Assembly (NCBI RefSeq): GCF_900115125.1
Contig: NZ_FOVJ01000002.1
Span: 310,001 to 374,000, forward strand
Direction of reading: 5' to 3'
Origin: Nitrosospira briensis
GTDB lineage: Bacteria; Pseudomonadota; Gammaproteobacteria; Burkholderiales; Nitrosomonadaceae
Length of the DNA: 64,000 nucleotides
The notes beneath the pieces are model-generated. The model was not told where the DNA came from and did not search any database. It saw only the letters and a list, made by a program, of their open reading frames with translations. Below, one piece after another: positions 1 to 64,000 of this stretch (positions are counted from its first letter, which is position 1; every line of letters starts with the position of its first letter). The translations under genes were made by a program, and so were the position numbers.

Positions 1-301
1 CCTGAAGCCGCAATGCCCGCGTCAGATAGGCTACTGCCGGGGTCGGAATAGGCCCCGATAGCAGCACATCCACGCCAGCTGCCGAAAGCCCGGCTTGCAA
101 GGCGGATTCAAGCATATACCCCGATATGCGCGTGTCCTTGCCGATCAATACCGCGGGGCGCTCACCTTTTGACAGATGCCAGTCCGACGAGATCAATACC
201 TTACCGGCTGAATAGCCAAGATGCATCACGAGTTCGGGAGTAATGGGCATTTCCCCTACACGCCCGCGTATGCCGTCCGTACCAAAATATTTTCGTGTCA
301 T
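1..301 (-). CDS. glmM: Phosphoglucosamine mutase, N-terminal part (cut by window edge)
   Basis: About 100 N-terminal residues are visible; the rest lies outside the window. The protein begins [17 protein letters not shown], the phosphoglucosamine mutase signature FGTDGIRG, followed by a region with [15 protein letters not shown], typical of the phosphohexomutase family. The enzyme interconverts glucosamine-6-phosphate and glucosamine-1-phosphate in the cytoplasm for peptidoglycan and LPS precursors. The catalytic serine loop is beyond the edge. It follows folP on the same strand after about 190 bases, the usual rlmE-ftsH-folP-glmM order of proteobacteria. The start is the ATG at 301, matching the family N terminus. 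Confidence 0.93.
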
Positions 302-494
302 TAAGAATCCGTGGATTTTCAATTATTCAGCGGCGCGCAAGTTCCGCCTTGTTTTTTAGTTCAGCGCCTATCGTTCAATTTATAACATCGCAATACTGAA
401 TACTGTCGTATAAAGTTCAAGCAGCGATTGGAGCAATGAGTCATGCCCTTGATGAGGCGGGACGAGGGCAGGGGCCGCATCTTGTCTATGCGCA

Positions 495-1367
495 CTAGCT
501 GTTCACCGCATTATAAACCGCCAGCGCATCGCGGGTTGCTTTCACATCATGTACCCGCACGATCCCTGCGCCCTTGATCACTGCCATTAAGGCAGCAGCA
601 ACACTGGCGTGAAGCCGGTCACCTACGTTCCTACCCGTCATTTTTCCCAATATCGCCTTGCGCGACAACCCTACCAGCACCGGTACGCCGAGGTCCGAGA
701 AGCGGTCGAGATGGCGCAGCAACTTGATATTGTGATCATGCGTTTTACCGAAACCAAAACCGGGATCTATTGCGAGCCGGTCGCGCTGAATACCGGCGGC
801 AAGCGCTGCATCCAGTCGCTGCCGTAAAAACCCCTTCACTTCTGCTACCACATCATCGTAGCGGGGATCGGCCTGCATGCTCCCCGGCTCACCCTGCATG
901 TGCATGAGGCAAGCCGATACGCCTCCCGCCGCAACCGCCTCCAGCGCACCTGCGGCTCGTAGCGCATTGACATCATTAATCATCGCCGCGCCAGCCCTTA
1001 TCGCCGCGCGCATCACTTCCGGCTTCGAGGTATCGACCGAAACCGGTACATCCATGCTGGACAGAGCTTCAACTACTGGAATAACGCGACGCAACTCCTC
1101 TGCCATATCCACCGGCATGCTGCCCGGCCGGCTAGACTCGCCGCCAATGTCCAGCCAATCGGCCCCCTGTTCAATCAGGCACGCGGCGTGGCGGAGAGCA
1201 TCTTCGGTAGAGGCACACAAGCCTCCGTCGGAAAAAGAATCCGGGGTTACATTGATGACCCCCATAATCAGGGGCCGGCGGGAAGCAAGGCTGTCAAAAC
1301 CGGGTTCCGCAGCGGGATGCCTGTTTTTCAGATGAGCGGAATGACCGCCAATAACTTCTAGCGACAC
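495..1367 (-). CDS. folP: Dihydropteroate synthase
   Basis: The product condenses 6-hydroxymethyl-7,8-dihydropterin diphosphate with p-aminobenzoate to dihydropteroate (folate synthesis, cytoplasm). The motifs MGVINVTPDSFSDGG near residue 35, GGESSRPG, and DPGFGFGKT in the second half are DHPS pterin-binding signatures. The open frame extends to 1541, but I place the start at a GTG at 1367: it has AAGGAAG five to six bases upstream and gives 290 residues, close to the usual 270-290. The longer reading would run through the ftsH terminator at 1508-1530, which argues against it. The gene is followed by glmM. Confidence 0.93.
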   Translation of the reverse strand: MSLEVIGGHSAHLKNRHPAAEPGFDSLASRRPLIMGVINVTPDSFSDGGLCASTEDALRHAACLIEQGADWLDIGGESSRPGSMPVDMAEELRRVIPVVEALSSMDVPVSVDTSKPEVMRAAIRAGAAMINDVNALRAAGALEAVAAGGVSACLMHMQGEPGSMQADPRYDDVVAEVKGFLRQRLDAALAAGIQRDRLAIDPGFGFGKTHDHNIKLLRHLDRFSDLGVPVLVGLSRKAILGKMTGRNVGDRLHASVAAALMAVIKGAGIVRVHDVKATRDALAVYNAVNS

Positions 1368-1410
1368 CTGGTCTTCCTTTTTTGCATGTTCGCTATGGCG
1401 ACCGAACTTT

Positions 1411-1440
1411 ATTTTACGGAACTGCCGAGATGGGATACAA
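1411..1440 (-). promoter_or_regulatory. Possible folP promoter
   Basis: On the minus strand TTGTAT (1440-1435) and TAAAAT (1416-1411) are separated by 18 bases, a fair match to sigma-70 boxes. They lie between the ftsH terminator and the folP GTG start, so they could supply separate transcription of folP-glmM. This is pattern matching only. Confidence 0.3.
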
Positions 1441-1507
1441 CAGAAGGGAAAGAAATATGGCAGCGAGAATTCAGCATGCTCGAACGCAGGTTGTAACGCC
1501 TGAATTA

Positions 1508-1530
1508 GAAAAAGGCGGGACGAGCCCGCC
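1508..1530 (-). terminator. Rho-independent terminator after ftsH
   Basis: On the minus strand GGCGGG, loop CTCGT, CCCGCC is followed directly by TTTTT. It lies about 40 bases past the ftsH stop codon. The form is classical. It separates ftsH from folP and supports the shorter folP start. Confidence 0.85.
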
Positions 1531-1569
1531 TGATTCATCAATCATAGCCTGCCACACGCGACGCTGCCC

Positions 1570-3465
1570 TCAGACTTCCTGCGCAGGCGTTGTGGTTGTT
1601 GCTGGCGCCGCCGGAGGCGTATTATCCTTGGGAGGTGTTGGCGTCGTTTTGTTAGGCTTTGGCGGCCTCGGTGCACGTCCTTCCATAATATCGCTGATCT
1701 GCTCGGAATCTATGGTTTCCCACTCCAGCAGAGCCTTGGCCATGACCTCGATCTTGTCGCGGTTTTCCTCTATCAGCCTGCGTGCCAGGCTGTACTGCGT
1801 ATCAATGATACGGCGAATTTCTATGTCCACCTTTTGCATGGTGGCTTCGCTGACATTCTTGTGCGTGGTAACAGAGCGGCCGAGAAACACTTCTCCCTCA
1901 TTCTCGCCATATACCATAGGCCCAAGAGAATCGGACATGCCCCACTGCGTCACCATGCGCCTCGCCATTTCCGTAGCGCGCTCGAAATCGTTGGAAGCGC
2001 CTGTCGTCATCTGCGCCATGAAAACTTCCTCCGCGATGCGCCCACCAAAGAGAACCGCAATGTTCTGCAGAATTTCCTCGCGATCCATGCTGAAACGGTC
2101 TTCCGTCGGCAATTGCATCGTAACGCCCAGCGCACGTCCCCGTGGAATAATGGAAACCTTATGCACCGGGTCGGTCTTTGGCAACAGTTGCGCCACCACA
2201 GCGTGCCCGGACTCGTGGTAAGCAGTATTGCGCCGCTCACGTTCCGGCATCAGCACGGATCTACGTTCCGCACCCATGAAAATCTTATCCTTGGCGCGTT
2301 CGAAGTCGTCCATATCCACAAGGCGTTTATTGCTGCGTGCCGCAAATAGCGCTGCCTCATTCACCAGGTTGGCAAGATCGGCACCCGACATGCCGGGCGT
2401 ACCACGCGCAAGTATCTCCGCATGCACATCGGGTGCAATCGGTACCTTCCTCATATGCACGTGCAGTATTTGCTCACGACCCCGAATATCGGGTAGCGGC
2501 ACCGTTACCTGCCGGTCAAAACGGCCGGGACGCAACAAGGCCGGATCAAGCACATCGGGCCGGTTGGTGGCAGCAATGACGATGACGCCTGCAGCTCCTT
2601 CAAAACCATCCATTTCCACCAGCAACTGGTTCAATGTCTGTTCCCGCTCGTCATTGCCTCCGCCCAGACCGGCGCCGCGTTGACGTCCAACCGCATCGAT
2701 TTCGTCGATGAAGATAATGCAGGGTGCGTGTTTCTTCGCCTGCTCGAACATGTCGCGGACTCTTGCAGCTCCCACGCCGACGAACATTTCAACGAAATCC
2801 GAGCCGGAAATACTGAAGAACGGAACCTTGGCCTCGCCCGCAATGGCGCGAGCCAGAAGTGTCTTACCCGTACCGGGGTTTCCGACCATTAACACGCCGC
2901 GGGGTATGCGCCCCCCCAGCTTCTGGAACTTACTGGGATCACGCAGGAATTCAACCAGCTCGGAAACCTCTTCTTTAGCCTCCTCGCAGCCGGCCACATC
3001 CGCGAAGGTCACCTGATTGGTCGTCTCGTCAAGCATGCGCGCCTTGCTCTTTCCGAACGAGAAAGCACCGCCGCCCCGGCCCCCCCCCTGCATCTGACGC
3101 ATGAAGAAAATCCACACGCCTATCAGTAGCAGCATTGGAAACCACGAAACGAAAATATTCATCAGCAGGGATGGCTCTTCTTCCGGCTTGGCATCGATAA
3201 TGACGCCAGCCTTGAGCAGATCACTCACCATCCAGGGATCCGAAGGCGTATACGTGGTGAAACGCCTGCCGTCGGATTTTGTGCCCTTCAGAGTCCGGCC
3301 CTCAATGGTGACTTTCGCAATCCTGCCTTGCTTCACCTCGTCGATGAACTGAGAATATTCCATCGGTGCCTGTGCTGATTGCCGCGTGCTGAATTGGTTG
3401 AACACTGTCATCAGCACCAGGGCGATCACCAGCCAAATGGCCATATTTTTAATGAGATTGTTCAA
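1570..3465 (-). CDS. ftsH: ATP-dependent zinc metalloprotease FtsH
   Basis: This 631-residue inner-membrane AAA+ protease degrades misfolded membrane proteins and regulators. An N-terminal membrane segment, a periplasmic stretch and a second membrane segment near residues 100-120 come first. Then follow the AAA domain with Walker A (GNPGTGKT, near residue 195), Walker B ([11 protein letters not shown]) and the arginine-finger region, and the M41 peptidase domain with the zinc motif HESGH. The C-terminal tail is rich in Pro and Thr. The start is a TTG at 3465 with AAGGAG five bases upstream. rlmE lies upstream on the same strand, as in E. coli. HflK and HflC, known FtsH modulators, are encoded at 46-48 kb. 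Confidence 0.97.
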
Positions 3466-3598
3466 GATAACTCCTTGGCTTGCGCCGTCAAAATCCTTGG
3501 TGTTTCATTCTAAACCCATTTGGAGATTTATAATAGCCGGTGTACATACCACTGCCACCATATCCCTCGAACCGGGTTACGTGCCTGGGCCTGGAAAT

Positions 3599-4219
3599 TC
3601 AATTCCGTTTCCCCAGCCCCAGCAAGTAAATTTCGCTGCTACGACCTCGGGATGCTTCGGGCTTACGTGTTACCACTCGATTGAACGTAGTGCGCATTCT
3701 CCTTAGAAATTCCTCAAAGCCAGAACCCTGAAATACTTTGACGAGAAAGTTACCGCCATAGTTCAATCGCTCGACCGAGAATTCCAGGGCGACCTCGGCA
3801 AGATACATGCCCCGAGCCTGATCGATAACTCCTATGCCCGTTATATTAGGCGACATGTCCGAAATTACAAGGTCAAGAGGATATTTTTCGAGGTGTTTTT
3901 CCAATTCCGCCAAAATGGACGCTTCGGTAAAATCTCCCTGAATGAATGTGACGCCTGGCAAAGCCGCCATTTCCAGTACATCCAGCGCAATCACCCTGCC
4001 GCTTACACCCAGCTTTTCAGACGCAACCTGCGACCAGCCGCCGGGGGCCGCGCCGAGGTCCACAACTGTCATACCCGGCGCAAGTAGATTATCGCGCGCG
4101 GCGATCTCGATCAGCTTATAGGCGGCACGTGAACGATAACCCTCTTTTTTTGCTTGCTTCACAAAAAAATCATTCACATGCTCTTTCATCCAGCTTTTAC
4201 TGGTTTTAGAGCGTTTCAT
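3599..4219 (-). CDS. rlmE: 23S rRNA (uridine-2'-O-)-methyltransferase RlmE (FtsJ/RrmJ)
   Basis: A 206-residue SAM-dependent methyltransferase that 2'-O-methylates U2552 (E. coli numbering) of 23S rRNA in the large subunit. The sequence shows SRAAYKL near residue 30, the SAM-binding VVDLGAAPGGWSQVA near residue 55, and DLVISDMSPNITG near residue 120, which carries the catalytic Asp of the family K-D-K-E set. Length is typical (E. coli 209). It precedes ftsH, with about 130 bases between them, and is divergent from yhbY. Confidence 0.96.
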   Translation of the reverse strand: MKRSKTSKSWMKEHVNDFFVKQAKKEGYRSRAAYKLIEIAARDNLLAPGMTVVDLGAAPGGWSQVASEKLGVSGRVIALDVLEMAALPGVTFIQGDFTEASILAELEKHLEKYPLDLVISDMSPNITGIGVIDQARGMYLAEVALEFSVERLNYGGNFLVKVFQGSGFEEFLRRMRTTFNRVVTRKPEASRGRSSEIYLLGLGKRN

Positions 4220-4248
4220 CGCTTAAAATCACGTTTTCCGGGGGATTT

Positions 4249-4593
4249 ATGCTAGAACTTGCATCTGTTCGACGGCGCTCGCTCCAGGCTCGCGCCCACG
4301 CCATCAAGCCAACTGTCTGGATAGGGACGGCCGGGCTGTGGGAGGGCATTATCCATGAGTTGGAACAGGGCCTCAAAAGCCACGAGCTGATCAAAGTCAA
4401 AGTATCCAGCGATGAGCGCGAAACAAGGAACGCCTTGTTGGAGGAAATCTGTGAGCGACTTGATGCCGCTCCCGTGCAGCATATCGGCAAGATACTGGTG
4501 ATCTACCGTCCCAAACCCGACAAGACAGTGTCCGACATTATCTCCCAACGCAAGGAGAGAAAATCGCATCGAATCAAACCCAGGGCGGTATAA
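4249..4593 (+). CDS. yhbY: CRM-domain RNA-binding protein, YhbY family
   Basis: A 114-residue protein made almost entirely of a CRM (YhbY) domain. The family binds pre-50S ribosomal particles. Diagnostic segments are LQARAHAIKPTVWIG near residue 15 and GKILVIYRP near residue 85. The tail is basic. It is divergent from rlmE, whose start is 29 bases away, a pairing common in proteobacteria that fits a shared role in large-subunit maturation. It converges with greA. Confidence 0.92.
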   Translation: MLELASVRRRSLQARAHAIKPTVWIGTAGLWEGIIHELEQGLKSHELIKVKVSSDERETRNALLEEICERLDAAPVQHIGKILVIYRPKPDKTVSDIISQRKERKSHRIKPRAV

Positions 4594-4647
4594 TATCGCT
4601 GTATGACAACTTACGGTCGTCCCACCAATCGAGCCGGGATGCGCCGC

Positions 4648-5124
4648 CTAAACGTACTTTACGTCAAGTATCTCATACTCCCGCAAGCCTCCGGGCGCAA
4701 GGACTTCGGCTACATCCCCAGGGTACTTGCCTATTAGTGCACGCGAGATAGGGGAGCTGATCGAAATCTTTCCCTCCTTGATATCGGCTTCGTCGTCCCC
4801 CACGATCTGGTAGGTCACGACAGTCTCGCTGGCCATGTCTTCCAGGTCGATGGTTGCGCCGAATACGCAGGCGCCATCAGCATCCAGCAAGGCCGGGTCG
4901 ATGATCTGAGCATTGGAAAGCTTGCTCTCCAGTTCGGCGATACGTCCCTCAATGAAGCCCTGCCGCTCCTTCGCTGCCTCGTATTCCGCATTTTCGGAAA
5001 GATCGCCGTGGGCACGCGCTTCTGCAATAGCCGCGATGACAGCTGGCCGCTGGACGGTCTTCATTTCTTGCAATTCGGCGCGCAGTTTTGCCGCGCCAAC
5101 TACTGTTAATGGAATTGTACTCAT
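4648..5124 (-). CDS. greA: Transcript cleavage factor GreA
   Basis: A 158-residue factor that enters the RNA polymerase secondary channel and stimulates cleavage of backtracked RNA. The N-terminal coiled coil contains the acidic tip ([14 protein letters not shown], near residues 40-55) that holds the catalytic Asp and Glu. The C-terminal FKBP-like domain carries [10 protein letters not shown]. It lies about 100 bases after carB on the same strand, a carAB-greA order common in proteobacteria, so it is probably the last gene of that transcript. Confidence 0.97.
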
Positions 5125-5227
5125 AGTCTTTTTACAACACCCTGTTTTGAGTTCGATCTTGTTGCGGAATTATTTGCTTGATTGCCGCTACTCCAGCATG
5201 ACTAAGGGCCAAGCCGGCACGCTACCT

Positions 5228-8200
5228 CTACGAGACCGCATCCAGCGGCGCCGCCTCCAGCAATCCATGAAGTTGCTGCAGGTTATAGGGCTGCAGCTCC
5301 CGCATGTTCGCCATGCCAACGCAGGCCGCGCGAGCGCCCGCAAGCGTAGTGTAATAGGTTAATCTGGCCTGCAATACAGCATGGCGGATCGAATAAGAAT
5401 CTTGAATTGCACTGCGCTTATCTCCCACCGTATTGATAATCAAGTCCATCTCGCCATTCTTGATCATGTCTACGATGTGAGGACGTCCCTCCGCCACCTT
5501 GTTTACCGGAGTAACCGCCAACCCCGCTGCGTTCAGTACAGTAGCTGTACCTCGAGTAGCATAAAGCGTGAATCCCAGTTTCGCAAGATCGCGAGCAATT
5601 TCCACCACGCGCGGCTTATCCGCGTCACGTACGCTTATGAAGACCTTGCCCGCAAGCGGCAGTTTTACGCCAGCGGCCAGCTGCGATTTGACGAAGGCCT
5701 CGGCAAAGGTTTGTCCGATTCCCATCACCTCGCCGGTGGATTTCATTTCGGGCCCCAGTATGGTATCCACTCCCTGAAGCTTGATAAAAGGAAAGACCGC
5801 CTCCTTGACGGAATAATAGTAAGGAATCACTTCGCGGGTCACGCCTTGCTGGGCCAGCGTCCTGCCCGTCATGCAACGGGCAGAAATTTTCGCCAATTGC
5901 AGGCCGGTGGCCTTAGATACGAAAGGTACCGTGCGCGATGCCCGGGGGTTGACCTCCAGTACGTATACGGTTTCGCCCTGAATAGCGAATTGCACGTTCA
6001 TCAACCCTACGACCCCGAGCGCGCGAGCCATCGATGAAGTCTGTCGCCGCAACTCGTCCTGCAGGGCAACCGACAGGCTGAAAGGCGGCAGGGAACAGGC
6101 CGAGTCGCCCGAGTGCACTCCGGCCTGTTCTATGTGTTCCATGATCCCCGCGATCAGCACGGCTTTGCCGTCACTCACCGCATCCACATCGACTTCAACC
6201 GCATCGTTCAAAAAATGATCCAGCAGCACGGGAGAATCATGCGAAACTTTCACCGCCTCGCGCATGTAGCGTTCGAGATACGCTTTCTCGTGAATAATCT
6301 CCATGGCCCGGCCTCCCAGCACATAACTGGGACGCACAACCAGCGGATAACCGATTTCGTCAGCGGCCGCAAGCGCGGCTTCAGCGGTGCGCGCCGTGCG
6401 ATTGGGCGGCTGTTTCAGCTTCAACTGATGCAGCATTTTCTGAAAACGCTCGCGATCCTCGGCGCAGTCGATCATATCGGGACTGGTGCCAATGATGGGT
6501 ACTCCATTGGCTTCCAGATCGCGTGCGAGTTTCAGCGGAGTCTGTCCGCCATATTGAACGATCACGCCTGAAGGCTTCTCCACCGCAACGATTTCGAGCA
6601 CATCTTCCAGGGTCAGCGGCTCGAAATAAAGCCGGTCGGAAATATCATAATCCGTGGAAACCGTTTCGGGGTTGCAGTTGACCATGATGGTTTCGAAACC
6701 ATCCTCGCGCAGGGCCAGCGCCGCATGCACGCAACAGTAATCGAATTCGATCCCCTGGCCGATGCGATTCGGCCCGCCGCCCAGCACCATGATCTTCTTC
6801 TTCGCGCTGGGTAGCGCCTCGCATTCCTCCTCGTAAGTGGAATACATGTAGGCGGTACGGGTGGCGAACTCGGCAGCGCAAGTATCGACACGCTTGTACA
6901 CCGGGCGCAGGCCGAACGCATGGCGGCTGGCGCGAACCGCCTCCTGGGTGGTATTCATCAGCTTTGCCAGACGCCGGTCAGAAAAGCCGCTTCGTTTGAG
7001 TTTGCGCAGTGCTAGCAAGTCAAGCTCATCCAGTGCCGTTCCCGCAAGCGACTGCTCCTGACGTACAAGGTCTTCGACCTGGGTCAGAAACCAGGGGTCA
7101 ATGTGAGTGTGTTCGTGAATTTCATCGAACGTCAGGCCGCAGCGAAAGGCGTCTGCAAGGTACCAGATGCGCTCCGGACCGGGATCGCTCAACTCGGTCG
7201 CGATGATTTCAATATCGGTTGTTTTCTCATCCAGGCCGTCGGCGCCAATCTCCAATCCACGCAGTGCCTTTTGCAAAGATTCCTGAAAAGTGCGGCCAAT
7301 GGCCATGACCTCGCCCACCGACTTCATCTGGGTGGTCAGGCGATCGTCAGCCTGGGGGAATTTTTCAAAAGCGAAACGCGGTATCTTGGTCACGACATAA
7401 TCTATGGATGGCTCGAATGAGGCCGGCATTGTTCCGCCAGTAATATCATTTCTGAGTTCATCCAGGGTATAGCCTACCGCCAGCTTTGCCGCCACCTTGG
7501 CAATAGGATACCCCGTCGCTTTCGAGGCCAGCGCGGAAGAACGCGATACCCGCGGGTTCATTTCAATGACAAGCATGCGTCCATCTACCGGATTAATGGC
7601 AAACTGGACATTGGAACCGCCGGTTTCCACGCCGATTTCGCGCAATACCGCGATCGATGCATCCCGCATGATCTGGTATTCCTTATCGGTCAAGGTTTGC
7701 GAGGGCGCGACGGTAATGGAATCTCCGGTGTGGACACCCATCGGATCGACGTTTTCGATGGCGCAGATGACGACGCAATTGTCTTTCCTGTCACGTATCA
7801 CCTCCATCTCGAATTCTTTCCACCCTATGACCGATTCCTCGATCAGCAATTCTTTGGTAGGGGAAGCTTCCAGCCCGCGTTCGCAAATACCGACGAATTC
7901 CTCGCGGTTATATGCGATGCCACCGCCGCTGCCGCCCATCGTAAATGATGGCCGGATGATCGTGGGGTAACCTACCATTGCCTGTACCTGCAGGGCTTCC
8001 TCGAGGCTGTGGGCGATTGCGGAGCGCGCTGAGTTCAGACCGATACGGCCCATCGCCTGCTTGAATTTCTCACGGTCCTCAGCCTTGTCGATGGCCTCGC
8101 GCGACGCGCCGATCAACTCGACATTGTATTTTTGCAATACGCCGTTCTTTGCCAGGTCGAGGGCGCAGTTCAAAGCCGTCTGCCCGCCCATGGTCGGCAA

Positions 8201-8458
8201 CAATGCATCCGGCCGCTCGGCGGCAATGATTTTTTCCACCATAGACCAGATGATGGGCTCGATATAAGTGGCGTCGGCCATCTCGGGATCGGTCATGATG
8301 GTGGCGGGATTGGAGTTCACCAGAATGACGCGATATCCTTCCTCACGCAAAGCCTTGCACGCCTGCGTACCGGAATAGTCGAATTCGCAGGCCTGCCCGA
8401 TAATGATGGGCCCCGCGCCAATAATGAGGATACTTTTTATGTCGTTACGTTTAGGCAT
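5228..8458 (-). CDS. carB: Carbamoyl-phosphate synthase large subunit
   Basis: This 1076-residue subunit makes carbamoyl phosphate from bicarbonate, two ATP and ammonia delivered by CarA, feeding arginine and pyrimidine synthesis. It has the expected internal duplication: two ATP-grasp halves, each beginning with a preATP-grasp element ([21 protein letters not shown] near residue 10; [17 protein letters not shown] near residue 565), an oligomerisation linker around 410-550, and an MGS-like allosteric domain from about 940. Length is normal (E. coli 1073). The 106 bases between carA and carB hold no other gene. Confidence 0.98.
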
Positions 8459-8564
8459 GGCTCCAGCGAAGTGTAAGGCGGGAAAGCGGCGCGCTCCCGC
8501 GGGCGTCGCTGAACAAATTCAGGGTTGGGGCGCTCATCTGGCAACTGAGCCGTGACCTGGGGAT

Positions 8565-9731
8565 TTATTCAGCACTTCCTTTCGTATCAAGGCTTCGCCT
8601 TTTCTCCATCAACCCTATAAATTTGTCGAATAGGTAGTCCAGATCATGAGGCCCCGGATTGACCTCCGGATGCCCCTGAAAGCAGAATACAGGCCGGCCG
8701 ATCAACTCGAATCCCTGCAGGCTGCCGTCAAACAACGACACATGGGTAACTCGCGCGTTTTCCGGTAATGTATCGATATCCACCGCAAAACCGTGGTTCT
8801 GGCTGGAAATCACCACGCGCCCCGTATCCAGATCCTGCACGGGATGATTTGCGCCGTGGTGGCCAAATTTCATTTTCATGGTTTTGGCGCCTGCCGCCAA
8901 CCCTAACAGTTGATGCCCCATGCAGACACCGAAAATGGGTATCTCTCCCTCGATCAGGCTCCTCGTTGCGGCGATGGCGTAATCGCAAGGCTCGGGGTCG
9001 CCCGGCCCGTTGGAAAGGAATACCCCGTCGGGTTGCAATGCCAGAACTTCCTCGGCGGTAGTTTGCGCAGGGAGTACTGTAACCCTGCATCGGCGTTGCA
9101 CAAGTTTGCGAAGCATGTTGCGCTTGATTCCAAAATCCACTGCTACAACATGAAAGCGAAAGTTGTTCTCGACTTCGTAGTCACGTCCCAGTTGCCATTC
9201 ACCTTCGGTCCATTCATAAGGCTGAACGCAGCTCACCACTTTGGCCAGATCCATGCCGACCAGCCCCGGGAATTCCCTTGCGCGTTTCAACGCTTCCGCT
9301 TCATCCGGATCTCCTGCCATGATGCAACCGGCTTGCGCGCCCTTTTCCCGCAAAATACGAGTAAGTTTGCGGGTATCAATATCGGCAATCGCCACCACTT
9401 CATGTTGCTTGAGGTATTCCGGCAGCGTTTGCGTCTGCCTCCAATTGCTGGAAGTCAGGGGCAGATCGCGAATGACCAGACCCGCTGCATGTACGCGATC
9501 GATATTGCCCGATTCGACGTCATCCGCGTTGACGCCCGTGTTGCCAATGTGAGGATAGGTCAGTGTTATGATCTGCCGGCAATAAGATGGGTCGGTGAGG
9601 ATCTCCTGATAGCCGGTCATGGAAGTGTTGAACACCACTTCACCTGTACTGATGCCCCCCATACCGATGGATATCCCGCGGAAAACGGTGCCATCGGCGA
9701 GCGCGAGAATGGCGTACGGGCGTTGGGGCAC
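8565..9731 (-). CDS. carA: Carbamoyl-phosphate synthase small (glutaminase) subunit
   Basis: The subunit hydrolyses glutamine and channels ammonia to CarB. The N-terminal half has the CPSase small-chain fold ([21 protein letters not shown]), the C-terminal half a class I glutamine amidotransferase with the nucleophile Cys in [10 protein letters not shown] and the His-Glu pair in [12 protein letters not shown]. The frame can start at an ATG at 9749, but no ribosome site precedes it. A GTG at 9731 has AGGAG six bases upstream and gives 388 residues beginning [14 protein letters not shown], closer to the family N terminus, so I use it. A promoter and a strong hairpin precede it. Confidence 0.95.
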
Positions 9732-9766
9732 GAGAAACTCCTGGCACATGGGAAGGGGAACAGGGC

Positions 9767-9803
9767 GTAAAAACGGGACAAGGTATCGCCTGTCCCGTTT
9801 TAC
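9767..9803 (-). promoter_or_regulatory. Hairpin in the carA leader (terminator- or attenuator-like)
   Basis: On the minus strand GTAAAACGGGACA, a 10-base loop, then TGTCCCGTTTTTAC form a stem of about 11-13 pairs whose 3' arm ends in a T run. It begins just where transcription from the promoter at 9812-9840 should start, and ends 36 bases before the carA GTG. It may end bamE-dapB transcripts, or act as a leader element controlling carAB. The sequence does not decide between these. Confidence 0.6.
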
Positions 9804-9811
9804 AAGCGGGT

Positions 9812-9840
9812 ATTATACGTTCAAAAGCAGCGCGCTTCAA
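9812..9840 (-). promoter_or_regulatory. carA: Likely sigma-70 promoter for carAB
   Basis: On the minus strand TTGAAG (9840-9835) and a perfect TATAAT (9817-9812) are spaced by 17 bases. Predicted initiation is near 9804-9805, directly before the hairpin at 9803-9767. It lies between dapB and carA, so carAB-greA can be transcribed separately from bamE-dapB. Confidence 0.6.
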
Positions 9841-9897
9841 TGAAACCGGGGGATAAGAACCAGCGGCAATCTTTGCGGACGTATGCCGGATAGCCGG

Positions 9898-10707
<810 letters not shown>

Positions 10708-10742
10708 TTATATTCCAATAACATAATCGAACCAGCAGCGCT

Positions 10743-11405
10743 CTATTCCTTCAACTGATCCGCTCCCTTATTGCCCCTGTCCCATGCCTGCGATGGCACC
10801 TGCCGCGGGCTCCTCACCGGCTCCGTCAAACCCGAAGTATCGCTTGCACCCGGGGATGGCGGGCTATCGGAATCCGGAACAACGCTTAAAGCCGGACCAC
10901 TCGTAGAAGCGGCGACATCGGCGGGAACCTGGAGAGTGTCCGCAGCCGGCACATCCGTTGCAGGAATATTGGCGGGAGCAGCAATGACTTCGGGACTGGG
11001 GAATTCGCCTGAAACCGGACTACGGGCCTGTTCGTTGCCTCGCGGCACAGCTGGCTCCTCGACTGCCTCATGCTGTGCAAAAACAAGCGGTGAAAAAGTG
11101 CCGTCGATACGCACCAGCTTGTCTTCTTCAAAAAATACGGTCAGGTTTCTTTGTTCGACCAGTTGCCCCTTCTGCTCAAGACGATATACGTAATCCCAGC
11201 GGTTTTCATGAAAAGCGTCGCTGATCATGGGCGAGCCCAGCGCGAAGCGAACCTGCGAGCGCGTCATGCCGGGCTTCAGTTTGTCTACCATTTCCTGGGT
11301 AATGACATTACCCTGCTGGACTTCGATCTTGTAGAGCAAAGATGGAACGGATGAGCATCCTGCGAGCAATAACAAAACGACCAACGTCAGTATTCTTGCG
11401 CGCAT
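10743..11405 (-). CDS. bamE: Outer-membrane assembly lipoprotein BamE/OmlA with long C-terminal extension
   Basis: The N-terminal 110 residues are BamE-like: a lipoprotein signal ending LLAGCSS (lipobox Cys near residue 15), then KLKPGMTRSQVRFALGSP and NRWDYVY, typical of the SmpA/OmlA fold. BamE is a periplasm-facing lipoprotein of the BAM complex that inserts outer-membrane beta-barrels. At about 220 residues it is roughly twice the usual length; the extra C terminus is rich in Pro, Ala, Ser and Thr and looks disordered. I chose the ATG at 11405 over an upstream TTG at 11426. It is divergent from fur, a common arrangement, and precedes dapB. Confidence 0.9.
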   Translation of the reverse strand: MRARILTLVVLLLLAGCSSVPSLLYKIEVQQGNVITQEMVDKLKPGMTRSQVRFALGSPMISDAFHENRWDYVYRLEQKGQLVEQRNLTVFFEEDKLVRIDGTFSPLVFAQHEAVEEPAVPRGNEQARSPVSGEFPSPEVIAAPANIPATDVPAADTLQVPADVAASTSGPALSVVPDSDSPPSPGASDTSGLTEPVRSPRQVPSQAWDRGNKGADQLKE

Positions 11406-11479
11406 CGGGGCGGCGTATGTTTCCAAAGCAAACTCAACGTTATATGATACAGCAAATAACTTAATGGATGGGTATAGCT

Positions 11480-11923
11480 ATGAGCAAGCCAAATCTCAAA
11501 ACCATGGGCTTGAAGGCCACGCTGCCGCGGCTTAGAATACTGAGCTTGTTCGAAAGCAGCCCGGTTCGCCACCTTTCCGCGGAAGATGTTTATAGAACGC
11601 TGATTGGAGAAGGCGAGGACATCGGCCTTGCGACAGTGTATCGCGTACTGACACAGTTCGAACAGGCGGGGCTGCTCGAACGGCACCATTTTGAAAGCGG
11701 CAAGGCGGTGTTCGAGCTTGCAAGCGACGCTCACCACGATCACCTGGTCTGCTTGCAGTGCGGCAGGGTAGAGGAATTTTACGACGCTGAAATCGAGAAG
11801 CGCCAAATCAAAATCGCCAAGGACCGGGGCTTCGCCATACATGAACACTCGCTTTCCCTTTACGCCGATTGTATCAAGCCGGCCTGTCCTCATAGGAAAC
11901 CGGAGGAAAAAAGGGAACAATGA
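11480..11923 (+). CDS. fur: Ferric uptake regulator Fur
   Basis: A 147-residue metal-responsive repressor that controls iron-uptake genes when bound to Fe(II). The N-terminal winged helix ([26 protein letters not shown]) is followed by the dimerisation domain with metal ligands HHDH (85-88), CLQC (91-94) and a second Cys pair (CIKPAC, near 131-136). An in-frame ATG also exists at 11468; the ATG at 11480 gives the usual [14 protein letters not shown] start and has a GGATGG sequence upstream. It is divergent from bamE across about 75 bases, which must hold both promoters. Confidence 0.95.
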
Positions 11924-12257
11924 AAAAGGACCCTGTTTTTATGATTTTCATCCGGAACAGGTGAATTCACCCTTATAATGTTCAGTTAGCCGCGGGGATC
12001 GATTTTTCAATGAAAGACGCTTGAAACTCGACTGGCTTCTGCAGGATTGCTGAACTCGCCGTTTTCCTCGTTCTGCACAGATTGCACTTTGTCTCTCGGA
12101 TGAATTATTTTCCGGATGGGCGGGAGTATGACTTTCTCGCCCCGCTGAACCCTTATCAAGGCGGTTGACCAAATTACCCGGACGTACTGTTAAGCGTTTT
12201 ATTCAAACTATTTTTGCTTATATTAAACATTGACTCACCATTGGAATTCAATAACGC
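11924..12257. other. Intergenic region fur-ilvB, with possible regulatory signals
   Basis: No convincing gene is seen. A perfect 12-base palindrome GGTGAATTCACC (11960-11971) sits three bases before TATAAT (11974-11979), but no good -35 box is present at normal spacing. A second candidate promoter is TTGACC (12165-12170) with TGTTAA 17 bases on. Small frames here are not rich in Ile, Val or Leu codons, so I see no ilv leader peptide. Confidence 0.4.
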
Positions 12258-13961
12258 ATGAGCACTGAATTGACGGGCGCTGAAATTACGGTGCGTTGTT
12301 TGCAGGAGGAAGGGGTGGACCATATTTTTGGTTATCCCGGGGGCGCCGTGCTGTTCATTTATGACGAATTGTTCAAGCAGGACAAGGTCAGGCACGTACT
12401 GGTAAGACATGAGCAAGCGGCCGTCCACGCCGCTGACGGCTATGCCCGCTCCAGCAAAAAGACAGGCGTGGCGCTGGTGACATCCGGGCCCGGGGTGACC
12501 AATGCCGTGACTGGCATCGCCACCGCTTATATGGATTCGATTCCCCTCGTCATCATCAGCGGGCAAGTGCCAACGCACGCCATCGGACTGGATGCGTTCC
12601 AGGAAGTGGATACCGTGGGCATCACGCGCCCCTGCGTGAAACATAACTTCCTGGTGAAAAATGTCGCGGAATTGGCTACGACCATCAAGAAAGCATTCTA
12701 TATTGCCTCAACCGGGCGGCCCGGTCCCGTGCTCGTCGACATTCCAAAGGACGTGAGCCAGCACAAAGCGGCTTTTGTTTATCCTGAAAACGTCTCCATG
12801 CGCTCCTACAACCCTGTCGTCAGGGGGCATGGGGGACAGATAAAAAAAGCGGTACAGCTGCTACTGGAAGCCAAGAGGCCGATGTTCTACACGGGTGGCG
12901 GCGTCATCCTGAGCAATGCAGCGGAGCAACTGGCTGAGCTGGTACGAATGCTGGGGTTTCCCTGCACCAATACGCTGATGGGGTTAGGGGGCTATCCAGC
13001 TACGGACAGCCAGTTCGTGGGAATGCTGGGGATGCACGGCACGTATGAGGCCAATATGGCCATGCAGCATTGCGATGTGCTTGTGGCTGTGGGCGCCCGT
13101 TTTGATGATCGCGTCATCGGCAATCCCAAGCATTTTTCCAACGAAGCCCGCAAAATCATTCATATAGACATCGACCCTTCGTCCATTTCCAAGCGCGTCA
13201 AGGTGGATGTGCCAATTGTTGGTAGCGTTTCAGGCGTATTGGACGAACTTATAAAGCTGCTTAAAGCCCGCAAGGAAAAACCTGATCAGACCGCCCTTGA
13301 TGCGTGGTGGACGCAGATCAATCTTTGGCGCGCCCGCGATTGCCTCAAATACGACCGCGCAAGTGCAATCATCAAACCGCAGATGGTGGTCGAAAAACTC
13401 TACGAGGTAACCGGAGGTGACGCTTTCATTACTTCGGACGTGGGTCAGCACCAGATGTGGGCAGCCCAGTTCTATAAATTCGACTTGCCGCGGCGCTGGA
13501 TCAACTCCGGCGGCCTGGGAACCATGGGCTTCGGCCTTCCCTCGGCCATGGGCGTGCAGTTTGCCAATCCCGACGGAGCGGTGGCGTGTGTCACGGGTGA
13601 GGCCAGCATTCAGATGTGCATACAGGAGTTGTCCACCTGCAAGCAGTACAACCTGCCGTTGAAGATTATAAATTTGAATAATCGTTACATGGGGATGGTG
13701 CGGCAATGGCAGGAATTTTTCCATGGTAATCGTTATGCCGAGTCCTACATGGATGCGCTGCCGAATTTCGTCAAACTGGCCGAGAGCTATGGTCACGTGG
13801 GGATGAAGATCGAACAGCCCGGCGATATTCAGGGCGCGTTGGAAGAGGCGTTCAAACTCAAAGACCGGCTGGTATTCATGGATTTCATAACTGATCAGAC
13901 GGAAAACGTCTTTCCCATGGTGCCCGGTGGAAAGGGCCTCTCCGAAATGATTCTGGTGTAA
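12258..13961 (+). CDS. ilvB: Acetolactate synthase large (catalytic) subunit
   Basis: A 567-residue ThDP enzyme that makes acetolactate and acetohydroxybutyrate, the first common step to valine, leucine and isoleucine. The N-terminal PYR domain has FGYPGGAVLFIYDEL and the catalytic Glu in VRHEQAAVHAADGYAR; the middle domain is the FAD-binding type; the C-terminal PP domain has the ThDP/Mg region TGEASIQMCIQEL then NLNNRYMGMVRQWQE. The first residues of the Mg motif read GEA rather than the commoner GDG/GDA. It is two bases from ilvH and followed by ilvC. Confidence 0.97.
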   Translation: MSTELTGAEITVRCLQEEGVDHIFGYPGGAVLFIYDELFKQDKVRHVLVRHEQAAVHAADGYARSSKKTGVALVTSGPGVTNAVTGIATAYMDSIPLVIISGQVPTHAIGLDAFQEVDTVGITRPCVKHNFLVKNVAELATTIKKAFYIASTGRPGPVLVDIPKDVSQHKAAFVYPENVSMRSYNPVVRGHGGQIKKAVQLLLEAKRPMFYTGGGVILSNAAEQLAELVRMLGFPCTNTLMGLGGYPATDSQFVGMLGMHGTYEANMAMQHCDVLVAVGARFDDRVIGNPKHFSNEARKIIHIDIDPSSISKRVKVDVPIVGSVSGVLDELIKLLKARKEKPDQTALDAWWTQINLWRARDCLKYDRASAIIKPQMVVEKLYEVTGGDAFITSDVGQHQMWAAQFYKFDLPRRWINSGGLGTMGFGLPSAMGVQFANPDGAVACVTGEASIQMCIQELSTCKQYNLPLKIINLNNRYMGMVRQWQEFFHGNRYAESYMDALPNFVKLAESYGHVGMKIEQPGDIQGALEEAFKLKDRLVFMDFITDQTENVFPMVPGGKGLSEMILV

Positions 13962-13963
13962 AA

Positions 13964-14455
13964 ATGAGACATGTTATTTCTCTTTTGATGGAAAACGAAG
14001 CGGGTGCATTGTCTCGCGTCGCTGGCCTGTTCTCGTCGCGCGGTTACAATATCGAATCGCTTACCGTCGCCGCCACCGAAGATCCCACCTTGTCGCGCAT
14101 GACGCTGGTTACCACCGGGTCGGACGATGTGATCGAGCAGATCACCAAGCAACTGAATAAACTCATCGAAGTGGTCAAGGTCCTGGATTTGAGCGATGGA
14201 AACCATATTGAACGTGAATTGATGCTGATGAAAGTGCGCGCGGTCGGAAAGGACCGCGAGGAGATAAAACGCATGGCTGATATTTTTCGAGGGCGCATCA
14301 TTGATGTCACCGACAAATCGTACACCATAGAACTGACGGGTACAGGTTCCAAGCTGGACGCATTCCTCGATGGCATGGAACGCAGCGCGATTCTGGAAAC
14401 GGTGCGTACCGGCGCTTCCGGCATAGGTCGCGGCGAACGGATATTGAAGGTATAG
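13964..14455 (+). CDS. ilvH: Acetolactate synthase small (regulatory) subunit
   Basis: A 163-residue subunit with an N-terminal ACT domain (HVISLLMENEAGALSRVAGLF; ESLTVAATEDPTLSRMTLV) and the C-terminal ALS_ss_C domain. It activates IlvB and confers valine feedback inhibition in the family. Its length equals the E. coli protein. It starts two bases after the ilvB stop, so the two are almost surely cotranslated. Confidence 0.97.
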   Translation: MRHVISLLMENEAGALSRVAGLFSSRGYNIESLTVAATEDPTLSRMTLVTTGSDDVIEQITKQLNKLIEVVKVLDLSDGNHIERELMLMKVRAVGKDREEIKRMADIFRGRIIDVTDKSYTIELTGTGSKLDAFLDGMERSAILETVRTGASGIGRGERILKV

Positions 14456-14495
14456 AAGCACGACGCGGACTGTGAGATGTCCCGGCGCCGGCTAG

Positions 14496-15545
<1,050 letters not shown>

Positions 15546-15561
15546 GGAACAAAGCGGGCGG

Positions 15562-15588
15562 ATGGAGCGTGAATGCGAAACGTTCCAT
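15562..15588 (+). terminator. Possible terminator after ilvC
   Basis: ATGGAGCGT and ACGTTCCAT can pair over nine positions (one G-T wobble) around a nine-base loop, followed by only a short T run. It lies 17 bases after the ilvC stop. The weak T tract limits confidence. Confidence 0.35.
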
Positions 15589-15817
15589 TTGCCCCATCAT
15601 TCCGTCGTCAAGCAGCGCGTTCAGCACGACGATTGCGCCAAACGCGTTTGAAGTCCAGCATCATCCCGCTCATCATTAAGCCCGCCCTGCTGTGTCGCTA
15701 TCAAGTAAGGCAGCCGTCATGGGAAAGCAGGTCGAGGGCCACCTCCATAAACACGAAGAGCTTTTTTTCGCACGTCGAATTTCCCCTTTTGCGGTAGCTA
15801 TAAAACCGCGTTCCAAT

Positions 15818-16333
15818 TCATGGGGCTGATCCGCTCAAGGCTTCCTGCAGCCTTTTCTCCTGGTCAGGTGAGAGTGAAGTGCGAAGCACCTTGCCCTGGA
15901 CGCCGGAAAGCTCAGCCAAAACCTTTTCCGGTTGCGCCTTTCGTACGAGAATGAAAAGTGCGGACGAGTTATTGGGTATGGTTTCAGCGAGCGATTTAAT
16001 AAAATCGTCATTGATGCCATAATCCGTCAGGGAACCGGACAGGGCGCCGGCGCCAATCCCGACAGTACTGCCCAGGACGAATCCGGCAAGCGGATTGAGA
16101 AATAGCAATCCGACGAACGTGCCCCATAAACTTCCAGAAATAAAACCGGAAGTTGCCCCGGCTGTGACGAGATTGATGCCTTGCTTGAGATGAACCTTGC
16201 CCGTCTCGTCCCGCACGACGACCACTGCATCCTCGATATCGATTAGATACTCTCTTTTTAACTTGCTCAGCCTTAATAGAACACGATCGGCTTCTTCAGG
16301 ATCTTTAAATCCCACTACAACGAGTTCAGACAT
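15818..16333 (-). CDS. DUF1269 family membrane protein
   Basis: A 171-residue protein beginning MSELVVVGFKDPEEADRVL, typical of DUF1269. A small alpha/beta N-terminal part is followed near residues 75-110 by a Gly-rich hydrophobic hairpin (FISGSLWGTFVGLLFLNP and GSTVGIGAGALSG) that probably inserts in the inner membrane, then a C-terminal part with ALFILVRKAQPEKVLAEL. The function of the family is not established. A GAGGAGAAAAG sequence precedes its ATG. It is transcribed opposite to the ilv and pss genes, so it is its own unit. Confidence 0.8.
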   Translation of the reverse strand: MSELVVVGFKDPEEADRVLLRLSKLKREYLIDIEDAVVVVRDETGKVHLKQGINLVTAGATSGFISGSLWGTFVGLLFLNPLAGFVLGSTVGIGAGALSGSLTDYGINDDFIKSLAETIPNNSSALFILVRKAQPEKVLAELSGVQGKVLRTSLSPDQEKRLQEALSGSAP

Positions 16334-16862
16334 CTTTTCTCCTCCTCAAAAATTATTCTTCGCTCGCCTCGAGAACACTTCCATACACGCCGCACCCCTA
16401 CACACTCCTGATATTTTCGGACGCTTCACCTTCCCTGAGGTGGGGCTTGAACCGCAATTCCTTCAATCCCTGGCGTCATAATGGAACTCCTTTTACCATC
16501 GATAAATTCATTTTTATAGTACAGTACATGTGCGCTTGATGAGCGTCAAGCGGGTTTTGATGTCATTATCATACTTGATTTTGCGAGTATCCAAAGCTAC
16601 TTGGAGTTTGATCCAATGCCAATCCTCATAAAACAGTGATGCCGGAAAAACCGTTTTCATCCATTCGTCATTCAAATTGTCCACACGCCGGCAGCCTGAT
16701 ACGAATACCTTTCAATACGTTTCCATCAAGCGTTCTTGACGATATTGAGTTTTTCGGTTTCGCCAGTCGGGGAGGGGATATCTCTCCTCCCCGCGCAAGT
16801 ACTACTGTTTACCATCAGCCCATAACCGTTTAACATGCATACTCTCCTCCCGGGATTGCACA
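16334..16862. other. Intergenic region between DUF1269 gene and pssA
   Basis: About 530 bases without a supported gene. A short hairpin CGCTTGA / TCAAGCG (16533-16552) is followed by GGTTTTG and could be a weak terminator, but no plus-strand gene lies before it. No psd gene is present here, although psd sits between ilvC and pssA in many betaproteobacteria. The only frames are short and lack ribosome sites. Confidence 0.4.
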
Positions 16863-17648
16863 ATGATGCATGATCCTCATCCGCGCTACATGCTCAAATC
16901 CAAGTTGCGCCGACGCGGTATTTATTTGCTCCCCAACCTGTTTACCACCGCTGCGTTGTTCGCCGGGTTTTATGCAATCGTACAAGCGATGAATGGGCGT
17001 TTTGAACACTCGGCTGTTTCGATTTTCATTGCGATGGTACTGGATGGACTGGATGGGCGCGTGGCGCGGTTGACTCATACTCAGAGCGAGTTCGGCGCTG
17101 AATACGACAGCCTTTCCGACATGGTCTCGTTCGGCGCGGCTCCCGCGCTGGTAATATATGAATGGGCCTTGAAGGACATGGGAAAGTGGGGGTGGACCGC
17201 AGCTTTCATTTATTGCGTCTGCGCTGCACTGCGCCTCGCGCGCTTCAATACGAATATCGAGGTGGTGGATAAGCGTTTCTTTCAGGGACTGCCCAGTCCC
17301 GCGGCTGCTGCGCTGATAGCGGGTCTGGTATGGGTGATGCTGGACTTTGGGATAGAAGGCGCAGATATCAGATGGCTTGCCTGGGGCATAACCCTCTTTG
17401 CGGGCCTCACCATGGTGAGCAACATTCCCTATTACAGCGGCAAGTCCATCAACTTGCGCAAGAGCGTGCCTTTCATCACTGTGCTGCTACTTGCGCTGTT
17501 CTTTTTTGTTTTGATTCCAAGCCAGCCGCCGGTTGTGTTGTTCTGCCTCTTTTTTGTTTACGCCTTGTCCGGGTATGCCCTATGGGTATGGAGACGGCTC
17601 AAGAAAAAAAGAACAATTGACGTGCAACATACGGGAGATTCCTCATGA
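16863..17648 (+). CDS. pssA: CDP-diacylglycerol-serine O-phosphatidyltransferase
   Basis: A 261-residue membrane enzyme that makes phosphatidylserine from CDP-diacylglycerol and serine. The CDP-alcohol phosphotransferase signature (D-G-x2-A-R-x8-G-x3-D-x3-D) is read at [11 protein letters not shown] through [14 protein letters not shown], near residues 60-90. About six to eight hydrophobic segments follow; this is the integral-membrane (class II, Bacillus-like) type, not the peripheral E. coli type. It overlaps pgi by four bases (ATGA), so the two are probably translationally coupled. Confidence 0.93.
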
Positions 17649-19279
17649 TTCAGATCCTGACGGAGCGTCCCGCGTGGAAGGCACTCGAAGAACACTACCA
17701 GACAATCAAGGATCTGCATCTCCGTCAGCTTTTTGCTGATGACCCTGATCGCGGCGGGCGCTTTACGGCTGAGGCTGCCGGTATTTATCTCGACTATTCG
17801 AAAAACCGGCTTACCGCCGAGACGCTCCGGCTGCTTGTTCAGCTAGCCGAAGAATGCGGTTTGCGTGAACGCATTGATGCAATGTTCAGGGGAGACCGGA
17901 TCAATTCGACCGAACAACGGGCCGTGCTTCACATTGCCTTGCGGGCACCCGGGCATGAGCAAATCCTTGCCGATGGTGTCGACGTTGTGCCCGAGGTGCA
18001 CGCCGTGCTCGATCGAATGACCGGCTTCGCTGATCAGGTGCGTAGCGGGCAATGGCTTGGACACACTGGCAAGCGTATTCGCAATATCGTCAATATCGGC
18101 ATTGGTGGCTCGGATCTGGGTCCGGTGATGGCATATGAGGCCTTGCGTCACTATAGCTTGCGCGACATGAGCTTCCGCTTCATATCCAATGTGGACGGCA
18201 CCGATTTTGCGGAAGCCACGCGTGATATCGATCCCCACGAAACATTGTTCATAATATGCTCGAAGACTTTCACCACCACGGAAACGCTGGCTAACGCCGA
18301 TGCTGCCCGGCGGTGGATGCTGGATAAGATTGGGGATTTCCGAGCGGTGCGCAAGCATTTCGTGGCTGTGTCGACCAATGCCGGGGAAGTGTCTGAATTC
18401 GGCATCGATACCGCCAATATGTTCGGATTCTGGGATTGGGTGGGCGGACGTTATTCAATGGACTCGGCGATCGGCCTCTCGACCATGATTGCCATCGGGC
18501 CGCAGAATTTCCGTGCAATGCTGGCCGGCTTTCACGAAATGGATGCGCATTTCCAAAAAGCCCCCTTCGACCAAAACCTGCCTGTGCTCATGGGACTGCT
18601 CGCAATCTGGTACAACAACTTTTTCGATGCACAGACAATTGCCGTGTTGCCATACGAGCAATACCTCAAGCGCTTCCCGGCTTATTTGCAGCAACTGACG
18701 ATGGAGAGCAATGGCAAGAGCACCACGCTGGATGGCGCTCGCGTTGATTACCACACCTCACCAGTTGTTTGGGGCGAACCGGGCACCAACGGCCAACACT
18801 CGTTTTATCAGCTCATACACCAGGGTACCCGGTTGATCCCGTGCGACTTCATTGGCTTCTGCGAGCCCTTGAATCCGCTCGGTAGCCAACACGATCTGCT
18901 CATGGCGAACCTGTTTGCGCAGACGGAGGCACTCGCGTTCGGGAAAACCCTGGATGAAGTGAAAGCCGAGGGAACACCCGGCTGGTTGTGCCCGCACCGG
19001 AGTTTCGAGGGTAACCGCCCAACCAACACGCTTCTTGTCGAGCGTCTGACCCCGCACACATTGGGTACTCTGGTGGCCCTCTATGAGCACAGCGTTTTTA
19101 CGCAAGGTGTGATCTGGAATATAGATTCGTTTGACCAGTGGGGGGTGGAGCTGGGCAAGGCGCTGGCCAAACGCATTATGGGGGAATTGGAGAACATGGG
19201 TAGCACGGGCGGCGACTCGTTGAAACATGACAGTTCGACGAATACGCTGATATGCCGCTATAGCGCAAAAAAAACCTGA
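17645..19279 (+). CDS. pgi: Glucose-6-phosphate isomerase
   Basis: A 544-residue cytoplasmic enzyme that interconverts glucose-6-phosphate and fructose-6-phosphate. Family marks are [16 protein letters not shown] near residue 138, the first PGI signature region [19 protein letters not shown] near residue 260, MESNGKSTT, the [13 protein letters not shown] region near residue 380 and [14 protein letters not shown] near residue 495. GGGAG lies eight bases before the ATG, which overlaps the pssA stop. It opens a block of sugar-phosphate genes. Confidence 0.97.
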
Positions 19280-19533
19280 CCATGAAAATGTTTCCGGATA
19301 TCTGCCCGCTTTTTCTTCTTTCCTGACCTGAGTTTCCATCCCAGGCATGGCGGTCCGGAAAGAAGTTCTGTAATATCGGAAGCGCAATGCTTCGGAGCAG
19401 TCGGAGGAAAAGAGGCGTGCTGCGCGCAGCTCAATGGCGGCCAGGGGCAGTGGGAGGAGGACCAGCATTTTCGAGTAGCGAATAAATTTGTTCTCAATGC
19501 AAGCGTGCCGCTTGCTCTACCGGAACGATCCCC

Positions 19534-21636
19534 ATGATCGAACAAATCGAATGCGACCAGGTGTGTATCAACACGCTACGCAGTCTATCCATGGACGCGG
19601 TAGAGAAAGCCCATTCTGGTCATCCCGGCACGCCGATGGGTTCAGCCCCAACGGTATACTGCCTCTGGCAGCGCTTTCTGCGTTATGATCCGGACGACCC
19701 CAAATGGCCGAACCGCGACCGCTTCATACTCTCGGCAGGCCATGCTTCGGCATTGCTCTACAGCCTCCTTTATCTGAGTGGCGTCAAGGCGGCGAGCCCG
19801 AGCTACGAGAATCCGGATCGGCTGGCAGTAACGCTTGATGACCTCAAGACTTTTCGGCAAGCCGGCAGCCGCTGCACGGGCCACCCGGAATATGGTTGGA
19901 CCTCCGGGGTCGAAACCACTACCGGTCCATTGGGACAAGGCGTCGCGGTCAGCGTTGGCATGGCAATGGCCGAGCGCTGGCTTGCGGCAACTTATAACAG
20001 ACCGGATTTAAAGCTATTCGATCATAATGTATACGCGCTGTGTAGCGACGGCGATATGATGGAGGGAATCAGCAGCGAGGCGGCCTCCCTGGCGGGACAT
20101 CTCGAGCTTGCCAATCTGTGCTGGATTTATGACGATAATCACATCACCATCGAGGGGTCGACCGATCTCACTTTTACGGAAGATGTAGCTGCACGGTTCG
20201 CAAGTTACCGATGGAATGTCGCGCGCGTCAGTGATGCAAACGATCTGGGGCAACTGACACAGGCCTACGAAACGTTCCTCGATACGCATGACCGACCCAC
20301 GCTGATCATCGTGCGTAGCCATATCGGCTACGGTGCGCCACATAAACAGGACACGCGAGAAGCGCACGGGGAGCCGCTCGGCCCCGAAGAGGTACGGCTG
20401 GCGAAAGAATTCTACGACTGCGACCCCGACCAGCAATTTCAGGTGCCGGATGGTGTCCGGGAACATTTCAAAGCCCAGATTGGCAAGCGTGGCGAAACGG
20501 CGCATGCCGCCTGGAAAAAGCTGTTTGCCGACTATGCCGCACAATACCCGGATCTGGCCGCACAGATCAGTTGCATGCAACAACGTGGCCTGCCCAGAGG
20601 CTGGGACGACGCGTTGCCTTCATTTCCGGCAGATACGAAAGGCTTGGCGACTCGCGAATCATCGGGCAAGGTGCTGAATGCGATTGCTGCCCGAATGCCA
20701 TGGCTGCTTGGGGGCGCGGCAGACCTGGCGCCTTCTACAAAAACAGAATTGAAGGGGGCGCTGTATGGTGATTTTCAGGCGCCCGGACAGCATGAAAACC
20801 TGAATGGCAATTATCGCGGGCGCAACTTCCACTTCGGTTTGCGTGAACATGCGATGTGCGCCGTTGTCAGCGGGATGAGTCTATCCGGATTACGTCCTTA
20901 CGCTGCCAGTTTTCTCATTTTCACGGATTACTGCCGTGCAGCGCTCAGGCTGAGCGCCATGATGGAAATTCCCGTCATTTTCATCTGGACGCATGATTCA
21001 ATCAGCCTTGGAGAGGATGGTCCCACGCACCAGCCAATCGCGCAGCTTGCTTCTCTACGCGCCAGCCCCGGCATGATTGTCATGCGGCCAGCGGATGCCA
21101 ATGAAGTCGTCGAGGCATGGCGCCTCATCATGCAGCTTACCGACCGCCCTGCTTGCCTGATTTTGACACGGCAGGCCGTGCCGACGCTGGATCGCGCCAG
21201 GTACGCCCCGGCGAGCGGCCTCAGTCGTGGCGCCTATATACTCGCGGATGCCGAGAACCATAATCCCGATGTGCTGCTGCTGGCTACAGGAAGTGAAGTC
21301 TCGCTCTGTATCGCTGCCTATGAACAGCTTAAGCTGGAGGGAATCAAGGCTCGGGTAGTCAGTATGCCTTCATGGGAAGTGTTCGAGAATCAGAGTCAGG
21401 AATATCGTGACAACGTTCTACCGCCAGGCATACTCGCGCGCGTCGCGGTCGAGGCGGCATCCCCCTTCGGTTGGGAGCGCTATACGGGTTCTGGCGGGCG
21501 CATCCTCGGCGTGAACAGCTTTGGCTTGTCGGCACCGGCGAAGATTGTCGCGCAGTGCTTCGGATTCGAGCCCTCGCACGTCATCGCCGCAGCCCGAGAA
21601 CAAATTCAACGTCATGCTTCGGCTGTTTCGAATTAG
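19534..21636 (+). CDS. tkt: Transketolase
   Basis: A 700-residue ThDP enzyme that moves two-carbon units between ketoses and aldoses in the pentose phosphate and, if present, Calvin cycles. The N-terminal domain has SMDAVEKAHSGHPGTPMG, ending in the usual HPG(T/A)PMG, and the ThDP/Mg motif (CSDGDMMEGISSEAASLAG, near residue 165). The Pyr domain has the catalytic Glu region FGLREHAMCAVVSGM near residue 430 and HDSISLGEDGPTHQP. Length is slightly above the usual 660. About 250 bases separate it from pgi. In an autotroph it could serve carbon fixation as well as the pentose pathway; this window has no rubisco genes to decide it. Confidence 0.96.
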   Translation: MIEQIECDQVCINTLRSLSMDAVEKAHSGHPGTPMGSAPTVYCLWQRFLRYDPDDPKWPNRDRFILSAGHASALLYSLLYLSGVKAASPSYENPDRLAVTLDDLKTFRQAGSRCTGHPEYGWTSGVETTTGPLGQGVAVSVGMAMAERWLAATYNRPDLKLFDHNVYALCSDGDMMEGISSEAASLAGHLELANLCWIYDDNHITIEGSTDLTFTEDVAARFASYRWNVARVSDANDLGQLTQAYETFLDTHDRPTLIIVRSHIGYGAPHKQDTREAHGEPLGPEEVRLAKEFYDCDPDQQFQVPDGVREHFKAQIGKRGETAHAAWKKLFADYAAQYPDLAAQISCMQQRGLPRGWDDALPSFPADTKGLATRESSGKVLNAIAARMPWLLGGAADLAPSTKTELKGALYGDFQAPGQHENLNGNYRGRNFHFGLREHAMCAVVSGMSLSGLRPYAASFLIFTDYCRAALRLSAMMEIPVIFIWTHDSISLGEDGPTHQPIAQLASLRASPGMIVMRPADANEVVEAWRLIMQLTDRPACLILTRQAVPTLDRARYAPASGLSRGAYILADAENHNPDVLLLATGSEVSLCIAAYEQLKLEGIKARVVSMPSWEVFENQSQEYRDNVLPPGILARVAVEAASPFGWERYTGSGGRILGVNSFGLSAPAKIVAQCFGFEPSHVIAAAREQIQRHASAVSN

Positions 21637-21722
21637 GGCGGAACGCTGAAACTCCACTTGTACGTTCCAGTTTCAGTTAATCAAACGGTGAGGTGAGGCA
21701 GCATGGTCACAGCAAGATCACT

Positions 21723-23393
21723 ATGAAAGTCAGCCCATTTGCAGGGAAACCCCCTGAACGGACAATGCTCGTGAATGTTCCGCGGCTGCTTACTGCTTAT
21801 TACACCCAAATTCCTGATCCGTCCCTGCCGTCGCAAAGAGTTGCGTTCGGCACTTCCGGACACCGCGGCTCTGCGCTGGAAACAAATTTCAATGAATGGC
21901 ACGTTCTGGCTATCACGCAGGCGATCTGTCATTATCGCGAACGCCAAAACATCAATGGGCCGTTATTTCTCGGCATTGACACTCATGCGCTTTCTGAACC
22001 TGCTTATGCCAGCGCACTCGAGGTACTGGCCGCAAACGGGGTTGAAGTCATGCTGGCGGCAAACCGGGAATATACTCCCACCCCCGCGATTTCCCACGCC
22101 ATACTGACTTACAACCGCAACCGCACGGAAGGACTTGCGGATGGCATAGTCATTACTCCCTCTCACAACCCCCCCGAGAGCGGCGGTTTCAAATACAACC
22201 CGCCGCACGGCGGACCAGCTGGTGTCGAGGCCACCGCCTCCATGGAAGCCATGTCCAACGAGTTTCTGGAAAAGAATCTCGCCGGGGTGAGAAGAATGCA
22301 TTTCGAAAAAGCGTTGCGCGCCGCTACAACGCACCAGCATGACTTTCTCAACACTTACGTCGGTGATCTCCATAATGTGATCGATATGGATGCAATCCGC
22401 GGCGCAAATATCCGCATGGGTGTCGACCCCCTGGGCGGAGCCGGCGTGCACTACTGGAGTGCGATAGCGGAGCAGTACAAACTGAATCTGGCTGTGGTCA
22501 ACGATATAGTGGACCCTACCTTCAGTTTCATGACATTGGATTGGGACGGGAGGATACGCATGGACCCGTCTTCCCGTTATGCCATGCACGGACTGATTGA
22601 TCTGAAGGATCGCTTCGACGTTGCGTTCGCCTGTGATACTGATCATGACCGCCATGGCATCGTAACCCGAAGCGCGGGCCTGCTACCGGCCGACCATTAT
22701 CTCTCCGTCGCGGTTCACTACCTTTTTCCCCATCGCCCGCGATGGAGCGGCAAAACGGAAATAGGCAAGACTGTAGTCAGCAGCCAGATGATCAACCGGA
22801 TAGCGGAAAAGCTCGGCCGGAGGCTCTACGAGACTCCCGTCGGTTTCAAATGGTTTGTCGATGGCCTTTGCAGCGGTTCCCTGGGCATTTGTGGCGAAGA
22901 AAGCGCAGGTGCTTCTTTTCTCCGCCTTGATGGCACAGTCTGGACGACGGATAAGGATGGAATCGTCCCGGCGCTCTTGTCGGCGGAAATCACTGCGCGC
23001 ATGGGCCGAGATCCGGGCGAGATATACCATGAGCTCGAGCATGAATTCGGCAAGTCGTTTTTCGAACGTGTCGATGCGCCAGCCTCACCCGCGCAGAAGA
23101 AAATTCTGGCAAAACTGGCGCCGCAGCAAATTCACACTCCGGATCTTGCCGGCGAGAAGATTCAAGCCATCCTCACATGCGCGCCTGGTAACGATATGCC
23201 TATCGGTGGCATAAAGGTGGTAGCTGAAAGTGGATGGTTCGCGGCCCGCCCATCCGGCACCGAGGACATCTACAAGATTTATGCCGAGAGTTTCCGTGGA
23301 ACAGGCCATCTGAGCTGTATCCTGGAGGAGGCCCAGACGATAGTCGGAGACGCGCTTGTTGCAGCACGGGATAACGCATCCGCCGAAACATGA
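21723..23393 (+). CDS. pgm: Phosphoglucomutase (alpha-D-glucose, phosphohexomutase family)
   Basis: About 556 residues; it interconverts glucose-1-phosphate and glucose-6-phosphate, linking glycogen and nucleotide sugars to central metabolism. The family signs are FGTSGHRGS near residue 45, the phosphoserine loop ITPSHNPPESGGFKYNPP near residue 140, the metal loop CDTDHDRHG near residue 300, and the sugar-specificity loop GEESAGASF near residue 400. The phosphate-binding loop ARPSGTEDIYKIY is near the C terminus. A GTG at 21693 is an alternative start; neither has a strong ribosome site. Confidence 0.95.
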   Translation: MKVSPFAGKPPERTMLVNVPRLLTAYYTQIPDPSLPSQRVAFGTSGHRGSALETNFNEWHVLAITQAICHYRERQNINGPLFLGIDTHALSEPAYASALEVLAANGVEVMLAANREYTPTPAISHAILTYNRNRTEGLADGIVITPSHNPPESGGFKYNPPHGGPAGVEATASMEAMSNEFLEKNLAGVRRMHFEKALRAATTHQHDFLNTYVGDLHNVIDMDAIRGANIRMGVDPLGGAGVHYWSAIAEQYKLNLAVVNDIVDPTFSFMTLDWDGRIRMDPSSRYAMHGLIDLKDRFDVAFACDTDHDRHGIVTRSAGLLPADHYLSVAVHYLFPHRPRWSGKTEIGKTVVSSQMINRIAEKLGRRLYETPVGFKWFVDGLCSGSLGICGEESAGASFLRLDGTVWTTDKDGIVPALLSAEITARMGRDPGEIYHELEHEFGKSFFERVDAPASPAQKKILAKLAPQQIHTPDLAGEKIQAILTCAPGNDMPIGGIKVVAESGWFAARPSGTEDIYKIYAESFRGTGHLSCILEEAQTIVGDALVAARDNASAET

Positions 23394-23529
23394 TTCCATG
23401 ATCGCCTCACCGGCTCGAGGGCTCATCACAGCCGGGCCGGCACATTGCGAATCTTGCGCCTCTTAAATTATTTGGTCTTGGCATCATCACACCGCAGCGG
23501 AAACGATTTCAACAAGAAGGAGGATCCAG

Positions 23530-24558
23530 ATGCAACTAGGAATGATAGGACTAGGCCGCATGGGCATGAACATGGCGGGGCGGTTGATGCACGCCGGGAT
23601 TGAATGCGTGGTTTACGACGCGCGCGCTGACGCCGTTCAGGAGCTTCAGTCCCAAGGGGCAAGCGGGACCGCCTCGCTCGAGGATCTTGTCGCCCATCTT
23701 GCAAAGCCACGCATTATCTGGCTGATGGTCCCCGCTGCTGTGGTCGATTCGCTTCTGTCGCAGCTGACACCGCTTCTTGCCGCAGGAGATATTATCGTCG
23801 ATGGCGGCAATTCCTATTACCACGACGACATCAGGCGTAGCGCGGAATTGAGTTCGAACGGACTTCACTATGTTGATGTCGGGACAAGCGGTGGCGTTGC
23901 GGGCCGCGAGCGCGGATATTGCCTGATGATCGGCGGAGAAAGGGAAATTGTCCGCCACCTTGACCCGATCTTTGCTGCACTCGCGCCTGGCATTGATGCC
24001 GCGCCGCGTACTGTGGGCCGGCGTAGATCCAATGGATCGGATGGTACGGCCGAGCAAGGCTATCTGCACTGTGGCCCCTACGGGGCCGGCCATTTCGTGA
24101 AGATGGTACATAACGGCATTGAGTACGGCCTCATGGCCGCCTATGCGGAAGGGCTGAACATCCTTCACAGCGCGAACGCGGGCAGACAGGTGCGCGATGC
24201 GGATGCGGAAACCACGCCCATGCGCAACCCGGAGTTCTACCAATATGAGCTGGACGTAGCAGAGATCGCTGAAGTCTGGCGCCGAGGCAGCGTTGTAGCG
24301 TCGTGGTTACTCGATCTGACGGCGGAAGCTTTAATGGAGGATGCTGATCTTGCGGACTTCTCCGGGCGTGTTTCCGATTCTGGCGAAGGACGGTGGACCA
24401 CGCTTGCGGCGGTCGACGAAGGTGTGCCAGTACCCGTGATCAGTGCGGCGCTCTTCAGCCGCTTCGAGTCCCGCGGTAATGCGGACTATGCAGATCGCTT
24501 GCTTTCCGCCATGAGGAAACGATTCGGGGGTCATGAGGAAAAAAAAGGGGGGCACTGA
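23530..24558 (+). CDS. gnd: 6-phosphogluconate dehydrogenase, decarboxylating (short form)
   Basis: A 342-residue oxidoreductase making ribulose-5-phosphate and CO2. The Rossmann start [19 protein letters not shown], the segment [13 protein letters not shown] near residue 92, the catalytic Lys region [19 protein letters not shown] near residue 180 and [21 protein letters not shown] are typical. It belongs to the short class (about 300-340 residues, as in Gluconobacter-type and YqeC-like enzymes), not the 470-residue E. coli form; the coenzyme cannot be fixed from sequence reading alone. AAGGAGGA precedes the ATG. zwf starts two bases after its stop. Confidence 0.92.
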
Positions 24559-24560
24559 AG

Positions 24561-25952
24561 ATGGACAAGAGGAACAATAGTGAGGTGGAGTCCGATGCCT
24601 TGGTACTATTCGGCGTGACCGGCGACCTTGCTTATAAGAAGATTTTTCCAGCGCTCTATGAGTTGGTAAAGAAGGAGTCTCTCAATATACCCGTGGTCGG
24701 GGTGGCGTCCTCCCCGTGGAGCCTCGAGCAACTGCGCGAAAGGGTAACGAAGGCGGTAAGCAAATCCGGGAAAGTTGATGACCAGAACGCACTTAACCAT
24801 CTTCTTTCCTTGCTTCAGTATGTCCGGGGCGATTACACCAGCGTTGACACATTCAAACTCCTTAAACAAGCACTGGCGGGAGCTGAACACCCGGTGCACT
24901 ATCTTGCCATTCCTCCGTTTCTTTTCGGAAACGTAATAAAGGGGTTGGGCGCGCTGGGGCTGGCGGCCGGGGCACGAGTCGTCGTTGAAAAGCCGTTTGG
25001 CCGCGACCTGGGCTCTGCACGTGAGCTCAATGCCATTGCGCGGTCGGTGTTCCCGGAGGAGTCGATTTTTCGTATCGACCACTTCCTCGGGAAAGAGTCG
25101 ATCATGAATATTTTGTATTTCCGGTTCGCCAATTCATTACTGGAACCGATCTGGAACAGAAACTATGTAGCCAGCGTACAGATCACGCTGGCCGAGGAAT
25201 TTGGAATCGAAGGACGCGGTGGATTCTATGAAACCGCAGGCTGTCTTCGCGATGTAATCCAGAACCACCTTTTGCAGATCGTTGCGCTACTTGCAATGGA
25301 ACCGCCCGCCTACAAGGGTCTGGGAACAGTTCAAAGCGAGAAAATCAATATTCTTCAGGCCTTGCGCCCCTCGACGCCGGCTGACCTGGTACGTGGCCAA
25401 TATGCCGGCTACCGGAACGAGACGGGCGTAGCCAAGGACTCCGATGTCGAAACTTTCTGCGCGTTACGGCTTTTTATCGATTCCTGGCGTTGGGAAGGGG
25501 TACCGTGGTATCTGCGTTCGGGCAAGTTTCTCGCTAAGACAGCCGCTGAGGTCATAGTCCAGTTAAAGCCGCCGCCACAAAGGCTTTTTGACGATTCGGC
25601 GGAAGAGGCGTGTCAGGCCAATTATCTGCGCTTCCGTCTTTCCCCCATCTCCGCCGTTGCTATTGCCGCACGCGTCAAGCGCCCCGGAAAGGAATTTGTC
25701 GGCATGCAGCGGGAACTTTGCCTGGTCGAGGAACACTTCGGGCGCGAATCGGCCTACGAAAGGCTTTTGCACGACGCCATGCTTGGCGATGAAACACTTT
25801 TTACCCGGAAAGAAGCGGTAGAAGCATCCTGGGCGGCTCTCGATCCTGTTCTTAAGTCATATCCCCCTGCCCTCCCTTATGAGCGAGGCAGTTGGGGGCC
25901 TGAGGCAGCGGATGCCCTGATCGCAACTGACGGCTGCTGGCACAATCCCTGA
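24561..25952 (+). CDS. zwf: Glucose-6-phosphate 1-dehydrogenase
   Basis: A 463-residue enzyme that oxidises glucose-6-phosphate to 6-phosphogluconolactone with NAD(P)+. The N-terminal nucleotide-binding motif is [22 protein letters not shown]; the active-site motif RIDHFLGKE sits near residue 172 (family RIDHYLGKE); EKPFGRDL is near residue 142. It is coupled to gnd. No lactonase gene (pgl) is present between them. A terminator-like hairpin follows 14 bases after its stop. Confidence 0.96.
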
Positions 25953-25966
25953 CAGGGAGTATGAAA

Positions 25967-25983
25967 ACGCGCGACGCGCGCGT
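25967..25983 (+). terminator. Terminator-like hairpin after zwf
   Basis: ACGCGCG, loop ACG, CGCGCGT is a perfect seven-pair stem followed by a T-rich stretch (ATTATTTCGTTTCTG). Placed directly after zwf, it probably ends the gnd-zwf transcript. The T run is broken, so strength is uncertain. Confidence 0.5.
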
Positions 25984-26034
25984 ATTATTTCGTTTCTGTT
26001 ATTTGATTTGACCGACTCATAGGAAAGGAATGCC

Positions 26035-26439
26035 ATGGCTAATACTTCCGTTCCAGGAAATCTCGCAATCCGGTCTGCCTTTTTCGCCACCGTTGCCATT
26101 CTTTGCATGGCAGGCGCCGCCCATGCGGAAACCGGCGCGACCGGAAGCAGCAATGCGGCTCCGGCAGGGAAGACCGTCTCCGCAGACTCAAAGCAACCAT
26201 CAGGTTGGGGAGACGCCTCGGCATACCAGGGGAACTCATATACAAAGGAAAGCTCGTCCTCAGGTGAGACCACGGCGGGCTGGCAGCCTGCCGGGCAGGG
26301 AACTGGCTCATGCAGGCACTCCCACCCGGATCAGGAAGACTTTCTCTGTAAGCTTATCAGGATTTTTTATGGACCTGACTCGTCCGGACCGAACCGCGAT
26401 ATGGATAACAATATATCAGCCGGCGGTGCAGGTGGTTGA
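26035..26439 (+). CDS. Small secreted protein with Gly-rich C-terminal tail (paralog 1)
   Basis: Not a family I recognise. The 134 residues begin with a clear Sec signal peptide (basic-polar start, hydrophobic core SAFFATVAILCMAGAAHA, likely cleavage after residue 31). A low-complexity Ser/Gly/Ala-rich middle follows. The C-terminal 40 residues contain two Cys (93 and 105), a short amphipathic stretch CKLIRIFYGPDSSG, and the tail NRDMDNNISAGGAGG. The same tail ends the next gene. GGAAAGGAA precedes the ATG. It lies after the zwf terminator and is probably its own unit with its neighbour. A role as a secreted peptide, matrix or adhesion component, or substrate of a processing system is conceivable, but nothing shows which. 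Confidence 0.75.
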   Translation: MANTSVPGNLAIRSAFFATVAILCMAGAAHAETGATGSSNAAPAGKTVSADSKQPSGWGDASAYQGNSYTKESSSSGETTAGWQPAGQGTGSCRHSHPDQEDFLCKLIRIFYGPDSSGPNRDMDNNISAGGAGG

Positions 26440-26501
26440 GGTTGAGAGCTGACCTTCCGGGTTCAGTTGGTAATCGACGACCCCGTGAGCGAGAAATTAT
26501 T

Positions 26502-26933
26502 ATGAAGCACGTTCCCTTTCCCCGGAGATTTCCCGCTCGATCCTCGATATTTGCCGTGATGGCTCTCTGCATGGTGAATGTGTCGAACGCGCAGAGGGGT
26601 GAAGCAGATCATGGTAGCGGCACACCGTCCCGACAAAGCTCTCCTGCTGCAGAACAACTTCCGTTTCCGCAAGGAAACGGCACAGCGGATCAGAGAAGTT
26701 TGCACCCGGAACAGGGCGGACCCGCTCCCGGACCTGGTGCCCCTGGTCACGCCTCCGCCCCGGCCGATACCTCCACAAGCCAAAAAGCAGTTGGTGTGTG
26801 CCAACCCTACACGGGAGGGGAGGAAAGCCTGTGGCGAAGAGTCATAAGGTGGTTCTGCGGGCCCAGTTCGCCGCAGGGACCTGACCGTGACGTAGACACG
26901 AATATTTCGGCAGGGGGCGCCGGGGGAGGATGA
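26502..26933 (+). CDS. Small secreted protein with Gly-rich C-terminal tail (paralog 2)
   Basis: No recognised family. The 143 residues start at the ATG at 26502 (an in-frame upstream start lacks a signal peptide). A signal peptide (RSSIFAVMALCMVNVSNA, likely cleavage after residue 30) is followed by a Pro/Gly/Ser/Gln-rich linker. The C terminus has two Cys (100 and 119), LWRRVIRWFCGPSSPQGP and the tail DRDVDTNISAGGAGGG. This part aligns with paralog 1 (IRxF, GPxS, GPxRDxDxNISAGGAGG), while the linkers do not align. Of the nine codons for NISAGGAGG, eight differ at the third base between the two genes, so the tail is kept at protein level and is not a fresh duplication. Confidence 0.72.
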   Translation: MKHVPFPRRFPARSSIFAVMALCMVNVSNAQRGEADHGSGTPSRQSSPAAEQLPFPQGNGTADQRSLHPEQGGPAPGPGAPGHASAPADTSTSQKAVGVCQPYTGGEESLWRRVIRWFCGPSSPQGPDRDVDTNISAGGAGGG

Positions 26934-27495
26934 CGCACAGCTTTAACCTCCTGCGAGAAGCGGCTCGGGACGAACGCGGGGATGCAACTACTTTCGTCCA
27001 CGAACCATTCCTCACGGTGCCAAAAAAACACGATTGCCTTTGAGTCGATTCGACGTCCATCTCTCAGTTTAACCTCATCCCGATGTTGCCCTCGAACATC
27101 CATGCGTCCCGCTATGCTGAAATAATATTTAATGCGGCGACCAAAAACAAATAAAACCTCTTTGTCATAGTGGTTTCTATTGGTGTATATTTACGGGAAT
27201 CCGGACGAAAATAGTAACGGACCTGTGTCCTGATAAGCCAGAACTCAGGTAATGAGCCAATTCAGCCGGTTTTATTACCGGCAATGCTTCACCATTTCTT
27301 CACTTCCTCGCCACATTTTTTTAACGTACATTGTGCTATTTTTTCCAACGGCATATGACCGGTAATTGACCGGCAGTGACAGTTATTGGTCCAGCATAAT
27401 ACGGGAAACATGTAGCATATAGGGAACATGTAACCTGAGTATCATCAAAAACATAAAGTTTCAGCCTCGCCATCATCCGAAATCGGGAGAATTTC
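26934..27495. other. Intergenic region upstream of the porin, with short repeats
   Basis: About 560 AT-rich bases without a supported gene. It contains an inverted repeat GCCGGT-6-ACCGGC (near 27267), two TGACCGG copies 11-12 bases apart (27356-27374), and two direct copies GGGAAACATGTAGC (27403-27416) and GGGAACATGTAACC (27422-27435). These are candidate regulator sites for the porin. No clear -35/-10 pair at good spacing was found. Confidence 0.4.
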
Positions 27496-29064
27496 ATGAA
27501 TTTCAGAATTCCGTTAAGTTTTTTTTCTTGTTGTTTAATCTCAAGTTCCCTGTTTGCTCAAGCCATCGACCTGTATGTCGACACCAAAACCAAGCAGATT
27601 TACGCGGAACCGGGAGAAGGACGTGTTCGCATGGGTTCGTTCGAGCGGGTTCCCGATAAACCTGCAAAGCCGGCCGGTAATGAAAGCGCAGGTGAGCCTG
27701 TCGCGGCGGCGAAGGAAAAAAGCCCTGAAGGAGGCGTGCTACTGCGGGATGTTGCGGATAAGTCGAAGGTAGTGGGCCCGGAGGTAGGCGGATTTGGAGT
27801 CGCTAACTGGAAAGAGAAAGATCCATTTAAATTCAATTTGAACCCGGATGGGAGTCAATACCTTAAATTCGGCTTCTTGAATCAGGCCTGGCTGCGGTAT
27901 GAACAAACCAACCCGGGATCAACCGTATTGGGCAAGCCTGTGGACGACACGACGGATGTTGCGTTGCGTAGAACCCGTTTCGTACTGCAGGGGCAACTCA
28001 CCGACAGAGTATATTTCTATACTCAATACGGTATGAATAATTTCAACTTCCTGACGCAGAGCGCGGACAACAGGAAACTTCAGGCGTTCTTTCATGATGC
28101 GTTCGGCGAATTGCGGTTGACCCAGGGTCATCAGATGATCGTGGGCGGCGGCCTGGTCATGGCCAATGGCCTGTCCCGCTACAGCAGTCCCAGTGTCAGC
28201 ACGATCATGACCATGGATGTTCCGCTATTCGCACAGGCGACCGCCGACCGGACCGATATATTCAACAGAAAACTGAGCGTCTATTTAAGAGGCCAGATCG
28301 GCAATCTCAACTATCGCATTACCGCGAGCGATCCTTTCCCGATAAATACCGCTGGGCTGCCGCCAGAAGAGATTTCCCCAACAAACGCCCAATTTGCCAG
28401 GGTTGGTCACACAAAACAATACCAGGGATTTTTCATGTGGAACTTCTGGGACAAGGAACCGATGACCAACCCTTATATGCAGGGAACGTATCTGGGCAAG
28501 AAGTCGATACTGAATCTTGAGGCCGGCTTCATTACGCAAAAAAATGCCACCTGGACTGGAACCTCGGCGGCGGATGCTCAGTTTCACGACATGAATTTAT
28601 GGTCGGTGGCGGGTTATCTGGATGCGCCGGTAGACAAGGTAAAGGAAACGGCCATCAGCGCCTACCTTGGCTACTTCAATACGAATTACGGTCCGAATTA
28701 TCTTCGGACCAACGGCATCGGCCCAACTCCGGCTACTGGCGGTTCCACGCTTAATGGCGGGGGCAACGCGTTCCCGATGTTCGGTACAGGCGACATCTGG
28801 TACGGGCAGATAGGATATCTGCTGGCGAAAGATCTGCTTGGTGGAAACAATGGGCAACTGATGCCTTATTTTTCTTTTACGAGCGCAGATTTCCAGCGGT
28901 TGCATGATCAAATGAACGTCTTCAATGTGGGGATGAACTGGCTGCTGAAAGGACACAACAGCAAGGTTACCTTTGATTATCAGAACAGGCCCGTATTCAA
29001 CAATGACGGGTATAAAATTTCCAATAGAGGCCAATTCGTACTTCAGTATCAGGTTGCTTTCTGA
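27496..29064 (+). CDS. Outer-membrane porin (DcaP-like)
   Basis: A 522-residue protein with a signal peptide (cleavage near residue 22, SSLFAQA). A linker region of about 80 residues with Ala/Lys/Glu-rich sequence, possibly coiled, precedes the barrel. From residue 110 the sequence shows alternating amphipathic beta-strands (KFGFLNQAWLRYEQ; RTRFVLQGQLTDRVYFYTQYG) and ends in Phe (FVLQYQVAF), as outer-membrane barrels do. The overall plan resembles DcaP-type porins, which pass small organic acids or other solutes, but the substrate is unknown. The start has GGGAGAATTTC upstream. It stands alone between the Gly-tailed proteins and the oxidase cluster. Confidence 0.8.
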   Translation: MNFRIPLSFFSCCLISSSLFAQAIDLYVDTKTKQIYAEPGEGRVRMGSFERVPDKPAKPAGNESAGEPVAAAKEKSPEGGVLLRDVADKSKVVGPEVGGFGVANWKEKDPFKFNLNPDGSQYLKFGFLNQAWLRYEQTNPGSTVLGKPVDDTTDVALRRTRFVLQGQLTDRVYFYTQYGMNNFNFLTQSADNRKLQAFFHDAFGELRLTQGHQMIVGGGLVMANGLSRYSSPSVSTIMTMDVPLFAQATADRTDIFNRKLSVYLRGQIGNLNYRITASDPFPINTAGLPPEEISPTNAQFARVGHTKQYQGFFMWNFWDKEPMTNPYMQGTYLGKKSILNLEAGFITQKNATWTGTSAADAQFHDMNLWSVAGYLDAPVDKVKETAISAYLGYFNTNYGPNYLRTNGIGPTPATGGSTLNGGGNAFPMFGTGDIWYGQIGYLLAKDLLGGNNGQLMPYFSFTSADFQRLHDQMNVFNVGMNWLLKGHNSKVTFDYQNRPVFNNDGYKISNRGQFVLQYQVAF

Positions 29065-29472
29065 CGGCCCGCAGCCAAGCGCTCCTGGCATCCCCCCGGC
29101 CGGCCTGGTTCAGGCCGGCCGGGCTGCTCATTCTCCTTCGCAAGAAACGCACAACACCTTTCCTCCTGCCTCGCCTCCCGACTCTGATTACTCGCGAACC
29201 CGGCACAGTTCCCCCTGCGCCGAGTTGACCTAACAGTCCCGGGCGCGGTTATTCGTTCGCCTCCGCTCAACTCCTTGCAATGTGTATTGCGTCATAGATT
29301 CAAAATAAAACCACTGCATAGCGGGAGCAAACCAGGGCGGCTCTAAGTGCGGTGGCGCACAGAGACGCGGGGCGCATGGCGTAAAATTTTCCCTGCACGC
29401 CACGGAAATTTTTTTCCGCATTGAATAATAAGGGACCAAGCGTCATCCACTTATTTTGCAGGGAGGCATGGC
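29065..29472. other. Non-coding stretch between porin and oxidase cluster
   Basis: Apart from the hairpin at 29095-29123 it holds a short palindromic element CGGAAA-TTTT-TTTCCG (29403-29418) and no gene I can support. The oxidase promoter is probably here but I could not fix it. Confidence 0.35.
29095..29123 (+). terminator. Strong GC hairpin after the porin
   Basis: CCCGGCCGGCCTG, loop GTT, CAGGCCGGCCGGG is a perfect 13-pair stem 31 bases after the porin stop. No T run follows (CTGCTCATTCTCC), so it may stabilise the 3' end or act as an imperfect terminator. Confidence 0.5.
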
Positions 29473-29769
29473 ATGATCGCGGCGAGTGTGACCGAATGTA
29501 ACGTTCCCGTCGCCATGCCGTCCTCGCGCCGAACTTCCTCAAACCGCCCCCGTGCCTGTAAGCGTAATATCGCAGAGCGTTTATTACATTCCGCTTCCCG
29601 GTATCGCAGACATTGCTGCGATCACTGCCGTATTCATGTAATCGCCGTAATTCCGTCTATCTCGGCTCGCAGCCCGCCACTTCTTACCAGAACGCTGCGC
29701 CGGAGGCGCGTAAAGCCCTTTCACGGGAGAATTGACGCCCTGTTTCCGTCGATCCCATCATCGATATGA
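29473..29769 (+). CDS. Possible small upstream reading frame coupled to coxB
   Basis: A 98-residue frame of unknown family. In its favour: GGGAGG six bases before the ATG, and a stop codon that overlaps the coxB ATG as ATGA, the arrangement of translational coupling; coxB itself has no obvious ribosome site. Against it: the product is rich in Arg, Ser and Pro with a Cys/His cluster (RHCCDHCRIH), the composition expected of a chance frame in GC-rich DNA, and it has no signal or membrane segment. It may be a real small protein, a leader whose translation delivers ribosomes to coxB, or chance. Confidence 0.35.
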   Translation: MIAASVTECNVPVAMPSSRRTSSNRPRACKRNIAERLLHSASRYRRHCCDHCRIHVIAVIPSISARSPPLLTRTLRRRRVKPFHGRIDALFPSIPSSI

Positions 29770-30824
29770 AGACTTTCAAGCCAGGGTTCTATCGCGGTCC
29801 CGACGCGCCATGCGCCGGACGCTTGATCGCGCTTGCCGTCGTGTCGACTGCCACTATGACCGGTACAGCGACCGCCGGGGAAGCACCCTTGAACTATTTT
29901 TTACACAGCCATGGTCCGGCATCCCGGCCAACGATGTATCTGGGATGGGTGCTCGCGGGATTGTCGGTCGCGGTCTGCCTCATCATCGCGCTGCTTTTGA
30001 TAACAGCCATGCTTCGTAAGCGTCCTGCGGCCGATTCACGCGTGATCGGGCAGGAGAGTGGAGGACTCCGGTGGATATATATCGGAACGGGAATCTCCAC
30101 CTGCATTCTGGCCGGGCTGGTCGTTTATTCGCTCATGGTCCTGAACAATGTCGCAAACCCGCCGACGGCCCCCGCCATTACGCTGACCGTTACAGGATAC
30201 GACTGGTGGTGGAAAATCGAGTATGACCATCCCGAGTCTGCAAAACGCTTTATCACCGCCAACGAAATTCATGTTCCCGTGGGTCAGCCTGTTCTTCTCA
30301 AATTGAAAAGTGCGGATGTGATTCACGCCTTCTGGGTGCCGAAACTTGCGGGCAAGACCCAATTGATCCCGGGTTTGATCAATCAGAAGTGGATTCAGGC
30401 CGATGAGGCCGGCATATATTCAGGTCAATGCAGCCAATTTTGCGGGGTAGGCCACGCTCACATGGGCTTTGAAGTGGTTGCGGAAAGCGCCAACGATTTT
30501 CAAAAATGGCAAGAAGAACAGCTTCGGACTGTTTCACCTTCCCCGGCGGGACGCATCAATGCGGGTTATAAATTATTCCTGGACCGCTGTGCCGGTTGTC
30601 ACACCATCCGGGGAACCGATGCGGCGGGCGAGCATGGCCCCGACCTGACCCACCTGAACTCCCGGCGTCGCCTTGCTGGCGGGCTTTTGGCCAATACGCC
30701 GGATGATCTGATGGACTGGATCACCCGTGCACAAAAGCACAAGCCGGGGTCGCGCATGCCAAGTATGGTCTTATCGGACGACGAGAGGTCCGTGCTGGCA
30801 TTATTCCTGTCAACACTGGATTAG
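29766..30824 (+). CDS. coxB: Cytochrome c oxidase subunit II with fused cytochrome c domain (caa3 type)
   Basis: A 352-residue electron-entry subunit. A signal-like N terminus is followed by two membrane segments (about 58-82 and 103-125). The periplasmic cupredoxin domain has CuA ligands His187 (DVIHAFWVP), Cys222 and Cys226 (QCSQFC), His230 and Met233. The residue between the CuA cysteines is Gln224 where many oxidases have Glu. A C-terminal cytochrome c domain follows with CAGCH (275-279) and a likely axial Met331 (RMPSM). Fusion of the cytochrome makes this caa3-like; it resembles what I remember of Bradyrhizobium CoxM. coxA begins six bases after its stop. Confidence 0.93.
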   Translation: MKTFKPGFYRGPDAPCAGRLIALAVVSTATMTGTATAGEAPLNYFLHSHGPASRPTMYLGWVLAGLSVAVCLIIALLLITAMLRKRPAADSRVIGQESGGLRWIYIGTGISTCILAGLVVYSLMVLNNVANPPTAPAITLTVTGYDWWWKIEYDHPESAKRFITANEIHVPVGQPVLLKLKSADVIHAFWVPKLAGKTQLIPGLINQKWIQADEAGIYSGQCSQFCGVGHAHMGFEVVAESANDFQKWQEEQLRTVSPSPAGRINAGYKLFLDRCAGCHTIRGTDAAGEHGPDLTHLNSRRRLAGGLLANTPDDLMDWITRAQKHKPGSRMPSMVLSDDERSVLALFLSTLD

Positions 30825-30830
30825 AAAGCC

Positions 30831-32825
30831 ATGGCTATCGCTGACATCACGCAGCGTCCCATCAATGATGATCTTGACCGTGTGCCGGACTTTGGGCGCG
30901 CCCCAAGCGGTTCCGATATCGAAGCAAACCTTACCGGAATATGGGAAACAGCGCCTGGATGGAGAGGCTGGCTTTCGACGGTCGATCATAAAACAATCGG
31001 TCTGCGCTACATCGTTACCGCTTTTCTTTTCCTGCTGATAGGTGGTATCGAGGCGCTGATAATGCGCGTACAGCTTGCCGGCCCGGATCTGACCTTGCTG
31101 ACTCCGGAACAATACAGCCAGCTTTTCACAATGCACGGCGTGACAATGATCTTTCTGTACGCGCTGCCGATATTGTCGGGATTTTCCAATTATCTCTGGC
31201 CGCTATTGCTCGGCTCGCGAGATATGGCTTTTCCTCGCCTCAATGCGCTTTCCTACTGGATCTTCCTGTTCGCCGGCATCTTCATGTATGTCAGCTTTCC
31301 TCTCGGGCAGGCGCCGAACGCAGGCTGGTTCAACTATGTCCCTTTTTCGGGCCCGATATATAACACCGGCCCCAACATCGATGTATTTGCACTCGGTATG
31401 GTGTTGCTGGGGATCTCCACAACGGTGGGATCAGTCAATTTCGTTGTCACCCTGTTCAGGATGCGAGCACCCGGCATGACCATCAACCGCGTGCCGATTC
31501 TCGTCTGGGGCACGCTTACCGCCTCTGTTGCCAATCTATTGGCAATACCCGCAATCAGTCTCGCGTTTTTCCTGTTGTGGCTGGACCGGCAGTTCGGCAC
31601 TCATTTTTTCGATGTGGCCAACGACGGTAAGCCGTTGCTGTGGCAACACCTGTTCTGGATCTTCGGCCACCCCTGGGTTTACGCCATTGTGCTCCCGGCG
31701 ATGGGCATCGTCTCCGACGCGCTGCCGACGTTTTGCCGCCGGCCGCTGGTCGGTTATACCGCGGTGGCGCTTGCGACCATGGCGACCATGCTGATCGGAT
31801 TCGAAGTATGGATCCATCACATGTTTGCCACCGGCTTGCCCGCGGTGGCCTTGTCGATCTTTGGCGCCGCCAGCATGGTGATTTCAATCCCGAGCGCTGT
31901 TGCCGTGTTTGCCTGGATCGCAACAATCTGGCTGGGGAGGCCGGTGTTCAAAACGCCGTTTTTGTTCTTCGCCGGCTTTGTCATTCTGTTCGTGATCGGC
32001 GGCATGTCCGGCGTGATGACGGCAGCGGTGCCGCTTGACTGGCAGCTCAACGATACCTACTTCATCGTTGCGCATCTGCATTACGTCTTGCTTGGCATCA
32101 ACGTATTCCCTGTCGTGGGTGGCATTTATTACTGGTTCCCCAAATTTACCGGTCGCATGATGAGCGAAAGAATAGGCAAATGGAGTTTCTGGGTCATGTT
32201 CACCGGCTTTAACGTTGGATTCTTCCCCATGCATCTGGCCGGCCTGCTGGGCATGCCGCGGCGCATCTACACATACTCCTCCCGCATGGGATGGGATGGC
32301 GTCAACATGATCACATCCGTCGGGTCTTTCCTGTTCGCCCTTGGCGTGCTGATCTTTCTGGTCAACGTCGTCATCAGCCTCAAACGCGGGGCGCTGGCAG
32401 GCCCCAATCCCTGGGACGCGGCCACGCTGGAGTGGACCACGTCTTCACCGCCACCGGCTTACAATTTTGCCGTTATTCCCACTGTCGCCAGCCGCCATCC
32501 GTTATGGGAGGACAGGCTGGAAGAGGATAGCGGGGACAACAGGGCGCGCTCCAATTTCACTGAGGGGTATTTGCTGACGAAGGGCCGGGAAACCATTGGA
32601 ACTTCGCCCATCGATGCAAAGCCGGTGGCCATCCTCAAGATGCCCGACGATTCCTATACGCCTTTCTTTTCCGGATTGTTCCTATCCCTGCTGTTTGCCG
32701 GCCTGTTGCTGCACTGGTGGAGTTTTACAGCCGGGATGGCCATAGCGGGCGGAATAACGCTAATCATTTGGATGTGGCCGCAAAAAGCGCTCGTTCAACG
32801 CATCGCCGCCGGAAGAGGCCCATGA
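30831..32825 (+). CDS. coxA: Heme-copper oxidase subunit I with noncanonical proton-channel residues
   Basis: A 664-residue catalytic subunit with about 12-14 membrane helices. The metal ligands are intact: His102 and His417 for the low-spin heme, His415 for the high-spin heme, and His280, His329 and His330 for CuB. Tyr284, the cross-linking Tyr, and Asp131 at the D-channel mouth are present. However, the usual HPEVY reads HPWVY (Trp282 for the gating Glu) and the usual SIPTGVKVF reads SIPSAVAVF (Ala358 for the K-channel Lys). The type A2 YS motif before the His is also missing (it reads FG). The C terminus carries one or two extra hydrophobic segments. It should reduce O2, possibly NO, but pumping is in doubt. 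It overlaps coxC by four bases. Confidence 0.93.
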   Translation: MAIADITQRPINDDLDRVPDFGRAPSGSDIEANLTGIWETAPGWRGWLSTVDHKTIGLRYIVTAFLFLLIGGIEALIMRVQLAGPDLTLLTPEQYSQLFTMHGVTMIFLYALPILSGFSNYLWPLLLGSRDMAFPRLNALSYWIFLFAGIFMYVSFPLGQAPNAGWFNYVPFSGPIYNTGPNIDVFALGMVLLGISTTVGSVNFVVTLFRMRAPGMTINRVPILVWGTLTASVANLLAIPAISLAFFLLWLDRQFGTHFFDVANDGKPLLWQHLFWIFGHPWVYAIVLPAMGIVSDALPTFCRRPLVGYTAVALATMATMLIGFEVWIHHMFATGLPAVALSIFGAASMVISIPSAVAVFAWIATIWLGRPVFKTPFLFFAGFVILFVIGGMSGVMTAAVPLDWQLNDTYFIVAHLHYVLLGINVFPVVGGIYYWFPKFTGRMMSERIGKWSFWVMFTGFNVGFFPMHLAGLLGMPRRIYTYSSRMGWDGVNMITSVGSFLFALGVLIFLVNVVISLKRGALAGPNPWDAATLEWTTSSPPPAYNFAVIPTVASRHPLWEDRLEEDSGDNRARSNFTEGYLLTKGRETIGTSPIDAKPVAILKMPDDSYTPFFSGLFLSLLFAGLLLHWWSFTAGMAIAGGITLIIWMWPQKALVQRIAAGRGP

Positions 32826-33430
32826 GTGAGGCAGGTCAGCTCAGCCAGCGTCAGCCATTGCCGGTGGGAAGCGCAGGCAAGCTCTCCACAGGCTGGTGGG
32901 GGATTCTGGCATTGATCGTAACAGAAGCGTCCCTGTTCGGCTATTTGTTGTTCGCATACTTCTATCTGGCGTCTCAAACCGAGCAGAGCTGGCCACCGGA
33001 GGGTTTACCCGCCCTGCTTGTGCCCACTGTCAATACGGCGATTCTACTCGCCAGCAGCGCTGGCGTATGGGCAGCAGAACGCTACGTCCGGCAAGGGCGG
33101 AGACAGTCGAGTATTGCCGGGCTGGTAGCGGCAATCGCGCTGGGCAGCAGCTTCGTCGTGATTCAACTCCTCGAATGGAGGGACAAATCCTACGGCATCA
33201 CTTCTGACTTGTATGGATCGCTCTACTTCACGATTACAGGATTTCATATGTGTCACGTTGTCATTGGCCTGGGCATTCTGATGCTCCTGCTGGTCTGGAC
33301 ATTACTCGGCTACTTCGATGGCAGGCGCCACGCTGCAATCACTATCGGCGGCGCCTATTGGCACTTTGTGGACATTGTCTGGCTGTTCGTTTTCTCGGCA
33401 TTGTATGTATCTCCTTATCTCATCAAATAA
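32822..33430 (+). CDS. coxC: Cytochrome c oxidase subunit III
   Basis: A 202-residue membrane protein with five predicted helices, the short bacterial form of subunit III. GWWGILALIVTEASLFGYLLF near residue 22 and ITGFHMCHVVIGLGILML near residue 140 match the family, the latter with the conserved Gly-x-H-x2-H. The C-terminal YWHFVDIVWLFVFSALYV is diagnostic. The ATG overlaps the coxA stop (ATGA). It supports the stability of subunit I. Confidence 0.93.
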   Translation: MSEAGQLSQRQPLPVGSAGKLSTGWWGILALIVTEASLFGYLLFAYFYLASQTEQSWPPEGLPALLVPTVNTAILLASSAGVWAAERYVRQGRRQSSIAGLVAAIALGSSFVVIQLLEWRDKSYGITSDLYGSLYFTITGFHMCHVVIGLGILMLLLVWTLLGYFDGRRHAAITIGGAYWHFVDIVWLFVFSALYVSPYLIK

Positions 33431-33442
33431 GCCTTACCGGAA

Positions 33443-33886
33443 ATGAGCACCAGGCAAAATACCGTCAGGCAGCAAGCCTCCTACCATGACTCGCTGAGCC
33501 GGACATTGTTGGGCATATTCGGCGCACCCGTGGCGTGGGTGATCCAGATGTCGTTGATCGAACCCATTGCAGCCTATGCATGCTACCCGCGCCAGGTTCC
33601 GCTTTCCGCTCCGCTCTGGGCCGAATTGCCTTTCATGCTGGCTATAATCAGTCTGGCTTGCCTGGCAGGAGGTTTATTCTCTGGATATATTGCATTGGAT
33701 TTCTGGCGGCGAACAGGCCGTTCGTTGACACGGGCCCTGCAAGAAACGCAGGTCATCGAAGTCGATGAGGGGCAGACGCGATTTCTGGCAATGTTGGGGA
33801 TAATGTCGAGCTTCCTGTTTATTGTTGCGATTTTATTCACCAGCTGCGCGGTCCTTTTAGTGTCGCCATGTAGCGCCTGGACTTGA
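33443..33886 (+). CDS. Small membrane protein of the oxidase operon
   Basis: A 147-residue protein with three likely membrane segments (about residues 20-45, 62-88 and 112-140). I do not recognise the family with certainty. It lies 12 bases after coxC and its stop overlaps the region before the cytochrome c gene, so it belongs to the operon. By position it may be an accessory subunit, like the fourth gene (coxP) of the Bradyrhizobium coxMNOP cluster as I recall it. It carries three Cys residues (CYP near 48; a pair near 132-142) but no heme motif. Confidence 0.75.
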   Translation: MSTRQNTVRQQASYHDSLSRTLLGIFGAPVAWVIQMSLIEPIAAYACYPRQVPLSAPLWAELPFMLAIISLACLAGGLFSGYIALDFWRRTGRSLTRALQETQVIEVDEGQTRFLAMLGIMSSFLFIVAILFTSCAVLLVSPCSAWT

Positions 33887-33891
33887 CAGGG

Positions 33892-35202
33892 ATGCGACCA
33901 GCAGTGGCGTTCATGGGTTGGTTTACCCGTATGGTCAGGAAAATAATAGTCTATACATGGTTAGTCATCCCGGCGGTCGCCGCTGCCGCGCAGGCACCCG
34001 ATCCCGCAATGATCGCGCGCGGGGCGTACCTGGCGAAAGCTGCCGACTGCATGGGTTGCCACACTGCGGGGCCCGATCATCCGCCGTTTGCCGGCGGTCT
34101 GCCGATCAACTCGCCATTCGGAACCATTTACTCAACCAACATCACGCCTGATCAGGCCACAGGCATCGGCCACTACAGCCTTGATGACTTTAGCCGCGCA
34201 CTTCGCGACGGCATTGCCAAAGGCGCCAGGAGGCTTTATCCGGCGATGCCCTATGCCTCGTTCACGGCAATGTCGGACGACGACGTCGAGGCGTTATACG
34301 CCTATTTCATGGACGAGGTTAAGCCGGTCAACCATCGGCCGCCCCAGACCAGCTTGCCGTTCCCTTTCAATCAGCGCTGGACCCTGCGATTCTGGGACAT
34401 CGCTTTCGTGAACCACGAGCGCTTCAGGCCGCGCGCTGATCGCGACGCGCAGTGGAATCGCGGCGCTTATCTCGTGCAAGCCCTGGGCCACTGCGGCGCT
34501 TGTCATACTCCCCGCGGACTTGGCTTCCAGGAAAAGGGGTATACCGAGTCATCACCCGACTACTTGACCGGGGCGGTAATAGAAAACTGGTTTGCTCCTG
34601 ATCTGACCGGAAACCCCGCATCCGGTTTAGGACGATGGTTCGAAGCAGAAATCGCCAAATTCCTTGAAACAGGTCATGGCGGGCAAACCGTCGCGTTTGG
34701 CAGCATGGTCACGGTTATTGAAAAGAGCACGCAACATTTGCGGAAAGAAGATCTGAACGCTATTGCCCGTTATCTCAAAACGCTTCCACGCCGGGACGGA
34801 AAAACATCGTTTGAGCCACTCATGAGGAAAGTCGGCACGGCGCCGGCCGGGAACATCATCGGCCCATTCGAGCGGCCCGGCGCAGGTCTGTATCGGGGAT
34901 TTTGCGCCAAATGCCACCGACCTGACGGTGCAGGCAAGCTGCCGAAGCTGCCCCGTCTTGCCGGCAGTCCGGTTGTTCTTTCAGAAAACGCCACTTCTCT
35001 CATTCGGCTCATGCTGGAGGGAGGCAAAGGTCCGCTGACAAAAAACGGCCCGAAGCCCGAGAAGATGCCAGGTTATGCAAAAAAATTCTCTGACCGCGAG
35101 ATCGCCGACGTGCTTACCTTTATTCGCAACAGTTGGGGCAATAAGGCACCCGCGGTCACGCCGCGCGACGTATCAAGACTAAGGAAAGCATTGGCCGAGT
35201 GA
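33892..35202 (+). CDS. Triheme cytochrome c (alcohol-dehydrogenase cytochrome-subunit type)
   Basis: About 436 residues with an N-terminal export signal (VYTWLVIPAVAAAAQA). Three c-type heme motifs are spread through three cytochrome domains: CMGCH near residue 53, CGACH near 204 and CAKCH near 342. The layout matches the membrane-attached cytochrome subunit of quinohemoprotein dehydrogenases (AdhB/gluconate dehydrogenase type), with GTIYSTNITPD and GIGHYSLDDF typical. No dehydrogenase gene is next to it; in an oxidase operon it more likely carries electrons to the CuA/cytochrome c subunit. Several in-frame starts exist (TTG 33883, ATG 33892, 33913, 33931); the exact one is uncertain. Confidence 0.85.
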   Translation: MRPAVAFMGWFTRMVRKIIVYTWLVIPAVAAAAQAPDPAMIARGAYLAKAADCMGCHTAGPDHPPFAGGLPINSPFGTIYSTNITPDQATGIGHYSLDDFSRALRDGIAKGARRLYPAMPYASFTAMSDDDVEALYAYFMDEVKPVNHRPPQTSLPFPFNQRWTLRFWDIAFVNHERFRPRADRDAQWNRGAYLVQALGHCGACHTPRGLGFQEKGYTESSPDYLTGAVIENWFAPDLTGNPASGLGRWFEAEIAKFLETGHGGQTVAFGSMVTVIEKSTQHLRKEDLNAIARYLKTLPRRDGKTSFEPLMRKVGTAPAGNIIGPFERPGAGLYRGFCAKCHRPDGAGKLPKLPRLAGSPVVLSENATSLIRLMLEGGKGPLTKNGPKPEKMPGYAKKFSDREIADVLTFIRNSWGNKAPAVTPRDVSRLRKALAE

Positions 35203-35313
35203 CCGTTGCGGCGGAGCGAGATGTATAACCTTGGCGAAAATCGATGAGGGGGCTCGCCTCGCAGCATAATTTCACGGCCGAACCCGGGAGTGAACGGAAA
35301 ATATGCTTGCCCG

Positions 35314-36135
35314 TCAGCTTGATTGCTCCTGCCGTACATGTTTCCGCGGCATCAGTTCGTTGCGCACCACGATCAACACTCCGATGGCGCTCATCATAGC
35401 GCCGTGTATCCACAGAATTATTCCGCCGATCTGCTGATCCGCCAGTGCGCTCAAGCCACCGATAGCACGGCCGCAAATGGTGTAAATCGGGTAGAGTTCC
35501 TGCGACGCAAAAAAAATCATTGCGCCCATCACGATTTGGGGTGGAGCTACGGCAAGCATCATCACGATACGGGAACCTGGCGACAGGCGAACCGAAAGTA
35601 TGGGGCCGGGATGTAAAACCAGTCCCCAGAAGATCAAACCGTTCACAAACATGCTCCAGTTCATCAGCCGGTACAGGCGCCAGTCGATCATTGCGGTGAA
35701 ATGGATCGCAGGCAATAACCAGAAGCCGATGAGGCCGCAGAATAGTGTTACCGCCACGATTGGATTGCATAAGGCACGTATCAGATACTGAACTGGCCTC
35801 CACCCGGCCATAAGGCGAAAAACCCGCCTGATCCTTGGGGGCATGCCCCCGAGAAGCGTGGCTGATGGCCTGCTCAATACAATCAGGAAAGGCCCGAGAT
35901 GATGTAATACAAGATGCTGAAGCCGATGAATGAAAAACTGATGCTCGGAGTAATAATCGAACTGTGTATGGGAAACCAGATATACGGAAACCAGCCCGGC
36001 CCAAAAATATGATTTTTGTTGAAATGAAGGTTTGCTTCTGGCCGAACCCTTTAGAAAGAGAATTGCTGCGACAGCGGTTGCGCCGGCAACCAGAATTGAC
36101 GCTTCCCAAGGCTTGAACCAGTATAACCAATCCAT
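35314..36135 (-). CDS. ctaG: CtaG-like caa3 oxidase assembly membrane protein
   Basis: A 273-residue polytopic protein with about seven hydrophobic segments and many conserved His and Met residues (HRLQHLVLHHLGPFL near residue 70; MNWSMFVNGLIFWGLVLHPGP near residue 157). This pattern is the caa3_CtaG family of Bacillus, needed for formation of caa3 oxidase and probably copper handling; it is unrelated to Cox11. It faces the oxidase operon tail to tail and lies before SCO, so the module has its own assembly factors. A second minus-strand frame over the same DNA is a shadow. Confidence 0.85.
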   Translation of the reverse strand: MDWLYWFKPWEASILVAGATAVAAILFLKGSARSKPSFQQKSYFWAGLVSVYLVSHTQFDYYSEHQFFIHRLQHLVLHHLGPFLIVLSRPSATLLGGMPPRIRRVFRLMAGWRPVQYLIRALCNPIVAVTLFCGLIGFWLLPAIHFTAMIDWRLYRLMNWSMFVNGLIFWGLVLHPGPILSVRLSPGSRIVMMLAVAPPQIVMGAMIFFASQELYPIYTICGRAIGGLSALADQQIGGIILWIHGAMMSAIGVLIVVRNELMPRKHVRQEQSS

Positions 36136-36213
36136 CAGGAGCAGGCTCCCCGGACGGCGCGTCTAGTTCGCGGCCGCCAAAAAGATATGTGCAAACTTAT
36201 TCCACCGTCTGCG

Positions 36214-36843
36214 TCACTGCCGGATTCCGTCAGCTGAAGCCAGCAGTCGGCGAAGGTCCTGCTCCAGATTCTCGTCAGAATCGGCGGAAGTGGCCAGCAG
36301 GCGCGCTTGACCTCGTGAATCAAAAATGTAAATGGCGTCGCTGTGCATGATATCGCGCGACTCGGATATTTTTGAGCGCGGACGATAGGCCGCCCGGTAT
36401 TGCTTGGTGAGAGCTTCGATGTCTTCTTTTGAGCCCGTCAACCCGACGGCATGCACGGGGTCAAATTGTGTCACGTACCGGTGCAAGACTTGCGGCGTGT
36501 CACGCTCGGGATCGAGCGTGACAAAAAGGACGCGAACTTGCTGCGCATCACTGCCCAGAAGCTGCGTTATGCGAGCCAGCCGGGCCATTGAAACGGGGCA
36601 TTCGGCCTCACAATGGGTAAATCCGAAATACATCAATAATACGTGCCCATCATATGTTTCTGCCGTCACCGCCTGGCCGGTGTCGGACGTCAGAGAAAAA
36701 TTCAGTTCCGGCAAATGGCCTGTGACCTGCTCAAGATGCCAGGAACTCCTGGAGGTGCAAGCACTCACTGCCAGCACCATCATCAACCCTGAAATGAACC
36801 GGCCTGTAATCAGGCTTAGTGATCTGGCAGCACGTTTGTCCAT
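36214..36843 (-). CDS. SCO1/SenC copper chaperone lipoprotein
   Basis: A 209-residue thioredoxin-fold protein. The N terminus has a lipoprotein signal (VLAVSAC, Cys29). Copper ligands are Cys78 and Cys82 (THCEAEC, the CxxxC motif) and His167 (IMHSDAIYIFD). SCO proteins deliver copper to, or reduce, the CuA site of subunit II. ctaG follows 78 bases later on the same strand. It is divergent from leuA across about 290 bases. Confidence 0.92.
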   Translation of the reverse strand: MDKRAARSLSLITGRFISGLMMVLAVSACTSRSSWHLEQVTGHLPELNFSLTSDTGQAVTAETYDGHVLLMYFGFTHCEAECPVSMARLARITQLLGSDAQQVRVLFVTLDPERDTPQVLHRYVTQFDPVHAVGLTGSKEDIEALTKQYRAAYRPRSKISESRDIMHSDAIYIFDSRGQARLLATSADSDENLEQDLRRLLASADGIRQ

Positions 36844-36915
36844 CGAGATTTTCCCACGTTGCTTTCGGCAGTGATGTTCGCCCGTTCGCTTTCAATATAG
36901 CATTCAACATTGCTA

Positions 36916-36944
36916 TTGCACGAATACGGGAAACGCTTTATATT
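36916..36944 (+). promoter_or_regulatory. leuA: Likely sigma-70 promoter for leuA
   Basis: TTGCAC (36916-36921), 17 bases, TATATT (36939-36944). Predicted initiation is close to 36951, leaving a leader of about 180 bases before leuA. The spacing is ideal and no better pair is seen between the SCO gene and leuA. Confidence 0.5.
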
Positions 36945-36950
36945 CCTCTC

Positions 36951-37037
36951 ATGAGGCAAACACATCGCACTTTCCCCCTCCGCTTTCTGCATCGCCCGCA
37001 GCTTCTCGCAAGACCGCTGCTGCGCCGCGCGCGCTAA
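36951..37037 (+). CDS. Possible leucine-rich leader peptide of leuA
   Basis: A 28-codon frame in the leuA leader, ATG to TAA. It has six Leu codons, two of them tandem pairs (QLLARPLLRRAR at the end), and eight Arg. No ribosome site precedes it; the predicted transcript would start at or next to its ATG, so translation would have to be leaderless. Codons 16-18 (CCGCAGC) can pair with the tandem-Leu region or with GCTGCGG at 37065-37071 past the stop, and a run of six T follows at 37057-37062. This resembles a leucine attenuator, but the terminator hairpin is not clear and Arg richness could be chance. Confidence 0.35.
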   Translation: MRQTHRTFPLRFLHRPQLLARPLLRRAR

Positions 37038-37130
37038 AATTACACCCCCCTTCAAGTTTTTTATGCTGCGGAATCTGCTCCTGGATTCGGTATGGCAGTT
37101 CGATTATCCTTTCGGAAAACGGAGAATTCA

Positions 37131-38663
37131 TTGAAAGACCACTTGATTATCTTTGACACCACTTTGCGCGATGGCGAGCAAAGCCCCGGTGCATCCATGA
37201 CGCGAGAAGAAAAGGTACGGATTGCGCGGCAACTCGAGCGCATGCGGGTGGACGTGATCGAAGCAGGCTTCCCGGCCGCCTCCAACGGCGACTTCGAATC
37301 GGTGAAAGCGGTGGCTGACGCGATCAGGGACAGCACGGTGTGTGGCCTCGCCCGGGCGACCGAAGCTGACATCAAGCGCGCCGGCGAAGCTTTGCAAGGG
37401 ACCACTTCGGCTCGTATTCACACTTTTATTGCCACTTCTCCCATACACATGCAGAAGAAGCTGCGCATGTCTCCGGACCAGGTGGTGGAACAAGCGGTAA
37501 AAGCGGTGAAATGGGCTCGCCAATATACCGATGATGTGGAATTTTCACCTGAAGACGCAGGCCGCTCCGACATAGATTTTCTCTGCCGCGTGCTGGAGGC
37601 TGTGATTAATGCCGGAGCCGCCACCGTTAATATTCCCGACACCGTCGGTTATACCATGCCGGAGCAGTTCGGAAAACTCATCCGTACGCTGCGTGAACGA
37701 ATACCCAATTCCGACAAGGTAGTGTTTTCAGTGCATTGCCATAACGATCTGGGTCTGGCAGTGGCTAATTCTCTCTCGGCGGTAGTCAACGGAGCGCGCC
37801 AGGTGGAATGCACCGTTAACGGCCTGGGTGAACGCGCAGGTAATGCCTCGCTGGAGGAAATCGTAATGGCGGTACGTACCCGTCAGGACTTTTTCCCCTG
37901 TGACACGCGCATAGACGCGGTTCATATCGTACCGGCGAGCAAACTTGTGTCGGGTATTACGGGTTTTCCAGTACAGCCGAACAAGGCCATTGTCGGCGCA
38001 AACGCGTTTGCTCATGAATCCGGGATACACCAGGACGGTGTCCTCAAGCACCGCGAAACCTATGAGATCATGCGTGCCGAAGACGTGGGCTGGGGCGCCA
38101 ACAAACTATTACTCGGCAAACATTCCGGCCGCAACGCCTTTCGCAGTCGTCTGGCGGAACTCGGGATTGGATTGGAATCGGAGGAAGTGCTTAACGCTAC
38201 ATTCATGCGTTTCAAGGAATTGGCGGACAAGAAGCACGACATTTTCGACGAAGACCTGTATGCGCTGGTTTCGGACGACGCCATGACCCTGCACGAACAC
38301 TACAAGCTTCTGTCGCTGACGGCTCATAGCGAAACCGGCGAAACGCCTCATGCGAATATAGTGATTGGCGAAGAAGGCAAGGAATCGCGCGCCGAGTCGG
38401 ATGGTAGCGGTCCCGTGGATGCCGTTTTCCGGGCAATTGAAAAGATATTGAGCAGCGGCGCCGAGTTGCAGTTATTTTCTGTTAACGCCATCACAAGCGG
38501 TACCGATTCGCAAGGCGAGGTGACGGTGCGATTGCAAAAGTCGGGCCGCATCGTTAACGGGAACGGTGCGGATACCGATATCGTCGTAGCCTCTGCTAAA
38601 GCCTACCTCAGTGCGCTCAACAAACTGCACAGTAAACTGGAGCGAGCACATCCGCAGGTTTGA
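37131..38663 (+). CDS. leuA: 2-isopropylmalate synthase
   Basis: A 510-residue enzyme for the first committed step of leucine synthesis (acetyl-CoA plus 2-oxoisovalerate). The HMGL-like TIM barrel begins [18 protein letters not shown]; the metal-binding motif [15 protein letters not shown] is near residue 200, and [12 protein letters not shown] follows. The C-terminal LeuA dimer/allosteric domain (about 390-510) binds leucine in the family. The start is a TTG at 37131 with GGAG six bases upstream, giving the usual [10 protein letters not shown] beginning. It is separated from pssA by about 19 kb, whereas many betaproteobacteria keep them together. Confidence 0.97.
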
Positions 38664-38788
38664 TCAGCCGATTCCGCAGGACGGGATAAACTGATAGTGT
38701 ATGCGGCAGGATCAGTTTATTCTGCTTGGAACATGGGGGATGCGTTTTGAGATTTTCCTTTCATACCTGTCGATCGGCTTAAAGACCG

Positions 38789-40021
38789 ATGAAATCCTCG
38801 CGCCCCCTGGATTTCACATATTACGTGCTGGTCCGCTTCTTCCAGCACAATTGCACACAGGTTGCCGGAAGCCTTACCTTCACTACTCTGCTCTCGCTAG
38901 TGCCGTTAATCACTATCGCACTATCTGTCGTGGCGGCATTTCCCGCGTTTACTGAATTTTCAACCCAGATAAAAATATTCATTCTCACCACTATGGTGCC
39001 GGAAGCGGCAAATAAGGTCATCGCCGTATATATGCAGCAATTCGCCGACAACGCGGTGAAACTGACCGCCATCGGCACTGCTTTTCTGGGGGTGACGGCG
39101 CTTGCGCTGATGCTGACCATCGACAAAGCGCTAAACTCCATATGGCGGGTTTCCCGGCTACGACCCCTCCTGCACCGGCTGCTGATATACTGGGCGGTAC
39201 TCACCATTGGTCCACTATTGATCGGCGCGAGCTTGTCGCTTACTTCCTGGCTGATCGGAACGTCGATGGGTCTTACCCGGGACATTCCGGGCATCGATAT
39301 CGCGCTTCTGCGCCTGGGACCACTCGTCCTGACTAGTATTGCCTTTTCGATTCCCTATCTCATTGTCCCTAATCGCCAGGTTTCATGGCGTCATGCGATG
39401 GTGGGCGGCGTGGCCGCGGCCGTGGGATTCGAGGTTATGAAGCAGGGGTTCGCCATTTATGTCACCCGGTTTCCCACTTATCAGGCGGTGTATGGCACGT
39501 TTGCCGCTATCCCTATTTTCCTGCTGTGGATTTATCTCTCATGGTTGATGGTGTTGCTGGGCGCGGTAATTGCCGCTTCCCTTTCCAGTTGGCGTTTCGG
39601 TACATGGCGGCGCGACCCGGCAGCAAAGGGCAAGCAGTTTTTCGACGCGTTGCGCCTGTTACAGATACTGGGAGAGGCGCTAAAGACAGGCAAAGTTGAA
39701 ACTTATTCCAGTTTGCAGCAAGGACTGGCGCTGACTCCCGAAGAGCTGGAGCCGATGATGGAGCTTCTGAGCCAGGCCGGGCTCGTCCAGCAGGTGAAGA
39801 CAGGAGGATGGGTTTTGATACTTGATCCCGCTAAAATCATGGTTGCCGATATTTATCGCCTGTTTACATTTCGCCCCGAGGCGGTGCGCTTCGCTGCTGC
39901 GGGCGATGAAAAGCTGGAGCATCTGCTGGACGAGATTGCGGCCGGAATGAACGAGAAAATGAATCTCCCGCTGTCGCAACTTTTTGCGTCATCGCAACCA
40001 GATAAAGTGGTGGTGAATTGA
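38789..40021 (+). CDS. YihY/virulence factor BrkB family membrane protein
   Basis: A 410-residue protein with about six membrane segments in the first 270 residues. QVAGSLTFTTLLSLVPLITIALSVV near residue 25 and AVYGTFAAIPIFLLWIYLSWLMVLLGA near residue 230 are the hallmarks of YihY (UPF0761; older databases call it RNase BN). The C-terminal 130 residues are soluble and look like a winged helix, as in other betaproteobacterial members. The biochemical role of the family is not settled; the RNase BN name was an error corrected by assigning that enzyme to rbn/elaC. A thioredoxin-like gene follows closely. Confidence 0.88.
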   Translation: MKSSRPLDFTYYVLVRFFQHNCTQVAGSLTFTTLLSLVPLITIALSVVAAFPAFTEFSTQIKIFILTTMVPEAANKVIAVYMQQFADNAVKLTAIGTAFLGVTALALMLTIDKALNSIWRVSRLRPLLHRLLIYWAVLTIGPLLIGASLSLTSWLIGTSMGLTRDIPGIDIALLRLGPLVLTSIAFSIPYLIVPNRQVSWRHAMVGGVAAAVGFEVMKQGFAIYVTRFPTYQAVYGTFAAIPIFLLWIYLSWLMVLLGAVIAASLSSWRFGTWRRDPAAKGKQFFDALRLLQILGEALKTGKVETYSSLQQGLALTPEELEPMMELLSQAGLVQQVKTGGWVLILDPAKIMVADIYRLFTFRPEAVRFAAAGDEKLEHLLDEIAAGMNEKMNLPLSQLFASSQPDKVVVN

Positions 40022-40043
40022 ACTTCAAGGGTTGTCCAAAAAA

Positions 40044-40553
40044 ATGACGCGATACTGTCTTGCCGTTTTGGTGTGCCTGTCCTTATCCCTGTCCAATGCC
40101 CAGGCCGTGGGCTTTACTTTTACGGACCATACGGGCAAGAAACTCACGCTTTCTGACTACAAAGGCAAATGGGTAGTGATAAATTTCTGGGCAACGTGGT
40201 GCCCACCTTGTCTGAAGGAAATCCCGGATCTCGTGTCGCTCTACGAGAGCCGGAAAAAAGATGTAATGGTTATCGGTGTCGCGATGGATTACCGTAATCC
40301 TAAAACGGTGCTTAAATTTGTTGACTCCATGTCCATTTCTTATCCGATTGTTTTTGGCGATAAAAAAATTGCCTCGCAGATCGGACCCGTCTCAATGCTG
40401 CCTACCACCTATTTATTTGACCCTGCCGGGAAGCCGGCAGCCTACAAGGTGGGGATAATTTCCCGCGAAGACCTGGAGGGCTTCATGCGGGAAAATCCGG
40501 TAGTGGAACCGGGCGGACGTTCAGGCGGGAAAACGCAACGAAAGGACAAGTGA
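40044..40553 (+). CDS. Thioredoxin-like TlpA/ResA family protein, exported
   Basis: About 169 residues with a signal peptide (LAVLVCLSLSLSNAQA) and an AhpC/TSA-Redoxin thioredoxin fold. The redox motif is WATWCPPC, followed by the cis-Pro segment (MLPTTYLFDPAG). Such proteins reduce periplasmic disulfides, often for cytochrome c maturation, which would suit a cell with many c-type cytochromes. A TTG at 40032 is an alternative start. It follows the YihY-like gene by about 20 bases and converges with proS. A small hairpin GGCCTA-CGT-TAGGCC (40592-40606) lies in the convergent gap. Confidence 0.9.
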   Translation: MTRYCLAVLVCLSLSLSNAQAVGFTFTDHTGKKLTLSDYKGKWVVINFWATWCPPCLKEIPDLVSLYESRKKDVMVIGVAMDYRNPKTVLKFVDSMSISYPIVFGDKKIASQIGPVSMLPTTYLFDPAGKPAAYKVGIISREDLEGFMRENPVVEPGGRSGGKTQRKDK

Positions 40554-40673
40554 ATTCCTGCAAGCAACAGGATATCTACTATCGAGACAAGGGCCTACGT
40601 TAGGCCACCTGTCGAGAGAACCGTCATGGAGGGCCGGCAGATGAACGCAGAAAGGCAATTACAGGACATCACG

Positions 40674-42389
40674 TCAGGCTCCGCGTATTCTTGATTTTAT
40701 AAACCCGACAATATCTTGGGATGGATAAGGAATAGCTTGTGCTTTCTCGTCCCGTCGCCCCTGATACTCTATTATTCCTTGCTTCAAGCTTCTCTCGCCG
40801 ATAACGATACGATGGGGAATGCCTATCAGCTCCATGTCAGCAAACATCACACCGGGCCGATCGTCCCGGTCATCCAGCAGAACATCGATGCCGGCGTCGC
40901 ACAGCGCAGCATATATACTCTCGGCCTCGATCCTGACCTCCGTATTTTTCTTTAGCCCGATGGGGATGATAACGACCTGGAAAGGCGCCATCGCCTCCGG
41001 AAAGATAATACCGCCCGCATCATGGTTCTGCTCGACGGCGGCAGCTACAATGCGTGATACGCCAATGCCATAGCAACCCATTTCCATGGGCCGGCTCTGC
41101 CCTGATTCATCGAGATAAACGGCTTTCATCGCTTCCGAGTATTTAGTGTGCAACTGGAAAATATGCCCCACTTCTATGCCGCGGCAGATATCCAGCTTTC
41201 CCCCGCCATCGGGCGATGGATCGCCAGGAATCACATTGCGGATGTCGAAGACATGGTCGGGTTCTTTCATATCACGGCCAAAATTCGCATTCACGAGATG
41301 GTAATTCTCTTCATTCGCACCGCACACGAAATCGTTCATTGCCGCTACGGTACGGTCCGCGATGACGGGAAGGGTCAGGCCGGCAGGTCCAATATATCCT
41401 GGAAGGCAACCGGTTTTTGCGCGAATTTCCTCTTCGTTCGCTAACCGGAAGTCGCAAAGAAAAGGAATCTTGCGAACTTTCGTCTCGTTGAGGTGATGGT
41501 CGCCGCGTAGCAGCAATAGATATACTTCGCCATTTGCCACTACTGCCAGCGTTTTTATCGTTTGCTCAACAGGAAGGCTCAAGAACGCGGCCACTTCCTC
41601 ACAGGTCTTTTTGCCCACCGTCTCGACTTTCCGCATTACGCTTCCAGCCGCACCGCGAGGCCCTGCCGGCGGCAATGCCTCGGCCATTTCCACGTTAGCC
41701 GCGTATTCCGAATCCGGGCAAAAAGCGATGGCGTCCTCGCCTGAATCCGCTAATACGTGAAACTCATGCGAACCGCTGCCTCCCATTGGTCCGGTATCCG
41801 CTGTCACTGCGCGAAATCCCACTCCCAGGCGGCTGAATATCCGGCAGTAGGCTTCATGCATCGCTGCGTATGTTTTCTCCAGGCTGTCACTGCCGGCGTG
41901 AAACGAATAAGCGTCTTTCATGACGAATTCGCGGGCGCGCATGACGCCGAAGCGCGGCCGGATTTCGTCGCGGAATTTGGTTTGAATCTGGTAAAAGGTC
42001 AATGGCAACTGACGGTAGCTTCTAATCTCCCGCCGGGCGATGTCTGTAATAACCTCCTCATGGGTAGGGCCAAAGCAAAAATCGCGCTGATGCCTGTCCT
42101 TGATTCTCAACATCTGGGGACCGAACACATCCCAGCGTCCCGTTTCGCGCCACAATTCAGCAGGCTGTATGGCCGGCATCAGAAGTTCCAGCGCGCCGCT
42201 TGCGTCCATCTCTTCCCGCACGACACTTTCAACCTTCCGCAGGACTTTAAGACCGAGTGGCATCCACGTGTAAAGCCCGCTCCCTAGCCGCCTGATGAGG
42301 CCGGCGCGCAGCATCAGCTTGTGGCTTATCAATTCCGCCTCGGCGGGGGCTTCCTTGAGAGTGGAAATAAAAAAACTTGCTAGGCGCAT
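40674..42389 (-). CDS. proS: Prolyl-tRNA synthetase
   Basis: A 571-residue class II aminoacyl-tRNA synthetase of the bacterial type. Motif 2 ([14 protein letters not shown], near residue 107) and motif 3 ([20 protein letters not shown] near residue 440) are visible, with the INS editing domain inserted between them (about 230-390). The C-terminal anticodon-binding domain runs from about 470. Length matches E. coli (572). It is divergent from rppH, with about 175 bases for both promoters. Confidence 0.97.
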
Positions 42390-42565
42390 ATGCGGTCCGC
42401 TGTGACGGTGGGACCTGCAATTCTACTCTGAAAAGTCATCCCATTTTCAGCCGCACTGCCTGTGCTTCCTTAACCGTTGTTTTATTAAACTCTTGGCAGC
42501 TTTCAATCTGGGATAAAATGTGGAAAAATCTATTCCTATTGTGATGGATAAAACGGGTGAATCGC

Positions 42566-43129
42566 ATGATCGACCGTAACGGATATCGCTCAAATGTGGG
42601 TATCATTCTGCTGAACTCGAAAAACGAAGTATTCTGGGGGAAACGCATCAAGCAGGATTCCTGGCAATTTCCGCAAGGAGGCATCAAGCCGGGCGAGAGT
42701 CCGGAGCAGGCGATGTATCGGGAATTGACGGAAGAAGTCGGCTTGCATCCCTGGCATGTGGAGATCATTGGCCGAACACGGCATTGGCTTCGCTATGAAG
42801 TGCCGGATCAATGGATAAGGCGCGACTGGCGAGGAAATTACAAGGGCCAAAAACAAATCTGGTATCTTTTGCGACTGATAGGGCGTGACTGCGACGTATC
42901 CCTGCGCACCAGCGTCCGTCCTGAATTTGATGCGTGGCGATGGAACCAGTACTGGGTAGAACTGGAGTCCGTGGTCGAATTCAAACGCCAGGTTTACCGG
43001 CAGGCCTTGACGGAACTGGCGCGCTTGCTCAACCGTCCCCTCCCTCCCACCGGAAGTGATGGTTATGGCAGATCGGGCTACGGCAGCAGGAAACAGTTTG
43101 CAATTGGTCCAGTCAAACATAGCGAGTAA
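42566..43129 (+). CDS. rppH: RNA 5'-pyrophosphohydrolase
   Basis: A 187-residue Nudix hydrolase that removes pyrophosphate from mRNA 5' ends and so triggers decay. The start [17 protein letters not shown] is the RppH pattern, and the Nudix box (GX5EX7REUXEEXGU) spans about residues 38-60 ([23 protein letters not shown]). The sequences WFGK-like [16 protein letters not shown] and QIWYLLRL also match. A GTG at 42557 is an alternative start, but GGGTGA suits the ATG at 42566. It is next to proS, as in many betaproteobacteria. Confidence 0.95.
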
Positions 43130-43421
43130 ATCGGACAAGCAGCATTCCAGCACGGAACAGCATGAAATATTCCCGGACCGGGAAGACCGGTGTGCCGAGC
43201 CATGCCCGGGCACTCCCCGGATTCGATTGGCAGGAGTCCCGCGTTTCATATTTAGCCGTGCCAGGCCCTTACCTCTTTTTTTACAGCAGCAAGCTCCATC
43301 GCGACATATGATATCCGATACCTTGTTCCCGTCCCGAGCCGCAGATAAACTTGCCCATGGCTTCAGTTTGTTAGGCGTAATCGGCTGCGCCACTACAGCC
43401 GCGTTTTTTAGGAGATTACCG

Positions 43422-44426
43422 ATGATAATGCGGGCATTGATCATATCGCTGCTATCTGTTGGAACCATTGCCGCGCCGCCAGTCATGGCTGCCGCTGCCG
43501 ATGAACCCATTCAGCCAATTGAAGCCGCCAAACCCAAGAATGAAAACATGGTGGAACTGGGCAAGATGCTTTTTTTTGATCCACGCTTATCGAAGTCCGG
43601 ATTCATCTCGTGCAACTCCTGCCACAACCTGAGCATGGGCGGCTCAGACAATCTGCCCTCATCAATCGGCCATAAGTGGCATCAGGGCCCGATCAATTCG
43701 CCTACAGTGCTGAATTCCAGCATGAATCTGGCGCAGTTCTGGGATGGCCGTGCCAAGACCTTGAAGGACCAGGCTGGCGGCCCGATCGCAAACCCCGGGG
43801 AAATGGCGTTCAGCCACGAATTGGCGGTGGGCGTGCTCCAGTCCATCCCCCAGTACCGGAATCGCTTCAAAGAGGTGTTTGGTTCCGACAAGATTGACAT
43901 CGGCATGGTAACGGATGCAATCGCCGCCTTTGAAGAAACACTGGTTACACCTGACTCCCGTTTCGATAAATGGCTCAAGGGCGACAAGGCGGCCATAAAT
44001 CAAACCGAACGGGAAGGATACAATCTCTTCAAGGATGCCGGGTGCACGGGCTGTCATAATGGAGCTGCGGTCGGCGGGGCCTCATTCCAGAAGATGGGTG
44101 TAATGGAACCTTACAAAACAAAGAGCAAGGCGGAAGGCCGGTTTGCGATAACTGGAAAGGATGCGGACCGCATGATGTTCAAGGTACCCACCTTGCGAAA
44201 TATCGAGTTGACTTATCCATATTTTCATGACGGTGCTGCCGCAAGCCTCGAAGACGCGGTGAACACGATGGGCCGTCTACAGTTGGGCCGCAACTTCACC
44301 AAGGATGAAAACGCGAAGATCGTAGCCTTCCTGAAGACGCTTACCGGTAAGCAACCTCAATTCCTGATACCCATTCTGCCGCCCTCAACCAAGGAGACCC
44401 CGAAACCTAAACCGTTTGATGATTAA
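43422..44426 (+). CDS. Diheme cytochrome c peroxidase (CcpA/MauG family)
   Basis: A 334-residue periplasmic protein with signal peptide (ALIISLLSVGTIAAPPVMA). Two heme motifs are seen: CNSCH at 64-68 and CTGCH from residue 208. Sequence around them (ELGKMLFFDPRLSKSG; VPTLRNIELTYPYFHDGAA) is characteristic of bacterial cytochrome c peroxidases, which reduce H2O2 with electrons from c-type cytochromes. I chose the ATG at 43422, which has AGGAG seven bases upstream; the frame runs open much further 5' over rppH. The C terminus is Pro/Lys-rich. It lies alone between rppH and hfq. Confidence 0.92.
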   Translation: MIMRALIISLLSVGTIAAPPVMAAAADEPIQPIEAAKPKNENMVELGKMLFFDPRLSKSGFISCNSCHNLSMGGSDNLPSSIGHKWHQGPINSPTVLNSSMNLAQFWDGRAKTLKDQAGGPIANPGEMAFSHELAVGVLQSIPQYRNRFKEVFGSDKIDIGMVTDAIAAFEETLVTPDSRFDKWLKGDKAAINQTEREGYNLFKDAGCTGCHNGAAVGGASFQKMGVMEPYKTKSKAEGRFAITGKDADRMMFKVPTLRNIELTYPYFHDGAAASLEDAVNTMGRLQLGRNFTKDENAKIVAFLKTLTGKQPQFLIPILPPSTKETPKPKPFDD

Positions 44427-44848
44427 TCAGTACAGGGGAAAACCGGATCGCGCTCCTTGATGCCTCTTCTCTTGCGAGAGAACGCCATAAGTTGCGCGTT
44501 GCCGGACCTGCATTCATCGGAAGGCGTTCCGTACTGCACTTTCGGATGAAAAAGTATGCCAGGTTGAGTTACAGCCCGGGCTCAGCCGGGACTTGCATTT
44601 TGGCTGCGCTCAAGTCAGGCACTGCGGGTATTGCCACGCCGGAAATAGCGAAGATTGCGGTGATGCTCCTGTTCTTTTTTTATCCCCGCTGATTCAATTC
44701 TCCGGAGAATTGCAGGTGGGGAGATTAATATTTGTCATACCCGTGTTTTCGGTATTCGCCGCTGATTCGGCTCCCCTTTACAAATATGGATTTACTCTTG
44801 AAAATCAAGTAGAGTTACTTCTTGAATAATTAAAATACGGAGTCACCA
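44427..44848. other. Intergenic region upstream of hfq
   Basis: About 420 bases; the small frame inside has no ribosome site and I do not call it. It contains a perfect 18-base palindrome (listed separately) and, near 44794-44815, an imperfect inverted repeat ACTCTTGA-AAA-TCAAG-T-AGAGT close before hfq. AATAAT/TAAAAT sequences near 44825-44836 may hold the hfq -10 box, but no well-spaced -35 is seen. Confidence 0.4.
44695..44712. promoter_or_regulatory. Perfect 18-bp palindrome upstream of hfq
   Basis: CAATTCTCCGGAGAATTG is identical to its reverse complement. With no loop it looks like a site for a dimeric DNA-binding protein, not an RNA hairpin. It lies 137 bases before hfq and about 270 after the peroxidase gene. 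The binding protein is unknown. Confidence 0.45.
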
Positions 44849-45094
44849 ATGAGCGCTAAGGGGCAATTGTTACAAGACCCGTTTCTAAATACATTGCGGA
44901 AGGAACATATTCCAGTGTCAATTTATCTGGTAAACGGAATCAAGCTGCAAGGACATATTGACTCATTTGATCAATATGTGGTGCTGCTGAAGAATACTGT
45001 TACGCAAATGGTATACAAACACGCGATTTCCACTGTTGTCCCCGCAAGGGCTGTGAACATTCCATTTGAGGCGCCCACTATACCTGATGCTTGA
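44849..45094 (+). CDS. hfq: RNA chaperone Hfq
   Basis: An 81-residue Sm-like protein that forms hexamers and pairs small RNAs with mRNAs. It starts [19 protein letters not shown]; the Sm1 motif ([20 protein letters not shown]) and Sm2 motif (YKHAIST) are intact, including Gln8 and the YKH proximal-face residues. The C-terminal tail is short, as in other betaproteobacteria. AATACGGAGTC gives a GGAG ribosome site. It overlaps hflX by eight bases. Confidence 0.98.
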
Positions 45095-46247
45095 TCGACC
45101 CGCAGCGAACACGTTTAACACTAACGCCGCTGATAAGGCTGTACTGGTCAGTCTGGATTTTGGGGAGAGCGATCCTGCCGAGAATCTGGAAGAATTACGA
45201 CGGCTGGCTGCGAGCGATCAGCTTACGATTTCCGCGGTTGTCAACGGCAAGCGCTTAAAGCCGGACCCGGCGACCTTCGCAGGTAGTGGAAAGGTCGATG
45301 AAATAGCGGCGGCATTGGAACAAACCGGAGCCTCCCTGGTCATTTTCAACCACGACCTCTCTCCTGCCCAGCAACGTAATCTGGAGCAGCGCGTCGAGCA
45401 CAGGGTAATAGACCGCACCAGCCTGATTCTGGATATCTTCGCGCAACGCGCCAAAAGTCATGAAGGAAAGTTGCAGGTGGAACTTGCGCAGCTTGAGCAC
45501 CTTGCAACCCGGTTGGTACGCGGCTGGAGCCATCTGGAACGCCAAAAAGGCGGTATTGGTTTACGCGGCCCCGGCGAAACGCAATTGGAGACGGACCGGC
45601 GCCTGCTGGGGAAGCGCGTTAAACTGCTGAAGGAAAAACTTGCAAAATTCCAGGCGCAACGCGCGTTGCAGCGCCGCTCCAGGCAGCGCGGCCAAGTAAT
45701 GTCTGTTTCCATCGTCGGCTATACCAACGCCGGCAAGTCCACCCTGTTCAATAATCTCACCCGCGCCCATACCTACGTAGCTGATCAATTATTCGCGACT
45801 CTGGACGCAACTACCCGGAAATTGTTCATCCAGGATTACGGTCCCCTCGTGCTCTCGGATACGGTGGGTTTCATCCGCGATTTGCCCCATTCACTTGTCG
45901 CCGCTTTCCGAGCCACCCTGGAGGAAACAGTACAAGCCGATTTATTGCTCCACGTGGCGGACGCGGGCAGTCCTGCCCGTGCTGAGCAGATTGATGAAGT
46001 CAACAAGGTGCTGAAGGAAATTGGTGCCGACACCGTTCCACAGATACTGGTGCTGAACAAGGTGGACCTTATCGACTTATCCGCGGGCGGCGCGGGTTAT
46101 CGGCGTGATGAGTATGGTAGAATCGAGCAAATCCGATTGAGCGCAAAAACCGGCGAGGGGCTGGAATTTATCAGGCTGGCCCTGGCAGAAGCAATTGAGG
46201 AGCGTGCATTGCACGGGCGTGAGGACAGACCGCATGCCCGACCGTAA
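45087..46247 (+). CDS. hflX: GTPase HflX
   Basis: A 386-residue ribosome-associated GTPase that splits stalled 70S ribosomes in the family. The N-terminal HflX domain is followed by a Gly-rich segment ([17 protein letters not shown], near residue 165) and the G domain: G1 [12 protein letters not shown] near residue 210, G3 DTVGFI, G4 NKVDL. I chose the ATG at 45087 inside the end of hfq over a TTG at 45066. It continues the hfq-hflX-hflK-hflC order. Confidence 0.96.
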
Positions 46248-46383
46248 TGACACTATAGCTCCTCGCCGTGTTTGTTTGTCCATCCGTTCCATAACACGTT
46301 TGTTTTCTACGGCAAGCTGAAATCCGAAGTTTTCACCGTACCGTTTAATGTCTATCTGCATTAAACAAAAAATAGGAATCATC

Positions 46384-47577
46384 ATGGGATTAAACGATCC
46401 CCAGTGGGGAAGAAAAAAAGGCAATTCCGGTCCACCTGACCTGGATCAACTGTGGCGCAACTTCAACAAGAAGCTCAATAACCTTTTGAAGCGCAAGGGC
46501 GGGGGCAACGGGCCTGGCGGCGGCGAGGGACCGGCCGGCGGTCCTCCGAAGCGATATAACGTCAGCATCGGGTTGCTTATCGGGCTGCTCCTTCTGCTGT
46601 GGATAGGCAGCGGATTTTACATTGTGAACGAAGGCCAGCGAGGCATCGTATTACGTTTCGGAAAGTATGTGGAAAGCACCCAGGCGGGCTTGCGCTGGCA
46701 TTTGCCCTATCCGATCGAGGTAGTGGAAGCCGTTAATGTGAGCCAGGTACGCACGGTGGAAATCGGCTATCGTAACAATGTGAGAAGCAAGGTATTGAAA
46801 GAATCGCTGATGCTGACCGATGACGAAAATATTGTCGATATTCAGTTTGCGGTGCAATACATCCTCAAGAATCCCGAGGAATTCCTGTTCACCAACCGCG
46901 AACCGGAAAACGCGGTGCTGCAAGCGGCGGAAACCGCAATACGGGAAATCATCGGTAAAAGTAAAATGGATTTTGTGCTATATGAGGGCCGCGAACAGGT
47001 GGCGGCGAAAGCAACCGAACTGATGCAGGACATCCTCGATCGCTACAAGATAGGGATTGCCATCAGTAAAGTGACAATGCAGAACGCGCAACCGCCGGAG
47101 CAGGTGCAGGCGGCTTTTGATGATGCGGTCAAGGCAGGTCAGGATAGGGAACGGCAGAAAAATGAAGGTCAAGCCTACGCCAACGATGTTATTCCCAAGG
47201 CCAAGGGTAACGCGGCGCGATTGCTGGAAGAGTCTGAAGGGTACAAGCAACGCGTAATTGCAAGTTCCGAGGGTGAGGCAAGCCGCTTTAAACAGGTTCT
47301 TGCTGAATATAGTAAAGCGCCTGCCGTGACCCGTGACCGGCTTTATCTGGACATGATGGAAGAGGTGCTTTCGAACACCAGCAAAATTATCGTGGATCAG
47401 AAAAGCGGCAGCAATCTGCTCTATTTACCGCTGGATAAACTGATACAAACGAGCGGGCCCTCGTCTTCACCTGCGCTGCCATCCGAAGCGCCATCCGGCG
47501 TTTCGCAAGAGGCTGTGCCGGACGGCGGTGCTCGCACTCGCGAGGCGTTTCGCGGCCGTGAACGGGAGACAAGATAA
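46384..47577 (+). CDS. hflK: Membrane protease modulator HflK
   Basis: A 397-residue SPFH/prohibitin-family protein. A Gly/Lys-rich cytoplasmic N terminus (GGGNGPGGGEGPAGG) precedes one membrane segment (VSIGLLIGLLLLLWIGSGFYIV, near residues 57-78), then the periplasmic SPFH domain and a coiled-coil tail. With HflC it forms a large cage that binds and restrains FtsH (encoded at 1.6-3.5 kb). The ATG at 46384 has AGGAATC upstream; the frame's earlier starts lack one. hflC begins at the next base after its stop. Confidence 0.96.
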   Translation: MGLNDPQWGRKKGNSGPPDLDQLWRNFNKKLNNLLKRKGGGNGPGGGEGPAGGPPKRYNVSIGLLIGLLLLLWIGSGFYIVNEGQRGIVLRFGKYVESTQAGLRWHLPYPIEVVEAVNVSQVRTVEIGYRNNVRSKVLKESLMLTDDENIVDIQFAVQYILKNPEEFLFTNREPENAVLQAAETAIREIIGKSKMDFVLYEGREQVAAKATELMQDILDRYKIGIAISKVTMQNAQPPEQVQAAFDDAVKAGQDRERQKNEGQAYANDVIPKAKGNAARLLEESEGYKQRVIASSEGEASRFKQVLAEYSKAPAVTRDRLYLDMMEEVLSNTSKIIVDQKSGSNLLYLPLDKLIQTSGPSSSPALPSEAPSGVSQEAVPDGGARTREAFRGRERETR

Positions 47578-48456
47578 ATGAAAAACTATACCTCGTTGCT
47601 CTTGGGCATTCTTGTCGCCCTGTTCCTTCTGGGAACTTCTTCACTGTATATCGTGGACCAGCGCCAGCAAGCGATCTTGTTTCAACTAGGGGAGGTAGTC
47701 GATGTAAAGACGTCGCCCGGCCTGTATTTCAAGATTCCTTTGGCGCAGAACGTGCGCTATTTCGATTCTCGTATCCTGACCATGGATACAGCCGAACCCG
47801 AGCGCTTTATCACGTCGGAAAAAAAGAATGTATTGGTAGATCTGTTCGTGAAGTGGCGGATCATCGACGTCAAGCAGTATTACGTCAGCGTGCGTGGCGA
47901 CGAAATGCTTGCGCAGACCCGCTTGGCGCAAACGGTGAATTCCAGCCTTCGGGATGAGTTCGGGAATCGCACGGTGCATGACGTGGTTTCCGGAGAGCGG
48001 GACAAGATAATGGAAATCATGCGCCAGAAAGCCGACGCCGACGCGCGCAAAATCGGAGTGGAGGTCGTGGACGTCAGGCTGAAGCGGGTGGATTTGCCTC
48101 AGGAAGTGAGCGAATCGGTCTATCGTCGCATGGAAGCGGAACGTAAACGGGTAGCGAATGAATTACGCTCCACGGGGTCGGCAGAGTCTGAAAAAATTCG
48201 CGCCGACGCCGACCGTCAACGCGAAGTCATTCTTGCGGAAGCTTACCGGAAAGCTCAGGAGGTAAAAGGTGAAGGTGATGCCAAGGCCTCCGCAATTTAC
48301 GCGAGCGCTTTTCAACCTAACCCGGAATTTTATGCTTTTTATCGTAGCCTGGAAGCCTATAAGCAGAGTTTCAGAAACAAGAGCGACATGATGGTGCTGG
48401 AGCCCACCTCCGAGTTTTTCAAGTATTTGAAGAACTCGGGTAGAAACGCGAAATGA
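47578..48456 (+). CDS. hflC: Membrane protease modulator HflC
   Basis: A 292-residue SPFH protein with one N-terminal membrane segment (SLLLGILVALFLLGTSSLYIV), then ERFITSEKKNVLVDLFVKWRI-type SPFH sequence near residue 80 and a coiled coil rich in charged residues (KVEAER-like MEAERKRVANELRS, near residue 190). Length is close to E. coli HflC. It starts directly after hflK, giving equal synthesis of the two partners. Confidence 0.96.
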   Translation: MKNYTSLLLGILVALFLLGTSSLYIVDQRQQAILFQLGEVVDVKTSPGLYFKIPLAQNVRYFDSRILTMDTAEPERFITSEKKNVLVDLFVKWRIIDVKQYYVSVRGDEMLAQTRLAQTVNSSLRDEFGNRTVHDVVSGERDKIMEIMRQKADADARKIGVEVVDVRLKRVDLPQEVSESVYRRMEAERKRVANELRSTGSAESEKIRADADRQREVILAEAYRKAQEVKGEGDAKASAIYASAFQPNPEFYAFYRSLEAYKQSFRNKSDMMVLEPTSEFFKYLKNSGRNAK

Positions 48457-48665
48457 TGGCGGATTTCCATGATTCGTCTCAATGCAAACGTTTTATGAAT
48501 TCCGGGATCTGCTGGCTGCGGTGAGTTCATGGCGGGATATGCAGACCTTGGGCATCCTGTTGCCGTGATATTTCTTTCGCAATTTCCCGCCGACAACGAT
48601 CTCGCTGGAACTTTAAATCGGCGAGTGCGTACCAAGCACCAAGTATCTACCGAGGTTATGGCGGC

Positions 48666-48851
48666 ATGTGGGACACGTTATTAATGGCGTTCGCCCTGAT
48701 GCTGGTGCTGGAAGGACTCGTTCCGTTCCTGATGCCCGGCGTTTGGCGGGAGACCTTCAGAAAACTGACGGAAACGGGCGACAATCAGATTCGCTTTATC
48801 GGTCTTACCTCTATGCTGGCGGGACTTCTTCTACTTTACCTCGTGAAATAG
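48666..48851 (+). CDS. DUF2065 family small membrane protein
   Basis: A 61-residue protein with two hydrophobic segments (LLMAFALMLVLEGLVPFLMP and FIGLTSMLAGLLLLYLV) joined by a charged loop with the family WRETFRKLTE and QIRFIGL. DUF2065 proteins (E. coli YjeT) sit between hflC and purA in many proteobacteria; the function is unknown. It lies about 210 bases after hflC and 42 before hisZ. Confidence 0.9.
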   Translation: MWDTLLMAFALMLVLEGLVPFLMPGVWRETFRKLTETGDNQIRFIGLTSMLAGLLLLYLVK

Positions 48852-48893
48852 GTCCGCGCTCGCACTTCTCTCAAGATGCAATGGAACGTAAAC

Positions 48894-50063
48894 ATGCGTG
48901 CATGGGTTCTTCCCGAATATATTGAGGACATCCTGCCTGCCGAGGCATTCCGCATCGAGATGATGCGTCGACGCGTCATGGATTGGCTGTTTGCACATGG
49001 CTATGAACTCGTCGGCCCCCCCTTGCTGGAATATGTGGAATCGCTACTGAAGGGCAGCGGCGGCGGCACTGATTTGCGCATGTTTAAAGTAGTGGATCAG
49101 CTCAGCGGCCGGATGATGGGCTTGCGTGCGGACATGACGCCTCAGGTCGCGCGTATCGATGCGCATTTGCTGAACCGCAAGGGTATCACGCGGCTTTGTT
49201 ACGCAGGCACGGTGTTGCATACGGTGCCCTCCGGTTTGACCCGCACGCGAGAGCCGCTGCAGGTTGGCGCGGAACTTTATGGCCACAGCGGGCTGGAAAG
49301 CGATCTGGAAGTCCAGCGGCTTATGCTGCAATGTCTGGCGATAGCCGGAGTTGGTAAAATTCATCTTGATCTCGGTCACGTCGCGGTATTTCGGGGTCTG
49401 GTCAGGGGCGCGGGAATTCCGGCTGAGCTGGAAAGGGAATTATTCGGTGTATTGCAGGCAAAGGATATATCGGCACTGGAGAAGCTTTGCGGCGGCCTCG
49501 ATAAGCAGGTGGACAAACCTGTGGTGCAGGCGCTATTGCTGCTGCCTGAACTATATGGCGATGACAAGACCCTGCGCCGTGCGCGCAAATCTCTCCCGAA
49601 TTATCCGGAAATCATGACGGCGCTGGATGAACTGGAAATGGTTGGGGCGGAGTTGGGTCCGCTCGTGGATACGCTGGCGTTTGACCTGGCTGATCTGCGA
49701 GGCTATCACTATCACAGCGGCATGGTTTTCGCGGCATATACAGGTAGCAGTTCCAACGCGATTGCGATGGGTGGACGCTACGACGAAGTCGGAAAAGCGT
49801 TTGGAAGATCCCGTCCGGCTACCGGGTTCAGTATGGACTTACGGGAACTGTCCGGGTTGGTGGAACCCGGTCTCTATCCCAAGGGAATCCTGGCTCCTTA
49901 TGCGAAAGGGGATAAGGCGCTTGAAAGAAGAATTGAACAGCTTCGTAGTGAAGGCGAAGTCGTAGTGGTGGAATTGCCTGGGCATGAGAATGACGAAAGT
50001 GTTTTTAACTGCGACAGGAAACTGATGCTGGAACGCAATGTTTGGTCGGTAACAAAAATCTGA
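48894..50063 (+). CDS. hisZ: ATP phosphoribosyltransferase regulatory subunit
   Basis: A 389-residue class II synthetase-like protein that partners a short HisG to make the first enzyme of histidine synthesis. It shows the HisRS-like core (LPEYIEDILPAEAF start; LRADMTPQVARIDAHLL near residue 78; AMGGRYDEVGKAFGRSRPATGFSMDL near residue 300) but no anticodon-binding domain. An ATG at 48876 is possible; the one at 48894 gives the family MRAWVLPEYIED start. No hisG is in the window. Its position between hflC and purA is the betaproteobacterial norm. Confidence 0.95.
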   Translation: MRAWVLPEYIEDILPAEAFRIEMMRRRVMDWLFAHGYELVGPPLLEYVESLLKGSGGGTDLRMFKVVDQLSGRMMGLRADMTPQVARIDAHLLNRKGITRLCYAGTVLHTVPSGLTRTREPLQVGAELYGHSGLESDLEVQRLMLQCLAIAGVGKIHLDLGHVAVFRGLVRGAGIPAELERELFGVLQAKDISALEKLCGGLDKQVDKPVVQALLLLPELYGDDKTLRRARKSLPNYPEIMTALDELEMVGAELGPLVDTLAFDLADLRGYHYHSGMVFAAYTGSSSNAIAMGGRYDEVGKAFGRSRPATGFSMDLRELSGLVEPGLYPKGILAPYAKGDKALERRIEQLRSEGEVVVVELPGHENDESVFNCDRKLMLERNVWSVTKI

Positions 50064-50140
50064 CGTGAATATCGGCAGACACGCAGGAAAAGCGCTCTGG
50101 TTGAGCATCCCTTGAATCTCCGGGCTCGGCGGTGTATTAA

Positions 50141-51466
<1,326 letters not shown>

Positions 51467-51529
51467 CTATCCTTATCCTCTTGATTTCAGGTCCTGGCAT
51501 CAGATGGGCAGCTCGCGTGTGTCTTTGCC

Positions 51530-52000
51530 GTGAGCGCTGAAGAAACAAAAAACAGTATGAACGGCTGCACGTTGCGCATCGCCAACTGGCAAAACGATAG
51601 CGGAGCGTTACGCGCAATACGGGAAGCTGTTTTTATCCACGAGCAGGGCATCCCTCCCGAATTGGAATGGGATGAAATTGACGCGAATTGTATCCACGTA
51701 CTCGCCATGGATTCAGCGGGAAAACCGATCGGAACTGCCCGGCTCTCAAGCGACGGCTCGATCGGGCGCATGGCGGTGCTTAAGGATTGGCGAGGCAAAG
51801 GCGTGGGCAGCGCACTCGTGCAATGCCTGCTAGGGGAGGCGCGGAGCCGGCAGATAAAGCAGATCGGTCTGAACGCGCAAACATATGCTGTCGGGTTTTA
51901 TCTCAAATTTGATTTTCAACCAGCGGGGGAAGAGTTCCTGGATGCTGCGATTCCCCATGTCAGAATGGTTTTGCGATTATCGACTGACATGGTTGAATAG
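51530..52000 (+). CDS. GNAT family N-acetyltransferase
   Basis: About 156 residues with the GNAT fold. REAVFIHEQGIPPELEWDE is the start typical of ElaA/YjcF-like members; IGRMAVLKDWRGKGVGSALV holds the acetyl-CoA pyrophosphate loop (R/Q-x-x-G-x-G/A). The substrate is unknown. The frame starts at a GTG (51530); an ATG at 51557 (MNGCTLRIANW) is an equal choice. It lies 63 bases after purA and may be read through from it. Confidence 0.85.
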   Translation: MSAEETKNSMNGCTLRIANWQNDSGALRAIREAVFIHEQGIPPELEWDEIDANCIHVLAMDSAGKPIGTARLSSDGSIGRMAVLKDWRGKGVGSALVQCLLGEARSRQIKQIGLNAQTYAVGFYLKFDFQPAGEEFLDAAIPHVRMVLRLSTDMVE

Positions 52001-52134
52001 TCATTTCCCCTGGAAGTCACACGGTAGCTCTCCGCCAGGCATCCTTCTGCCGTATCTGACGATTTCCCGGAGCAGACCGCATTTGTTTGGGAGACGCTAC
52101 TGTTAAACAGACAAATCACGATAAAAACGCATGA

Positions 52135-53475
52135 TCAAAATGGAACCGTGAAATCGAGGGATAACACCACCTGGTCTTTCTTTCCCCCGAAGGGACGATA
52201 ACTTGCTCCATGCAGCGCGTCCACGTTGTCATACCGTACGTTCGGCCGAACATTAAACTGTTGTATCGGCTTCCAGTCTAGCTTCAATGTTTTAGCCGCT
52301 TTCCAGTTCATACCCACGGTCACGGCATAATAATCGGCAGGTACGCTCGTGCTATTGCCGAGCTCGCCGCGACCCAGCGCGTAACTCAATCCCCGATTGT
52401 TTGTGGCGGCTGCCACCCGGCCGGGCGAAAATACGCGGAAACCGTCCCTATCACGGAACCACTCACCACGGACACCGATCGATAGGTCGGACGTAAGATC
52501 GTAGTACAAATGCGTATTAATGCCATACCACTCGGCATTCTTGTTCACCCCGTTCAATAAAACCCCTCCCGCGTAGCCGTGGTCATGCTGGAAAACAAAA
52601 TGCGTCTTGGGCGTGAACCTGTGCTTCAGCACAATGCTGTACATTCCCCACGGTTCGTTGCTTCTTGTCGACGTCTCGCTATAGGTGCCGCTGATATTGG
52701 CCGAACTGCCCATGTCGTCGCTGGTCCAGGTAATACCGCCTATCCCTCCCCAGTTACCCAACTGCTTATCGAATCCCCCATCCCAGCCGCCGGTTGCACT
52801 CCCGGTAATAACCCCGCCCATAATCGACCAGTTCCCATTAACGTTGTAGTTACCCAAGGCACCCGTATGTGTAAAAGGCTCCCCGTACTGCATTGTGTAG
52901 GCGTGCGTATAAAAGAAATTATCCGGGGCCGGAACCGATTCATAACCGATTGGCGTATAAAAATGGCCGAGTTTGACATTCAAGCCGTTACCGACCGGCA
53001 CATAAGCCTCCGCGTACGCCTGGGGAAAGGCTATCCCGTAGTATCGGGTTGAAGCACAGCATATATCAAGATCCCAATTGCTTCTCTGTAGTGGCTGGCC
53101 GGTATTCACATCGAATGAGGGAACACCATAAGCCTGGGTAAAAATGGCATCGGTGCCAAACATGAAGTCAAAACGGCCGCCAAAATCCCAGGCGCTGCCT
53201 TCCGCGACCACGGGCCGTTGTATATATATATTGAACTGATTCAGTTGAAATCGGTTCGAACGGTCCGCAAAAGTCACCGGACCATTGAACCCGCTTGCCT
53301 GACCTGGATTAAAAGTCGCCCCCCCATTGATCCAGCCGCCTATTCTTATCCCGCTATCCTTAAACCAATCCATCGCGGCATTCGCATGAGCATTGGATGA
53401 GCTGAGAATGGTTGCAAACAGGCTAAGCGCGGAAGCAAATACTATCTGGCTTCCCCGGATGGGCGAGCACGGCAT
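52135..53475 (-). CDS. Outer-membrane beta-barrel porin (BBP2-like), copy 1
   Basis: A 446-residue protein with a signal peptide (FASALSLFATILSSSNAHA) and a barrel-like body ending in Phe (VVLSLDFTVPF). It begins with GGWINGG and has NRFQLNQFNIYIQR, GGRFDFMFGTD and GLNVKLGHFYTPIGYES, a pattern of the putative beta-barrel porin-2 group. An unusual Cys pair (DICCAS) is present near residue 135. It is closely similar along its whole length to the gene at 54028-55353, so they are paralogs. GGGGAAT precedes the ATG. The solute is unknown. An array of 11-bp repeats lies about 80-105 bases upstream. Confidence 0.82.
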   Translation of the reverse strand: MPCSPIRGSQIVFASALSLFATILSSSNAHANAAMDWFKDSGIRIGGWINGGATFNPGQASGFNGPVTFADRSNRFQLNQFNIYIQRPVVAEGSAWDFGGRFDFMFGTDAIFTQAYGVPSFDVNTGQPLQRSNWDLDICCASTRYYGIAFPQAYAEAYVPVGNGLNVKLGHFYTPIGYESVPAPDNFFYTHAYTMQYGEPFTHTGALGNYNVNGNWSIMGGVITGSATGGWDGGFDKQLGNWGGIGGITWTSDDMGSSANISGTYSETSTRSNEPWGMYSIVLKHRFTPKTHFVFQHDHGYAGGVLLNGVNKNAEWYGINTHLYYDLTSDLSIGVRGEWFRDRDGFRVFSPGRVAAATNNRGLSYALGRGELGNSTSVPADYYAVTVGMNWKAAKTLKLDWKPIQQFNVRPNVRYDNVDALHGASYRPFGGKKDQVVLSLDFTVPF

Positions 53476-54027
53476 AAGCTATTCCCCTGAATAAAACACT
53501 ACAATTAGAATTGTTATTTCCCCAAAACGTAACATGTGATATATGAATTAATTGTGATTTTTTTGTGAGAAATTTGTGAAAACTAAATTTTATTCGAAGA
53601 GGTGTAAGCCATCCCCTAGTACCCTAAAGCCGCCCGGCTTCGCACGCGCCCCAACCATGAGATTCACCTGCGGTTAATCTCAACAAAAAACCACCTATGA
53701 CCAATTATCTTGACAAGTGTTGTAAATCAAATATTACTCCATCTATGATTGAAACCTTCATTCTATTTACATAGAAGAGGTGCGTGAGGAAAACACGCGG
53801 GCCAGGATGGCAGGGGCCGCCCCAGGGAGCGGAACACAAGGAAGAATTAGCGGAGTAAAAAGGAATTGCCGGTGGGCGAACACGCCGGCTAAATCCTGTT
53901 TTCTGCTACTGGCGCCGTCATGACCGTCTCGCGCCCGTAGTTCTTGAGGCAAGGCGGATAGCGAACCGTATTCTTCCGCTCTTTCTTGAACCTGCCTGAT
54001 TCATGACTCCTGGTTGGAATCACACGA
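53476..54027. other. Regulatory intergenic region between the two porins
   Basis: About 550 bases, AT-rich near the copy 1 porin start. It holds the phased TTGTGA repeats (listed separately) and a small inverted repeat TTCTAT-TTAC-ATAGAA (near 53763-53778). A 61-codon minus-strand frame in 53767-53952 has no supporting features and I do not call it. Confidence 0.5.
53552..53579 (-). repeat. Three TTGTGA repeats at exact 11-bp spacing
   Basis: On the plus strand TTGTGA starts at 53552, 53563 and 53574 (TCACAA read in the porin direction). A looser fourth unit (TCATAT) follows. One copy per helical turn is the pattern of sites for OmpR/PhoB-family response regulators, which bind tandem direct repeats. 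It lies 77-104 bases before the porin start, suited to an activator. Confidence 0.5.
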
Positions 54028-55353
54028 TCAGAAAGGGATCGTTGCGTCGAGGGAGAACAGGATTTGGTCTTTCCGATTATCGAAGGGACGGTGTGATTGA
54101 TCGATGCCATCCGCTCTGTCATAACGAATATTGGGGCGAATGTTCAGCTTTTGCATTAGCTTCCAGTCCATCTTCAGCCTTTTCGCCGGCTTCCAGTTCA
54201 TGCCCACGGTAACTGCGTAATAATCCGCGGGTGCACTGACGGGTGCAAAGGCCCCCGCAAAACTGTGTCCGGTGTTATCGGTAGCGGCAACGACCCGGAA
54301 TGGCGAGTAGACTCTGAAACCGTCCCTGTCGCGAAACCATTCCCCACGAATCCCGATGGACAGGTCATTCAGAAGATCGTAATACAAATGCGTGTTGATG
54401 CCATACCATTCCGCATTCCTGGGCGCGCCATTCAGCAAAACACCACCTGCATAGCCATGGACGTGATGCAGAACCAGATGCGTTTTAGGGGTGACTCTAT
54501 GCTGCAGTACGACATTGTACATGCCCCAGGGCCTATTGCTTCGCGTGGAGATTTCGCTGTACGTGCCCGTGATATTGACTGAAGTTCTCCTGTCATCACT
54601 TGCCCACGTAATGCCGCCCAGGCCGCCCCAGTTACTCAACTGTTTGTCAAAACCTCCATCCCATCCCCCGGTAGCGCTGCCGGTAATTGCGCCACCCATG
54701 ACAGACCAGTTTGCGTTGACCGTATAGTTACCAACGAATCCTGTATGGGTAAACGGCTCGCCATTGTTGAAGGTATAGGCATGCGTGTAGAAAAAATTGT
54801 CGGGCGCCGGGACTGTTTCGTAACCGGTCGGAGAGTAAAAATGGCCCACCTTGACGTTGAGACCGTTTCCTACCGGCAAATAGGCTTCCAAATAAGCCTG
54901 CGGAAGCGCAATACCGTAGGTACGGGTCGAAGAGCAGCATAAATCGAGATCCCAGTTCCCCCTGTCCAGCGGCTGGCCGGAATTCACATCAAAGGGAGGT
55001 ACGCCGAAAGCCTGGGTATAAATAGAGTCAGTGCCAAACATGAAATCGAAGCGCCCGCCCAGGTCGAACGCCTTGCCTTCCGTTACCACTGTGCGCTGGA
55101 TATATATGTTGAATTGATTCAGTTGAAACCGGTTAGCACGATCGGCGAACGTAACGGAGCCGTTATATCCGTTGGCCGGATTGCTCGGGTTATAGGTTGC
55201 TCCGCCATTTATCCACCCTCCGATCCTCACGCCGCTATCCCTGAACCGGTCTATTATGTTGGTAGCACAAACATCGCTTGAGTTCATGGCTGTTGACAGC
55301 AGGCAGGCCGCCGCTAACAGAATATGGAGTTTGCATTGTGAAATGCATTTCAT
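54028..55353 (-). CDS. Outer-membrane beta-barrel porin (BBP2-like), copy 2
   Basis: About 441 residues, paralog of copy 1. Shared blocks include GVRIGGWINGGATYNP, NRFQLNQFNIYIQRTVV, PAPDNFFYTHAYT and the Cys pair (DLCCSSTR); the C terminus is Phe (LFSLDATIPF). The signal peptide is LHILLAAACLLSTAMNSSDVCA. I use the ATG at 55353, preceded by AAGGAAAC; the frame extends to 55407. It lies about 110 bases after the ilvA stop on the same strand, unlike copy 1, which has its own long upstream region, so the two copies are probably regulated differently. Confidence 0.82.
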   Translation of the reverse strand: MKCISQCKLHILLAAACLLSTAMNSSDVCATNIIDRFRDSGVRIGGWINGGATYNPSNPANGYNGSVTFADRANRFQLNQFNIYIQRTVVTEGKAFDLGGRFDFMFGTDSIYTQAFGVPPFDVNSGQPLDRGNWDLDLCCSSTRTYGIALPQAYLEAYLPVGNGLNVKVGHFYSPTGYETVPAPDNFFYTHAYTFNNGEPFTHTGFVGNYTVNANWSVMGGAITGSATGGWDGGFDKQLSNWGGLGGITWASDDRRTSVNITGTYSEISTRSNRPWGMYNVVLQHRVTPKTHLVLHHVHGYAGGVLLNGAPRNAEWYGINTHLYYDLLNDLSIGIRGEWFRDRDGFRVYSPFRVVAATDNTGHSFAGAFAPVSAPADYYAVTVGMNWKPAKRLKMDWKLMQKLNIRPNIRYDRADGIDQSHRPFDNRKDQILFSLDATIPF

Positions 55354-55464
55354 TTTTTTTGTTTCCTTAGTTCCCCAGACATAAGGATTTGAAGCCGTAC
55401 CATACAACCGGATCAGTGTTCGGCTTCGGGAGACTCGCCGTATTCAGCGAGAACAAGAACGCGT

Positions 55465-56976
55465 CTACCCCAGGAACAATTTATAGGCCGGATTCTCGCT
55501 TTCATCCCAGTAGCGGTTGTCGAGCTGGCTGAGAAACCTTTTGAACTCAACTTTCTCTTCAAGTGGAACTTCCAGGCCCACCAGCACGCGGCCATAGTCG
55601 GCGCCATGATTGCGGTAGTGGAACAGGCTGATATTCCAGTGATGGCTCATGCTGTTCAGGAATTTCATGAGTGCGCCCGGTCGGTCAGGAAACTCGAAAC
55701 GATAGAGAAGCTCGTTTTTAATATCGCGTGCGCGCCCCCCTACGAGATGCCGTATATGCAGCTTCGCCATTTCATTGTCACTCAAATCCTCCGTGCGCAA
55801 GCCGCTTCTCTCCAGGCTTTCGATAAGTTTTGCTGCTTCGCCGCGGTTACGCACGGAGACGGCGACAAACACATGCGCCTCTTTCGGATCCGCGTAGCGG
55901 TAGTTGAATTCGGTGATGCTTTTTGCGCCCAACATGGAGCAAAATTTCTTGAAACTGCCCGGCTCTTCCGGGATCGTTACCGCCATCACCGCTTCCCGCT
56001 GCTCGCCGAGCTCCGCCCGTTCAGACACATGACGCAGCCGGTCGAAATTCATATTGGCGCCGGAGCAGATTGCGACCAGGTTTTTACCGCGTATCCTCTC
56101 TCGTCTGGCATACGCCTTCGCGCCTGCCACGGACAGCGCGCCGGATGGCTCCAGGATGGCGCGGGTATCCTCGAACACATCCTTGATTGCGGCACAGATG
56201 GCGTCGGTATCCACCAGTATGATTTCGTCCACCAGTTCCCGGCACAGTCGGAAGGTTTCTCTTCCGACCTGCTTTACCGCCACGCCATCCGCAAACGATC
56301 CGACCTGCGCAAGCTTGACGCGGCGCTTTTGTCTTAATGACTGATACATGGAATCCGCATCAACCGGTTCGACTCCGATAATCCTGATTTCGGGATAAAG
56401 CTTCTTTACGTAGGCAGCCACGCCGGATATGAGCCCGCCGCCGCCTACCGGGGCGAATATGGCATGGATAACGCCAGTATGCTGACGAAGGATTTCCATG
56501 CCGATCGTACCCTGTCCTGCGATGACATCGGGATCATCGTATGGATGCACGAATGTCGCGTCCTCGTCGGCCGCGAATTTCAACGCATGAGCATAGGCCT
56601 CGTCATAGGAATCTCCATGGGATATAACGCTCGCGCCCCGAGCCTCGACCGCCTGCAGCTTGATTTGCGGCGTGGTGACCGGCATCACGATGGTGGCGCG
56701 GCAATTCAACCGTTGCGCCGCAAGCGCTACACCCTGCGCATGGTTACCCGCGGAAGCCGTCACCACGCCGCGCTTGAGTACGGCAGGAGACAGCTTGACC
56801 ATCTTGTTGTAGGCTCCACGCAACTTGAAGGAAAAAACCTCCTGCATATCTTCGCGCTTCAGCAATAGCTGATTGTTTATGCGCTCGGATAAATTCGGCG
56901 CAAGCTCCAGCTGGCTTTCTACCGCTACATCATAAACCCGAGCGGTGAGAATTCTTTCGAGGTAACTGTTTTTCAT
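55465..56976 (-). CDS. ilvA: Threonine ammonia-lyase (biosynthetic)
   Basis: A 503-residue PLP enzyme that deaminates threonine to 2-oxobutyrate for isoleucine synthesis. The PLP Lys is in [16 protein letters not shown] near residue 57, [11 protein letters not shown] follows near 85, and the phosphate-binding glycine loop is [15 protein letters not shown] near 180. Two C-terminal ACT-like regulatory domains (about 325-410 and 420-503) mark the biosynthetic, isoleucine-inhibited type. Length matches E. coli IlvA. It is divergent from rpiA. Confidence 0.97.
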
Positions 56977-57118
56977 CGAAACCGGCGCTGGGGCGATATC
57001 AGGAATTCAGCATTTTAGCATGCGGGAAAACTCTAAATGCCCAGCTTCATTGTTAAAATTGGCGGATAGTATTATCCTCATAAATAATCGATACTCTTTT
57101 ACCCACAAAAATAACATC

Positions 57119-57778
57119 ATGACGCAAGACGAGCAAAAACGCGCGGTCGCCCAAGCCGCTATCCAGCATGTCCCCTTCGATTGCATAGTCGGCGTGGGTA
57201 CCGGTTCCACCGCGAATTACTTCATAGACGAGCTGGCCCGGATCAAGCATAAAATCCGGGGAGCGGTGGCGAGCTCGGAGGCAACGGCGCACCGGCTTCG
57301 CAGCCATGACATTGAAGTGATGGACCTGAATGGTGTCGACGAACTCCCGGTATACGTGGATGGCACAGACGAAATCACCGAGTACCTGCACATGATAAAA
57401 GGCGGCGGCGGCGCACTGACTCGAGAGAAAATTGTCGCGGCGGTGGCAAAAAAATTCATTTGTATTGCCGACAAAAGCAAGCTTGTCAATATACTCGGCA
57501 AGTTTCCACTACCCGTGGAGGTTATTCCCATGGCCCGGAGTTATGTGGCACGCGAGATAACCCGGTTGGGCGGGCAACCCAGCCTGCGCCATGGATTCAT
57601 CACTGACAATGGCAACATGATCCTGGATGTCCATAACATGCAAATCCTGAACCCGGTTGAACTGGAGGCAACAATCAATCAGATCACCGGCGTCGTGACC
57701 AACGGTTTATTTGCAAAGCGAGGAGCCGATGTATTGCTATTGAGCAGTGATGACGGTGTCCGGACAATTGTTGTCTGA
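57119..57778 (+). CDS. rpiA: Ribose-5-phosphate isomerase A
   Basis: A 219-residue enzyme interconverting ribose-5-phosphate and ribulose-5-phosphate. Motifs [15 protein letters not shown] near residue 23, DGTDEI near 80 and [14 protein letters not shown] near 92 include the catalytic Asp, Glu and Lys. Length equals E. coli RpiA. The frame opens 33 codons earlier, but the ATG at 57119 matches the family N terminus. With tkt, gnd and zwf it supplies the pentose phosphate steps seen in the window. Confidence 0.96.
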
Positions 57779-57859
57779 TATCAGCAGCAATAAAAATGTC
57801 ACAGTCGGCCGGTACGATTCCCGGTCATTCTTAACTTCCAAGCTATCAGCAGGTGTGCA

Positions 57860-58567
57860 ATGGCAAGCAGCGAACATATCTCCAAGCAGTTTGACGCCGA
57901 TCTCGAGGCCGTACGCACGCGCGTATTGCATATGGGCGGATTTGTGGAAGAGCAGATCGAGAAGGCGATTGAGGCGCTGACAACCGGCAACGAGAGCTTG
58001 ATAGAAAACATTATCGCCGACGATCACCGCGTCAATGCAATGGAGGTGTCGATAGACGAGATCTGCAGCCAGATCATCGCTCGCAGACAGCCGGCTGCCG
58101 GTGATTTACGTATGATAATGACGGTAATCAAAACCATCACGGATCTGGAGCGCATCGGTGATGAAGCAGAGAAAATTGCCCGCATGGCCAAGCTGATCTA
58201 TCAAACCGACCGCATGCATATGCCGCGTTTCGTCGAAATCAGACATGTTGCTCACATCGCGCTGGAAATGCTTCACAAGTCGCTGGATGCATTTGCCCGC
58301 CTCGACCTTACGGCCGCGGCCCAGGTCGTGCGCGAGGACGAAAAGGTGGATGAGGAGTTCCGTTCCATCATGCGCCAGCTGATCACCTTCATGATGGAAG
58401 ATCCACGTAAAATTTCGACCGCCCTGGAAATCCTGTTTATAGCAAAAGCCGTCGAACGCATTGGCGATCACGCCAAGAATATGTCGGAATACGTGGTATA
58501 CATGGTCAAGGGCAGGGATGTGCGTCATGTAACCGTTGAAGAGATCGAGCGTGAAGTAAGGGACTAG
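57860..58567 (+). CDS. phoU: Phosphate signalling protein PhoU
   Basis: A 235-residue all-helical protein with two PhoU repeats; the repeated signature (RIGDEAEKIARMA near 95; RIGDHAKNMSEYVVYMVKG near 198) holds the metal-binding E/D-x3-D residues. PhoU links the Pst transporter to the PhoR sensor and limits phosphate uptake. No pst or phoBR genes lie beside it; instead ppx follows 36 bases later, tying it to polyphosphate turnover. Confidence 0.95.
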   Translation: MASSEHISKQFDADLEAVRTRVLHMGGFVEEQIEKAIEALTTGNESLIENIIADDHRVNAMEVSIDEICSQIIARRQPAAGDLRMIMTVIKTITDLERIGDEAEKIARMAKLIYQTDRMHMPRFVEIRHVAHIALEMLHKSLDAFARLDLTAAAQVVREDEKVDEEFRSIMRQLITFMMEDPRKISTALEILFIAKAVERIGDHAKNMSEYVVYMVKGRDVRHVTVEEIEREVRD

Positions 58568-58603
58568 CCGGCCGGCAACCTTCGGTATCCTTAAACGGAA
58601 GTC

Positions 58604-60160
58604 ATGATCGAATACTCCACTCTTGCGGCAGTCGACCTCGGCTCCAACAGCTTTCGTCTACAGGTGGCACGGGTGGAAGGCAAACAGCTTTATCCACTGG
58701 ACAGTTTACGGGAAATGGTACGGCTCGCGGCAGGCCTTACAGCCGACAAGCGATTAGATGAGGATTCCCAGGCGCGTGCGCTGGATTGTCTGAAACGTTT
58801 TGGTGAGCGTCTAAGGGGGTTTCCTCCGCATGCAGTGCGCGCGGTCGGCACGAATACGCTTAGAGTAGCGAGGAACGCGTCGGTATTTCTCAAAAAAGCC
58901 GAGGCTGCCATTGGGTTTCCGATTGAAATTATTGCAGGGCGCGAGGAAGCACGGCTTATTTATCTGGGCGTAGCCCATGGCCTTCCAGCCTCTGCGAATG
59001 CCCGCCTTGTGATGGACATCGGAGGCGGCTCTACCGAATTCATCATTGGGAATCGTTTGAAACCGGTCAAACTGGAAAGCCTCTATATGGGCTGTGTCAG
59101 CTACAGTCTGAATTTTTTCCCGGATGGCAAGATTACCAAGGGAGCCATGAAGCGGGCGGAACTCTCCGCGCGTGGCGAAATACAGGCTATCGCAACGGAA
59201 TTCTCCAGTATCCACTGGCAGGACGCATTCGGGTCATCCGGTACCGCGCGGGCACTGGGAGATATTATCAAGCTGAACAACTTTACTACTGCGGGCAGCG
59301 AGGGCGAAATCACCCAGGAAGGGCTGGAAAATTTTCGCGACCATCTGCTCAAGGTTGGCGATACCAGAAAATTGGAACTTGCGGGACTGCGCGCCGACAG
59401 GGCAGCAGTCATTCCAGGAGGCTTTGCCATCATGTCGGCTGCATTTTCCGAACTGGGAATCCACCGCCTGTCCCAAGCTATGGGAGCGTTGCGCCAGGGT
59501 GTGCTTTATGATTTGCTCGGACGCTTCCATAAGCACGATATGCGTGAAGTAACGGTGAGACGGTTCATGCAACGCTACCGGGTGGATTCCGCTCAGGCGA
59601 ACCGGGTGGAATCGCTGGCCCTTTTGCTGGGAGAGCAATTGCTGGAAGATTTTCCCGAGCAAGCGGAAGAATTGCTGCAAACCCTCTCATGGGCGGCCCG
59701 GCTGCATGAAGTGGGTATTTCAATCGCACATTCCGGCTATCACAAGCACTCGGCATATATCCTGGGTAATGCCGATATGCCCGGTTTTTCCAGAAGAGAA
59801 CAAGAACGCTTGAGTTCGCTGATGCTCCTGCATAGAGGTACGGCCGGCAAGGCGCGGGAACTCATCGCCTTCCCGCTCGATTTCGCCCTGCTGGGCGCCC
59901 TTCGTCTGGCGACATTGTTCCACCGCAGCCGCAGCGACATCATGATGCCACGAATGGGGATGGAAATCAGTCTGGACGATAAGGAACTGGAGCTGCACAT
60001 TGAACAGGGATGGCTGGAAAGCAATCCCCTGACCGATACTGCCCTGTCTGCGGAGATCGAGCAATGGGCCGCTCTCGGCTTCAAATTCCAGATAAAGAAG
60101 CTGGAGGAAAAGAAGGGGCTCAGTACGGGTAAATCCGCCAGAAGTACGACCGGCACATGA
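58604..60160 (+). CDS. ppx: Exopolyphosphatase (Ppx/GppA family)
   Basis: A 518-residue ASKHA-fold hydrolase removing terminal phosphate from polyphosphate. It begins LAAVDLGSNSFRLQVARVEG; the phosphate loop VMDIGGGSTEFIIG is near residue 138. The C-terminal half has an HD-like helical domain (about residues 310-500), with LSWAARLHEVGISIAHSGYHKHSAYI near residue 365. A role as pppGpp phosphatase (GppA) is possible for this family, but length and the neighbouring phoU favour Ppx. corA starts 15 bases after its stop. Confidence 0.93.
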   Translation: MIEYSTLAAVDLGSNSFRLQVARVEGKQLYPLDSLREMVRLAAGLTADKRLDEDSQARALDCLKRFGERLRGFPPHAVRAVGTNTLRVARNASVFLKKAEAAIGFPIEIIAGREEARLIYLGVAHGLPASANARLVMDIGGGSTEFIIGNRLKPVKLESLYMGCVSYSLNFFPDGKITKGAMKRAELSARGEIQAIATEFSSIHWQDAFGSSGTARALGDIIKLNNFTTAGSEGEITQEGLENFRDHLLKVGDTRKLELAGLRADRAAVIPGGFAIMSAAFSELGIHRLSQAMGALRQGVLYDLLGRFHKHDMREVTVRRFMQRYRVDSAQANRVESLALLLGEQLLEDFPEQAEELLQTLSWAARLHEVGISIAHSGYHKHSAYILGNADMPGFSRREQERLSSLMLLHRGTAGKARELIAFPLDFALLGALRLATLFHRSRSDIMMPRMGMEISLDDKELELHIEQGWLESNPLTDTALSAEIEQWAALGFKFQIKKLEEKKGLSTGKSARSTTGT

Positions 60161-60175
60161 TCGGACAGCGAGGCA

Positions 60176-61246
60176 ATGGCGTCACACTCTAGAAAGAGAT
60201 CTACAAAAGCAGGATTGCCACCAGGAACATTGGTGCATATCGGCACAAAGAAAGGAGGTGCTTCCCGCATTACCCTGCTGGATTATGATGCAAATGGAGT
60301 ACGAGAATCCGAAGTAACCGCCGCGGGATTGAGCGAAAAGATCAAGCTTGCCCGGGGTATCAAATGGGTCAACCTTCACGGCTTGGGCGATATCAACTCG
60401 ATAGAGCAAATTGGCGCTTGCTTCAACCTTCATCCTCTCGTGCTGGAGGATATATTCAATACAGAGCAACGCGCAAAGCTGGAAGACTACGGTGATTATC
60501 TTTACGTGGTGCTGAAAACCTTCGGCTACGAGACCGCGGGCGCAGAACAGAGAATATACTCGGAACAGATCAGCCTGGTGCTGGGAAAGAATTTCGTGCT
60601 GTCGTTTCTTGAAACAGATGGAATCCAGCTCCATTCGGTGCGCGATCGGCTGCGTTCAGGTAAAGGTCAAATCGCGAAGTCGGGCGCGGATTTTCTGATG
60701 TATAGTCTGATCGACGCCATCGTCGACAGCTACTTCGTCATTCTTGAGCGCCTCGACGAAAAAACCGAGGCGCTGGAAACGGAATTGATAGCCCGCCCGC
60801 AACCAAGCACACTGCAATCCATTCACCGCCTCAAGCGTGAAGGCGTTTTTTTACGCAGGGCGCTATGGCCATTGCGCGAAGTCATCAGTTCCCTGCAGCG
60901 AGGGGATTCGCCACTGTTCAGTCGCAATACGCTCCTCTATCTGCGGGACGTCTACGATCACACCATACATATAATCGAGTCGATCGAGTCCCTGCGCGAC
61001 CTGACAGCAGGCATGCTTGATATTTATATATCAAGCGTGAGCTTTCGCACCAGCACGGTCATGAAAGTGCTTACCGTCATTACCACCATATTCATGCCGC
61101 TGACCTTGATTACCGGCATCTTTGGCATGAACTTCAAATATTTGCCTGGGCTTGAGTGGGACTTGGGGTTTTTCGTGGTGCTAGGTGCGATGACAGTAAT
61201 CAGTGCGGGTATGTTGCTGCTATTCCGCTGGAAAAAATGGTTATGA
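60176..61246 (+). CDS. corA: Magnesium/cobalt transporter CorA
   Basis: A 356-residue pentameric channel of the inner membrane. A large N-terminal cytoplasmic domain (KWVNLHGLGD; HPLVLEDIFNTEQRAKLEDYGDYLYVV) is followed by a long helix and two C-terminal membrane segments. The signature GMN selectivity motif is present in ITGIFGMNFKYLPGLEW near residue 315. The C-terminal end is basic (RWKKWL). It is 15 bases after ppx and probably cotranscribed with phoU-ppx; Mg chelated by polyphosphate may explain the pairing. Confidence 0.94.
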   Translation: MASHSRKRSTKAGLPPGTLVHIGTKKGGASRITLLDYDANGVRESEVTAAGLSEKIKLARGIKWVNLHGLGDINSIEQIGACFNLHPLVLEDIFNTEQRAKLEDYGDYLYVVLKTFGYETAGAEQRIYSEQISLVLGKNFVLSFLETDGIQLHSVRDRLRSGKGQIAKSGADFLMYSLIDAIVDSYFVILERLDEKTEALETELIARPQPSTLQSIHRLKREGVFLRRALWPLREVISSLQRGDSPLFSRNTLLYLRDVYDHTIHIIESIESLRDLTAGMLDIYISSVSFRTSTVMKVLTVITTIFMPLTLITGIFGMNFKYLPGLEWDLGFFVVLGAMTVISAGMLLLFRWKKWL

Positions 61247-61454
61247 AGAATTTCAAACGTTCTAGAACTCGAATACTTGCCCCGCTTCAGTCTCTCCTGT
61301 CGAAATTCTCCTGCTGCTTTCCGATCTCCGGCATCGTGACATCCTCGTTACCCGGTTCTGAAAGTGACCAAAACTTGAATTTTCTTATTGAACTGCTTTA
61401 ACCCCTGCGCCCGCCGGCCAGGGATGAGCGGGGAAATACAGCGTAAACGTATAT

Positions 61455-62492
61455 CTAGACGCTTTCAGGAGAATTTCCTGTCTTGCTTTCCCATGACAGT
61501 ACTTTGACGCTCTGAATACGGGCCCAGGAAACAATCACTGCGCGTACCAGTCGTGAAACATCCGGCAGCATCCATACCTCGGTGATACGCTTATCCTCCC
61601 GCCAGCTACGCACCAGGAGCATCATAATGGTCCCAATACTCATCGCATAGCAGCGCATTTGCAGGCAAAGAAGCTGCCGTGCGGGCTCTGGTGATAACCA
61701 ATGCACGTAGCCTCCCTTGCGAAATACTTCCTCGAGCGCATCAATAAGGGGTGCGGGAAAATGCGCCAGAGGAAAATTGTCCGAGAGAAGCAGGATGTTA
61801 CGCCGAGCGTCTGGATAGCGTGAAAAGTAAAGATTGCGGTTGCCCCTGACCAACTGCCTGAAAGACCGGCCGCGCCCGAACGATCCGCCACCCTTGTGTT
61901 GTATGCAGGCATCAGGATGTACGCCGAGCCGGAAACCGCGTTGGTCGAGCCTGCGGCCAAGGTCTATATCTTCATAATAGCCTCGGCCATACGCAGGATC
62001 AAAGCCGCCTGCTTCCTGAAAAACCTCCCGCCGGACAAGAAACGCGTGACCCTGAAGGCGGTAGGTAGCAATGTAACCGCCGGGCCGCCGCAGGTATTGG
62101 TCCATATCGTGCCTGGCATAGTCGTTGCCGCCAGGTATGACCACTGCGAGTTGAGGGTCAGCCGCCAGCGCTGCACAAAGCAGCGGCAGGAAATTCTGGT
62201 TTACCGTGGTATCCGAATTGAGTACCAGCACGCAGAATGCATCAGACCGCTCGATTGCCTCATTCACGGAGGCGCCGAAGCCCCGATTGGTTTGCGCGTG
62301 AAATACGTGAACGCGCTTGTACGGCAACTGGTCAAGCATCTCGCGGGTCTCAGCACCGGAGGCATCATCCTGTACGTAAAGGTTTCCTATTGATTCGCCG
62401 AGGAAAGTAATGACGGAATCAATGCAGCGGCGGGTTAGCGCGGGCGCATTGTAGACCGGGATTACCACATCGATGGACGGCGTGGCCCGCAT
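61455..62492 (-). CDS. Family 2 glycosyltransferase
   Basis: About 345 residues of a GT-A glycosyltransferase (rhamnosyltransferase-like). Visible are IDVVIPVYNAPALTRRCIDS at the start, LVLNSDTTVNQNFLPLL near residue 97 (the DxD-like motif LNSDT), and DPAYGRGYYEDIDLGRRL near 185, which contains the ED base motif. The donor and acceptor cannot be read from sequence. The ATG at 62492 has AGGAGG about 12 bases upstream; a TTG at 62537 directly after the upstream stop is an alternative. It belongs with the two genes upstream on this strand in a polysaccharide-type cluster. Confidence 0.85.
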   Translation of the reverse strand: MRATPSIDVVIPVYNAPALTRRCIDSVITFLGESIGNLYVQDDASGAETREMLDQLPYKRVHVFHAQTNRGFGASVNEAIERSDAFCVLVLNSDTTVNQNFLPLLCAALAADPQLAVVIPGGNDYARHDMDQYLRRPGGYIATYRLQGHAFLVRREVFQEAGGFDPAYGRGYYEDIDLGRRLDQRGFRLGVHPDACIQHKGGGSFGRGRSFRQLVRGNRNLYFSRYPDARRNILLLSDNFPLAHFPAPLIDALEEVFRKGGYVHWLSPEPARQLLCLQMRCYAMSIGTIMMLLVRSWREDKRITEVWMLPDVSRLVRAVIVSWARIQSVKVLSWESKTGNSPESV

Positions 62493-62537
62493 ACGGCTCA
62501 GTGTCCTCCTGGCAAAACTACTGGCGGAGCCATCCAA

Positions 62538-63857
62538 TCATGCGAAAGCAAGATTGGCGGCATCGTCATGCGGATGGGCTTTGGTGCCGGCCTTTTGCCG
62601 TACCTGCGCCTCCAGCAGCGACACATAACGCGGGAGTACGTCTGGGTCCCCTACATCAATCATTTCCTTCAAAAAACGTTGACGATGTTCTTCTATATAA
62701 AACGAATCGCAGCCGTGGGAAAGAAATCTTTCAATGTTTTTATAAACATCATCCCGGCACCGCAGTTCTGTCTCAGGCATGAATTCAGCCAGTGCGGAAC
62801 GTCCCGCATGCAGATAGTCCGCCGCCAATACCGGCTTCCTTGTTTTGACCGCTTCAAACACAACCGAAGTCGCGAGATCGATGACGACATCTGACCAATT
62901 CATGAGATAGATCGAATGAACGTCTCCCCCGGCCACGCTCAGGTTGGGCAAGCGCCGCAGGGAAAGATCCCTGGTCAGGGATTGCTGCCAGCCTCCGCGG
63001 GTATGCGGCTTGATCATCAGTTCCACCCCGGGAAAGCTGGTGACAATGCGCACCACCTCGCCCACTTCTTCCCAAAACGTGGAAAAATTGCTCTTTCTCA
63101 AAAATATTGCCACTTTGAGCTTGCTGTCAGAACGGCTCAAAGGCGAAGGCGGCATCAGTTGGGCCAGTTTCGCAAGCCATTCGTCGCAGTAGCGCGGCGA
63201 GCCCAATACGGCAAGCTTCCTGTTATCCATGAATGGACGAAAGCGCACCGAGCATAGCTCGTTCGGCACCACAACCCTTTCAAAAATCCCGGCGTTGGCG
63301 AACGTCGTGTCGGGTTCCAGGCGCAATTCCCGGCGCCGGATCAGCTGACTGGCATGAGGGCTATCGCCGTGCGGCAGCGATACCGTACCGAGACCCATGT
63401 CGCGAGCGGTTGATAGCATCACCTTGACCCATTCCACGCAGATCGATGAATTTCTTTCTATCCAGTCAAATACCACTACCCCTTGGTCATGGGGTCCAAA
63501 ACTTCGCGTCAATAAGCGTTTGGCGGTACTATGCCAGACCGGTTCACGCCGCTTGGCATCGTACCTCTTTGCCAACGCGTCCATGACCGGACCGATGAAG
63601 GGACGGCGCAAGCTACGGATCAATATCAGTGTTTGAAAAAACCATCTGGCAAGCTCGACAGGTGGAAGCACATCCGCGATGTATGCCATTCGCACATCAT
63701 CGAGCCCCTTCAGAAAGTTGATCCGGTAGTCGTTACGAAACCGCGAGTTTCCTATGAGCACAACATCGCAGGTATGCCCGGAATTGATCCACTTGTAGAT
63801 TACCGGTGTAATATGATCTATGTCGTTATAATGACGGAGGAAAAAAAGCGCTTTCAT
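62538..63857 (-). CDS. Putative GT-B type glycan/capsule biosynthesis protein
   Basis: A 439-residue soluble protein, family not certain. It begins MKALFFLRHYNDIDHITPVIYKWINSG and has two Rossmann-like halves: the second contains KVAIFLRKSNFSTFW near residue 245, MIKPHTRGGW near 280 and DVVIDLATSVVFEAVKTRKPVLAADYLHAG near 310-340. The latter pattern (GSTVxEA-type loop followed by PV) resembles CDP-glycerol glycerophosphotransferases and capsule synthesis GT-B enzymes. No membrane segment is seen. Its start overlaps the stop of the gene upstream (ATGA), and a glycosyltransferase gene follows directly. Confidence 0.65.
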   Translation of the reverse strand: MKALFFLRHYNDIDHITPVIYKWINSGHTCDVVLIGNSRFRNDYRINFLKGLDDVRMAYIADVLPPVELARWFFQTLILIRSLRRPFIGPVMDALAKRYDAKRREPVWHSTAKRLLTRSFGPHDQGVVVFDWIERNSSICVEWVKVMLSTARDMGLGTVSLPHGDSPHASQLIRRRELRLEPDTTFANAGIFERVVVPNELCSVRFRPFMDNRKLAVLGSPRYCDEWLAKLAQLMPPSPLSRSDSKLKVAIFLRKSNFSTFWEEVGEVVRIVTSFPGVELMIKPHTRGGWQQSLTRDLSLRRLPNLSVAGGDVHSIYLMNWSDVVIDLATSVVFEAVKTRKPVLAADYLHAGRSALAEFMPETELRCRDDVYKNIERFLSHGCDSFYIEEHRQRFLKEMIDVGDPDVLPRYVSLLEAQVRQKAGTKAHPHDDAANLAFA

Positions 63858-64000
63858 CCCCGCATTCTCATCCTTCGCATGTCGGCAACAAGCGGTATAC
63901 CCATCATTTGATAGAGGATCCCATCGTGTTTCTGGTGGGGAAAAAGCGCGTAATTGTACACTGGCGAATACCCGTTTACTAGCACAGCCGCCGCTTTAAC
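63854..64000 (-). CDS. C-terminal end of an unidentified protein (cut by window edge)
   Basis: The last 48 codons of a frame that enters from outside. The translated end contains VNGYSPVYNYALFPHQKHDG and finishes MRRMRMRG. Its TGA overlaps the ATG of the next gene (ATGA at 63857-63854), so it is very likely a real upstream member of the same operon. The fragment is too short to name; context suggests surface glycan synthesis. Confidence 0.55.
   Translation of the reverse strand, partial: VKAAAVLVNGYSPVYNYALFPHQKHDGILYQMMGIPLVADMRRMRMRG

Follow-up and report, generated by a model that had tools for sequence, protein, structure and literature searches.

Two small secreted proteins, A and B, are encoded in tandem in Nitrosospira briensis. 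They share a C-terminal tail that is conserved at the protein level across the genus, and their genes are linked to that of an outer-membrane porin located downstream. On the basis of gene context, A and B are tentatively read as periplasmic partners of this ExtI-like porin that would dock to it by a helix-plus-tail module. A probability of about 0.42 is given to this reading. The window analyzed is the 64,000-nucleotide stretch from position 310,001 to 374,000, forward strand, of contig NZ_FOVJ01000002.1 (assembly GCF_900115125.1), and all coordinates refer to the window unless another locus is named.

Gene Organization and Protein Architecture

Gene A (26035..26439, + strand) encodes a protein of 134 amino acids, and gene B (26502..26933, + strand) encodes a paralogue of 143 amino acids, both taken from the list of open reading frames and the sequence. 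The length of B is counted from its ATG, as the mechanical ORF from the TTG at position 26436 is longer. Both N termini read by eye as Sec-type signal peptides, ending in AAHA/E in A and VSNA/Q in B. The sequence-only reading had described these two ORFs as adjacent genes for small proteins with signal peptides, which agrees with what was found, and the pair is conserved over the genus. The zwf gene (24561-25952) lies upstream of A, and the porin gene (27496..29064, + strand, 522 amino acids) lies downstream of B. The gap between zwf and A contains a terminator-like hairpin (25967..25983, + strand) identified by consensus match only; four such sites were found in the stretch where 1.6 are expected. 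The sequence AGGAAAGGA lies upstream of the ATG of A. The names pgm, leuA, TPR protein, carbonic anhydrase, and those of the transporter parts used here were assigned by eye.

Protein A is composed of a signal peptide, a disordered linker, a C-x11-C pair, a short helix, and the tail GPNRDMDNNISAGGAGG. Protein B is composed of a signal peptide, a Pro/Gly/Ala-rich linker, a short helix, and the tail GPDRDVDTNISAGGAGGG. The residues P, S, G, A, Q, T, and N make up 77% of the linker in both window proteins and 50-86% in the remaining rows of the alignment, leaving out the decayed row of genome G001, which has no linker. The C-terminal module is about 46 residues long in both proteins and falls within the last 48 residues, as placed by alignment A1 (26293..26436 in A and 26787..26930 in B, both + strand). 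AlphaFold2, run on A with 38 aligned sequences, returned the signal helix and one short helix at residues 103-112, with the rest unstructured, at low confidence (mean pLDDT 53). The amphipathicity of the module helix barely exceeds that of shuffled sequences (z of -0.1 to 2.2). A and B are probably Sec-exported and disordered, as judged from these sequence features.

The sequence-only reading had also placed two cysteines in the common C-terminal module. The tail is indeed common to both proteins, and the cysteines are not. All 19 A rows have the C-x11-C pair. In B, the Cys positions are scattered, and the mature part lacks Cys in 5 of 20 rows. The conserved pair is thus confined to A and does not belong to the common A/B module.

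Conservation of the C-Terminal Tail

The tail follows the consensus GPN-x-D-[VM]-D-x-NISAGGAGG in most rows. In the module alignment of 39 rows, only five columns (P, N, G, G, and A) show no variation at all. All 20 B rows end with VDTNISAGGA followed by GGG (12 rows), AGG (7 rows), or GG (1 row, G017). Sorted by ending, GGAGG is present in 18 A rows and one B row, GGAGGG in 12 B rows, GGAAGG in 7 B rows, and GGAGD in the decayed A of G001.

In the window, eight of the nine NISAGGAGG codons differ between A and B at the third base, with AAT alone shared, just as had been reported from the sequence. Across the genus, most synonymous codons are in use at the Gly and Ala positions of the tail while the residues remain unchanged. 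Pooled pN/pS values (Nei-Gojobori, over 11 close genome pairs for A and 12 for B, which are not independent of one another) were computed by region. For A, these are 0.46 for the signal peptide, 0.35 for the linker, 0.04 for the helix, and 0.10 for the tail. For B, the corresponding values are 0.43, 0.54, 0.36, and 0.10. The module is therefore coding and under purifying selection, and the tail (0.10 in both genes, against 0.35-0.54 for the faster-evolving linkers) is held as protein. In A, both helix and tail are held; in B, it is chiefly the tail. The frame analysis thus bears out the earlier claims of a selected tail on otherwise freely evolving proteins.

A degenerate DNA pattern for the tail gave 38 matches in the 23 genus genomes, and every one is A or B; the decayed A of G001 falls outside this pattern. 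Reversed-pattern controls gave 0 matches in the same genomes. Tail-bearing proteins therefore number at most two per genome, namely A and B, which is expected for a single partner and not for a general system. A general sorting, processing, or export tag, proposed in the sequence-only reading, is contradicted by this count. In PEP-CTERM and GlyGly-CTERM signals, a hydrophobic segment and basic C-terminal residues come after the motif, and many proteins per genome carry such a signal. A and B resemble these proteins in being secreted and divergent except for a conserved C-terminal tail. They differ in that nothing hydrophobic or basic follows the tail in 39 of 39 rows, there being neither a transmembrane segment nor a basic end, and in that no genome among the 23 has more than two tail proteins. 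No protease or maturase was recognized by eye beside the pair. Among the earlier suggestions, a binding epitope fits best, and an export signal serving this single barrel is kept as an alternative.

Occurrence of A and B

A is present in 19 of the 23 genus genomes (18 apparently intact and one decayed, G001), and B is present in 20. Two genomes, G016 and G018, have neither. G017 has B without A, and in G002 a contig edge precedes the position of A, with B present. The remnants in G001 consist of an A with an in-frame stop, a B recognizable over its first 48 residues, and C-terminal pieces only of the porin.

A scan of contigs from one genome per species gave 94 pattern matches, of which 14 encode relatives. 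Each of the 14 comes from a genome named Nitrosospira or Nitrosovibrio, and the 9-residue pattern used would overlook tails that have diverged. When 81 genomes were searched with B at an E limit of 1, 42 gave a match, 21 of them outside the genus. The best match outside the genus (E 0.0026) contains an internal stop, and the one outside match that was inspected (G041) is out of frame and overlaps another gene. Profile A1, searched against 349 genomes of the order, matched 16 genomes besides the window's own (G000) at chance-level E values of 0.02-0.09. In the searches made, relatives of A and B are confined to Nitrosospira and Nitrosovibrio, a group of ammonia oxidizers from soil, so the homologues called for by the sequence-only reading were found across this genus only.

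Pfam gave no match to A or B up to E 10. NCBIfam gave a single match, to A at E 0.089, its 12.1 bits lying far below the cut-off of 400. A PDB sequence search with the module returned chance-level matches (E 1.1 and 1.4), and four PHROGs families were each matched by 1 or 2 of the 39 members at E 0.11 or weaker. A and B are a genus-wide family for which no named family was found in Pfam, NCBIfam, PHROGs, or the PDB, in line with the earlier statement that no named family has this tail. A phage origin was considered and rejected, with 15 pattern matches and 0 relatives among viral contigs, and PHROGs matches at chance level.

An extract of a study of N. multiformis terms its porin a general diffusion porin, lists Q2Y9X6 and Q2Y9X8 as highly expressed orphans, and does not mention A or B in the part covered (PMC5960693). 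The tail string is absent from the open-licence papers searched, supplementary files excluded, and A and B were not found in a wider search over titles and the first parts of abstracts of open-licence papers. Q2Y9X6 and Q2Y9X8 are presumably not A and B, as a rough guess from accession order speaks against it.

The Downstream Porin

The porin is composed, from N to C terminus, of a motif IDLYVDTKTKQIYAEPGEGRVRMGSFE, a variable linker, and a barrel. It has no Pfam match. Its match to the NCBIfam family NF040900 (ExtI) scores 53.8 bits (E 1.3e-14), below the cut-off of 150 bits, and the same family is matched by 19 of 19 porin orthologues scanned (the G014 orthologue is not among them). The Phosphate-selective porin O/P family (PF07396) matches the G006 orthologue at 13.7 bits, below the gathering threshold of 20.9, and leaves the window porin unmatched. 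The porin is thus weakly placed nearest ExtI by family searches, below the family cut-off in the single score seen. A PDB sequence search with the porin was at chance level (E 0.53), and its structure model is unusable (pLDDT 31). Searches of another 299 genomes of the order (E 1e-15) and of 397 genomes of the phylum (E 1e-8) revealed no related barrel. The porin profile matched 6 of 350 genomes of the class at 1e-5, its own genome included; of the other five, G775 alone is matched over most of the barrel, and four are matched by the first part only.

In Geobacter, an ExtI mutant shows reduced selenite and tellurite reduction, ExtI weakly resembles phosphate-selective porins, and ExtJ, a 104-amino-acid protein of unknown function, is encoded beside ExtI in the extHIJKL locus, as given in an extract of PMC5877670. 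The window resembles this locus in the NF040900 match of the porin and in the presence of small proteins beside it. It differs in the low score of the porin, in that no rhodanese gene was recognized by eye beside it, and in that the cytochrome c-like ORF of the window (33883-35202) falls within the cox cluster.

The N-terminal motif, [IL][DET]LY[VIM]D..T.Q.Y..PG, is at 27565-27645, before the linker and barrel. It is also present in other porins of the same genome and of three other genera (L090, L091, L133, L134, and L135). Pfam was run on one such porin (G990), and there the motif falls outside the region matched by Porin_O_P. This sequence pattern may be a periplasmic docking motif in its own right. 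A short direct repeat, GGGAA(A)CATGTA, was seen by eye upstream of the porin start (27403-27432) and is possibly a regulator site; it is shorter than the minimum of 14 used in the repeat search.

Five genus genomes encode a further porin that shares 63-74% identity with the AB-linked one and has neither A nor B beside it. These paralogues adjoin a cluster read by eye as ABC transporter (importer) genes; the second ExtI-like porin follows this cluster at L138 (591-7232) and at the equivalent loci L137, L139, L140, and L141. By eye, the cluster contains a binding protein, a permease, an ATPase, and a HEAT-repeat protein, joined at three of the five loci by a small protein. For G005, a Pfam search identifies NMT1 domains (binding protein) and a NosL-like end just under the cut-off, a faint hint at copper.

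The paralogues show that this type of barrel does not need A or B in general. The 20 AB-linked porins are separated from the five paralogues by four positions only (M/I, S/A, R/Q, and Y/F), so that no binding site stands out. In a porin tree, four paralogues cluster and the AB-linked porins form two groups, while the G008 paralogue and a very long outgroup branch join at unsupported forks. The tree leaves the relation of AB-linked porins to the paralogues unsettled.

Linkage of A and B to the Porin

An intact porin of the window type is present in 20 of the 23 genus genomes. B accompanies it in all 20, and A and B together do so in 18. In the three genomes where an intact porin is missing (G001, G016, and G018), intact copies of A and B are missing as well. 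The sequence-only reading had looked to a co-occurring protease, transporter, or maturase; a co-occurring partner was found, and it is a porin rather than a maturase. The porin is the next recognized gene after B in 19 of the 20 genomes, with 391-1255 nucleotides between the stop of B and the IDL motif of the porin. With a gap of 0.4-1.2 kb, this is not a tight operon. In G014, the porin is found roughly 10 kb further downstream, past the cox cluster. Transposase-like ORFs were seen by eye near the porin in G014 (L136, 7673-8317) and G021 (L033 reversed, 10419-11075), and may explain the displaced G014 porin.

Because a single deletion can remove neighbors, joint loss is weak evidence alone. 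Neighboring genes were lost as well in G016 and G018: zwf is directly followed by leuA in G016, and a carbonic anhydrase and a coxB fragment precede leuA in G018. On a leuA tree, in which 7 of 20 inner branches are weak, the losses need three changes, two of which are forced by well-supported branches. The persistence of the unit amid changed surroundings is stronger evidence than joint loss. In G015 and G022, the A-B-porin unit is located away from pgm, zwf, and leuA. The coxB gene found downstream in the window has no close copy in 9 of the 20 module-bearing genomes; these nine include G002, whose draft assembly is 80% complete.

The window contains a cytochrome oxidase cluster after the porin (29766-35202), with subunit II fused to cytochrome c. 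Close copies of coxB are present in only 11 of the 23 genus genomes, and a fragment is kept in G018. With a close copy missing from 9 of 20 module-bearing genomes, a link of A and B to this cluster was rejected. A carbonic anhydrase with a PEP-CTERM end, identified by eye, is found close to the module at 16 of 20 genus loci (L033-L052), in two copies at several of them. A strict link to this gene was likewise rejected, as it is absent near the module in the window, and G018 keeps it without A, B, or the porin.

Proposed Role and Alternatives

An exclusive C-terminal element on two freer-evolving exported proteins beside one barrel suggests a docking element for that barrel. On this reading, A and B would form a long-standing tandem pair of small proteins that act in the periplasm and serve the downstream porin exclusively. 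Both would be exported by Sec, and their disordered linkers would be free to drift. The binding part would be the C-terminal module, with a short amphipathic helix and a stiffly conserved tail. We infer that this module docks at the periplasmic face or mouth of the porin or in the barrel lumen, and that A and B together may affect transport by gating, plugging, stabilizing, or helping to assemble the barrel. The Cys pair of A, if it forms a disulfide, would lock the helix in place in that partner. RcsF, described as a small protein with a part held inside the lumen of an outer-membrane barrel, serves as a working analogy only; RcsF is a lipoprotein, whereas the signal peptides of A and B look ordinary by eye. 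A bolder version would be a new kind of two-key channel, in which the near-identical tails of the two disordered paralogues enter one barrel and either gate it or pass through it in secretion; this appears distinctly unlikely. We know of no other system for which such a tail code has been described.

The main specific rival of docking is export through the barrel, in which A and B would be cargo carried to the cell surface by the neighboring barrel and the tail would be the address. An extract of PMC5557850 describes FapF as a barrel with a periplasmic N-terminal part and a linker that exports FapB, FapC, and FapE, which are unfolded in the periplasm. The window offers a similar arrangement of small, Sec-exported, disordered proteins next to a barrel that is preceded by a periplasmic N-terminal part and a linker, and a tail pattern limited to A and B would suit an address. 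The comparison with FapF is by description only, and the window barrel is nearest ExtI in family searches. Its paralogues adjoin an apparent ABC importer cluster (with Pfam support for the binding protein limited to G005). Fap systems also comprise subunits with amyloid repeats and the protease FapD; no protease was recognized by eye beside the window barrel, and A and B have no amyloid-like repeats by eye. Cargo export is unlikely on this balance. It is only somewhat unlikely that the module binds another part of the envelope (peptidoglycan, lipopolysaccharide, or metal), with shared regulation or hitch-hiking behind the porin link. The helix and Cys of B have drifted while the tail is kept, and contact of A and B with the porin is the part that we infer rather than observe. 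Against a target elsewhere stands the A-B-porin order, which persists despite relocation.

Two further explanations concern cleavage or glycosylation of the C-terminal part. Peptide-hormone precursors have a signal peptide, a variable spacer, and an invariant C terminus, and A and B match this layout, with linkers at pN/pS 0.35-0.54 and the tail at 0.10. The C-terminal piece would then be cut off as a secreted messenger peptide, the linker being a throw-away spacer. This is improbable given that no processing enzyme or receptor gene was recognized by eye beside the pair, that the helix of A upstream of the tail is even more conserved (0.04), and that the tail is near-identical across the genus. 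The bacterial N-glycosylation sequon of PglB-type enzymes is D/E-x-N-x-S/T. It is present in 38 of 39 rows (the A of G011 lacks the Ser), and the residue before the Asn varies in A rows and is always Thr in B, as would suit an N-glycan on the conserved Asn. STT3 (PF02516) was found in 0 of 23 genus genomes by a search that matched 4 of 14 control genomes, all archaeal, with no PglB-bearing bacterium among the positives. N-glycosylation is rejected as having next to no likelihood, unless an unrelated enzyme is involved.

Implications

Ammonia oxidizers of this group must import substrates and metals across the outer membrane. To our knowledge, channel control in these ammonia oxidizers has been little studied. 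If the docking reading is true, a dedicated tail-bearing pair would offer a handle on one outer-membrane channel, and a short C-terminal tail could serve a single barrel instead of a sorting system. If the link is one of gene order only, A and B remain a genus-wide protein family for which no name was found.
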